Source: Lachnospiraceae bacterium
GTDB lineage: Bacteria > Bacillota > Clostridia > Lachnospirales > Lachnospiraceae
NCBI GenBank assembly: GCA_029054245.1
Contig: JAIDFQ010000080.1
Span: 1 to 38,299, forward strand
Direction of reading: 5' to 3'
DNA length: 38,299 bases
The notes under the pieces were generated by a model. It saw only the letters and a program-made list of their open reading frames with translations, searched no databases and was not told the origin of the DNA. Position 1 is the stretch's first letter, and each line of letters opens with the position of its first letter. A program made the translations under genes and the position numbers. Shown in pieces: positions 1-38,299 of this stretch.

Positions 1-174
1 GCATGAATGCCGACTGTCAATGTATTGGGTATTCAGTTACTTCCAAAGAATCATAGTGCTAAATCCTAAAGACGGGTTTCAGAAGTAACACGACAGATTA
101 TAGGTTGTTTAAAAATTGCAAACGGTAATGTCTTGTCAAACAAGGAGGAATATGTTATTCTTATGCCCATTAGT

Positions 175-183
175 TGGTATAAT
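175..183 (+). promoter_or_regulatory. Extended -10 promoter for the first gene
   Basis: TATAAT at 178-183 is preceded by TG and one base (175-177), the extended -10 form that can work without a good -35 box. Transcription would start near 190, about 20 bases before the ATG at 211. This fits the chosen start of the next gene. Confidence 0.4.
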
Positions 184-210
184 TACAAATTGGAGTACAG
201 GGGGATCAGT

Positions 211-612
211 ATGGGATTTTTAGACAAATTGTTGAACAGAGAAACAAATGAAATGCCGAAAACATCTGTTGATGAAGAAGATTGCTGTTTTGACGCCGTA
301 GTGGTGGAGAACCGGATCAAAAAAGTTCTGGAGGAAAACTGGAGCGGATGTGAACTGCGCAAGCATGTACCGGCTGATGCAATTGGCGCAGATGCCATAG
401 AGTGGACATACACTTATGGTGTGTACCGCGAAGGGCAGGCGGTCGTTATGATCAACATTCTGGATAATAAGAATGATTACAAAAGGAAAATTGTTCTGCA
501 GTCTAAGGAAGCATGCATGGATCAGGGAATCGGATACATACATTTCTTATTGCATCTGCCGAATCGCGCCAGCTATATTTTAGAGTGTTTGAGCGAGGAA
601 ATGCCGGCATAA
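211..612 (+). CDS. Small hypothetical cytoplasmic protein, 133 aa
   Basis: The function is unknown. The protein begins MGFLDKLLNRE, has an acidic stretch (EEDCC) near residue 25, and is otherwise a mixed alpha/beta soluble protein with no signal peptide or membrane segment. I chose the ATG at 211 because AGGGGG lies six bases before it and an extended -10 promoter sits just upstream. The frame stays open upstream to a TTG at 133, and a 23-codon ORF with an AGGAGG site starts at 152 in another frame and overlaps this start. The stop codon is about 25 bases before the structured RNA that precedes the reverse transcriptase, so the two loci could share a transcript. No clear terminator separates them. 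Confidence 0.6.
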   Translation: MGFLDKLLNRETNEMPKTSVDEEDCCFDAVVVENRIKKVLEENWSGCELRKHVPADAIGADAIEWTYTYGVYREGQAVVMINILDNKNDYKRKIVLQSKEACMDQGIGYIHFLLHLPNRASYILECLSEEMPA

Positions 613-636
613 ATACGTTGTAACTTCATAATTTTT

Positions 637-793
637 GGGAAAAGAGAGAGAAATGCAATCTTCCGGTTGCGCCCGTCAGGGATGAAGCATGTTTCGTTTT
701 TGAGTGTTTTGCGGGCAATGGAGACATGTTGAATCTGGTAGCAATAAGCACGGCTTTATTGCTTTCAAAGCTGTTTCTCTCTCTTATTTTAAT
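637..793 (+). ncRNA. Structured RNA upstream of the reverse transcriptase (retron/DRT-like)
   Basis: A perfect 12-bp inverted repeat (AAGAGAGAGAAA at 642-653, complement at 774-785) closes a segment that folds into at least three more hairpins. These are 655-670 (six pairs, UUCC tetraloop), 688-695 with 721-728 (eight pairs, one G-U) and 741-747 with 756-762 (seven pairs). The segment ends about 12 bases before the reverse transcriptase start codon. Retrons have an RNA of similar size, closed by a1/a2 repeats, upstream of their RT, and some defence RTs (DRT2, DRT9) also need an upstream RNA. A weak -10 (CATAAT, 627-632) would start the transcript near GGG at 637-639. The fold is visible in the sequence; its role as an RT template or primer is inference. 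Confidence 0.5.
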
Positions 794-804
794 GGGAAAA
801 ATAT

Positions 805-2034
805 ATGGATATGTCGATTTTACATAAGTCTGCCAGTGAGGAAAACTGGCTGGATTTTTTAAATTATAAAATAGAAAAGCAGCATTTAGCAAAAGCAGAA
901 GAAGCGCAGTTTCGCCAGTTCATTGATAGGAAAGCGTATCTTCCTCTTTGCAGGGCATGGCAGGAAGGGCGGTTCCCTTCTGAACTTCCCGTAAAGAGAA
1001 CGGTGAATAAGGAAGGTACAGAAAAGAAAAGAGTAGTATATTCTTTTGAAGGGGAGGAGGGCATCTTCCTTAAATTCATTGCCTTTTGCTTATATCGATA
1101 TGATGACCTTTTTTGTGATAACTGTTATGCGTTTCGCCGCGGAATTGGTGCAGGGAGCGCCATCACGCGGCTTAAGATGGATCAACGTGTTGCGAAAAGT
1201 TATTGTCTGAAAGTGGATATCAGTAACTATTTTAATTCCATTCAAGTGGAAAAACTGTTATCAAAACTGCTTTTTGTGAAAAGAGATGATTATCTGCTGT
1301 ACCAGCTTTTTGAAAAAATTCTTTTAGAGGAGCGGGTGAGGTCAGAAGGCGGAATTCTGTATGAGAAGCATGGCGCTATGGCAGGAACGCCGGTTTCTCC
1401 TTTTTTTGCAAATGTATATTTAAAGGATGTAGATGCCTTTTTTGAGAGAGAAGGTATCCTGTATTTTCGATACTCGGATGATATCCTTTTGTTTGCGGAC
1501 AGCCTGGAAGAATTAAGACTTAGAAAAAAGCAGCTTGAGGAAGCGCTAATGGAGTTGGAACTAAAGTTGAATCCTGATAAAGTCAGCCTATACAGCCCAG
1601 GGGAAGAGATATCGTTTTTAGGATTTTGCTGCCAAAAGGGAGAGATTGATTTATCTGCCCACACCATCAGGAAGACAAAAGCAAGAATCAGGCGGAAAGC
1701 AGAGGCATTACGGCGCTGGCAGAGGGAGAAGGGACTTTCAGGAGAAAAAGCAGCCATAGGTTTTATCCGCGCCATGAACCGGAAATTTTATGGAAGAGGG
1801 GGAAAAGAGAAGGAGTCGTGGGATGAATTCAGTTGGAATAAATGGTTTTTTCCGAATTTGACGGTGGATACAGGACTGCGTGAGATAGATGCCTATATGC
1901 AGGAATATATCCGATATACGGTTACAGGACGGCATTACAAAGGAAATTATAGAATACGGTACGAAACAATGAAAAAATGGGGGTACCGCAGCCTGGTGCA
2001 TGAATTTTACGAATGGAGAAAGCACGATAAATGA
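805..2034 (+). CDS. Solitary reverse transcriptase, 409 aa, not a group II intron enzyme
   Basis: This is an RNA-directed DNA polymerase by its fingers-palm motifs. Residues 72-125 match the RT1-RT2 region (KKRVVYSF, then YAFRRGIG). Motif A is VDISNYFNSI with Asp138, motif B is GTPVSPFFANVYL near 194, and motif C is YSDD at 223-226, followed by FLGF at 271. All catalytic aspartates are present. There is no maturase X or HNH endonuclease domain and no intron RNA. The last 60 residues (FFPNLTV to YEWRKHDK) form an unrecognised C-terminal domain containing VTG at 373-375. No second RT, Avd gene, or template/variable repeat pair was seen, which argues against a diversity-generating retroelement. 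The start at 805 has only a weak site (GGGA at 794-797). With the RNA upstream it resembles a retron or an unclassified defence RT; which group is not decided here. Confidence 0.85.
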   Translation: MDMSILHKSASEENWLDFLNYKIEKQHLAKAEEAQFRQFIDRKAYLPLCRAWQEGRFPSELPVKRTVNKEGTEKKRVVYSFEGEEGIFLKFIAFCLYRYDDLFCDNCYAFRRGIGAGSAITRLKMDQRVAKSYCLKVDISNYFNSIQVEKLLSKLLFVKRDDYLLYQLFEKILLEERVRSEGGILYEKHGAMAGTPVSPFFANVYLKDVDAFFEREGILYFRYSDDILLFADSLEELRLRKKQLEEALMELELKLNPDKVSLYSPGEEISFLGFCCQKGEIDLSAHTIRKTKARIRRKAEALRRWQREKGLSGEKAAIGFIRAMNRKFYGRGGKEKESWDEFSWNKWFFPNLTVDTGLREIDAYMQEYIRYTVTGRHYKGNYRIRYETMKKWGYRSLVHEFYEWRKHDK

Positions 2035-2262
2035 ATTTGGCTGTAACGAAAGTTCATTAAGGGACGGCGCCTACAGGACAAAAGCCTATAACGTATATAA
2101 ATAGGTAGAGATATGAGTCGATATTTGTTGAAAAATTTCTGACTATCATATATGATAAAGAGTAGGCATAAAGATGTGGTGATATGAAAAATGCAGGAGG
2201 CAGTTACATATGCAGCAAGATGCCGGGTTATAACAAAAAGATACAATGCATTGGAGGATATA

Positions 2263-3306
2263 ATGAGGAAAAGAGAAACAATATTGATTGTGGATGATGT
2301 TGATATAAATCGCATCATGCTGGCAGAAATTTTTCGGGATAATTATGAAATAGTGGAGGCAGCAGGTGGACAGGAAGCGATTAATATTTTGGATGAAAGA
2401 AAAGATATTGTTGCCGTGCTGTTGGACTTGCTGATGCCAGATGTAGACGGTCTTGAAGTGCTCAGGGCAATGAACCAAAATGGTAAGATAAGAAGAGTTC
2501 CGGTATTCTTAATTACGGCGGCTGAAAGTCAGGAAATGCTGCTGGAAGGATATAACTTAGGGGCAGTGGATGTAATAAGGAAGCCCTTTGTGACACAGTT
2601 TTTAAGGTGTAGGATTAGCAGTGTCATTGAATTGTACGAATATCGAAACGCTTTGGAAAAAAGGGTGCGCAGTCAGGCAAAGAAATTAAATGAACTTATG
2701 ACATCGATTGTGGAAGTGCTTGCTACGGCTATTGAATTCAGGGATTGTGAATCTGGCGAACATGTTAAGCGTATCTGTGTTCTGACGAGGGAACTGATGC
2801 TCGAGGTGATAAGGCTTTATCCCGAGTACACGCTGGCGGAAGCCGAAATTGAAAAAATCGTTACGGCGGCAATGCTTCATGATGTAGGGAAGATAGCGAT
2901 ACCGGACGGCATCCTGAATAAACCGGGCAGGCTGACACAGGAAGAGTTTGAAGAGATGAAGCTGCACACGGTAAGGGGATGTGAGCTGCTCTCAAGCATA
3001 CCCAATATCATGGATGAGGGAATCTTCCAATATGGATACGATATTTGCCGGCATCACCATGAGCGCTGGGATGGAAAGGGATATCCAGACGGACTTAAGG
3101 GCGACGAGGTATCTATATGGGCGCAGGTGGTGGCAGTGGCAGACGTATATGACGCGCTGATTTCGCCGCGCGTGTACAAGAAAGCATTTTCCCATGATAC
3201 AGCTGTAAACATGATTTTTGAGGGCGAGTGCGGTGCATTCAATCCGAAAGTGCTGGAAGCTTTCAAGAATATCATGGATGGATGGGATGCGGCGGATGAA
3301 GAATAA
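2263..3306 (+). CDS. Response regulator with HD-GYP output domain, 347 aa
   Basis: This is a two-domain signalling protein. The N-terminal receiver (about 5-125) has the acidic pair D11-D12, phospho-acceptor D55, T85 and K107 followed by Pro. The C-terminal HD-GYP domain (about 145-340) has HD at 206-207 in LHDVGKIAIPD, the HHHERW run and GYP at 273-275, so all metal ligands look intact. HD-GYP proteins hydrolyse cyclic di-GMP to pGpG or GMP, so this one probably lowers c-di-GMP in response to a sensor kinase. No kinase gene is nearby. I chose the ATG at 2263 for the GGAGG five bases upstream; a longer frame from 2191 lacks such a site. The next gene follows after 21 bases and is probably co-transcribed. 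Confidence 0.9.
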   Translation: MRKRETILIVDDVDINRIMLAEIFRDNYEIVEAAGGQEAINILDERKDIVAVLLDLLMPDVDGLEVLRAMNQNGKIRRVPVFLITAAESQEMLLEGYNLGAVDVIRKPFVTQFLRCRISSVIELYEYRNALEKRVRSQAKKLNELMTSIVEVLATAIEFRDCESGEHVKRICVLTRELMLEVIRLYPEYTLAEAEIEKIVTAAMLHDVGKIAIPDGILNKPGRLTQEEFEEMKLHTVRGCELLSSIPNIMDEGIFQYGYDICRHHHERWDGKGYPDGLKGDEVSIWAQVVAVADVYDALISPRVYKKAFSHDTAVNMIFEGECGAFNPKVLEAFKNIMDGWDAADEE

Positions 3307-3327
3307 GAGGGTTAAAGGAGAGGGAGT

Positions 3328-4440
3328 ATGTTTGAAGAACTGAAAAAAAGAAGCATTAAAAAAAGACTGTTTCCGTCGATTCTGCTTCTAGTTATTGGAG
3401 CCGTGATACTGGGATTTTCATTTCCAAGTGTTATGGAGGTGCTGAAGGGAAGGGTGGCATTTGAGACGCTGGAGCCAGATGAGATTAAGGAAAAAATGCT
3501 GGTGGATGTTTCGCTGGATACCAATTTTGGATGTTACATAGAAGAATATGAAGAAAACACAAAGACGCATTATACCCGCACAACAGACTTGTACTATGTT
3601 ATCTGGACTGGGGACGATGATGCAGTGGATTACCGCTATATGGGAATTAAAGTTCCTGTCTCCGAAGAAGATAAGATGGAAGAAATGGCGGAAGCCACTT
3701 ATAATAATAGACGTTCTGATCCGGTCAGATATTCCGGAGAGATACAGAAAATGCCGGATGAAGATTACGAATATCTCAAGGAGTATTTTCTTGGTTCCGG
3801 GTTGACAGAAGAGGAGTTTAAGGAATATACGCTTCCTTATTTCATCAATACAGAGGCGATGCAGGAGGATACGGTTGTCGTGACCTGCGTTTTTGCAGTT
3901 TGTGCCCTTGTGCTTGTGGTGATAGGAATCTGGATGATTATAAGCGCTGTAAAGGGTGGGCGCCTTAAGACATTTAAGAAAGAGCTTGCAAATGCGGGAT
4001 TCGGAGAGGCGGAGGCAGACCTTGAATATCAGGGAGCCCAAATTATAATGAAAGCAGATGATTTCCGCATAGGGCGGAGACTGACCTTCTTTATCATAGG
4101 AAGCAAGCCGCATGTGCTTTTGAATGATGAGATCGTATGGGCGTATCAGAAGACGATCACACACCGCACAAATGGTATCAAGACTGGCACGACGTACAAT
4201 GTTGTCCTGCATACAATCGACAAAAAGAAATATGAATCGCAGCATGTATTTGTGAAAAAGCAGTCTGAAATAGCGGTTGCAGGTGAAGAGCGTGCACTGG
4301 AGGCGTTGGCGTATATCGGTCAGACAATGCCGTGGGTATTGCTTGGCTATGACAATGACTTGAGTAAGCTGTATAATAAAGACTGTCAGAGTTTTCTGAA
4401 TATTCAGTATACCAAGGTGGATCACAACCAGTTAATATAA
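3328..4440 (+). CDS. Two-TM membrane protein, possibly DUF6709-like, 370 aa
   Basis: A basic N-terminus precedes a first membrane helix (about 15-33). An acidic extracytoplasmic region (about 35-180) is followed by a second helix (about 185-208) and a cytoplasmic C-terminal domain (about 210-370) rich in beta strands. The layout resembles Lachnospiraceae membrane proteins annotated DUF6709, but that match is from memory. The function is unknown. The start is supported by AAGGAGAGGG just before it. Its position 21 bases behind the HD-GYP gene suggests an operon, but nothing in the sequence ties it to c-di-GMP directly. A large open frame on the opposite strand (3418-4425) is a shadow. Confidence 0.7.
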   Translation: MFEELKKRSIKKRLFPSILLLVIGAVILGFSFPSVMEVLKGRVAFETLEPDEIKEKMLVDVSLDTNFGCYIEEYEENTKTHYTRTTDLYYVIWTGDDDAVDYRYMGIKVPVSEEDKMEEMAEATYNNRRSDPVRYSGEIQKMPDEDYEYLKEYFLGSGLTEEEFKEYTLPYFINTEAMQEDTVVVTCVFAVCALVLVVIGIWMIISAVKGGRLKTFKKELANAGFGEAEADLEYQGAQIIMKADDFRIGRRLTFFIIGSKPHVLLNDEIVWAYQKTITHRTNGIKTGTTYNVVLHTIDKKKYESQHVFVKKQSEIAVAGEERALEALAYIGQTMPWVLLGYDNDLSKLYNKDCQSFLNIQYTKVDHNQLI

Positions 4441-4451
4441 ATACATAAGAG

Positions 4452-4489
4452 AGAGCTGCTGTGAGGGTTAAAGATTATGAAGCAGCTCT
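4452..4489 (+). repeat. Inverted repeat after the membrane protein gene
   Basis: AGAGCTGCT (4452-4460) and AGCAGCTCT (4481-4489) make a perfect nine-pair stem with a 20-base loop, 12 bases after the stop codon. There is no T run behind it, so it is a poor intrinsic terminator. It may protect the 3' end of the mRNA. Confidence 0.45.
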
Positions 4490-4643
4490 AGATTCGCTTT
4501 AGGTATATGCTATGCTTTTCGGAAACGTTTTCAATGGAATACCTGCGTTAAAAAGCGCAGTAAGCAGGAAATTGCGAGGAAGGGATATCCTTAGAAAAAA
4601 TAAGCAGAAGTGGAACAAAAATGGTAAAAATTACTAATTTTAT

Positions 4644-4672
4644 TTGATGATTTTATGATTTTTTAGTATAAT
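4644..4672 (+). promoter_or_regulatory. Sigma-A promoter for the small gene at 4715
   Basis: TTGATG (4644-4649) and TATAAT (4667-4672) are separated by 17 bases, the ideal spacing. A transcript would start near 4680 and reach the AAGGGGAG site at 4701-4708 and the ATG at 4715. The lipoprotein gene at 4953 could be on the same transcript. Confidence 0.55.
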
Positions 4673-4714
4673 AAGTCCTAAGGAAATTACCACAAATGAG
4701 AAGGGGAGATGAAA

Positions 4715-4929
4715 ATGAAACCTGAAGTACTTAAAGATGAAGAAAGATAAATGAATATGATAATGTTTTTGACATTGTCAGCGGTCCCGGTGGCGGCGTT
4801 TTTATTTGTTATGTTGTTTCTCCAAGGAACCATGAAAGATGCAGTGGTATTTTTAATGCTGGGACTTGCTGTGCTGGATACGCAAAAGATGTTGACAAAT
4901 CTACGGTAAAGAGATATAAAAAGTATTAG
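4715..4929 (+). pseudogene. Small Cys-containing peptide gene with an apparent one-base frameshift
   Basis: A good promoter and ribosome site lead to ATG 4715, but that frame stops after 11 codons (MKPEVLKDEER). The -1 frame is open from 4741 to 4929 with no start codon of its own. If one A were missing from the A run at 4743-4745, the restored product would be about 71 residues: MKPEVLKDEE, then KINEYDNVFDIVSGPGGG, then a part with four cysteines (FICYV, ERCSG, GTCCAG) and a basic tail (KRYKKY). That layout, an acidic leader and a Gly-rich junction before a Cys-rich part, recalls secreted or modified peptides, though no processing enzyme is nearby. The alternative is a 52-residue hydrophobic peptide from ATG 4751 to 4909, in frame with the 11-codon leader. 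The sequence cannot decide between them. Confidence 0.4.
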
Positions 4930-4952
4930 AAGTTTTGGAAGGGGAGAATATT

Positions 4953-6200
4953 ATGGGGCGATTAAAGAAATCATGTATCATTCTTATTATGGCAATGGCA
5001 GTGTTGCTTACTGCCTGCAAAGGTGATTCCGAGACAATCATGCGGGAGTTTGCTTCAGCAGACAGATCGGTGACGATCCGTATGGATGAAAGCTGGAATG
5101 CGCAGGATATGGGAGTGGACAGCTGGATAGCAGCATTCACGCAAGATGAAACAGAGGGAATCGTGGTCATGCAGATGCCCAAAGGGATTTACAGCAACAT
5201 TTCAGATATTGACGGATTAAGAGATATGGTGGAGGAATCCTTTGCTGTATCCGAAGCGGAGGAAATGGCTAAGCCGTCAATATCCGGTCTGAGTGGTATA
5301 GAGGCTTATAAAGGGTCGGTCAACCTTGAGGATGTAAGCGGAGATGGGTACATCGTATACGGCGAAACAGAATATGCTTACTATAGTATCTTATATGCAG
5401 CCCCGGCGCTGGATGAAAAGAAGACAGAATATTTTCAGCAGGTATGTGTGACTTTAAATGAGAATGTACCTGAAGATGCAGTGGAAGTGTCGGCTGAAAC
5501 AGAAGAGATGCAGTCAACGCCAACGCCTTCGCCTGTAAGCGCCAGTCTTGATGATGTGCTTCGCTGGTTCAATGCTACCTGTGCGATTTTGATAAAGACC
5601 AATGGATGGGATTACAATATATACGGAGGTCTTGAGGAGAATGAGGCCAATCAGGCCACGGTGCAGCAGTTCCTAGCTGATTACTGGGAGATTACAGACC
5701 GGAGCGGCGTGGATAAAACATTAAAGATGCTGGAAACAGAAGGGCATAGTGTAGAGTTTGCAAATGAAATGATTTATCTGAAGGAGCTGGGAATCGGCGA
5801 TTTGACTTCGGATAAAAGAAAAGACTTTATGATTGCCAACTTTACAGTGAGTGATGCTGAAGCACAATGCTATGTGGATTGGTATACATATTATGAGGCA
5901 AACCAGGGGCATGGCATAGCGGCATGGGATTACAGCCGTATGATGACGATTCTGGCGGATGCTTATCTTGCAGGATATTATACAAAGGAAGAAGCATTGG
6001 AGAAGTCTTTGGAGGTTGCAAAGGCGATTCAAAATTCCTATGATTCATGGACTCAGTTTATGGAAGGCTACTTTATTGGATATGAATACTGGACCTTTGA
6101 GAGCAGTGATGAGAGACGAGCCGTCTTTGAGGAGCTGAAAACGGCTGCCGACACACCTTATAATATAGATTGGAATCTTCCGCTGGAGAAATGCTGGTAA
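4953..6200 (+). CDS. DUF1266-type lipoprotein, 415 aa
   Basis: A signal peptide ends in the lipobox LLTAC with Cys22, so the protein should be lipid-anchored on the outer face of the membrane. Residues about 25-180 form one domain, followed by a short Thr/Pro/Ser linker (about 190-200). The C-terminal part (about 205-400) has the Trp- and Tyr-rich pattern of DUF1266 (WDYNIYGG, then AAWDYSRM, then ADAYLAGYYT). DUF1266 proteins have no settled function. I chose the ATG at 4953 because GGAAGGGGA lies about eight bases before it; the frame is open to a TTG at 4935. A strong terminator hairpin follows at 6258. Confidence 0.75.
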   Translation: MGRLKKSCIILIMAMAVLLTACKGDSETIMREFASADRSVTIRMDESWNAQDMGVDSWIAAFTQDETEGIVVMQMPKGIYSNISDIDGLRDMVEESFAVSEAEEMAKPSISGLSGIEAYKGSVNLEDVSGDGYIVYGETEYAYYSILYAAPALDEKKTEYFQQVCVTLNENVPEDAVEVSAETEEMQSTPTPSPVSASLDDVLRWFNATCAILIKTNGWDYNIYGGLEENEANQATVQQFLADYWEITDRSGVDKTLKMLETEGHSVEFANEMIYLKELGIGDLTSDKRKDFMIANFTVSDAEAQCYVDWYTYYEANQGHGIAAWDYSRMMTILADAYLAGYYTKEEALEKSLEVAKAIQNSYDSWTQFMEGYFIGYEYWTFESSDERRAVFEELKTAADTPYNIDWNLPLEKCW

Positions 6201-6257
6201 AGGGAATTACAAAAGAATGTTGATTTCCTGCTCTGTGGGCAGAAGCAGGACGTATAT

Positions 6258-6285
6258 AAAAGCCGCTTGGTAACAAGCGGCTTTT
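6258..6285 (+). terminator. Intrinsic terminator after the DUF1266 lipoprotein
   Basis: AAAAGCCGCTTG and its complement form a perfect 12-bp stem with a GTAA tetraloop. The T residues at its 3' side (6282-6285) complete a typical terminator. It ends about 30 bases before the next gene. Confidence 0.8.
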
Positions 6286-6316
6286 ACAAAATAGGAAAAG
6301 AGGGAAAGGAACAGAT

Positions 6317-6790
6317 ATGGCAATAGATAAAGTAAAAGAATATTTCAGACAATATGGGATGGAAGAACGCATTCGTGAATTTCCTGTATCAAGTGCAACG
6401 GTAGCGTTGGCGGCACAGGCGCTGGGATGTGAACCGAGCAGGATTGCAAAAACACTTTCTTTTATGGTGGATGGACAGGCAGTCCTGATTGTGGCAGCAG
6501 GGGATGCAAAGGTGGATAATTCCAAGTATAAAAAACAATTTGGGACAAAGGCAAAAATGCTTTCACCAGATGAAGTGACAGAGCTTATAGGGCACGCAGT
6601 GGGAGGCGTCTGTCCTTTTGCGGTAAAAGAAGGAGTAAAGGTGTATCTGGATGAATCCCTGAGGCGATTTAACACGGTGTTTCCTGCTTGTGGCAGCAGC
6701 AACAGCGCAATCGAGCTTACGATACCAGAGATGGAGAAATATGCTGGAGAAGAGGGCTGGGTGGATGTGTGTCGGCTGATGGAAATGTAA
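6317..6790 (+). CDS. YbaK/EbsC-family aminoacyl-tRNA deacylase, 157 aa
   Basis: This is a trans-editing enzyme of the YbaK/ProX family, which removes wrongly attached amino acids (for example Cys or Ala from tRNA-Pro). The protein is a single domain of the usual length. Family features are ARIAKTL-like SRIAKTLSF near residue 41, the strand LIVAAGDAKVD near 58, and the conserved loop GHAVGGVCPF near 95, which lines the substrate pocket. The exact tRNA and amino acid cannot be told from sequence. The start has GGAAAGGA upstream. It lies alone between a terminator and the ferritin-like gene. Confidence 0.85.
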   Translation: MAIDKVKEYFRQYGMEERIREFPVSSATVALAAQALGCEPSRIAKTLSFMVDGQAVLIVAAGDAKVDNSKYKKQFGTKAKMLSPDEVTELIGHAVGGVCPFAVKEGVKVYLDESLRRFNTVFPACGSSNSAIELTIPEMEKYAGEEGWVDVCRLMEM

Positions 6791-6854
6791 ATGGAACGTT
6801 ATAGGAAAGTCTCCATATATTGTCTATAGAAAGACCATATAGGAGAAAATGTAA

Positions 6855-7403
6855 ATGGAAGCAAAAGGGAATATCCTTGTTAATCATTGCAGCTTTGCAG
6901 GCGTAAAGCCGGTAATGGTGGATCTGACGTATCCACCGATTCAGGTTACCGCAAGAAATCAGGCTTATGCGAATCTATTAAGTAACGATTATTGCGGCGC
7001 TGTGTCGGAGCTATCCGCGACGGCTCAGTATATCAACAATGAAAATCGTCTGTCCAGTGAAAAATGCGAGATGGCAAAAACGATTTTGGGAATTGCTATG
7101 GCGGAGATGATGCACCTGCAAAAATTAGGCGAGCTGATTTGTCTGCTTGGCGGAAATGTCGATTTTGCGGCAAGACAGCAGAATGGAAGAGCCAGGATGT
7201 GGACGCCGGAATATCTGTCGATCCCTGAAAATGTCAGGAAAATGCTGCTTGCGGATATAGAAGCGGAGCGGGCAGCCATCAACCAGTATCAGATGCATAT
7301 CAGCATGATCAATGATTCCTGCATCAATGCAGTGCTTGCGAGAATCATAAAAGATGAAGAATATCATATCATGCTGCTTCAGATGATGATGGAGGATTGT
7401 TGA
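6855..7403 (+). CDS. Ferritin-like di-iron protein, 182 aa
   Basis: This is a four-helix-bundle protein of the ferritin/rubrerythrin superfamily. Candidate di-iron ligands are E52 (SELSATAQY), E84 and H87 (AEMMHLQK), E138 (IEAERAA) and E168 with H171 (DEEYHIML), the usual paired ExxH pattern. There is no rubredoxin-like CxxC domain, so it is not a classical rubrerythrin. Likely roles are peroxide reduction or iron handling in an anaerobe; Mn-catalase-like proteins have a related fold. AGGAG sits nine bases before the ATG. The next gene, a thioredoxin-like protein, is also redox-related, but about 98 bases separate them. Confidence 0.75.
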   Translation: MEAKGNILVNHCSFAGVKPVMVDLTYPPIQVTARNQAYANLLSNDYCGAVSELSATAQYINNENRLSSEKCEMAKTILGIAMAEMMHLQKLGELICLLGGNVDFAARQQNGRARMWTPEYLSIPENVRKMLLADIEAERAAINQYQMHISMINDSCINAVLARIIKDEEYHIMLLQMMMEDC

Positions 7404-7501
7404 TAGAAAAGACCTAATCCTCCTGCATTTTACAAAAAGAAGTATCTGTATAATTTATAAATGATTACACAAAATACAAATGATAAGAAAGGAAGGTATT
7501 T

Positions 7502-9454
7502 ATGAGTAATCATTTAAAGGATCAGAGCAGCCCTTATCTATTACAGCATGCTGAAAATCCGGTGGACTGGTATCCGTGGGGAGAGGAAGCCTTTGCAAAA
7601 GCAAAAGCGGAAGACAAACCTGTTTTCTTGAGCATTGGATACAGTACCTGCCACTGGTGCCATGTGATGGAGCAGGAGAGTTTTGAAAATCTGGAAATTG
7701 CAGAAATTCTAAATAAAAATTTCGTGTCCATCAAGGTTGACAGAGAGGAGCGCCCGGATATCGACAGTGTATATATGTCTGTTTGTCAGGCACTGACGGG
7801 AAACGGCGGATGGCCTATGAGTATTTTTATGACGCCGGAGCAGAAGCCTTTTTTTGCAGGGACGTACTTTCCTCCCATATCCAGCCGGGGCATAGCAGGA
7901 ATGCATGATCTGCTGATTGTGATTGCCGAGCAGTGGAAGTGCAATAAAGAAGAACTGATTTTGTCTGCGGAACGCATTCTTACGCATATCCGGGTGGAGG
8001 ATGGCAGTTTATGTGAACATATGGATACGTCGCTTCCAGATGCGGCTGCAAAGATTTTTGCTGAAAGCTTTGATGAAAAGTACGGCGGTTTCGGCGGCGC
8101 GCCAAAATTCCCTTCGCCTCATAATCTGTTATTCCTGATGCTTTATGCACAGATAAATGGTAAAAAGGATGGATTTGCCATGGCGTTCCAAACGCTTGAG
8201 AGCATGCGCAGAGGCGGCATTTTTGATCACATTGGTTTTGGATTCTCCAGATATTCTACGGACAAATATTTTCTGGTTCCGCATTTTGAAAAGATGCTGT
8301 ATGATAATGCCCTGCTCGTCATGGCATATGCTGTGGCATATAAGATTTCGGGTGATGAAAGTTTTTTAGACACGGCGGAAAAGACCGCCGCCTATGTTCT
8401 GCGTGACCTGACGGATAAAGATGGTGCATTTTATTCTGCCCAGGATGCAGACAGCGGTGGCGTGGAGGGAAGATTTTATACATGGCGTTATGAGGATGTG
8501 TTAAGACTTCTTGGCAAAGAGCGGGGCAGGCGTTTTAGCAGGCATTTTGGCATAACGGAAAGAGGAAATTATGAAGGCAGGAACATCCCTAATCTTTTGA
8601 ATGAAAATGAGATCGTCGATTCCTTCGAGGGAGAAAAGGAGCTTATGTATGCATATCGGAAAACGCATTATAAGCTTCATTTGGATGATAAAATTCTGAC
8701 CTCGTGGAACAGCCTGATGATCTGTGGCCTGGCACTGCTTTACCGCACAACAGGAAAGGAAATGTATTTGAAGGCGGCTGTGAGGGCGCAGCAGTTTGTG
8801 GAGAGAAATCTTGCATATGGAAATACCCTTTATGTAAGCTTTCGGAACCATATACGCTTTGTCAAGGGATTTTTGGACGAGTATGCATATTATACGGCGG
8901 CGCTTCTTAGCTTATATGAAGCGACGGGGGAAGAGGCTTACTTGAAACGGGCAGAACAGATTTGCAAAGAAGCCAGAAGGCAGTTTGCAGATGAAGGCGG
9001 CAGCGGATATTTTTTATATGGAGAGGGAAATGACAGCCTGATTATGAAGCCCAAGGAAACTTATGATGGCGCGCTGCCTAGTGGTAATTCTGTGATGGCA
9101 TACTGTTTTGTACGTCTTTTTCAGATTCTGGGAGATCAAAAGTATGAGCGTCTGGCAAAGAAACAGCTTGCTTTTTTATCAGGTGAGGCAGGAGGTTACC
9201 CCGCAGGGCACTGCATGTTTTTAATCGCTCTGCTGTTTTATTTAAATCCGCCCCGGAAGATTACGGTGGTGCTTTCAGAGGAAGACAGCGGAGAAGAAAT
9301 CAGGAAAAAACTGCCAATTTATGCGGATGTGAAGATTTTTGCCAAGGAGACGGAAGAATACAAGCTGATAAATGGTAAAACGGCTTATTATGTGTGCGAA
9401 GATCATACCTGTCTGCCGCCTGCCAGCAGGAACCCCTTTGATTTAGGAGCATAA
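7502..9454 (+). CDS. YyaL/SSP411-family protein (DUF255 thioredoxin-like plus alpha/alpha toroid), 650 aa
   Basis: Residues 1-165 are a thioredoxin-like DUF255 domain with the strictly conserved TCHWCHVM (C50, C53), [20 protein letters not shown] at the N-terminus, and VDREERPD. The remainder is an (alpha/alpha)6 toroid related to N-acylglucosamine epimerases and cellobiose epimerases ([13 protein letters not shown], then TSWNSLMI). Homologues are widespread, including human SPATA20 and Bacillus subtilis YyaL, but the substrate is not established. The length is a little below the usual 670-690. The GGAAGG ribosome site is well placed. The next gene starts 22 bases after the stop, so the two are probably co-transcribed. 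Confidence 0.9.
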
Positions 9455-9476
9455 TTTAAATAAAAAAGGTAGATTT

Positions 9477-9950
9477 ATGTCGTATAAAGATTTTGTTCCC
9501 ATAACAGGTACGATTGTAAACATTACCAGAGGAAATGACTGTTGCAGTCAAATGGTGATGCTGCGTTCTGATGATGGAATCGTAAATTTTGTTGTAAGCG
9601 CACAGACGCAGGTAATTGATGATATACAGCTTCGGGTGGGGATGCGGGTAGCGGCATTTTACGATGCTTCCCAGCCTATGCCTCTTATCTTTCCGCCGCA
9701 GTACCGCGCACAGCTGGTTACTGTAATCGGCAGGAATGAGCAGGTGATGCTGAATCATTTTGACCGTAATTTGTTAGCTGCGGATCGTTCTCTGCAGTTG
9801 AACATTGCAGGAAATACCATGATCAGGACGGCGAATGGACAACGGTTCGATTGTAATCCGGCGAACCAGACCATGCTTGTTTATTATAGTGTTACGACCA
9901 GAAGTATTCCGCCCCAGACCACACCTTCAAGGGTCATTGTGTTCTGCTAA
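9477..9950 (+). CDS. Conserved hypothetical protein, 157 aa
   Basis: I do not recognise a named family. The sequence is almost all beta (ITGTIVNITRGN, then IVNFVVSAQTQV, then GMRVAAFYDA), which suggests an OB-like or small beta-barrel fold. A central proline-rich loop (PMPLIFPPQY, about 62-71) is followed by a second beta part and a Cys at the C-terminus. There is no signal peptide or membrane segment, so it should be cytoplasmic. It follows the YyaL-type gene by 22 bases and ends before a strong terminator, so it is probably the last gene of that unit. The ribosome site AAAGGT is modest. Confidence 0.65.
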   Translation: MSYKDFVPITGTIVNITRGNDCCSQMVMLRSDDGIVNFVVSAQTQVIDDIQLRVGMRVAAFYDASQPMPLIFPPQYRAQLVTVIGRNEQVMLNHFDRNLLAADRSLQLNIAGNTMIRTANGQRFDCNPANQTMLVYYSVTTRSIPPQTTPSRVIVFC

Positions 9951-9967
9951 GGGCATGGGGAGCCGGA

Positions 9968-10003
9968 AAGGGGCGGCAGAGGATTTATCCTTTGCCGCCC
10001 CTT
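9968..10003. terminator. Long hairpin between converging genes
   Basis: A stem of 16 pairs with one G-U (AAGGGGCGGCAGAGGA against its complement) and a TTTA loop lies between two converging transcription units. The flanking T/A runs are short on both strands. It may act as a shared terminator for the unknown gene on + and the MFS gene on -. Confidence 0.65.
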
Positions 10004-10080
10004 GATATCGCTCGCTTATTTCATTAGGCGTTCCCAATCCTGTACTTCCTGTATTTTATCGAAAAAAGATAGAAATACTC

Positions 10081-11253
10081 CTATTTGCATTTTTTCAGCA
10101 GCAATTCGTGCATGATGAACATGAGAATCAGGATCAGCAATAAGTAGATGGGAAATAAAGTAATGCTGATATGGTTGGCAATCAGACCAAAGAGAGGCGG
10201 CATCAGACAGGTGCCAATGTAGGCAGAAGCCATCTGTACACCTATGACAGCCTGGGATTTGTCAGCGCCAAAATGTGCCGGAGTGGAGTGGATGATACAG
10301 GGATAGATAGGGGCGCATCCCAGACCGATTAAAATCAATCCGATGAAGGAGACCTGACTGCCTAAAGGCAAGAGCAAAACGAGGCAGCCTGACAGAATGA
10401 TGGTCTGTCCTAAGCGGATCATTTGTGTATCATTCAATTTCATGGTGAGAAAGCCGCTTAATGCTCTGCCTATGGTGATTCCGATAAAAAACCATCCGGC
10501 AAAGGAAGCGGCTGTCTGGGTGGGCAGATTCCTGTAAAGGACAAGGTAGCTGCTGATCCATAAGCCGGCGGTCTGTTCTAAGGCACAGTAGCAGAAAAAG
10601 GTAATCATGACTTCTTTTGCACCTGGAATGCTTATGATTTCACGCAGGGAAAGGGGGCCGTTGGAATCTGCGTCAGATGTTAAATCTGGATTAGATGTTT
10701 GAACTGCACGTTTTTTCCACAGAGGGAGGCTGAGTATTAAAATAACAGTCAGTATGATTTGTAAAATGGAGATATAGAGGTAGCCAGTATTCCAGCCTTT
10801 TCCGCCAGTTAAGGCAAAGCCCATGATATAAGGACCGAGAGATGCGCCCACCCCCCACATACAATGCAGCCAGCTCATATGTCTGCTTTCGTAGTGGAGC
10901 GCTACGTAATTGTTCAAGGAAGCGTCCACACTGCCTGCTCCGAGACCGTAAGGGACTGCCCAGATACACAGCATCCAGAAGGAGTGGCTTATGGAGAAGC
11001 CGAAAAGGGCAGCGGCGGTCATGAACACACTGCATGCGGTGACGAGCCCTGTTCCCAATTTTCTTGTGAGCCGGTCGCTTAAGAGGCTGGAGATGATTGT
11101 TCCAAAGGCGATAATCATGGAAATGCCCCCTGCGTAAGAAACAGACACATTCAGTTCCTGATACATGACGGGCCACGCAGAGCCTAAAAGTGAGTCAGGA
11201 AGACCCAGACTGATGAATGCAAGATAAATGATAGCCAATAATAACTGAAACAC
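10081..11253 (-). CDS. MFS transporter, 390 aa, GTG start
   Basis: This is a twelve-helix major facilitator. The N-terminal signature GLPDSLLGSAWPVM in helix 1 and the loop DRLTRKLG between helices 2 and 3 are typical of a sugar or drug-type MFS subgroup in Firmicutes. The substrate is not known. I place the start at the GTG at 11253, with AAGGAGG eight bases upstream. The longer frame to 11346 would add a poorly fitting 31-residue N-terminus and overlap tyrS. With this start there is an 81-base gap behind tyrS and no terminator in it, so the T-box in front of tyrS may also control this gene. If so, tyrosine or a related compound is a possible substrate, which is only inference. Confidence 0.8.
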   Translation of the reverse strand: MFQLLLAIIYLAFISLGLPDSLLGSAWPVMYQELNVSVSYAGGISMIIAFGTIISSLLSDRLTRKLGTGLVTACSVFMTAAALFGFSISHSFWMLCIWAVPYGLGAGSVDASLNNYVALHYESRHMSWLHCMWGVGASLGPYIMGFALTGGKGWNTGYLYISILQIILTVILILSLPLWKKRAVQTSNPDLTSDADSNGPLSLREIISIPGAKEVMITFFCYCALEQTAGLWISSYLVLYRNLPTQTAASFAGWFFIGITIGRALSGFLTMKLNDTQMIRLGQTIILSGCLVLLLPLGSQVSFIGLILIGLGCAPIYPCIIHSTPAHFGADKSQAVIGVQMASAYIGTCLMPPLFGLIANHISITLFPIYLLLILILMFIMHELLLKKCK

Positions 11254-11333
11254 TTGATTTTCCTCCTTTGCATAAGATATCAGAAAACGCGATATTGCTA
11301 TTAGAATACACGCATATCGGAGTAGATGCAACC

Positions 11334-12572
11334 TCATTTTGGACAAATGTTTAACCGAACAAATTTCTTTTTCCCTATTTTCAATACATCTCCACTTTCA
11401 ATAGGCGCATCCAGTGAAGTGGCTTTTTCTCCGCTTATGGAGATTCCGCCTTGGGTAAGCAGACGGCGGAACTCATTGTTGCTTGCGGCAAAACCGCCTT
11501 TTACAAGAAAGGGAACTGCCTCCTGTAAAGTGCTGTGGTTTGACGGAAGGGAAAGGGTGGGGACTTCGTCTGGAATTCCTTTATTTGTAAAAGCCTGGTG
11601 GAAAAATTCCTCGGCAGCGGTAGTTTCCCAAACCGTGTGGTATAGGGAAGTTATGGTGCGGGCAAGAAGAAGTTTGCAGTCTTTTGGATTGCTTCCGCCA
11701 TCCAGAGAGGCTTTTATTTTATCCAATTCATCCGGTAAAATGTCGGTTGCCAGCTCAAAATAGCGGATGATGAGCTGGTCGGGTACTTCCATTACTTTTT
11801 TGAACATGATGTTTGCCTCTTCCTGTACGCCAATATAATTTCCAAGACTTTTGCTCATTTTTTCCACGCCGTCAAGACCTTCTAATATGGGCATGAAGAG
11901 GGCAGCTTGGGGTTCTAAGTTTAAAGATTTTTGTAAGGTGCGTCCCATCAGGATATTGAAGGTCTGGTCGGTGCCGCCAAGCTCAAGGTCAGCATTTATG
12001 GCAATGGAGTCGTAAGCCTGCATGATGGGATAAAAGAATTCATGTAGACCAATAGGGGTATTGTGGGTGTAACGGTTTTGGAAATCATCCCGCTCAAGCA
12101 TTCTGGCGACGGTAGTCGTGGAGGCGAGTCTTATGATTTCCTCCATATTCAAAAGTTCCAGCCACTCTCCGTTATAGCGGATTTGGGTTTTATCTTTGTC
12201 CAGCACGCGGAAGACTTGATCCTGATAGGTCTGGGCATTGATCAGGATTTCCCTGTCTGAAAGCGCTTTGCGTCCCTTTGATTTTCCAGTGGGGTCTCCG
12301 ATGCGTCCTGTAAAATCTCCGATGATGATGACAATGTGATGACCTAAGTCTTGCAGCTGTTTCAGTTTGCGGAGAACGACCGCATGACCTAAATGGATGT
12401 CCGGTGCGCTTGGGTCGAGTCCAAGCTTGACGGTGAGCGGTTTGCCTGTGCGGATGGAATGCGCCAGTTTCTCTCTTAAATCATCCTCTCCGATCAACTG
12501 TGCGGCGCCTTTCAAGATGATGCGCATCTGTCGGTTGATTTCTTCTTCTAAAATAATTTCGTTGGTTATCAT
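11334..12572 (-). CDS. tyrS: Tyrosyl-tRNA synthetase, 412 aa
   Basis: This class I aminoacyl-tRNA synthetase attaches tyrosine to tRNA-Tyr in the cytoplasm. It has the HIGH-type motif HLGH (60-63) following LGLDPSAPDI, the KMSKS loop (238-242), the tyrosine pocket region (ELGGTDQTFN near 197) and a C-terminal S4 RNA-binding domain (about 350-405). The length is normal. The start at 12572 has AAGGAGG upstream; an adjacent ATG five bases earlier stops at once. Expression is controlled by a tyrosine T-box leader just upstream. Confidence 0.95.
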   Translation of the reverse strand: MITNEIILEEEINRQMRIILKGAAQLIGEDDLREKLAHSIRTGKPLTVKLGLDPSAPDIHLGHAVVLRKLKQLQDLGHHIVIIIGDFTGRIGDPTGKSKGRKALSDREILINAQTYQDQVFRVLDKDKTQIRYNGEWLELLNMEEIIRLASTTTVARMLERDDFQNRYTHNTPIGLHEFFYPIMQAYDSIAINADLELGGTDQTFNILMGRTLQKSLNLEPQAALFMPILEGLDGVEKMSKSLGNYIGVQEEANIMFKKVMEVPDQLIIRYFELATDILPDELDKIKASLDGGSNPKDCKLLLARTITSLYHTVWETTAAEEFFHQAFTNKGIPDEVPTLSLPSNHSTLQEAVPFLVKGGFAASNNEFRRLLTQGGISISGEKATSLDAPIESGDVLKIGKKKFVRLNICPK

Positions 12573-12591
12573 TTCATTTTTCCTCCTTAAC

Positions 12592-12622
12592 AAAAAACTC
12601 CCGTCCTTCAATAGGACGAGAG
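12592..12622 (-). terminator. T-box attenuator terminator
   Basis: On the minus strand, CTCTCGTCCT pairs with AGGACGGGAG (10 pairs, one U-G), followed by six U residues (12597-12592). It lies about 20 bases before tyrS. The alternative antiterminator would use the T-box sequence at 12629-12643. Confidence 0.85.
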
Positions 12623-12892
12623 CTAAATCTCGTGATACCACCTAATGTTCATAAACAACTCGCGCTGTTTACCTCTTCGAGTACGACCCCTTGGGCTTAT
12701 ACTCTAGCATGTTAACGGATGCAGGAACCGTCGCAGCCTACTAAATCATGAGATTATTTGGTGCGAAGCTCAAAGATGTATTCACATATGGCTTCCCATG
12801 CGCCTCTCATCAACCGGCAGCTTTCTGTATGTTTCACCTTATGCTACTTCTTCTTATCATTGCTGTTAAGTTCAATCACTTGTATGAAATTA
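12592..12892 (-). promoter_or_regulatory. Tyrosine T-box riboswitch
   Basis: The minus strand carries AGGTGGTATCACGAG (12643-12629), a variant of the T-box core that pairs with the acceptor end of uncharged tRNA, followed by the terminator at 12622-12592. Upstream, the codon UAC (12780-12778) in the context GAATACATC is a good specifier for tyrosine, matching the tyrS gene it controls. When tRNA-Tyr is uncharged, the antiterminator forms and tyrS is transcribed. The upstream limit is set by the promoter at 12899-12927. Confidence 0.9.
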
Positions 12893-12898
12893 GTTGTA

Positions 12899-12927
12899 AT
12901 TATAATCGACGAATGGAAAGTTGTCAA
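12899..12927 (-). promoter_or_regulatory. Consensus sigma-A promoter of tyrS
   Basis: On the minus strand a perfect TTGACA (12927-12922) and a perfect TATAAT (12904-12899) are 17 bases apart. This is a full-consensus promoter placed about 100 bases upstream of the T-box specifier, as expected. Confidence 0.85.
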
Positions 12928-13008
12928 ATGTAAATTAAAATATTTTGTAATAATAGTTTTGTGTTAGAAAATAAGGATATTTTGAGAGAAAGGAGGAAGA
13001 AGATATAG

Positions 13009-13014
13009 TATAAT
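13009..13014 (+). promoter_or_regulatory. Possible -10 box for the MATE gene
   Basis: TATAAT lies about 50 bases before the MATE start. The only -35-like hexamer, TTGAGA at 12982, is 21 bases away, or 16 bases from an overlapping TATAGT at 13004, so the promoter is imperfect. Confidence 0.3.
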
Positions 13015-13062
13015 TCGGATAAAAGAAAGATTTGCGGAAACAGTGTAGAAGGAAGATGCACA

Positions 13063-14418
13063 ATGAAGACGTATGTAAAAGATATGACGGTAGGAAAACC
13101 GGCGGGGCTGTTGTTGTCATTTATGGTACCTATGGTGGTTGGAAATGTTTTTCAGCAGCTTTATAATCTGGTGGATTCTATGATTGTAGGACAATATGTG
13201 GGAGCAGATGCATTGGCGGCAGTGGGGTCCACAGGGTCTGTGACTTACTTGTTCTTTGCGCTGTGCGTTGGCATGGCAAGTGGAACGGGAATTGTCATTT
13301 CTCAGAATTTTGGCGCTTTAAATGAATCAGCTGTCAAAAGGGCAATTGCCAACGGAGCCTATATTATGTTGGTGGTCAGTGTACTTATGGGGATATTGGG
13401 AGGGGCGCTTTCAAGACCGGTTCTTATTTTTTTGCATACACCGGAGAATATTTTGGATAATGCTGTTTTGTATATGCGGATTATGTGCGCGGGGGTTCTG
13501 GCAGTGGCACTGTACAATTGTGTCTCGGCAATTTTGCGGGCGGTGGGAGATTCAAGGACACCTTTATATTTTCTGATCGGTGCATGCACTTTAAACATTG
13601 GGCTGGATCTGCTTTTTGTCCGGGGGTTCTCCTGGGGTGTTGCGGGAGCAGGGGCAGCAACAATTATTGCCCAATTGTTAGCGGGAATTGGAAGCTTACT
13701 GTTTGCGCTGGTAAAGAACCCTTTTTTCAGAATAGAAAAAGAACAATTAAAAGTAGATTGGAAGATGATCTGGCAGTGTGTAAGGATGGGGGTGCCACTG
13801 GCATTTCAGACTTCGCTGATTGCCATATCGTGTGTTGCCTTGCAGCGCGTTGTCAATACCTTTGGGTCTGTCGTGGTTGCTGCTTTCACGGCGACAAGCA
13901 GGGTGGAGCAGCTGGTGCAGCAGCCCTATGATTCCCTGGGCGTTGCAATGTCCACTTATACAGGACAGAATATCGGTGCGAAAAAGATTGACAGGGTAAG
14001 ACAGGGATATAAAAGAGGGATGCTGATTATGGCGATATTTACGTTTATCATGCTGCCAATTGCGCAGCTGGGAGGAGAATGGATTATGCGTCTGTTTGTC
14101 AGTGAAACAGAAGTGATAGAACTTGGAGCAAGGGCACTTAAAATTACCAGCTGCTTTTATCTGTTTCTTGGTTCGATTTATACTACGAGAGGATTGTTAA
14201 ACGGTACAGGCGATGCGGTATTTGCGTTTTTGAATGGGGTTGTGGAGATGCTGGGGCGAATCTGTCTTGCAGGACCGCTGACCAGGGTTGCTGCGATTGG
14301 TGTCTGGGGCGTATGGCTGGCGACTGCGCTTACCTGGTTTCTGGCGGGAAGCTTTAACATAGTGCGTTATCTCCAAGGAAAATGGAAAGGAGCAGGCAGT
14401 GACATAATACCGCAATGA
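13063..14418 (+). CDS. MATE-family multidrug/cation exporter, 451 aa
   Basis: This is a twelve-helix MATE exporter in the cytoplasmic membrane. These proteins exchange Na+ or H+ for drugs or metabolites. Characteristic stretches are FQQLYNLVDSMIVGQYVG in helix 1 and, in the second half, FTATSRVEQLVQQPYDSLG followed by TYTGQNIGA. Length and repeat organisation are normal. The start has GAAGGAAG upstream. It is transcribed away from the tyrS promoter. The next gene begins seven bases after the stop and is probably in the same operon. Confidence 0.9.
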   Translation: MKTYVKDMTVGKPAGLLLSFMVPMVVGNVFQQLYNLVDSMIVGQYVGADALAAVGSTGSVTYLFFALCVGMASGTGIVISQNFGALNESAVKRAIANGAYIMLVVSVLMGILGGALSRPVLIFLHTPENILDNAVLYMRIMCAGVLAVALYNCVSAILRAVGDSRTPLYFLIGACTLNIGLDLLFVRGFSWGVAGAGAATIIAQLLAGIGSLLFALVKNPFFRIEKEQLKVDWKMIWQCVRMGVPLAFQTSLIAISCVALQRVVNTFGSVVVAAFTATSRVEQLVQQPYDSLGVAMSTYTGQNIGAKKIDRVRQGYKRGMLIMAIFTFIMLPIAQLGGEWIMRLFVSETEVIELGARALKITSCFYLFLGSIYTTRGLLNGTGDAVFAFLNGVVEMLGRICLAGPLTRVAAIGVWGVWLATALTWFLAGSFNIVRYLQGKWKGAGSDIIPQ

Positions 14419-14425
14419 ACGGGGC

Positions 14426-14980
14426 ATGCTAAGGAGTATGAGAAAGAAAAAGATGTCCCATGAATTTGATTATTATGTACTGTTGTTTTTTCTGCTTGCC
14501 TTTGCCGGATGGCTTTGGGAAGTGATTTTGTATGTTTTTACGGAACATGCTTTTATTAACAGAGGTGTGTACAGAGGTCCCTATCTGCCCATTTATGGTG
14601 TAGGGGGGCTTTTGTTATGCCTTCTTTTTCATTCCTTCAGAAAAAAGCCGGTGAGAGTGTTCTTTTTATCTATGCTGCTTTGTTCTGTTCTGGAATACCT
14701 GACCAGTTTCTTTTTGGAGAGACGATTTGGGGTGAGATGGTGGGATTATAGCGGGCACTTTCTGAATATCAGCGGGAGAATCTGTCTGATGGGGGCAGTG
14801 ACGTTTGGTATTGGGGGGAGTGCGCTGGTGTGCCTGTTTTTGCCTTTTTATGAAAAAATGTACGGGCGCGTGCCGAAAAAGTGGAGGGTGGTGTTGGGGA
14901 TGGCTTTCCTGCTTGTTTTTATCATGGATGCGGCTTATTGTGCGGTACATCCTAATATGGGAAAGGGGATTTCTTCGTAG
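14426..14980 (+). CDS. CmpB-type membrane protein (putative ABC permease family), 184 aa
   Basis: A small integral membrane protein with about five helices. The sequence FAGWLWEVILYVF, then NRGVYRGPYLPIYGVGG, then YLTSFFLERRFGVRWWDYS is the signature of the family annotated ABC_trans_CmpB. No ATPase partner is adjacent, and the transport role of this family is not established. The start is uncertain: ATG 14426, 14438 and 14453 are all in frame, and AAGGAG at 14431-14436 is too close to the second and rather far from the third. It follows the MATE gene by seven bases. Confidence 0.75.
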   Translation: MLRSMRKKKMSHEFDYYVLLFFLLAFAGWLWEVILYVFTEHAFINRGVYRGPYLPIYGVGGLLLCLLFHSFRKKPVRVFFLSMLLCSVLEYLTSFFLERRFGVRWWDYSGHFLNISGRICLMGAVTFGIGGSALVCLFLPFYEKMYGRVPKKWRVVLGMAFLLVFIMDAAYCAVHPNMGKGISS

Positions 14981-15186
14981 CCGTTTATGGTACGTCTGTT
15001 TCTTCCAGCAAAGATGAACTGCAAGTATATAGAGGCAGGGATGGAAAGATTTAGGAGGATGTAGTACAATAAAATTACATTCGTGCTGGCAGGAAGGGGA
15101 TGCGGCGTTATCATTAACTGCCTTTTGATGTTTGCTGATTCAGTTTGTCTTATGGAAAAATGTTGCGTAAAACGGGAGAATAGAAA

Positions 15187-16002
15187 ATGAAAGAAAAAGT
15201 ACATACAACATCTTACGGAAAGATTCACTATTGGACGAACAAAGAACAAGTAAATAGCGATTATGCACTGGTATTCCTTCCCGGATTGACCGCTGACCAC
15301 AGACTGTTTGATAAACAGGCAGAATATTTTGAGGATAAGTATACGATTTTCGTTTGGGATGCGCCGGGACATGCCTCATCGACGCCGTTTGAGTTAAAGT
15401 TTTCGCTGATGGATAAAGCCGGATGGCTTAACGAGATTTTGGAAAAGGAAGAGATGGATAAGCCGATCATCATCGGGCAGTCCATGGGAGGATATGTCGG
15501 GCAGGCTTTTATGGAGCGATTCCCAGGAAAGCTTAAGGGATTTATCTCCATTGATTCTGCGCCGCTTCAAAGGCAGTATGTAACGGGAGCGGAGATATGG
15601 ATGCTCAAAAGGATGGAGCCTGTATATCGTCACTATCCATGGAAATCGCTTTTAAAATCGGGGTCAAATGGGTGTGCAGTTTCTGAATATGGAAGGAAAC
15701 TGATGCGGGACATTATGATGGTATACGACAAGGATAAAAAGCGATATGCCAGACTGGCTGGTCATGGATTTTTAATGTTGGCGGATGCCATGGAAGCAGA
15801 TTTGTCATATAAAATTGATTGCCCGGCGCTTTTGATATGCGGCAAGCGTGACCAGGCTGGTTCAACAAAGCGGTACAATAAGGCATGGCACAAAAAGACT
15901 GGCATTCCTATTGAATGGATAGAAAATGCGGGACATAATTCAAATACCGATCAGCCTGAACTGATAAATTCACTTATTGAAAGGTTTATGGAACGGCTTT
16001 GA
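15187..16002 (+). CDS. Alpha/beta hydrolase, 271 aa
   Basis: This is a typical single-domain alpha/beta hydrolase. The strand-turn ALVFLPGLTADHRLFDKQ gives the oxyanion region, the nucleophile elbow is GQSMGGYVG with Ser near residue 98, the acid is probably the Asp in GKRDQAG, and the base is His in GHNSNTD near the C-terminus. All triad residues are present. The substrate is unknown; candidates are esters or lactones. The start has GGGAGA upstream. The gene stands about 200 bases behind the CmpB-type gene, in a gap where I see no other gene. Confidence 0.85.
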   Translation: MKEKVHTTSYGKIHYWTNKEQVNSDYALVFLPGLTADHRLFDKQAEYFEDKYTIFVWDAPGHASSTPFELKFSLMDKAGWLNEILEKEEMDKPIIIGQSMGGYVGQAFMERFPGKLKGFISIDSAPLQRQYVTGAEIWMLKRMEPVYRHYPWKSLLKSGSNGCAVSEYGRKLMRDIMMVYDKDKKRYARLAGHGFLMLADAMEADLSYKIDCPALLICGKRDQAGSTKRYNKAWHKKTGIPIEWIENAGHNSNTDQPELINSLIERFMERL

Positions 16003-16071
16003 CGTTTATTAAAGGTAAATGCATCTATTTATCGCAGGTAAACGGGAAACTGTGACAGGAGGAACATGTAT

Positions 16072-16671
16072 ATGGAAAATGAACTTGAAAAGTGTCTGGC
16101 GGGAGAGTGGTACGACTGCCACGATCCAGTGTTTCTGGAGTTCAAGAAAAGAGCAAGGGAATTGGTCAAAGAATATAATTCACTTCCCTACGAGGATAGA
16201 GAAAAAAGAAGGGAAGTTCTCACACAGTTATTTGAGCGCATAGGAACGAACGTGTCTGTGGGCAATCCATTTTTCTGCGATTATGGAAGGAATATATCAT
16301 TAGGGGATAATGTGTCCGTGAATATGAACTGTACCTTTGTAGACTGCAACAAGATTACGGTGGGAAACAATGTGCTCATTTCTTCCAATGTACAGATTTA
16401 TACCGCAACACATCCGGTAGAACTAAAAGACCGATTGACGCCGGAATGGACAGCAGAAAGCGGGGAATATTTTTGCCGGACCTATGCGCGACCGGTTACC
16501 ATAGGAGACGGGTGCTGGATTGGCGGCGGTGTCATTATCCTGCCGGGCGTAACGATTGGGAACGGAAGCGTGATTGGCGCGGGAAGCGTTGTGACGAAAG
16601 ATGTACCAAGTAACTGCGTGGCAGCAGGCAATCCATGCAGAGTGCTAAGGAGAATCAATACTGAGACCTGA
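16072..16671 (+). CDS. Sugar O-acetyltransferase (LacA/Maa type), 199 aa
   Basis: This is a left-handed beta-helix acetyltransferase that moves acetyl from acetyl-CoA to sugars such as maltose or galactosides. An N-terminal Mac domain (about 5-55) is followed by hexapeptide repeats (about 60-185). The catalytic His is in TATHPVE near 108, and the CoA-binding end is IGDGCWIGGGVIILPGVTIG. I chose ATG 16072, nine bases after AGGAGG; an in-frame ATG at 16066 is only three bases from it. The last 27 bases overlap the end of the opposing winged-helix gene. Confidence 0.85.
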   Translation: MENELEKCLAGEWYDCHDPVFLEFKKRARELVKEYNSLPYEDREKRREVLTQLFERIGTNVSVGNPFFCDYGRNISLGDNVSVNMNCTFVDCNKITVGNNVLISSNVQIYTATHPVELKDRLTPEWTAESGEYFCRTYARPVTIGDGCWIGGGVIILPGVTIGNGSVIGAGSVVTKDVPSNCVAAGNPCRVLRRINTET

Positions 16672-17715
16672 AGAAATGAAAAGCCAGGCGTTATTTTTTG
16701 AATTTCCAACTTGGAGAAACTCTGCGAAACGCACCATTTCTTTTTCGATTGTTTCAAGCATATCATGATTCGGTACAATTCCTGTTTCCCACCACCAATT
16801 TTTTATGACAAATTCTCCTGCATGGCGAACTGGTTCTGCCTCGAATCTTGCAATAAATCTGGCATAGCTTTGGGGCACTTGATACTTCATATAGGTTTGA
16901 ATGTCCTTTGGAACATAGAAAGTCTCTGGAATTCCTTCAATCTGTATTGCATCAATCCGGTCTTTTCCAATCAGTGTTTGAAGCGTGGAACTGCGAATCT
17001 CATTTTCACTTACAAAATGCCCCTGCCAGGCGCCGCCGGATTTGTTCCATAAAAGACCAACGCTCTGTATTCGTCTTTCGATATACCATTCCAGAAATTC
17101 TTCTATTGTCATGTCCTGACTACAGTGGAGGTCTGCTTCTTCAAGCACACGTTCTGTCAAATCGAAATACTTCTGTGTCCCCCGTTTATCAGCGACGCTA
17201 AGTTCCCCACTGTTAAATAAATAATCTAATGCGGCGCTTGATAATTTCTTAGGTCCCCAACGGCTTTCCCGTACTTCTCCAATTGAAATATCTTTTGCTC
17301 CTGTCTTGCCATGCTTTGCCACAAAATCTCTCACATCGTCCAATATATCCAAAGCAGCCATTTGATTGCGGTATTGCAGGGTGAGAAGGACATGCTTGAG
17401 ATGCTCGTTTCGCACATATTTAAAGGGCATAAAATCTCTGGCGTCATAAATACACATTTCTTTGTCAAATCCATCAATCAATTTATGTTCTTTATACAAT
17501 AGATGGTAAAGATCTTGTTCTTTATAATCCTTTACCCTTGCCTGCAATACTAAATCTGCATTTCTTGCCACAACGTTTAAAGGGTCATATTGAATACTGT
17601 GTATTCTCTGCATGATCTTTTCTGCACCTGCTTTTTGGCACAACGTTTCTGCTCCATCCAGATTGTGATAACGGCATAGCAGATGCCTTGCTTCTTTTTG
17701 TGAATATAACTTCAT
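16645..17715 (-). CDS. YcaQ-family winged-helix (HTH_42) protein with apparent internal deletion, 356 aa
   Basis: It belongs to the HTH_42/YcaQ family, whose studied members are DNA glycosylases that unhook interstrand crosslinks. The N-terminal winged-helix region has the family pattern IHSIQYDPLNVVARNADLVL, and the C-terminal end has IARFEAEPVRHAGEFVIKN then WWWE. Family members normally carry a block of about 45 residues just before the latter, with a DRK core and a YGYY motif. Here the text jumps from VPKDIQTYMK directly to YARFIARFE (near 16870), so that block seems missing. The frame stays open, so this would be an in-frame loss and the enzyme may be inactive or altered. I chose ATG 17715 over 17733 because the product then begins MKLYSQKEAR as in relatives. 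Confidence 0.7.
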   Translation of the reverse strand: MKLYSQKEARHLLCRYHNLDGAETLCQKAGAEKIMQRIHSIQYDPLNVVARNADLVLQARVKDYKEQDLYHLLYKEHKLIDGFDKEMCIYDARDFMPFKYVRNEHLKHVLLTLQYRNQMAALDILDDVRDFVAKHGKTGAKDISIGEVRESRWGPKKLSSAALDYLFNSGELSVADKRGTQKYFDLTERVLEEADLHCSQDMTIEEFLEWYIERRIQSVGLLWNKSGGAWQGHFVSENEIRSSTLQTLIGKDRIDAIQIEGIPETFYVPKDIQTYMKYQVPQSYARFIARFEAEPVRHAGEFVIKNWWWETGIVPNHDMLETIEKEMVRFAEFLQVGNSKNNAWLFISSGLSIDSP

Positions 17716-17741
17716 AACTTCCTTTGCCTCCATTCCGCATC

Positions 17742-17783
17742 AGTATAGCAGACAAACTATGACACCATTATGTCATAGTTTGT
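17742..17783 (-). promoter_or_regulatory. Promoter with overlapping 13-bp palindromic operator
   Basis: ACAAACTATGACA (17752-17764) is repeated as a perfect inverted copy at 17771-17783, with six bases between. On the minus strand a TATACT -10 box (17747-17742) lies just downstream, so the palindrome covers the spacer and the -35 region of the promoter for the YcaQ-type gene. This is a classic layout for repression. There is no T run, so it is unlikely to be a terminator. The regulator is unknown. Confidence 0.6.
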
Positions 17784-17967
17784 TTAAAGAATAAATTATT
17801 CTGTTTTTTGTCTTGACTTCTGTTAGAGAGAAAAGCATGATAAGTATAACAAATCGTATTCTGCCGTATTCCGGCACATGGGCATGCCAACTTAAATGGT
17901 CTTAAAAAATGTCCCTGTGTAAACGGCGTTGCTTATAAATTTAACAAATTTGCAGAGGAGAGTGCAA

Positions 17968-18798
17968 ATGAAGAATCTTATACGTTTGACCGATTACACA
18001 CCAAATGATATTTACGATATTTTCAGGCTTACAGATGAAGTCTTGCAAGGGAAATATAATGATATGCTTAAGGGAAAAAGCATCGTTCTCTTTTTCCCAA
18101 ATTCAAGTATCAGGACGAGAGTTACATTTGAAAAAGGAATCTATTTGTTAGGGGGACAGCCTATCTTGTTCCCAACTGAAACACTTGATAAAAAGGAAGA
18201 CTTAAAAGATGTATGTGGCTATTTGAATAATTGGGCAGATATGATAATCGTCAGACACCAGGATATTCATTTAATAGAAAAAATGTCAATGCACTCAAAA
18301 ATGCCAATTATTAATGCCATGACATCTGCAAATCATCCTTGTGAAATGCTTTCGGATATGTATGCGCTCTCAAAGATTAGAAAAGATTTTACAAAGGACA
18401 AGTTTCTGTTCTGCGGGGGAAAAGGAAATATTGGATTAGCATGGAAAGAAGCTTCTGATGCCATGGGCTTTGAATTAGAGCAATGTTGTGGAAATGGTTA
18501 TGAAATGGATCATGTCACATGTCATAACCACATCAGAAAAGCTATTATAGGAAAAGATATTGTGTGCACAGATTCTTTGCCTGCAAGTGTTCTTGATGAT
18601 TTCAAGGATTGTCAGGTCACTACCCAAGTCATGGAAAAGGCAAATGAGGGAGCAATATTAAACCCTTGCCCGCCCTTTTATCGAGGGGAAGAAGTTTCAG
18701 ATGATGTAATAGAATCTGATTATTTTGTCGGATATGGATTCAAGAAGCACTTGCTTGAAGTACAGCAGGCTATTATCATTTATTGCTTAACCCACTAA
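17968..18798 (+). CDS. Aspartate/ornithine carbamoyltransferase-fold enzyme of unknown substrate, 276 aa
   Basis: It has the two-domain carbamoyltransferase fold. The carbamoyl-phosphate motif is intact (SIRTR at 47-51). The second motif, HPCQ in ornithine enzymes, reads HPCE (123-126). The ornithine signature SMG is replaced by DSLP (202-205), and the HCLP loop reads NPCPPFYRGEE (232-242). It is about 30 residues shorter than usual. So it should still bind carbamoyl phosphate, but the second substrate is probably not ornithine. No arcA, arcC, argininosuccinate or pyrimidine genes are nearby. I chose ATG 17968, after GAGGAG, rather than the open frame from 17929. Confidence 0.7.
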   Translation: MKNLIRLTDYTPNDIYDIFRLTDEVLQGKYNDMLKGKSIVLFFPNSSIRTRVTFEKGIYLLGGQPILFPTETLDKKEDLKDVCGYLNNWADMIIVRHQDIHLIEKMSMHSKMPIINAMTSANHPCEMLSDMYALSKIRKDFTKDKFLFCGGKGNIGLAWKEASDAMGFELEQCCGNGYEMDHVTCHNHIRKAIIGKDIVCTDSLPASVLDDFKDCQVTTQVMEKANEGAILNPCPPFYRGEEVSDDVIESDYFVGYGFKKHLLEVQQAIIIYCLTH

Positions 18799-18830
18799 TT
18801 GAATGTCTGCAATCTGGTCTTGTGCGAGCA

Positions 18831-19718
18831 TTATTTCACCTCGGGCTTTTTCTTTGGGGTGATTTCATTCCATAAGGTAAAGCCTAAAATCAAGACACCG
18901 CCGATAACCTGTATGGCAGTCATGCCTTCTCCCAAAATCAGAACAGATACAACAACAGCCACAAGCGGATCGATATAACTCAAGATAGCGGCTTTCTGCC
19001 CCGGAAGCTCTTTGAGAGAAGAAAAGTACAAACAGTAAGTTACGCCAGTATGTACAAGCCCCACAATCAACAGGCAGCCCCATCCTGTATTGTCAAGGCT
19101 GGAAAGTGTGACTCCGCTTGTGACTCCCACATAGGGAATCAGAACTAGAATTGCAGCAATAAATTGCAGAAATGTTCTGTGTATTCCCTCCACTTTTTTG
19201 ATAAACTTATTTAGCAAAATAACCGTTGCATAAAGACATGCCGCGCCCAGACCAAAAAGGATACCGATCAAATGATTGTTCCTGCCTGAGAGATCTCCCA
19301 GCCCTGTAATCAATATAATGCCAAGTGTGGACATAAAAAAACAGATCCACTGCTTTGCAGACATCTTTTCCCTGAATAAAACAGGGCAGGCTACCGTCAC
19401 AATGACCGGAGCAAAGTAATAGCTGAGAGTCGCAACGGAAACGGTAGTGTACTTATATGCTTGAAAAAGCAGTATCCAGTTGAATCCCATAGCAACTCCC
19501 GACAACAAAAGAAGAGGAATCTCCTTTTTGATTTCACGGAATGGTATCTTTTGCTTTGTGACGAACAAAAAAACTGCAATCAGCAATGCTGCAAGAATTG
19601 CCCGGTATAGAGCAAGTTCACCGGAAGATACAGAAATGTTTCTCACAAAAAGACCAAGTGTACCAAACACCGTCATTGAAATAATAAGCATGATTCTTGG
19701 ATTCATAAAACGCTTCAA
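18831..19718 (-). CDS. EamA/DMT-family transporter, 295 aa, probable TTG start
   Basis: This is a ten-helix drug/metabolite transporter built from two EamA repeats, with FGTLGLFVRNISVSSGELAL at the first repeat and GLVHTGVTYCLYFSSLKELP in the second. Such proteins export or import amino acids and metabolites; the substrate is unknown. I place the start at the TTG at 19718, eight bases after GGAGGG on the minus strand, giving LKRFMNPRIM at the N-terminus. The ATG at 19706 is 20 bases from that site, and the longer frame to 19766 adds a charged, non-membrane segment. It converges on the carbamoyltransferase gene with a gap of 32 bases. Confidence 0.8.
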   Translation of the reverse strand: MKRFMNPRIMLIISMTVFGTLGLFVRNISVSSGELALYRAILAALLIAVFLFVTKQKIPFREIKKEIPLLLLSGVAMGFNWILLFQAYKYTTVSVATLSYYFAPVIVTVACPVLFREKMSAKQWICFFMSTLGIILITGLGDLSGRNNHLIGILFGLGAACLYATVILLNKFIKKVEGIHRTFLQFIAAILVLIPYVGVTSGVTLSSLDNTGWGCLLIVGLVHTGVTYCLYFSSLKELPGQKAAILSYIDPLVAVVVSVLILGEGMTAIQVIGGVLILGFTLWNEITPKKKPEVK

Positions 19719-19889
19719 AAAATCATCCCTCCGCTCCTGTTCCCTTTGCGGTCTGAAATGTAACAATTCTTTAAAAGTTTATGGAAAACGATTCCCGTCA
19801 CAATTGAACTTCCCATAAATTTGTAGTAAACTATTTTTACACAAATCATGACTTCAATAGAATGATTTTGTTTTCATATATAACAGTGG

Positions 19890-20405
19890 TTATTCGTTTG
19901 CATTCTTTTCATCAATGCAACTGGAGATATAAGACCTGACCTCATCCCGCGGTTTGCCAAGCGCAATGGACAGTTCTCCATACAGGGAGGTTTCTGCCAG
20001 GTTAAAGTAACGATTGTCCAATGCCGTTACTTTATAACCTTTCATGAGTCGGCGTTCCTTTCGGAGATAGATGGTTTTAATCAGCTGAACCCATGCTTTA
20101 CAGTTGTTGGAACGCATGTATTCTTTGTAGGTTTTTTCCAGCGTTTTTTCATCGGTCAGCGGAATCAGGGGAATATCAGGAATGGACCGGATCAGGCTGT
20201 CGGCTTCATCTTTTGAAAGAGCATGGCGAAGCGCAGTCTCTGCCGTATCCACAGGGGTGTATACGGTACTGCCGGACGCATATACAGGTTTCAGCAGATA
20301 ATATTGCCTGTCTTTATTAACACCCGGGATATTCAGAGTGGTAATATCTTCTATAAGGCAGATTCCATTGTTACCATAGATTACATATTCTCCTTTTTGA
20401 AACAT
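19890..20405 (-). CDS. CarD-family transcriptional regulator, 171 aa
   Basis: The N-terminal Tudor-like RNA-polymerase-interacting domain (about 1-60) has the CarD pattern FQKGEYVIYGNNGICLIEDI, then YYLLKPVYASGSTVYTPVD. The helical C-terminal domain (about 75-165) would contact upstream promoter DNA. CarD proteins bind the RNA polymerase beta subunit and stabilise open complexes. The length is normal. AAAGGAGG precedes the ATG. It is probably transcribed alone from the promoter at 20439-20468. Confidence 0.9.
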   Translation of the reverse strand: MFQKGEYVIYGNNGICLIEDITTLNIPGVNKDRQYYLLKPVYASGSTVYTPVDTAETALRHALSKDEADSLIRSIPDIPLIPLTDEKTLEKTYKEYMRSNNCKAWVQLIKTIYLRKERRLMKGYKVTALDNRYFNLAETSLYGELSIALGKPRDEVRSYISSCIDEKNANE

Positions 20406-20438
20406 TTCGTACCTCCTTTAGAATAGACTATATTATCT

Positions 20439-20468
20439 ATTATACCAATTTTTTGGAGAAAATGTCAG
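20439..20468 (-). promoter_or_regulatory. Promoter of the CarD gene
   Basis: On the minus strand CTGACA (20468-20463) and TATAAT (20444-20439) are 18 bases apart, and TGG precedes the -10 as in extended -10 promoters. The start codon is about 30 bases downstream. Confidence 0.6.
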
Positions 20469-20622
20469 CGAGATAAGAGAATATAGCAAAGTTTGTTTGA
20501 TATGTGCAAGAATACAGGGCAGTGTATTGTGCAAAATGAATAACCGTGAAGCCGAATGAATGTGTTTAGCGAGTGTGCCTTAAGAAAGACGCAGCGCCAA
20601 ATCACTTTGGAATGGAGGAAAA

Positions 20623-21192
20623 ATGACGCTTTATCTAGTAAGACATGGAGAAACCGATTGGAACATTGCAAGTAAAATCCAGGGGCAGACGGATATTACA
20701 TTGAATGAAAAAGGCAGATGGCAGGCAGAAGAGTTTGCTGCCAAGATTGCAGGAGAACATTACGAGATAGAGGGAATTTATACCAGTTATAAACAGCGTG
20801 CACTGGAAACGGCAAGAATCATTGGCACTGCGCTTGATATAGAGCCTAAGATCCAGCCGGGGATTGAGGAAATCTGCCTTGGGAAGTGGGAAGGCTATAC
20901 ATGGAAGCAGGTGAGGGAACTATTTGGGGAGGAATACCAGATTTGGCATGACAACCGTCGCTACAAGGCGCCGCCGGGAGGCGAGTCCTATCAGCAGCTC
21001 CTTGACAGGCTTCTTCCGGCGCTTCATGAAATTGTGGAGAAGGAAAGGGGAAATGTGCTTGTTGTGACGCACAGTGCCGTCATTATGACATTGATGTCTT
21101 ATATATACGATACCCCTTTTGAAGATATGGCAAAGAATTATAAGACAGGCAATGCCGGAATCGTGGAACTAGATGCAGAGTTATTTAGATAA
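20623..21192 (+). CDS. Histidine phosphatase (phosphoglycerate-mutase-like), 189 aa
   Basis: The catalytic motif LVRHGETDWN (phospho-His at residue 8), the partner GLN-like region ITLNEKGRWQAEEFA, the Glu in LGKWEG and the second His in VVTHSAVIM identify the branch-1 histidine phosphatase family. Such enzymes remove phosphate from sugars, nucleotides or cobalamin precursors. No cobalamin genes are present, and the next gene is a sugar kinase 22 bases away, so a sugar phosphate is a reasonable guess. TGGAGGAAAA precedes the ATG. Confidence 0.85.
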   Translation: MTLYLVRHGETDWNIASKIQGQTDITLNEKGRWQAEEFAAKIAGEHYEIEGIYTSYKQRALETARIIGTALDIEPKIQPGIEEICLGKWEGYTWKQVRELFGEEYQIWHDNRRYKAPPGGESYQQLLDRLLPALHEIVEKERGNVLVVTHSAVIMTLMSYIYDTPFEDMAKNYKTGNAGIVELDAELFR

Positions 21193-21214
21193 TGGTTTAA
21201 AGGAGGGAAGGTCT

Positions 21215-22111
21215 ATGAGACTAGGCGCTTTGGAAGCGGGCGGAACAAAAATGGTATGTGCCATAGGGGATGAAACAGGAAAGATTTTTGAACAGATTTC
21301 CATTCCCACGGTAACACCAGAAGAAACGATGCCGCAGCTGATTGGATATTTCAAACAAGCAAAAATAGAAGCGCTTGGAATCGGCTGTTTTGGTCCCATT
21401 GATCCAGACAGATGTTCTGACACTTACGGTTATATTACCAGTACGCCTAAACTTGCATGGCGGAATTACAACATCGTAGGAGCCTTTCGGGAGGCGCTTG
21501 CCTGTCCGGTGGGATTTGATACGGATGTAAACGGCGCTGTCCTCGGAGAGGTTACCTTCGGACAGGCAAAGGGTAAAAACTGTGTCGTCTATGTGACCAT
21601 TGGAACCGGTGTGGGAGCCGGTATTTTCATTGAAGGAAAGCTGCTTCATGGAATGCTTCATCCAGAAGCTGGGCATGTATTGATGCAAAAGCGCGCCGAC
21701 GATCCCTATCAGGGAAAGTGCCCATATCATAAGACCTGTCTGGAGGGACTTGCGGCGGGACCTGCCATAGAGGAGCGGTGGGGGCAAAAAGCAATTGCGC
21801 TAAAGGACAGAAAAGAGGTCTGGGATCTGGAAGGCTATTACATCGCGCAGGCGCTTAGTGGATATATTCTGACGCTGTCCCCGGAGATGATTATTTTGGG
21901 CGGAGGAGTCATGCATCAGGAACAGCTGTTTCCGATTATAAGAGGCTATGTAAAAGAGATGCTGGGCGGCTATATTCGCACAAAAGAGTTGGAACATATG
22001 GAAACCTATATTGTCCCGTCAAGTCTTGAAGATTGTCAGGGAATTATGGGATGTCTTGAGCTGGCAAAAAGAGCGGCAGGTGAAAATGATTGTAAAGATT
22101 ATAAGGGATAA
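21215..22111 (+). CDS. ROK-family fructokinase, 298 aa
   Basis: An ATP-dependent sugar kinase that likely makes fructose 6-phosphate. The N-terminal phosphate loop is ALEAGGTKMVCAIGD, the catalytic region contains GFDTDVNGAVLGE with Asp, then IGTGVGAGI. The zinc site has the His and Cys ligands of HPEAGH and GKCPYHKTC, as in Bacillus-type fructokinases of the ROK family. I chose ATG 21215 because AAAGGAGGGAAGG lies just before it. The end overlaps the start of the broken small gene at 22086. Confidence 0.85.
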   Translation: MRLGALEAGGTKMVCAIGDETGKIFEQISIPTVTPEETMPQLIGYFKQAKIEALGIGCFGPIDPDRCSDTYGYITSTPKLAWRNYNIVGAFREALACPVGFDTDVNGAVLGEVTFGQAKGKNCVVYVTIGTGVGAGIFIEGKLLHGMLHPEAGHVLMQKRADDPYQGKCPYHKTCLEGLAAGPAIEERWGQKAIALKDRKEVWDLEGYYIAQALSGYILTLSPEMIILGGGVMHQEQLFPIIRGYVKEMLGGYIRTKELEHMETYIVPSSLEDCQGIMGCLELAKRAAGENDCKDYKG

Positions 22112-22384
22112 AGAATATCAGTTTAGGATAACAGCGGCAGTATGTGCAGAATGCGGAGGGGAAATGAACCTTCCGGGACTTATCGATCGGAATGTGCAGG
22201 AGATGGATGATCAGGACAGGCGCTGGAGGGCTGTAAAAATGATATTCCATCTAATGAGATGATGACAAAGGAAAGTATCAGGAAATATTATGAGGCAGTG
22301 GATAAGGCATATGGCATCCAGTCTGAGGATGGAATAAGGCGCTATATTCAGGATATGTTGACGTCAGAAGGAGGCATTTTCTAG
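22086..22384 (+). pseudogene. Frameshifted small protein with CxxC knuckle
   Basis: From ATG 22086 the frame reads MIVKIIRDKEYQ, then VCAECGGEMNLPGLIDRN and EMDDQ, and stops at 22259-22261 after a basic, unnatural tail. In the -1 frame a natural-looking helical sequence starts about 22226 (EGCKNDIPSNEMM, then IRKYYEAVDKAYG) and runs to TAG at 22382-22384. That stop overlaps the GTG of the next gene, the usual sign of translational coupling. So the original gene of about 98 codons has probably suffered a frameshift near 22205-22226. The N-terminal half recalls the zinc-knuckle segment of MqsA/YgiT-like antitoxins, but the C-terminal half does not clearly fit. A sequencing error is possible. 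Confidence 0.55.
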
Positions 22385-25161
22385 TGGAAAATACATGTAA
22401 GCGCATCACGATTGCTCTGCTCGCGCACGTGGATGCCGGAAAGACGACCCTTTCGGAGGGAATGCTTTATCTAAGCGGCAGTATCCGCAAGCTTGGCAGA
22501 GTGGATAAAAAGGATGCCTTTTTAGATTCCTACGGACAGGAAAGGGAGCGGGGTATCACAATCTTTTCCAAACAGGCGATTGTAAGAAAGGGACAGGCAG
22601 AAATTACCCTGCTTGATACCCCCGGGCACGTGGATTTTTCAGCGGAGATGGAACGTACGCTGCAGGTTCTGGATGCCGCGGTTCTGGTAATCAGCGGAAG
22701 CGACGGTGTGCAGGGACATACCCTTACCTTGTGGAGGCTGTTAAAACGTTACGACGTGCCGGTTTTTCTTTTTGTCAATAAGATGGATCAGCCGGATATC
22801 GATCGAAAGAAGATTTTTCAGCAGTTGAAAGAGCAGTTGTGTGAAGCCTGCGTTGACTTTTCAGAGCAGGGGACGGAAGACTTCTATGAAAGCATTGCAG
22901 TCTGTGAGGAGGAAGTACTAAATGCCTTTCTTGAAAAAGGCACTATCATGAAACAACAGATACAAAAACTGATCGGGGAAAGGAAATTATTTCCCTGCTT
23001 CTTCGGCTCTGCGCTTAAACTTATGGGTGTGGAGGAGCTGATGGATGGGCTTGAGGAATATATTCCGGCAAAGGAATACCCATCAGCATTCGGTGCCAGG
23101 GTTTTTAAGATCACGCGGGACGGACAGGGAAACCGCCTTACCCATATGAAGATTACAGGCGGCAGTCTAAAGGCGAGGGAGGTACTTACTGGAAGAAGGC
23201 TCCTTGCGGGAAATCCTTCGCAGCAGGAGGCGTGGGAAGAGAAGGTAAACCAGATCAGAATCTATTCAGGAGAAAAATTTGAAGCGGTTAATGAGGCGGA
23301 TGCGGGTACAATCTGTGCCGTTACGGGACTGACAGAGACCTTTGCAGGGCAGGGGCTGGGAAGGGAGAAGGAAGTGATTTACCCAGAGCTTTCCCCAGTT
23401 CTGTGTTATCGTATTCTTCTGCCGGAAGGATGCGACGCGCTGCAAATGCTTCCCAAATTGAGACAGCTTGAGGAGGAGGAACCCCAGCTTCATATCGTCT
23501 GGGATGAAAAGAATCGAGAAATCAAAGCACAGATTATGGGGCAGGTTCAGATAGAAGTTTATGAGAATTTGATCAAAGAAAGATTTGGCATTCCCGTAGA
23601 ATTTGGAACGGGAAGTATTGTCTATAAAGAGACCATTGCAAATACGGTGGAAGGAGTGGGACATTTCGAGCCTTTGCGCCATTATGCGGAAGTGCATCTG
23701 CTCTTAGAGCCGGGAGAGGCAGGAAGCGGGCTTGTGTTTGAGGCGGACTGCAGTGAGGATATTCTGGATCTGAACTGGCAGAGGCTGGTACTGACCCACC
23801 TTGAAGAAACGGAGCATCCAGGGGTGCTGGCAGGGGCTCCGGTTACAGATATGAAGATTACCCTAAAGTCGGGGCGTGCCCACCAGAAGCACACGGAGGG
23901 TGGGGACTTCCGACAAGCGACCTACCGGGCGCTGCGGCAGGGGTTGATGCAGGCGGAGAGCGTGCTCCTCGAGCCTTATTATGATTTTTGCCTGGAGGTG
24001 CCAGATGCTATGGTGGGGCGAGCCATGACGGATCTTAATCAAAGGCATGGTACCTTCACCTTGAACCATACCGGGGAAGGTATGGCAACGCTTAAAGGAA
24101 TGGCGCCTATGGCGCTTTTACAGGAATATCAGCAGGAGGTACTTGCTTACACGAAGGGGGAAGGGCAGTTGTACTGTTCCATGAAGGGATATTATCCCTG
24201 TCACAACACGGAAGAAGTGCTGGAAAGAACAGGATATGACCCTTTGCGGGATGCCGATCATCCATCTGCATCTATATTTTGCGCCCACGGAGCGGGCTTT
24301 ATTGTGGAGTGGGATGAAGTTCCTTCGTATATGCATTTAGAGAGCTGTCTTTGTAAAAAAAGGGATTCGGCTGCGGATGAGGAATACTGGGATAGATATA
24401 TGGGAGAGAAGAGCTTAACTGTAAGCGGCAGAGAGCGCTTTGGAGGAAATAGGGAAGGCGTCAGAAAGGAAGAGTGGATTGGACAGGATGAGATTGAGGA
24501 AATTTTAAGCCGCACATCCCATGCAAACCGAAAGGAAAACAGGACAGGAACAAGGATAGGATGGAAGAGGACAAAGGATCAGGCGGATCGGACAAAAGGG
24601 CAGCCCCAGGTAAGAACTTATCAGCCTGCCCAGAAAAAAGAAGAATATCTGCTGGTGGATGGGTACAATGTAATCTTTGCATGGGACGAGCTGCGCAAGC
24701 TGGCAGAACGGAATCTGGACGGGGCAAGAGGCAGGCTCCTTGATCTTCTGTGCAATTATCAAGCGGTCAGAAAATGTAGTCTGATTGCCGTATTTGATGC
24801 ATATCGTTTGGCAGGGCATCCCACGGAAACGCTGGATTATCACAATATTCATGTGGTATATACAAAAGAAGCGGAAACGGCAGATCAGTATATCGAAAAG
24901 TTTGCCCATGAGAACAGCAGGAAGTTCGATGTGACGGTTGCCACGTCAGACGGACTGGAACAGATCATTATTATTGGCGAGGGATGCAGACTGATTTCAT
25001 CGCGGGAACTGAAAGAAGAGATGGAACGGGCTTCCAGTCAGATACTGGAGGACTTTCAAAATACACATCCGGGTAGGAAAAATTCGCTAAAGGACATGCT
25101 TCCCGATGAAACATTAAAGGAGATGAATGCATTCAGGAAAAATTTAGAGGAACATTCCTAG
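22384..25161 (+). CDS. Ribosomal-protection-type translation GTPase fused to a YacP/Rae1-type NYN ribonuclease, 925 aa
   Basis: Residues 1 to about 655 are an EF-G/Tet(M)-like translation factor: G1 AHVDAGKT (14-21), RGIT (56-59), G3 DTPGH (78-82), G4 NKMD (132-135), then EF-G-like domains II to V ending in MKGYYPC. A basic linker (about 656-750, with EEWIGQDEIEEIL) leads to an NYN domain of the YacP type (753 to about 900): VDGYNVIF with D759, FDAYR with D805, ETADQYIEK with D834 and ATSDGLEQ with D856. The four acidic residues expected for nuclease activity are all present. Bacillus Rae1 (YacP) cuts mRNA in the ribosomal A site, and Tet(M)-type GTPases bind near the A site. A ribosome-directed mRNA cleavage role is inference; true tetracycline resistance is not shown. 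It starts at a GTG overlapping the previous stop. Confidence 0.85.
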   Translation: MENTCKRITIALLAHVDAGKTTLSEGMLYLSGSIRKLGRVDKKDAFLDSYGQERERGITIFSKQAIVRKGQAEITLLDTPGHVDFSAEMERTLQVLDAAVLVISGSDGVQGHTLTLWRLLKRYDVPVFLFVNKMDQPDIDRKKIFQQLKEQLCEACVDFSEQGTEDFYESIAVCEEEVLNAFLEKGTIMKQQIQKLIGERKLFPCFFGSALKLMGVEELMDGLEEYIPAKEYPSAFGARVFKITRDGQGNRLTHMKITGGSLKAREVLTGRRLLAGNPSQQEAWEEKVNQIRIYSGEKFEAVNEADAGTICAVTGLTETFAGQGLGREKEVIYPELSPVLCYRILLPEGCDALQMLPKLRQLEEEEPQLHIVWDEKNREIKAQIMGQVQIEVYENLIKERFGIPVEFGTGSIVYKETIANTVEGVGHFEPLRHYAEVHLLLEPGEAGSGLVFEADCSEDILDLNWQRLVLTHLEETEHPGVLAGAPVTDMKITLKSGRAHQKHTEGGDFRQATYRALRQGLMQAESVLLEPYYDFCLEVPDAMVGRAMTDLNQRHGTFTLNHTGEGMATLKGMAPMALLQEYQQEVLAYTKGEGQLYCSMKGYYPCHNTEEVLERTGYDPLRDADHPSASIFCAHGAGFIVEWDEVPSYMHLESCLCKKRDSAADEEYWDRYMGEKSLTVSGRERFGGNREGVRKEEWIGQDEIEEILSRTSHANRKENRTGTRIGWKRTKDQADRTKGQPQVRTYQPAQKKEEYLLVDGYNVIFAWDELRKLAERNLDGARGRLLDLLCNYQAVRKCSLIAVFDAYRLAGHPTETLDYHNIHVVYTKEAETADQYIEKFAHENSRKFDVTVATSDGLEQIIIIGEGCRLISSRELKEEMERASSQILEDFQNTHPGRKNSLKDMLPDETLKEMNAFRKNLEEHS

Positions 25162-25778
25162 CGGATGTGTTCTTTTAAGTTGTCATCTTCAAAATCAAAC
25201 ACACATCGTTCAAATGCGTTTATGATGTGGGTATCCATATATTTGTCGTAGCGTTTGTGCTTTCGACCGTAGGACATATGTACATGTCCATGGAGAAAAA
25301 ACTTAGGTTTATATTTCTCGATTAAGGATCGGAACACCTGAAATCCCTGATGGGGAAGATCCCGCCCATCATTTAATTGATAGGCGGGAGAGTGGGTCAC
25401 TAAGATGTCAAAGCCATGGTGACGCAGCAGTTGGAACCATAAACGTGCGACTCTCTTTTTCATGCCTAGCTCTGTGTACTGGTGCGGTCCCTCACGGTAC
25501 CGCATAGAGCCGCCGAGCCCCAGAATGCGGATGCCATTATGGACATAAATCTGGTCTTCAATGCAGATGCATCCTTCCGGCGGATTCTTTTCGTACTTTC
25601 CGTCATGATTTCCGTGCACATACAAAACCGGCACATTGGAAAGGGTCACAAGGAAAGAGAGGTATCGGGGATCTAAATCACCGCAGGAGATAATCAGGTC
25701 GATTCCCTCCAGCTTGCTTTTCTCGTAAAAATCCCAAAGGTATTTTGATTCTTCGTCTGCAATTGCAAGTATTTTCAT
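25158..25778 (-). CDS. Calcineurin-like metallophosphoesterase, 206 aa
   Basis: The metal-binding motifs are present, somewhat modified: AIADEE where others have D-x-H, then CGDLDPRY, GNHDGKY, THSPAYQ and LHGHVHMSYG. The altered first motif (Asp kept, His replaced) suggests changed metal use or lower activity. The substrate is unknown. It is the last gene of a leftward operon, eight bases behind the ParB-like/BMP gene, and overlaps the end of the opposing GTPase gene by four bases. Confidence 0.8.
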   Translation of the reverse strand: MKILAIADEESKYLWDFYEKSKLEGIDLIISCGDLDPRYLSFLVTLSNVPVLYVHGNHDGKYEKNPPEGCICIEDQIYVHNGIRILGLGGSMRYREGPHQYTELGMKKRVARLWFQLLRHHGFDILVTHSPAYQLNDGRDLPHQGFQVFRSLIEKYKPKFFLHGHVHMSYGRKHKRYDKYMDTHIINAFERCVFDFEDDNLKEHIR

Positions 25779-25785
25779 ATGTAAA

Positions 25786-27696
25786 TCAGCCTTCCTCTTT
25801 GATTACTCCCTGCTGATTGATGACAGGCGCCGCCTGTTCATTCAAGTCTTCCTTTTTGGGGATGGATCCAATTACATTTTCTGCCAGCCAGTCCATGCTC
25901 ATGATTTCTTCTGGTGTCAGTTTTCTTTCCGGGTCATCTATCACAATGCCTGTCTGAGAATATAAGATGCCCGAAAAAGGATTAAATAATTCAGAGCTAA
26001 TGGTAGATTTTAACAATTCCACCAGCCGCTTGGTTCCGATGGGAAGATGATTGGACCATACCACGTCTATTACGCCTGCGGACATGCCCCACCAATAGTT
26101 GATTGCCTTGGAGGAGGCAGACTTTTCATCATATTTCCAAGTGCCGTCTACAATCGTCCGAAGGAGCTGTTCATAAAATTTGCCCCAGTGATACAGTGGA
26201 ACAGCGAGATTTCTGGGGTGTTCGCCTTCCATGTGGTACAGTCCGAAAAAGCGGGAAGTTTCCTCGGGGATGGTCATATCTCTTCCCGAAATACAAGTAG
26301 ATTGTGTCTGCCTGATCCGCTCGTCGATATCCACTTCCTTCATACTGGACCATTCAAGATAAACCTTTGCTCTGGGGTTGATCATTTTTGCACCTAAGGC
26401 GAAGGCATTGATATTGGCGATGGTGCCGTAAATCGGATAGTCTGCAATATAGGTCAGATGATCGTTTGCCGCCATTGCGCCGGCGATGGCGCCCATCAGG
26501 AATTTTGCTTCGTGCATCCGGGAATAGTAGGTACGGATATAGCGATGGGAGGTATTTAAGGAGCAGTTTAAAATGCGCACTTCCGGGTGGTCGATGGCTG
26601 CTTTTACACTTGCCTGTACAAACGTGGGAGTGGTAGTAAAAATCAGATTGCAGCCTTCAGCAATTGCCTGCTCGATCAATTCATCTGCATTTTCGGGTGT
26701 CCCGTTTTCATAACATACTGTCTGCAGCTCTTCGGGGAAAGTCTGCTCCAGATAGAGTCTGCCCAACTCGTGGGCGTAAGTCCAGGCGGAGGTGCCGGAG
26801 GTCTTCTCGTAAATAAAGGCAGCTTTCAGCTTCGGGGAGCTTACCGGCAGAAGGATACTAAGAAGCGGCTTCTTTTCTTGGCAGGGATTCATTTTCAAAT
26901 CAATTTCCTGGTCTTCCTGCAGAAGCTCAAACTCTTCCCAGCTCTTTGCAATCAGAGCTTTTAATTCGTTTGTGGTTTTATCTTCTACCTCTTCATATCC
27001 ATGCAGTGTGATAAAAGCAAGAAAAGCATCTCCGGGGGTGATGTGCAGTTTGTTGCCGCCCTTTGCCATGTATTCCGCTTTGAACTGGGTGTAAAGCGCG
27101 CTGAATGCAAGGAGATCCTCGTGGCTCCACATTTCGCCCGGTTCTTTCCCTACTGCTTTTTGCAGTTTGGCAAAATTACCTTCCTGGGAAAACCAGATGT
27201 AATTGATAGGCGCGGATTGATAGAACTCCATAAATTCATAATAAATTTTATTCTCTTTGTCCTCGCTGCGTTTTGGAACGATTCGTATGACATTCCCTGG
27301 AATGGAGACCGCGCCGTGGTACTTCATAACGCTGACACGCTTATTTCCCTCCAGTATATAGAATTTGTTCATGTATTCGTAAGCCTTGATCGGGTCGCGG
27401 ATGCCTTCCTGCACGTGGCTGGTACTGAGCGCCGCCCATTTGCTGGCAAATTCTGAGTTCTCTTTTAGAATCGGCATGAAGTTTCCAGCAAAGGAGTTGC
27501 TTCTTCCAATTGTTTTTGTTCCCGCAATCTGTTCGGTAGGAATCTGAACGAGACCAAGTGGCATTTCGTGGTAAGCGCCCTTTTCCGGCATAATGTCGTC
27601 CAGCACTTGTAAGGTGGGTTTTTCTCCCCGTAGCATACGCATCTGGTAGTCTCTTTTGCCCAGTTTATACGCTTTGCTGTAATCTTCTCTTCCCAT
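25786..27696 (-). CDS. Cytoplasmic ParB-like/BMP-domain fusion protein, 636 aa
   Basis: There is no signal peptide or lipobox. The N-terminal 150 residues include VQIPTEQIAGTKTIGR and, near 105-128, FYILEGNKRVSVMKYHG, which resembles the core of ParB/sulfiredoxin-like domains. After a helical region (about 160-280), residues from about 285 on form a BMP/PnrA-type periplasmic-binding fold (LKAAFIYEKTSGTSAWTYAHE, then YGTIANINAFALGAKM). PnrA-type domains bind purine nucleosides outside the cell; here the domain would be inside, so it may sense a nucleoside-like ligand. No ABC ATPase or permease is adjacent. The start ATG 27696 is six bases after GGAGG. Confidence 0.7.
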   Translation of the reverse strand: MGREDYSKAYKLGKRDYQMRMLRGEKPTLQVLDDIMPEKGAYHEMPLGLVQIPTEQIAGTKTIGRSNSFAGNFMPILKENSEFASKWAALSTSHVQEGIRDPIKAYEYMNKFYILEGNKRVSVMKYHGAVSIPGNVIRIVPKRSEDKENKIYYEFMEFYQSAPINYIWFSQEGNFAKLQKAVGKEPGEMWSHEDLLAFSALYTQFKAEYMAKGGNKLHITPGDAFLAFITLHGYEEVEDKTTNELKALIAKSWEEFELLQEDQEIDLKMNPCQEKKPLLSILLPVSSPKLKAAFIYEKTSGTSAWTYAHELGRLYLEQTFPEELQTVCYENGTPENADELIEQAIAEGCNLIFTTTPTFVQASVKAAIDHPEVRILNCSLNTSHRYIRTYYSRMHEAKFLMGAIAGAMAANDHLTYIADYPIYGTIANINAFALGAKMINPRAKVYLEWSSMKEVDIDERIRQTQSTCISGRDMTIPEETSRFFGLYHMEGEHPRNLAVPLYHWGKFYEQLLRTIVDGTWKYDEKSASSKAINYWWGMSAGVIDVVWSNHLPIGTKRLVELLKSTISSELFNPFSGILYSQTGIVIDDPERKLTPEEIMSMDWLAENVIGSIPKKEDLNEQAAPVINQQGVIKEEG

Positions 27697-27738
27697 AATC
27701 AACCTCCAAAATTGAAATGTTTATAGTGTTTATACCAG

Positions 27739-29340
27739 TTACCAGCGTTCCCAAAAAACGTAGATAATTGTGATGAAAGTAAGAATCGATAGGATTCCAC
27801 CATTAATCATATGCATACAGAATGCTTTTAGTTTTGCATGCCTGTCCTTTTCCTGCCGGAAGGACAAAGAGATATAGTATTTGTTGCCCAGTCCCAAAGC
27901 AATGGATATATAGACCAGACAGATTGCAACATAGCGGAAATCGCTGCTGCAAGTGTAAGGATAAATAATGACAAATGCTGCAAAGGAAATCAGCATGATT
28001 ACATAGCCTGCCAAAAGAAAAATGGTGTCTTCTCTGTTTGTCCGTTTATTCAGGAGCACTGCCACCAGTAAAACAGCAGTGAATATTCCAAAGATAACGG
28101 CAAACAGGAAGGTAATCTGACACAGCACGAGAAGAACGTCGGACAGATCTGTAGGATATTCCTCCGCAAACAGTGAAGTGTGAAACATAATGACCCAGGT
28201 GTTGCTGCATGCCTTGGCGCTGATGGGGTGGAAGGGAAAGGCAAAATTCCAATCAGAAAAGGCAGGAATGCCCAGCCGCTCCCATAAGCTGAAAGGAGCC
28301 GTATACATGGGAGAGGTTTCCCCCGGAACCGGAACGCCCGGCTTTTCGCTGAACCGGACTAAGTTGCGCACGATCCAGGAAAGACCGATGGGGGCAACGA
28401 CCACAGCAAATATGCAATAGTTTTTGATCCACTGAAGAATCAGGGGCTTATCCTTAGAACGGATTACGGAAACAAAATGCTTCAGGAAAAGGATGGCTAA
28501 GGGAATGGCAAGAACGGCTGAATTGAGCTTGGTAATCATACCCAGCCCGATATATAGCGCCAGACGTATGAGCCCGGCAAGGTTCTTATTCCGAAGCCAT
28601 TTTAAGGATTCCAGTATGATCAGGCACATAAAGAGAATGGTCAGCATATCATTGTTGACACTTCCTGCCATTACGATGGTGGCAGGATGGAATACCATAA
28701 AGGCGAGTGCAATGTAAAGCCCCTTTTCCCTGATTTCAAGCACTTTCAGTATCCGCCATGTGACAACCATGCACAGGCAGGAGTAAAGGAGCGTTAGAAC
28801 CTGCAGATTTTCAAAAGCAAGATCTTCCGCCACGCCGAGCAGGATGTTAAGCTGCAGCCAGATAAAGGAAAGGATATGGTGCAGCGGCGGATGATAATAG
28901 GCAAACAGTTCGTAAGGATTTAAATCCGGCAGCTTGTGAAACTTGTAAATATATTCAACATAGCCGATATGGCCAGGGTTCACGAAATCCGTGCCAATGC
29001 CTGTATAGGCGCCGGCATCATGCTGTCTGTGGTAAAGCCCGGATAAAAGCACGTAGCTGCACCGCAGAAACACGCCCAGCAGAATCATCATAAAAACAAC
29101 GCCGTTTTCGTCAAGGCGGCGGGCTGCCTTCATATAAAAGAAAATACCCGCATAAGCCAGAAAAAAGCAAGTCAGCACAAGAACCTTTGTATAATGGGTG
29201 CTGTAAAAAAAGCTGCTGCCCTGTGCGAAAGCCACAAGCAGGCAGGACAAAATAATCGTAAGGATCAGACAAAGGTTTGTCTTTTGGGCTGGGGGCATAT
29301 TTGAAATTTTTTTTGTATTTTGAAAAAGCAAGGTTTTCAT
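27739..29340 (-). CDS. GT-C fold membrane glycosyltransferase (ArnT/PMT-like), 533 aa
   Basis: This is a polytopic protein of about 11-12 helices. The first large outer loop carries RQHDAGAY with the likely catalytic Asp, and YYHPPLHH follows, as in dolichyl- or undecaprenyl-phosphate-sugar-dependent GT-C enzymes (GT39/GT83-like). These add sugars to proteins or cell-envelope polymers on the outer face. The acceptor is unknown; the lipoprotein gene just upstream is a candidate partner. The start ATG 29340 is eight bases after GAGAGG. The previous gene ends 42 bases upstream in the same direction. Confidence 0.75.
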   Translation of the reverse strand: MKTLLFQNTKKISNMPPAQKTNLCLILTIILSCLLVAFAQGSSFFYSTHYTKVLVLTCFFLAYAGIFFYMKAARRLDENGVVFMMILLGVFLRCSYVLLSGLYHRQHDAGAYTGIGTDFVNPGHIGYVEYIYKFHKLPDLNPYELFAYYHPPLHHILSFIWLQLNILLGVAEDLAFENLQVLTLLYSCLCMVVTWRILKVLEIREKGLYIALAFMVFHPATIVMAGSVNNDMLTILFMCLIILESLKWLRNKNLAGLIRLALYIGLGMITKLNSAVLAIPLAILFLKHFVSVIRSKDKPLILQWIKNYCIFAVVVAPIGLSWIVRNLVRFSEKPGVPVPGETSPMYTAPFSLWERLGIPAFSDWNFAFPFHPISAKACSNTWVIMFHTSLFAEEYPTDLSDVLLVLCQITFLFAVIFGIFTAVLLVAVLLNKRTNREDTIFLLAGYVIMLISFAAFVIIYPYTCSSDFRYVAICLVYISIALGLGNKYYISLSFRQEKDRHAKLKAFCMHMINGGILSILTFITIIYVFWERW

Positions 29341-29382
29341 TTGCATATCCTCTCGGTATTTTAGATAAATCAAAGCCGCGGT

Positions 29383-30447
29383 TTAGTAAATGGAGACCAC
29401 ATTGGCGATTTCGTTGTCTATTACTTGAAAACGCCAGATAGAATGACCGGGAAGGCGGTGCTCTGTCAGGTACCAGCAGTCGTCTATTATGGTCATGTAG
29501 TAAGGGGTGCCTCCGCCGATAAAGTGGTGGTACACATCTTCATAACTGCCCGAAGACAGGTCTTTTAAATTTTTTACGCGGATCATGCCGGCGTAATCCT
29601 GATTGCCATTGCTGTCTGTGGATATTGTAATATAGTAGTAATCCTGAATCTGCGTAAGCTGGATCATGCCAGCCATTTCGGGAGGAACGGGATATTCTTT
29701 TTTTATTTCAAAGCTGTAGAGATCCGCTTCTATGATGCTGGAATTGCCGGAAACAAAATAAATCCGGTCTTCTATGATGGTGAACGACCGTACATATATG
29801 CCAGACAGGGAAGGGATGGAACGCACTTCGGTCAGGTACATGCGGGAATCCTCCTTTGCGTGGCGGAACAGATACATTTCCCCGCTTTGGGAGCTCCACA
29901 CATAAAAGGTATCGGTATATTCATCATAAATGATAAAGTGGGGGCGGTTGCCAATATTTTGAAACTCCTGGGTAGGAACAAAAATGGTCTGCCCATTTTC
30001 ATTTTGCGCCTTCTCCATGACAAGCACCCGGTTATTTTCTGTGTCATCGATCAGATATACGAGCCCGTCGCTTGCCAGGGTGTGCCCCATGGAGATATCC
30101 TTTGTCATGATCTGCCATTCGTATAATGGATCGGTCAGATTGTCGTGATAGATAACCTGATTGTTGTAACAGTCCACTATAAAATAGGTATCCTCCACTT
30201 TTGTGATGTAAGTCGGCACATTGAGAGTCGCATTAGGGTTGTCGGGGATTGCATTTAGGGAAGAGCGGTCAAAGGAGATCAGCTCCGATTCCAGCAGATA
30301 ACCTTCCGGGATATAATCCTCTGCGGGCTGCGGTCTGGATGTGTCGCAGGCGGTAAGCAGACCGGCAATCATCCAGGCAAGGGAGAAGATACAAAGCTTT
30401 TTTATGTAGTTTATGTAAGGAAAGGGGACAAATGATAATCTATTCAT
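29383..30447 (-). CDS. Lipoprotein with beta-propeller-like repeats, 354 aa, probably leaderless mRNA
   Basis: The signal peptide ends in LLTAC with Cys34, so the protein is a surface lipoprotein. The rest is built of repeating beta strands with aromatic ends (YFIVDCYNNQVIYH, then GLVYLIDDTENNRVLVME, then FYVWSSQSGEMYLF), which suggests a beta-propeller. There are no recognisable catalytic residues. It has no ribosome binding site; the TATAAT box ends only six bases before the ATG, so the mRNA would begin at or next to the start codon. It is the first gene of a four-gene leftward operon with a membrane glycosyltransferase. Confidence 0.75.
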   Translation of the reverse strand: MNRLSFVPFPYINYIKKLCIFSLAWMIAGLLTACDTSRPQPAEDYIPEGYLLESELISFDRSSLNAIPDNPNATLNVPTYITKVEDTYFIVDCYNNQVIYHDNLTDPLYEWQIMTKDISMGHTLASDGLVYLIDDTENNRVLVMEKAQNENGQTIFVPTQEFQNIGNRPHFIIYDEYTDTFYVWSSQSGEMYLFRHAKEDSRMYLTEVRSIPSLSGIYVRSFTIIEDRIYFVSGNSSIIEADLYSFEIKKEYPVPPEMAGMIQLTQIQDYYYITISTDSNGNQDYAGMIRVKNLKDLSSGSYEDVYHHFIGGGTPYYMTIIDDCWYLTEHRLPGHSIWRFQVIDNEIANVVSIY

Positions 30448-30453
30448 AACGTT

Positions 30454-30482
30454 ATTATAGTTTTTTTGCTTTTATTGTACAA
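30454..30482 (-). promoter_or_regulatory. Promoter giving a leaderless transcript
   Basis: On the minus strand TTGTAC (30482-30477) and a perfect TATAAT (30459-30454) are 17 bases apart. The ATG at 30447 lies six bases beyond the -10 box, where transcription is expected to start. No other in-frame start with a ribosome site is visible nearby. Confidence 0.6.
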
Positions 30483-30540
30483 TGATTTTTTGTATACTAC
30501 AAATAGATTTATTTATAAGTGTACAGAAAGGAACAAAATC

Positions 30541-31653
30541 ATGACAGCTTACAAAGAAAATAAAACCTTCCGTATTTTATCGGCGATTGGCATTATTCTT
30601 GTGGTGGCAGGGCATCTGGGATACAATCTTTTTGAGATTGGGGATTTATTTCCTTATTATTCTTTTCATGTTTTTATCTTTTTGTTTGTTTCGGGATATT
30701 TTTATAAGAAGGAAGCGCAGGAGCGGATTGGAAGTTATATTGTCGGAAAGTGTATAACGCTTCTTGTGCCTTATTTTTTGTGGAATCTTTTTTATGGAAT
30801 TTTGACGAATCTCCTGCATGGAGCGGGATTTACCATTGGCGAGGCGTTGTCCTTAAGAACATTGTTCTTGTCGCCTTTTCTGGACGGGCATCAGTTTATG
30901 TATAATTTTCCGGCATGGTTTGTTCCGGCATTGTTTATGCTGGAAGTTATTAATGTGGTGATGCGAAAGATTCTGTCCCTGCTTCACTTGAATTTTGAGT
31001 GGCTGATTTTTGCAGGATGCCTTGCCGCAGGTATATTGACCGTGTGGCTGGCGATTGGCGGGCATGTGTGGGGCTATTATAAGCTGCCCGGAAGGCTGCT
31101 CTTTATGATGCCGGGATTTCAGATGGGCAGGATCTACCGTGAAAAGCTGGAAGCGCATGATACTTTAGAGGACGGACCTTATTTTCTCATTGTGATGGGA
31201 TTCCAGATTTTGATTACGATTGTGTGCGGAGGACTGGCATTCAGTGCGGTATGGGTCAGCAGTTTTGCCAACGGACCGATCGTCCCTTACCTTACTGTGG
31301 TGACTGGAATTGCCTTTTGGCTCAGGGTATCTAGGATTATAAGCGGTATTCCTTATCTGGCGGGGAAGATGGTCTATATAGGGAGGAACACTTATTCTAT
31401 TATGATGCATCATGCAGCGTGTTTTTTGCTGGTGAAGGGAGTTTTTTATTTATGCAGTCTGTATACGCCGCTGTGTAGTGAGTTCGATGTGGAAATGTTC
31501 TTTTGTGAGATTGGGTTCGTCTATCTTGCAGGAGGCGCCGAGGCGAGCAAGTGGATTTATCTTCTGGCGGGGATTGCACTGCCCCTTGGAATCGCAGAAG
31601 TGCAGCATCGTGTGGGGCAGAGGATTATGAAGATAAGGGATGGGAAGGATTAA
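30541..31653 (+). CDS. Membrane acyltransferase (acyltransferase 3 family), 370 aa
   Basis: This is a ten-helix integral membrane protein of the acyltransferase 3 family, which O-acetylates polysaccharides, peptidoglycan or lipids. The N-terminus RILSAIGIILVVAGHLG contains the conserved His in helix 1, and FIFLFVSGYFYKKE and FPAWFVPALFMLEV follow the family plan. The acceptor is unknown. AAAGGAAC precedes the ATG 30541. It is divergent from the lipoprotein/glycosyltransferase operon, which may point to a joint role in envelope decoration. Confidence 0.8.
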   Translation: MTAYKENKTFRILSAIGIILVVAGHLGYNLFEIGDLFPYYSFHVFIFLFVSGYFYKKEAQERIGSYIVGKCITLLVPYFLWNLFYGILTNLLHGAGFTIGEALSLRTLFLSPFLDGHQFMYNFPAWFVPALFMLEVINVVMRKILSLLHLNFEWLIFAGCLAAGILTVWLAIGGHVWGYYKLPGRLLFMMPGFQMGRIYREKLEAHDTLEDGPYFLIVMGFQILITIVCGGLAFSAVWVSSFANGPIVPYLTVVTGIAFWLRVSRIISGIPYLAGKMVYIGRNTYSIMMHHAACFLLVKGVFYLCSLYTPLCSEFDVEMFFCEIGFVYLAGGAEASKWIYLLAGIALPLGIAEVQHRVGQRIMKIRDGKD

Positions 31654-31658
31654 AATTG

Positions 31659-31775
31659 ATGATAGAGGGTGACGTGGTTTGTAAAGTAAATATTGTGGTT
31701 ATTAAAGGAATAAATGATTCACATATTGAAGAAATAGTCAAAAAAGTAAAAAGAATTGGAGTACCGCGCAGATGA
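31659..31775 (+). pseudogene. Remnant of a radical SAM (NifB-like) protein
   Basis: The 38-codon frame contains VCKVNIVVIKGINDSHIEE and KKVKRIGV, which matches the middle of NifB/MoaA-like radical SAM proteins (KVN-VVIPGIND-HIEEIAKKV). The Cys-rich cluster motif and everything else are missing. It starts five bases after the acyltransferase stop and has no ribosome site, so it is a leftover piece. Confidence 0.5.
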
Positions 31776-32019
31776 ATGTGGAAAGCTGGTATGAGGAGGA
31801 ATTCTATAGTAATGAATTTAGTGACATACAAAGAGTTTTAGGTATTTCTATATTGTTAGGGACTGGAGTTGCTTTCCTGTTTTTGTTACCTTCGATGCCA
31901 TGGATGGCGGAATTAGGAGTCATTAGGCAGGATTCTTTTCTGAAGGTCTCATGTCGCCCCTGCCACACCGCCCCTGTGGGCTGAACCGTCACGATTTTCC
32001 GTTGATTCTAACAAATTAT
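31772..32019 (+). other. Decayed stretch without a clear gene
   Basis: A 70-codon frame (31772-31984) has one membrane-like segment (VLGISILLGTGVAFLFLLP) but no ribosome site, and its C-terminal end (CRPCHTAPVG) looks non-coding. Together with the radical SAM remnant it suggests an old deletion junction. Nothing else is evident. Confidence 0.35.
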
Positions 32020-32048
32020 TTGACAAGGCGCAGCCTCTATGGTAAACT
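32020..32048 (+). promoter_or_regulatory. Promoter of the His/Cys repeat protein gene
   Basis: TTGACA (32020-32025) and TAAACT (32043-32048) are 17 bases apart. A transcript would start near 32055 and pass through a terminator before reaching the gene at 32176. Confidence 0.55.
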
Positions 32049-32104
32049 GAACCCACTTACCGCTTAGAAATCTAATCAAGTGAATCGTGTATTATGAACA
32101 ATTG

Positions 32105-32139
32105 ACCTGTCTATGGAAATACCATGGACAGGTTTTTTT
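32105..32139 (+). terminator. Intrinsic terminator in the leader of the repeat protein gene
   Basis: ACCTGTCTATGG pairs with its complement (12 pairs, one U-G) over a five-base loop and is followed by seven T residues. It lies between the promoter at 32020 and the gene at 32176, so it would act as an attenuator. A small hairpin (GCTGC/GCAGC, 32142-32156) follows just before the ribosome site. Confidence 0.8.
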
Positions 32140-32175
32140 GCGCTGCTATAGGCAGCAGAAAAGGAGAATCACGAA

Positions 32176-34188
32176 ATGAAAAAACGGGTTTTAAAGCGGA
32201 AAAAGAAAATTATTGTACACCCAAAATGCAAAGGCGCAGGAAGGGCAGCTGTGCTTGCCGCTGCAGTCTGCTTGTTTTTAACGGCGGCAGTGCCGGTATG
32301 CGGCAAGGAGATGGGAACTGCATCGAACCAGCAGGCGCCTAGGAAGGTGATCACGGAAATCCACCACAGGCACATAGGAAATGCGTCTGCATCCGGGGGA
32401 TGTTACAACACTCCCATTAAACATGAGCATATCGGAAACGAAAAGACAGGAGGAGAATGCTTTCTGATGCCTGTTCCCCACGTACATCAGGGCAGTGCAA
32501 GTGAAGGCACAGGATGCTATGTGGTGCCGGTCACTCACGATCATCTGGGAGATGTGTTAAATGGCGGACCGTGCTATGGGCCGATAGAGACACATACGCA
32601 CACAGAGGACTGCTTTGCGGAAGAGGCCTGCATGCGCACTTTTACTCCCCAAGAGGTAATTGGCACAGAGCAGCGGAAATGTTTTCAGCATCAGGAAACG
32701 ACCTTTGTAACGGCACGGGGAACGGAGGTGCATGACAGCTGTACCCAGGGAACGACGAGTGCCGAATGGACTTACTGCCAGCTCTGCGGACCTAAGTCAC
32801 CGACGATTCATGACTATCAGAAGGAGGTCTGCGGTATGGAGCAGGGGCAGGTGATCCGATATGAGATTGTATGTCCCAAGAAGGTAGAACGATATGATAT
32901 CGGCTGTGGAAAAACAGATAAGGAGGCTGATTCATACCTGAAAACCTGCAAAAAGACGATAGATGGGTATAAAATTGGCTGCGGTTTTGAGGATAATGAG
33001 ATATGCGGCAGACTGATCGTGGAGAATGAAACAGCAGGAAGGGGAGAGCGGGTTACCTTAAGTGCAAGGGTGGAAGATCTGACAGGTGGAAAGCTGAAAA
33101 TTGCCGATGATTCCTATATATGGCAGGATGAGGGCGGAAATCGACTAGGAGAAGGCGAACGAATTTCGGTAAGTGAAAACGGCGCTTACTTAGTGTCCAT
33201 AAAATTGAAAAATGAAGACGTAGATAAAAAGGAGCTTAGCAGTAAAATTTTGGTAGACAATATCTATATAGCCCAGACAGTTGCTTCGCCAGCGCCCACA
33301 GCAACCTCGTCCGCAAAACCCAAACCGACCGGTACGCCAGATACAGCGGTTAGTCCCAAGCCTACCAAAGCACCCGCCCCGTCTGATATGGCTAAGCCTA
33401 CTGATACCCCAGAACCCACAGTCGGACCTACACCAACTAAGGCGCCTTCTTTGACGGACACGCCCACCCCTTCCGGCACACCGAACCCGGGGACAACAGA
33501 AGACAAGTCAGATGATTCGGGAGATTCTGATACAGAAAATTCTGATACAGAAAATTCTGATACAGATGGGGATGTGGAAAACAGAAATGATTTAGCAGAC
33601 AGGGACGCAGAGAAGAAACAGAAGAAAGAAGAAGGAAATGCATCTGCAAATGATGGACAGGGAAATAATAAACCTGTCAGTAACGTAAAGAAAGTCAATG
33701 TCCCGTTGACGGAGGGGACACCTGCCCCGTCGCCGTCCGACAAGCCTGTATTAAAAGAGAGGAAGGAAATAACTGTTCCAGAAAGAAAATCAGGGTTGGA
33801 GGAGCAGTATAAAGTAGGACAGGAAGCAAAAAAGCGCAGCATTTTTGCCTCTCCGGCAGTCAGAGTGATTTCCATTACAGCCAGTCTGGCGATATTGCTT
33901 TTGGGACTTTGCATGCTTTTGCTGTTTTTAAAGAACAGCGTAAAAGTGTATAACGATGATGGAAAAGGAAGAATGATTTATCTGGGAAGATGTATGGTTG
34001 AAGCAGAAGAAAATGCCTATTCTATTACGATTACCGATGCTATGGTGGAGAAGGCATATACGAACAGGTATTGTATCAAACCAGGACTATTCCTGCTTGG
34101 AAAGAAAGAAGGAGAGGAATTGATTGTCCATAAAGAATCAAAAAGGATTGCGGTCTGCCTCGACAGGGAGATGATCGTGATGCTTTAG
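32176..34188 (+). CDS. Membrane-anchored protein with five 19-residue His/Cys repeats, 670 aa
   Basis: A basic N-terminus and a hydrophobic segment (about 24-42) form a signal peptide. Residues 64-146 hold five repeats of the form HxHxG...GxC[YF] with an exact 19-residue period (H64, H83, H102, H121, H140; C76, C95, C114, C133). A further Cys-rich region (about 150-275) and a beta domain (about 280-365) follow. A Pro/Thr-rich and then acidic low-complexity stretch (about 370-535, with DTENS repeats) acts as a stalk. A single helix (about 562-587) is followed by about 80 cytoplasmic residues. Metal binding by the repeats is inference. AAGGAGA precedes the ATG. Similar repeats occur in other Lachnospiraceae surface proteins, without known function. 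Confidence 0.75.
   Translation: MKKRVLKRKKKIIVHPKCKGAGRAAVLAAAVCLFLTAAVPVCGKEMGTASNQQAPRKVITEIHHRHIGNASASGGCYNTPIKHEHIGNEKTGGECFLMPVPHVHQGSASEGTGCYVVPVTHDHLGDVLNGGPCYGPIETHTHTEDCFAEEACMRTFTPQEVIGTEQRKCFQHQETTFVTARGTEVHDSCTQGTTSAEWTYCQLCGPKSPTIHDYQKEVCGMEQGQVIRYEIVCPKKVERYDIGCGKTDKEADSYLKTCKKTIDGYKIGCGFEDNEICGRLIVENETAGRGERVTLSARVEDLTGGKLKIADDSYIWQDEGGNRLGEGERISVSENGAYLVSIKLKNEDVDKKELSSKILVDNIYIAQTVASPAPTATSSAKPKPTGTPDTAVSPKPTKAPAPSDMAKPTDTPEPTVGPTPTKAPSLTDTPTPSGTPNPGTTEDKSDDSGDSDTENSDTENSDTDGDVENRNDLADRDAEKKQKKEEGNASANDGQGNNKPVSNVKKVNVPLTEGTPAPSPSDKPVLKERKEITVPERKSGLEEQYKVGQEAKKRSIFASPAVRVISITASLAILLLGLCMLLLFLKNSVKVYNDDGKGRMIYLGRCMVEAEENAYSITITDAMVEKAYTNRYCIKPGLFLLGKKEGEELIVHKESKRIAVCLDREMIVML
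32365..32613 (+). repeat. Coding repeats for the HxHxG...GxC motif
   Basis: Five 57-base units encode His at positions 64, 83, 102, 121 and 140 and Cys at 76, 95, 114 and 133 of the protein. The last unit is shortened (HTHTEDC, Cys146). The units differ clearly at the DNA level, so they are old and kept by selection on the His and Cys. Confidence 0.8.
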
Positions 34189-34220
34189 GGGCAGCATGAG
34201 TACGAATTTGAATCTGAAAA

Positions 34221-34238
34221 AATGCATTTATTTTCATT
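34221..34238 (+). promoter_or_regulatory. Second ARG-box-like site
   Basis: AATGCATTTATTTTCATT resembles the ArgR consensus with one half weaker. It sits just upstream of the -35 box of the ABC transporter promoter, opposite the stronger palindrome at 34295. Confidence 0.35.
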
Positions 34239-34247
34239 TAAAAGTCC

Positions 34248-34276
34248 TTGATTTTGCACAGAGAACGTGATAGACT
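34248..34276 (+). promoter_or_regulatory. Promoter of the amino-acid ABC transporter operon
   Basis: TTGATT (34248-34253) and TAGACT (34271-34276) are 17 bases apart. The expected start is near 34283. The leader of about 120 bases contains the palindrome at 34296 and a hairpin at 34325-34347 (10 pairs with one U-G). Confidence 0.55.
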
Positions 34277-34294
34277 CGAAGTGTTTATTAAGTC

Positions 34295-34312
34295 AGTGCA
34301 TAATTATGCACG
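34295..34312 (+). promoter_or_regulatory. ARG-box-like operator
   Basis: GTGCATAATTATGCAC is a perfect 16-base palindrome close to the ArgR box pattern (TGAAT, A/T-rich centre, ATTCA). It lies just after the expected transcription start of the ABC transporter operon, a position suited to repression. Control by ArgR with arginine is inference. Confidence 0.5.
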
Positions 34313-34402
34313 AGGAGGAGAGTGCTGTGAAAATATAATTTTCGCAGAAAGATTTATGCTCAAGCGCAAATTTATGGGCTGAGCAGGAATGGAGGATTAG
34401 TT

Positions 34403-35296
34403 ATGAAAAAATTATCAGCATTATTACTGGCAGCAGTCATGACCATGGGGCTGCTCACTGCCTGCGGAGACAGCAAAACCACTGCAGAAGCAGGAAATGA
34501 AACTACACAGACAGAGGCAGAAAGCACACAGACACAACCTGATGATGCGGCAGACGCAGCACAGACGGAAGAAGAAGCAAATGCCGAGGAGGCAGCAGAC
34601 GCAGAAACAGCAGCGCTTGCAGACGGTGTGCTTACAGTCGGAACCAATGCAGAGTTCCCGCCTTTTGAGTATGTAGATGATAACGGTGAACCGGACGGAT
34701 TCGACATTGCCCTGATTAAGGCTATCGGTGAGAAGCTGGGTGTGGAAGTTGAAGTGGAAAATATGGAATTTGCATCTCTTGTATCTTCCATTGGAAGTAA
34801 GATTGATGTTGCAATCGCAGGTATGACAGTGACAGAAGAAAGACAGCAGTCCGTTGACTTTTCTGATGCCTACTATGAGGCAGTTCAGTATGTGATTCTT
34901 CCAGCAGATTCTGAAATTGCAACTGCCCAGGATTTAGAGGGGAAGACCATCGGGGTTCAGCTTGGAACGACAGGAGATTTCATTGCAACAGATGACATTG
35001 CAGACACCACAGTACAGCAGTACAACAAAGGCGTAGATGCAGTAAATGACCTGATTAACGGAAGAGTTGACTGTGTGATCATCGATAAGAACCCTGCGCT
35101 TGTATTTGCAAGCAAATTTGAAGGTCAGCTGGTGGCGCTTGACGGTGCACAGTTTGAGTTCGGTACAGAAGAATATGCAATTGCCCTTCCCAAGGGAGAT
35201 GCTGCTTTAGCAGAAAAGATCAATACAGCTTTGGCAGAAATCAAAGCGGATGGAACCTTTGATGAGTTGGTAAAGACCTATATTGAAGGCGAATAA
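34403..35296 (+). CDS. Amino-acid ABC transporter substrate-binding lipoprotein, 297 aa
   Basis: The signal peptide ends in the lipobox LLTAC (Cys21). A Thr/Glu/Ala-rich acidic linker (about 25-75) tethers a family 3 solute-binding domain: VGTNAEFPPFEYVDDNGEPD, then GFDIALIKAIGEKLG, then AGMTVTEERQQSVDFSDAY and IGVQLGTTGD. The family binds polar amino acids such as arginine, glutamine or histidine. The ARG-box-like site upstream favours arginine. GGAGGA precedes the ATG. Permease and ATPase genes follow, separated by a hairpin. Confidence 0.9.
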   Translation: MKKLSALLLAAVMTMGLLTACGDSKTTAEAGNETTQTEAESTQTQPDDAADAAQTEEEANAEEAADAETAALADGVLTVGTNAEFPPFEYVDDNGEPDGFDIALIKAIGEKLGVEVEVENMEFASLVSSIGSKIDVAIAGMTVTEERQQSVDFSDAYYEAVQYVILPADSEIATAQDLEGKTIGVQLGTTGDFIATDDIADTTVQQYNKGVDAVNDLINGRVDCVIIDKNPALVFASKFEGQLVALDGAQFEFGTEEYAIALPKGDAALAEKINTALAEIKADGTFDELVKTYIEGE

Positions 35297-35324
35297 GCAG
35301 GCAGTATGATACGCACAGACGGGC

Positions 35325-35360
35325 AAAGGGGATAGCATAAACATACATGCTATCCCCTTT
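35325..35360 (+). terminator. Hairpin between binding-protein and permease genes
   Basis: AAAGGGGATAGCAT forms 14 pairs with its complement over an eight-base loop, ending in a short T run. In such operons a partial terminator at this place raises the binding protein level above that of the membrane parts. Confidence 0.7.
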
Positions 35361-35456
35361 TATGGTAGAAGTAACGGTTAGTCAGGAGTACCCGCTTCTT
35401 TATTAGGGCGGTTCAGTACACGGCATGGGTGCTTAAAAAAGAGAGGAACGGATGAT

Positions 35457-36158
35457 ATGCAGGCATGGTTTGAAAAGGTTGGAGAAATGTTTAAGACAGC
35501 GTTTATTGCCGGAGACCGGTGGAAGCTGTACATAAGCGGTCTGGGAGTGACGTTGAAAATTGCCTTTTTTGCGGCAATTCTTGGACTTTTGATCGGTACG
35601 GTTCTTGCGCTTATGAAGCTGTCCACAACAAGGAAAGGCAAAAAGGCTATCTGGGCGAGAATTGCCAATGCTTATATTGATGTCATAAGGGGAACGCCAT
35701 CAGTACTGCAGCTTTTGATCATGTGGTTCATCATTATGGCAAACTGCAAGAATGGTATGCTGGTTGCGATCTTATCCTTTGGCATCAACAGCGGTGCCTA
35801 TGTGGCAGAGATTGTCCGTGCCGGTATTTTGGCAGTAGACAAAGGGCAGACGGAAGCAGGACGATCCTTGGGATTATCCAAGGCACAGACAATGATTTAC
35901 ATTGTCATCCCGCAGGCAGTCAAAAACGTGCTGCCGCCGATTGGAAATGAATTTATTGTCCTCTTGAAGGAGACAGCGATCGTGGGATACGTGAGCCTGA
36001 CAGATCTTACCAGGGCGGCAAATCAGATTTCATCAAGAACATACGAGGCATTTATGCCGTTAATTGGAGCAGCTGTTATTTACTTTGTGATCATTAAGAT
36101 ACTGACCATTTTGCTGGACAGACTGGAGAGGAGGCTTCGTAGAAGTGATAATCGTTAA
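35457..36158 (+). CDS. Amino-acid ABC transporter permease, 233 aa
   Basis: This is a HisM/GlnP-type permease with five helices. The cytoplasmic EAA loop that docks the ATPase is [20 protein letters not shown], and [13 protein letters not shown] is the typical conserved start of the core. It forms a dimer in the membrane with two copies of the ATPase. Its last bases overlap the GTG start of the ATPase gene by 14, so the two are translationally linked. GAGAGGAA lies about ten bases before the ATG. Confidence 0.9.
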
Positions 36159-36867
36159 AGACCTGCATAAAAAATTTGAACATAATCATGTATTGCGCGG
36201 AGTGAGCTATCATATACATCAAGGAGAAAAAATTGTAATCGTGGGTCCCTCGGGCTCGGGGAAAAGTACTTTTTTGCGTTGTTTGAATCTTTTGGAAACG
36301 CCTACAGACGGCGAAATCTGGTTCGATGGGCAGTTGATCACGGATCCGAAAGTCAACATTGACAAAATCCGAGAGCATATGGGTATGGTATTCCAGAACT
36401 TCAATCTTTTCAATAACCTTTCTATCATGGACAATATTACGCTGGCGCCTGTGAAACTGAAGCTGATGAGCAAAGAAGAGGCAAGTGAGAACGCGCTAAA
36501 ACTTCTTGCCAGGGTAGGACTTAGCGAGAAGGCGGATGCTTATCCCAGCCAGCTATCCGGCGGACAGAAGCAGAGGATCGCCATTGTCAGATCCCTTGCT
36601 ATGAATCCCAGAGTCATGCTTTTTGACGAACCAACCTCCGCCCTTGACCCGGAAATGGTTGGAGAAGTTTTAGATGTTATGAAGGAACTTGCAGAAAGCG
36701 GCATGACCATGGTGGTGGTGACCCATGAAATGGGATTTGCAAGAGAAGTGGGAACGAAGGTTCTGTTCATGGATGAGGGAATCATTATGGAAGAAAATGA
36801 ACCTGTGGAATTTTTCAGCAATCCTAAGTGTGAGCGGCTGCAGGACTTTTTGTCTAAGGTTTTGTAA
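36145..36867 (+). CDS. Amino-acid ABC transporter ATPase (GlnQ/HisP type), 240 aa
   Basis: All ABC motifs are intact: Walker [10 protein letters not shown] (near 34-42), Q-loop MVFQNFNLF, signature LSGGQKQR, Walker [15 protein letters not shown] and the switch His in VVTHEMGFA. It powers polar amino acid uptake with the permease and binding protein encoded just before. It starts at GTG 36145 inside the end of the permease gene, about ten bases after GAGGAGG. A terminator follows at 36907. Confidence 0.92.
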
Positions 36868-36906
36868 GGTCGTAAGTGAGTGATAAAGACAACTATATTA
36901 TGGCGG

Positions 36907-36943
36907 AGAACAATCAGGGAGTCATTGATTTCCTGATTGTTCT
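36907..36943 (+). terminator. Terminator of the ABC transporter operon
   Basis: AGAACAATCAGG pairs perfectly (12 pairs) with CCTGATTGTTCT over a 13-base loop. The T run is weak, but the position 40 bases after the last gene fits the end of the operon. Confidence 0.65.
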
Positions 36944-37047
36944 ATTATGAAAGTATAGATTGCTTTCCTGCACATAAAGAGAACTAGCAAATTGCACAAT
37001 TACATTTGGAATGATTTTTATATAATATACAAATATACTTTTTGTAA

Positions 37048-37076
37048 TTGACATATTTGCGTCTCTATGATATGGT
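37048..37076 (+). promoter_or_regulatory. Promoter of the antiterminator gene
   Basis: A perfect TTGACA (37048-37053) and TATGGT (37071-37076) are 17 bases apart. The transcript would begin near 37083, about 24 bases before the RAT hairpin. Confidence 0.6.
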
Positions 37077-37106
37077 TTTTATAGATTTAAACGAATGACT
37101 CCATCA

Positions 37107-37135
37107 AGCTTGTGACTATTTGATAGGCAAGACTT
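37107..37135 (+). promoter_or_regulatory. RAT: RNA antiterminator site for a LicT/SacY-type regulator
   Basis: The segment reads CTTGTGACTA, a five-base loop, then TAGGCAAGAC. It matches the ribonucleic antiterminator consensus (TTGTTACTG...CAGGCAAAACC) and folds with the two conserved asymmetric internal loops (CTTG/CAAG and CTA/TAG stems). Its 3' end overlaps the 5' arm of the following terminator, so only one can form. Binding of the CAT domain encoded just downstream would allow read-through. Confidence 0.8.
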
Positions 37136-37182
37136 GAAATTACATGTTTATTTTGTTTACATGTAATGGGGGTCTTTTTTTT
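37131..37182 (+). terminator. Terminator controlled by the RAT
   Basis: ATTACATGT (37139-37147) pairs with ACATGTAAT (37159-37167), extended below by GAC/GTC with G-U pairs and an internal loop, and followed by eight T residues (37175-37182). It shares GACTT with the RAT. Confidence 0.7.
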
Positions 37183-37190
37183 ATTCCCGC

Positions 37191-37277
37191 GAGCAACGGG
37201 TCAAAGCCAAGTTTACTTGACCTTGACGATTGCCGCGAGGGTCAAACATTTCGCCGCTTATGGCGAAGGCTTTGACC
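37191..37277 (+). repeat. GGTCAA-rich structured element before the antiterminator gene
   Basis: GGTCAAAGCC (37199-37208) is repeated inverted at 37268-37277 and closes a segment with further copies of GTCAA/TTGAC (37217, 37223, about 37231-37235 region) and a perfect hairpin TTCGCC/GGCGAA (about 37250-37267). It lies between the RAT terminator and the gene start. It looks like a multi-branched RNA or a small mobile palindromic repeat. Confidence 0.5.
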
Positions 37278-37311
37278 TTTTAAACGGCGGAAAGGGCATG
37301 GTTGAAAACAT

Positions 37312-38172
37312 ATGAGCTCCAGAAAATGGGTCATAAAGAATGCGATCAGCAATAACGTGGTGTGTGCCAGAAACGAACGCAATCAGGAGAGGATTCTGAT
37401 AGGCAAAGGCATTGGGTTTAAGGCGAAATCCGGTGATGAGATCGATGCTTCACGGGTGGAAAAAGAATATTTCTTAAAATCCAAAAACATTACCGGAAAG
37501 CTCTATGCCTTATTGGCACAGACACCGGAGGTCTATATGGAGATAGCAGATGAAATTGTGAAGCGTGCCCAGGAAGCATTGGGCAGTGAGTTGGATGAAG
37601 CGCTGCTTCTGCACCTGATCGATCATATTTCCTTTGCTGTGTCACGGATGGAGCAGGGGATGGAGTTTAAAAATGTGCTGCTGCTGGAAATCAGGAATTT
37701 TTACCCTAGGGAATTTGAGGTGGCGAAGGATGCCCTTTCCTTAATTGAAGAGAAGACCAAAGCGGCGCTTCCAGAGGACGAAGCCGGTTCCATTGCAATG
37801 CATATTGTGAATGCGGAATTCAATTATCAAGATCTCAATGCTTCCGTCCGAATGACAGAATTGATTCACAAGATCATAAGCATCGTGCGTTATCAGTATC
37901 AGATGAATTTTGATGAGGAATCTATACATTTCATACGCTTTGTCACCCATCTGAAATTTTTTGCCCAGCGTCTGTTTGGGGATACTATGTTGGACGGAAA
38001 TGACCTGGATTTTCAAGAACTGATTAGGACACAATATAAAGAAAGCTATGCATGCGCAGAAAAAATCGCAAAGTTTATCTGGGATGACTATCAGATTGCG
38101 GTCTCTGAGGAGGAGCTGATTTATCTGACTGTTTACATCCGCAGAATCACAACCGTGGGAGATGAGGATTGA
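37312..38172 (+). CDS. LicT/BglG-family PRD transcriptional antiterminator, 286 aa
   Basis: This is an RNA-binding antiterminator controlled by the phosphotransferase system. The CAT RNA-binding domain (about 1-60) has VIKNAISNNVVCARNE and IGKGIGFKAKSGDEID. PRD1 (about 65-172) has HLIDHISFAV (H101, H105) and AMHIVNAE (H164). PRD2 (about 173-286) has FVTHLKFFAQ (H213), but the second PRD2 His is Tyr275 (YLTVYIRRI). PRD2 is the site of activating HPr phosphorylation in LicT, so its control may differ. The gene sits behind its own RAT and terminator, so it is autoregulated; a PTS gene probably follows beyond the window. A five-codon ORF (ATG 37299) overlaps the start and may couple translation. 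Confidence 0.9.
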   Translation: MSSRKWVIKNAISNNVVCARNERNQERILIGKGIGFKAKSGDEIDASRVEKEYFLKSKNITGKLYALLAQTPEVYMEIADEIVKRAQEALGSELDEALLLHLIDHISFAVSRMEQGMEFKNVLLLEIRNFYPREFEVAKDALSLIEEKTKAALPEDEAGSIAMHIVNAEFNYQDLNASVRMTELIHKIISIVRYQYQMNFDEESIHFIRFVTHLKFFAQRLFGDTMLDGNDLDFQELIRTQYKESYACAEKIAKFIWDDYQIAVSEEELIYLTVYIRRITTVGDED

Positions 38173-38229
38173 CAGCTTACTGCAGGAGCTGAAATTCCTT
38201 TCTAAAGCAAAAATAAATCATAATAGGTA

Positions 38230-38259
38230 ATTGCGAAACTCGCTAAGCTCGTTCGCAAT
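38230..38259 (+). repeat. Inverted repeat near the right edge
   Basis: ATTGCGAA (38230-38237) and TTCGCAAT (38252-38259) form an eight-pair stem over a 14-base loop, about 60 bases after the antiterminator gene. There is no T run, and the following gene is outside the window. Confidence 0.45.
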
Positions 38260-38299
38260 CTTGAAGCAAAACAGGAAAGAATTCGTATTTTGCACGAAT

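Follow-up and report, generated by a model that had tools for sequence, protein, structure and literature searches.

Organization of the locus

The window, that is, the whole stretch of 38,299 nucleotides analysed here, comes from a gut-type bacterium and carries near its start three neighbouring elements on the forward strand: a gene for a small protein, termed UAP, a folded noncoding RNA and the gene for a reverse transcriptase (RT). The features, with the evidence by which each was assigned, are listed below; percentages give the share of alignment cells that pair.

211..612, plus strand: small partner protein UAP, 133 aa (homologues upstream of the RNA, co-occurrence, omega)
627..632, plus strand: hexamer CATAAT with weak resemblance to a -10 element, nine bases ahead of P1 (chance-level in the window)
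640..787, plus strand: UG26-associated noncoding RNA, ends as modelled (Rfam RT-5, covariance models, covariation)
642..653, plus strand: 5' arm of P1, pairing with 774-785 (91.0%; both-side change in 11/12 pairs)
655..670, plus strand: P1b hairpin, 655-660 with 665-670 (89.8%, counting cells with letters on both sides)
671..676, plus strand: pseudoknot strand 1, GCCCGU (99.3%; both-side change in six of six pairs)
680..683, plus strand: 5' arm of P0, pairing with 733-736 (96.8%)
687..695, plus strand: 5' arm of P2a, pairing with 721-729 (95.9%)
696..704, plus strand: hypervariable bulge GUUUUUGAG, candidate template (identity in close pairs, position)
705..708, plus strand: 5' arm of P2b, pairing with 717-720 (94.4%; double changes in all four pairs)
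711..716, plus strand: pseudoknot strand 2, GCGGGC, within the P2b loop, pairing with 671-676
740..763, plus strand: P3 hairpin (helix 8, 96.1%; outer part, helix 7, poorly aligned, 55.2%)
774..785, plus strand: 3' arm of P1, pairing with 642-653
805..2034, plus strand: UG26 reverse transcriptase, 409 aa (UG26 profile, NCBIfam scans, omega)
1471..1482, plus strand: YSDD catalytic motif, residues 223-226 (motif scan of 75 aligned proteins)
1960..1962, plus strand: Tyr386, candidate protein primer (Tyr in 74/75 aligned proteins)

The reverse transcriptase

A sequence-only reading of this DNA had described the frame at 805-2034 as a solitary YSDD reverse transcriptase. This description holds, with RVT_1 as the sole Pfam match along the 409 residues, and the start may alternatively lie at the ATG at 811, as the UG26 profile begins at residue 3. 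The C-terminal residues, which the same reading did not recognise, fall within the PADLOC UG26 profile (PDLC03764), which aligns protein residues 3-406 with profile positions 1-397 of 398 at 527.3 bits. The kin of the RT were judged by profile scores against the UG and DRT groups, and the runner-up PADLOC models lie well below this value (UG27, 115.8; a generic RT model, 110.9; UG17, the DRT10 group, 101.2; UG4, 100.7; Drt9, 80.9; Drt2, 61 bits), placing the enzyme in UG26. Seven NCBIfam models for intron, retron, Drt and AbiA enzymes also match it, each below its own cut-off, and the telomerase (TERT) profile gives a weak score of 33.6 bits.

All 75 aligned RT proteins scanned with PADLOC, the window's included, match UG26. 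The first aromatic-x-DD match is YSDD in 62 of the 75, and Y[SAVTCM]DD is found in every one. Tyr386 is the best-conserved hydroxyl residue in the C-terminal part. Omega is 0.04-0.11 for the RT in six pairs, a seventh being saturated, and 0.06-0.16 for UAP in five pairs. These values, which are rough because synonymous distances exceed 1 in most pairs, demonstrate purifying selection on both proteins at the codon level. Among the relatives, genome G009 carries an RT copy split into two frames (L013 5985-6907, the same as L028), in which residues from about 191 to 271, YSDD included, are unmatched. More distant UG26-like RTs (356-370 bits) occur in genomes G1122, G1123, G1126 and G1127 without a match to the RNA model described below; the RNA of these genomes may have diverged beyond that model.

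The noncoding RNA and its pseudoknot

The Rfam family RF03026 (RT-5) matches positions 667-776 with 51.6 bits, above the gathering cut-off of 45.7, indicating that the RNA upstream of the RT belongs to this family. The Rfam model spans 104 positions and leaves P1 and P1b unpaired, and the pairs marked in its displayed alignment do not include the pseudoknot. The perfect 12-bp inverted repeat noted earlier is P1, and the three internal hairpins noted with it lie at 655-670, 687-729 and 740-763. The segment had been said to end 12 bases before the start codon; the actual gap between P1 and the ATG at 805 is 19 bases. The segment folds better than all 200 of 200 dinucleotide shuffles (z -4.25). 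The minimum-energy fold of the single sequence keeps the pseudoknot helix and loses P2, since the program cannot display both, and both are backed by covariation.

A first covariance model, built from 25 sequences with the window among them, gave 69 matches in 75 sources, and the window RNA scores 106.5 bits against a model from relatives that contains the window itself. The sources lacking a match are L007, L011, L030, L041, L068 and L080, of which L007 and L011 hold almost no upstream sequence, while in the genome of L068 the RNA is found 7 kb away. The sequence-only reading had proposed looking in relatives for conserved upstream structure and compensatory changes, and both were found. In the alignment of 100 relatives, pairing is seen in 92.4% of 4369 cells (71.6% after shuffling), 46 of the 49 predicted pairs have changed at both positions, double-change cells number 1070 against 310 in shuffles, and the covariation score is 0.571 against 0.224; when partner columns are shifted by 1-3, pairing falls to 44-51%. 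The alignment was fitted to a model holding most of the tested pairs, which biases these values in their favour. The 99.3% pairing of the pseudoknot is free of this bias because the pseudoknot is absent from the model; its second strand is unaligned in three of the 100 rows. G687-U729 and C688-G728 of P2a are kept in 100/100 rows. The presence of the RNA in all 100 sources is not a frequency, as these were picked for holding it. P1b is reduced or absent in many relatives, with five of its six pairs gapped in 25 to 78 of 100 rows. Taken as comparative evidence, these results establish that the RNA is a gene product with a conserved fold, that it accompanies the UG26 RT, and that it is not a chance structure.

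The best promoter score before the window RNA is 8, against a shuffled mean of 7.76. Promoter-like sites scoring at least 10 precede the RNA in 26 of 100 loci, compared with 3 of 100 shuffles, and their -10 elements cluster near the distance seen in the window.

The partner protein UAP

The sequence-only reading saw no partner effector beside the RT. This view is overturned by UAP, which lies directly upstream of the RNA in the window and has a homologue in the corresponding place, on the strand of the RNA, in 62 of 104 RNA loci. The distance between UAP and RNA ranges from -1 to 111 nt and is 7-73 nt in 60 of the 62. Upstream of the RNA UAP is absent from the other 42 loci, four of which have less than 250 bases of upstream sequence. 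The proportion of 62/104 is partly circular because 40 of these loci, chosen by an N-terminal motif, supplied the UAP profile, and a few of the 104 loci were fetched twice (e.g. L066/L159, L077/L173). A more independent test is the whole-genome search of 88 relatives, in which UAP occurs in 8 of 9 UG26-positive genomes (the exception being G040) and in none of the 79 negative ones (Fisher 1.4e-10, the genomes not being independent). Within the window's genus, the corresponding counts are 7/7 and 0/30, again for genomes that are not independent. The co-occurrence of the genes thus demonstrates that UAP is linked to the UG26 system.

UAP consists of an N-terminal MGFLDKLL segment, a short linker and a C-terminal domain of about 90 residues. 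In 52 sequences Y122 is invariant, and N118 and R126 are nearly so. The window UAP matches nothing in Pfam, NCBIfam or PADLOC, no Pfam family is matched by more than two of the 52 members even at E 0.1, the name SLATT does not appear among the matches, and a search of solved-structure profiles gave no identity for the protein. In several g341 loci where UAP is missing (L174-L177, L180, L194, L199, L200), the place upstream of the RNA is often taken by a same-strand gene for another protein, which has low-complexity regions and a membrane-like segment.

Distribution and separation of RNA and RT

The family f66 was surveyed in 115 genomes, with the UG26 profile applied at E up to 1e-30. The RNA model matches 76 of these genomes and the UG26 profile 81; 75 genomes have both, one has the RNA only (G1144), six have the RT only, including the weak matches near 1e-36 in G1157 and G1197, and 33 have neither. 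G1144 (L124/L208), a genome listed as 93% complete, holds an RT-5-type RNA and no UG26 RT was found in it. Among the 76 RNA-bearing genomes, the RNA lies less than 300 bases from the RT in 46 and 1.2-9.5 kb away in 24. In all 70 genomes so measured, both lie on the same contig and strand; they fall on different contigs in four more; of the remaining two, G1144 has no RT, and G1212, with a partial RT on other contigs, was left out of the distance list. A second RNA near the RT was absent from all 23 separated loci searched at E up to 10, the one extra 16-bit match, in L190, being at chance level (E 1). In the maps of 23 separated loci, 108 of the 142 mechanically called frames between RNA and RT lie on the opposite strand, with at least one such frame per map. 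As the RNA is encoded kilobases from the RT in some genomes, it can act in trans.

Genus g652 has an RT match and the RNA in 23/23 genomes listed (a total inferred from the run G1204-G1226, with the RT of G1212 in pieces). The same gene, k1, lies downstream of the RT in 20/20 fetched loci, which indicates a single site; in most of them TrkA/TrkH-like genes lie upstream, and IstB-like and DnaB_2 genes downstream (Pfam names taken from one locus). Elsewhere the distribution is patchy. The UG26 RT occurs in 29/294 relatives, 16/391 genomes of the class and 1/199 of the phylum set, the last being the window's own genome, and the RNA in 22/392 of the order and 32/397 of the family; these sets overlap and the window's genome is in all of them. 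The window's genus has UG26 in 7 of 37 genomes. A single pattern scan of viral contigs, which detects close kin only, returned no relative, phage records gave 12 distant matches, each below 60% identity, and no place in plasmids reached 80% coverage.

Candidate templates in the RNA

The bulge at 696-704 is one-sided and lies between P2a and P2b. In 116 close pairs (80-99% identical outside the bulge), identity is 0.38 within it, compared with 0.88 at paired positions and 0.85 at other unpaired positions. Of the 97 rows measured, 64 have a bulge of 5-8 nt and none has one shorter than 5 nt; bulges of up to 12 nt contain 37% A and 36% U (73% A+U). Together with the covariation, the alignment demonstrates an RNA with a pseudoknot beside a hypervariable one-sided bulge. 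An A-B-A' arrangement of the kind used by DRT10 and telomerase was tried as a template model and found no support. The test used 78 loops of up to 18 nt from 96 distinct loops, which derive from the 100 rows after three were dropped (second pseudoknot strand unaligned) and one duplicate was removed. The anchored mean of 2.667 compares with 2.562 after shuffling (P 0.07) and with 2.605 after swapping of tails (P 0.20), so that the repeat is not enriched. When repeats were allowed at any position of the loop, P was 0.03 relative to shuffles and 0.23 relative to swapped tails, a result counted as negative. The window loop taken alone holds GUUUU-UGAGU-GUUUU, a 5-nt repeat occurring twice, 10 nt apart. 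As the A-B-A' repeat is unsupported, the assignment of the bulge as template depends on its hypervariability and position.

In g652 and some other rows, an extra hairpin, read by eye from the alignment, lies within the bulge. In the g652 rows L134-L146 and L129, it leaves about 4-5 unpaired bases on the 5' side. Such hairpins leave little single-stranded template, which counts against the bulge. The competing candidate is the conserved pyrimidine tract ahead of the pseudoknot strand (707-710, UUUU in the window), which, if copied as in DRT9, would yield short purine repeats. Of the 96 distinct loops, 38 have CUUC, 29 UUUU and 16 CUUU as the four bases immediately ahead of the pseudoknot strand, the tract persists where the bulge carries a hairpin, and DRT9 and DRT3 each copy a conserved short tract. 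Half of the tract, however, lies inside the covarying helix P2b and must open for copying, and the tract is not universal, in contrast to the poly-U of DRT9. On balance, the pyrimidine tract is considered an improbable template, and the bulge is preferred.

Proposed mechanism

The locus most likely encodes a ribonucleoprotein resembling the Class 2 DRT systems, and by analogy with these it probably works by copying a short segment of its own RNA into DNA. Class 2 DRTs studied so far have cis-encoded RNA templates (PMC12632851, PMC13174585, PMC12483538) and copy a short stretch of them (the same three and PMC12596737). Here too the RT is accompanied by a conserved noncoding RNA at its locus, which in 24 f66 genomes is kilobases away. 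The RT would bind the RNA at 640-787 as a scaffold and copy a short single-stranded stretch beside the pseudoknot, for which the bulge (696-704) is the likeliest candidate. The product would be a short or repeated cDNA, as with Class 2 DRT enzymes. Synthesis may be primed by Tyr386, a suggestion based on the C-terminal hydroxyl residues that serve as primers in DRT9 and DRT10. The cDNA, or its synthesis, would then act with UAP as an accessory or effector, and phage defence would be the likeliest use, by analogy with DRT2, DRT3, DRT9 and DRT10. As a whole, this reading of the locus as a three-part UG26 system of UAP, pseudoknotted RNA and an RT copying a short RNA stretch, probably for phage defence, is the one favoured here, with moderate confidence. 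The UG26 locus offers a testable three-part architecture that includes a partner gene, a pseudoknot backed by covariation and a clearly delimited candidate template.

Alternative explanations

The sequence-only reading compared the layout to retrons and RNA-guided defence RTs. The kinship to RNA-associated defence-type enzymes is borne out by the UG26 match and the covarying RNA, and the retron part is not supported. In a retron, 640-787 would be the msr-msd with its a1/a2 ends, and an inverted repeat enclosing an RNA that precedes a lone RT does resemble this arrangement. However, the St85 retron profile scores 58.6 bits against a cut-off of 235, the NAxxH motif, a hallmark of retron RTs, is absent from the window RT and occurs in 1 of 75 aligned proteins, and Rfam shows no retron RNA in the window at the gathering cut-off, nor at 500-2300 when matches up to E 1 are admitted. 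The RNA might instead be a cis-regulatory leader of the RT mRNA, as suggested by its short distance ahead of the RT gene, 19 bases in the window and under 300 in 46 of the 70 measured f66 genomes. This is contradicted for the 24 genomes with 1.2-9.5 kb between RNA and RT, and further opposed by the opposite-strand frames that intervene in each of the 23 mapped loci, by the promoter-like sites directly before the RNA in many loci, and by the lack of a second copy near the RT in 23/23. Co-occurrence of RNA and RT (75/76) despite this separation argues against both a retron and a cis-acting leader; a leader is judged very improbable and a retron extremely so. A group II intron remnant, which the earlier reading had named as a possible outcome, finds some support in the best solved-structure profile match of the RT, the group II intron RT GsI-IIC (118.9 bits). 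The intron RT profile nevertheless reaches 107.4 bits against a cut-off of 300, Rfam finds no intron RNA in the window, and the UG26 profile scores 527; the probability of a remnant is negligible. All three readings were rejected after testing.

A more serious competitor accepts the same RNA-protein machine and assigns it, at least in f66, a housekeeping or regulatory role in the cell instead of phage defence. The 23/23 listed g652 genomes with RT match and RNA and the shared neighbour k1 at 20/20 loci favour such domestication; near-fixation at one chromosomal site across a genus is unusual for a defence system and counts against that role. Most genes that separate RNA and RT in g341 run on the opposite strand and resemble ordinary genes of the chromosome, genes for HD-GYP signalling proteins are repeatedly found next to the RT on its strand, phage matches are all below 60% identity, and the searches of plasmids and of viral contigs (for close kin only) were negative. 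On the other side, the system is patchy among the window's relatives (29/294, and 7/37 in its own genus), as defence genes are, the characterised systems closest to it in profile score serve defence, and UG26 is reported in viral genomes (PMC10504277). By this kinship, defence is the likelier role, and the cellular reading, kept alive by how widely f66 carries the system and by the absence of defence genes around the window RT, is unlikely, if far from negligible. Wide retention in one related family hints at a role beyond a passing antiviral use, and the spread in one family together with separate RNA and RT genes raises the question of whether a DRT-like enzyme was taken over for a cellular task. 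In its fullest and more doubtful form, the cellular reading would describe a vertically inherited RT ribonucleoprotein, nearly fixed in one genus, with a separately encodable RNA, a hypervariable short template by the pseudoknot and a new small protein, serving a cellular and not only antiviral process.

Relation to known systems

The window RT belongs to the same sequence group as the UG26 RTs (PDLC03764), and the partner protein and separately encoded RNA described here are additional to that group as named. The literature searched gave no functional description of UG26 and no mention of UG26 with DRT (the founding paper of the UG grouping lying outside the search), nor any of RT-5 RNA with a reverse transcriptase or of the RT-5 motif (founding papers likewise outside). 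The RT-5 motif and the UG grouping each reportedly trace to a founding paper. Both the RT group and the RNA family already bear names, and the pseudoknot or the partner may have been noticed earlier.

DRT9, which is UG28, and DRT3a are Class 2 RTs with a noncoding RNA and a short tract in a loop, features seen here as well. The window family differs in lacking a universally conserved poly-U (UUUU in 29/96 loops) or ACACAC, and its RNA measures about 148 nt, compared with 188 nt in DRT9. Telomerase has a pseudoknot in its RNA and a separate RNA gene. It is comparable in working principle only, through a pseudoknot near a short template candidate and, in some relatives, separate genes for RNA and RT; it differs in that the TERT profile score is weak and no repeat pattern is supported here. 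DRT10 (UG17) consists of an RT, a SLATT protein and a 137-nt noncoding RNA (PMC12632851). The window locus shares with it the tripartite layout, an RNA of similar size and a poorly conserved loop beside a stem, and differs in encoding UAP, not SLATT, in its pseudoknot and in showing no A-B-A' enrichment. In DRT2, a pseudoknot of the noncoding RNA contacts the RT (PMC12596737); the window RNA appears too short for the gene-length template of DRT2, and the Drt2 profile gives 61 bits.

Genomic neighbourhood

The genes downstream of the window RT are common to the closest kin (L003, L004, L013). L006 and L008 keep UAP and RT without these genes, indicating that the recurring unit is UAP-RNA-RT; L005 does likewise, with less than 1 kb of downstream sequence. 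In a defence-island scan of 34 other window proteins against PADLOC (some of these frames overlap and may not be genes), no match lies near the RT. The two matches are a PDC-S10 hit of 62.6 bits at about 25158-25778 on the minus strand, 23 kb from the RT, and a short ATPase-like frame at about 36145-36867 on the plus strand (mad3, 126 bits), 34 kb away.

The HD-GYP genes beside UG26 loci lie on the strand of the RT. In the window one is found downstream, at 2251-3306; in L128 and L158 they are upstream of the RNA, and in L160 on both sides. In 11 of the 23 mapped separated loci, these 11 being from g341 (e.g. L163, L181), an HD-GYP gene of the 794-aa type ends 0-4 bases before the RT match. 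HD_5 matches number 0-8 per genome in the six genomes counted. Elsewhere in the window, a T-box leader (RF00230, 107.8 bits) lies at 12609-12869 on the minus strand and overlaps the start of the frame 11334-12641, which is presumably a tyrosyl-tRNA synthetase.
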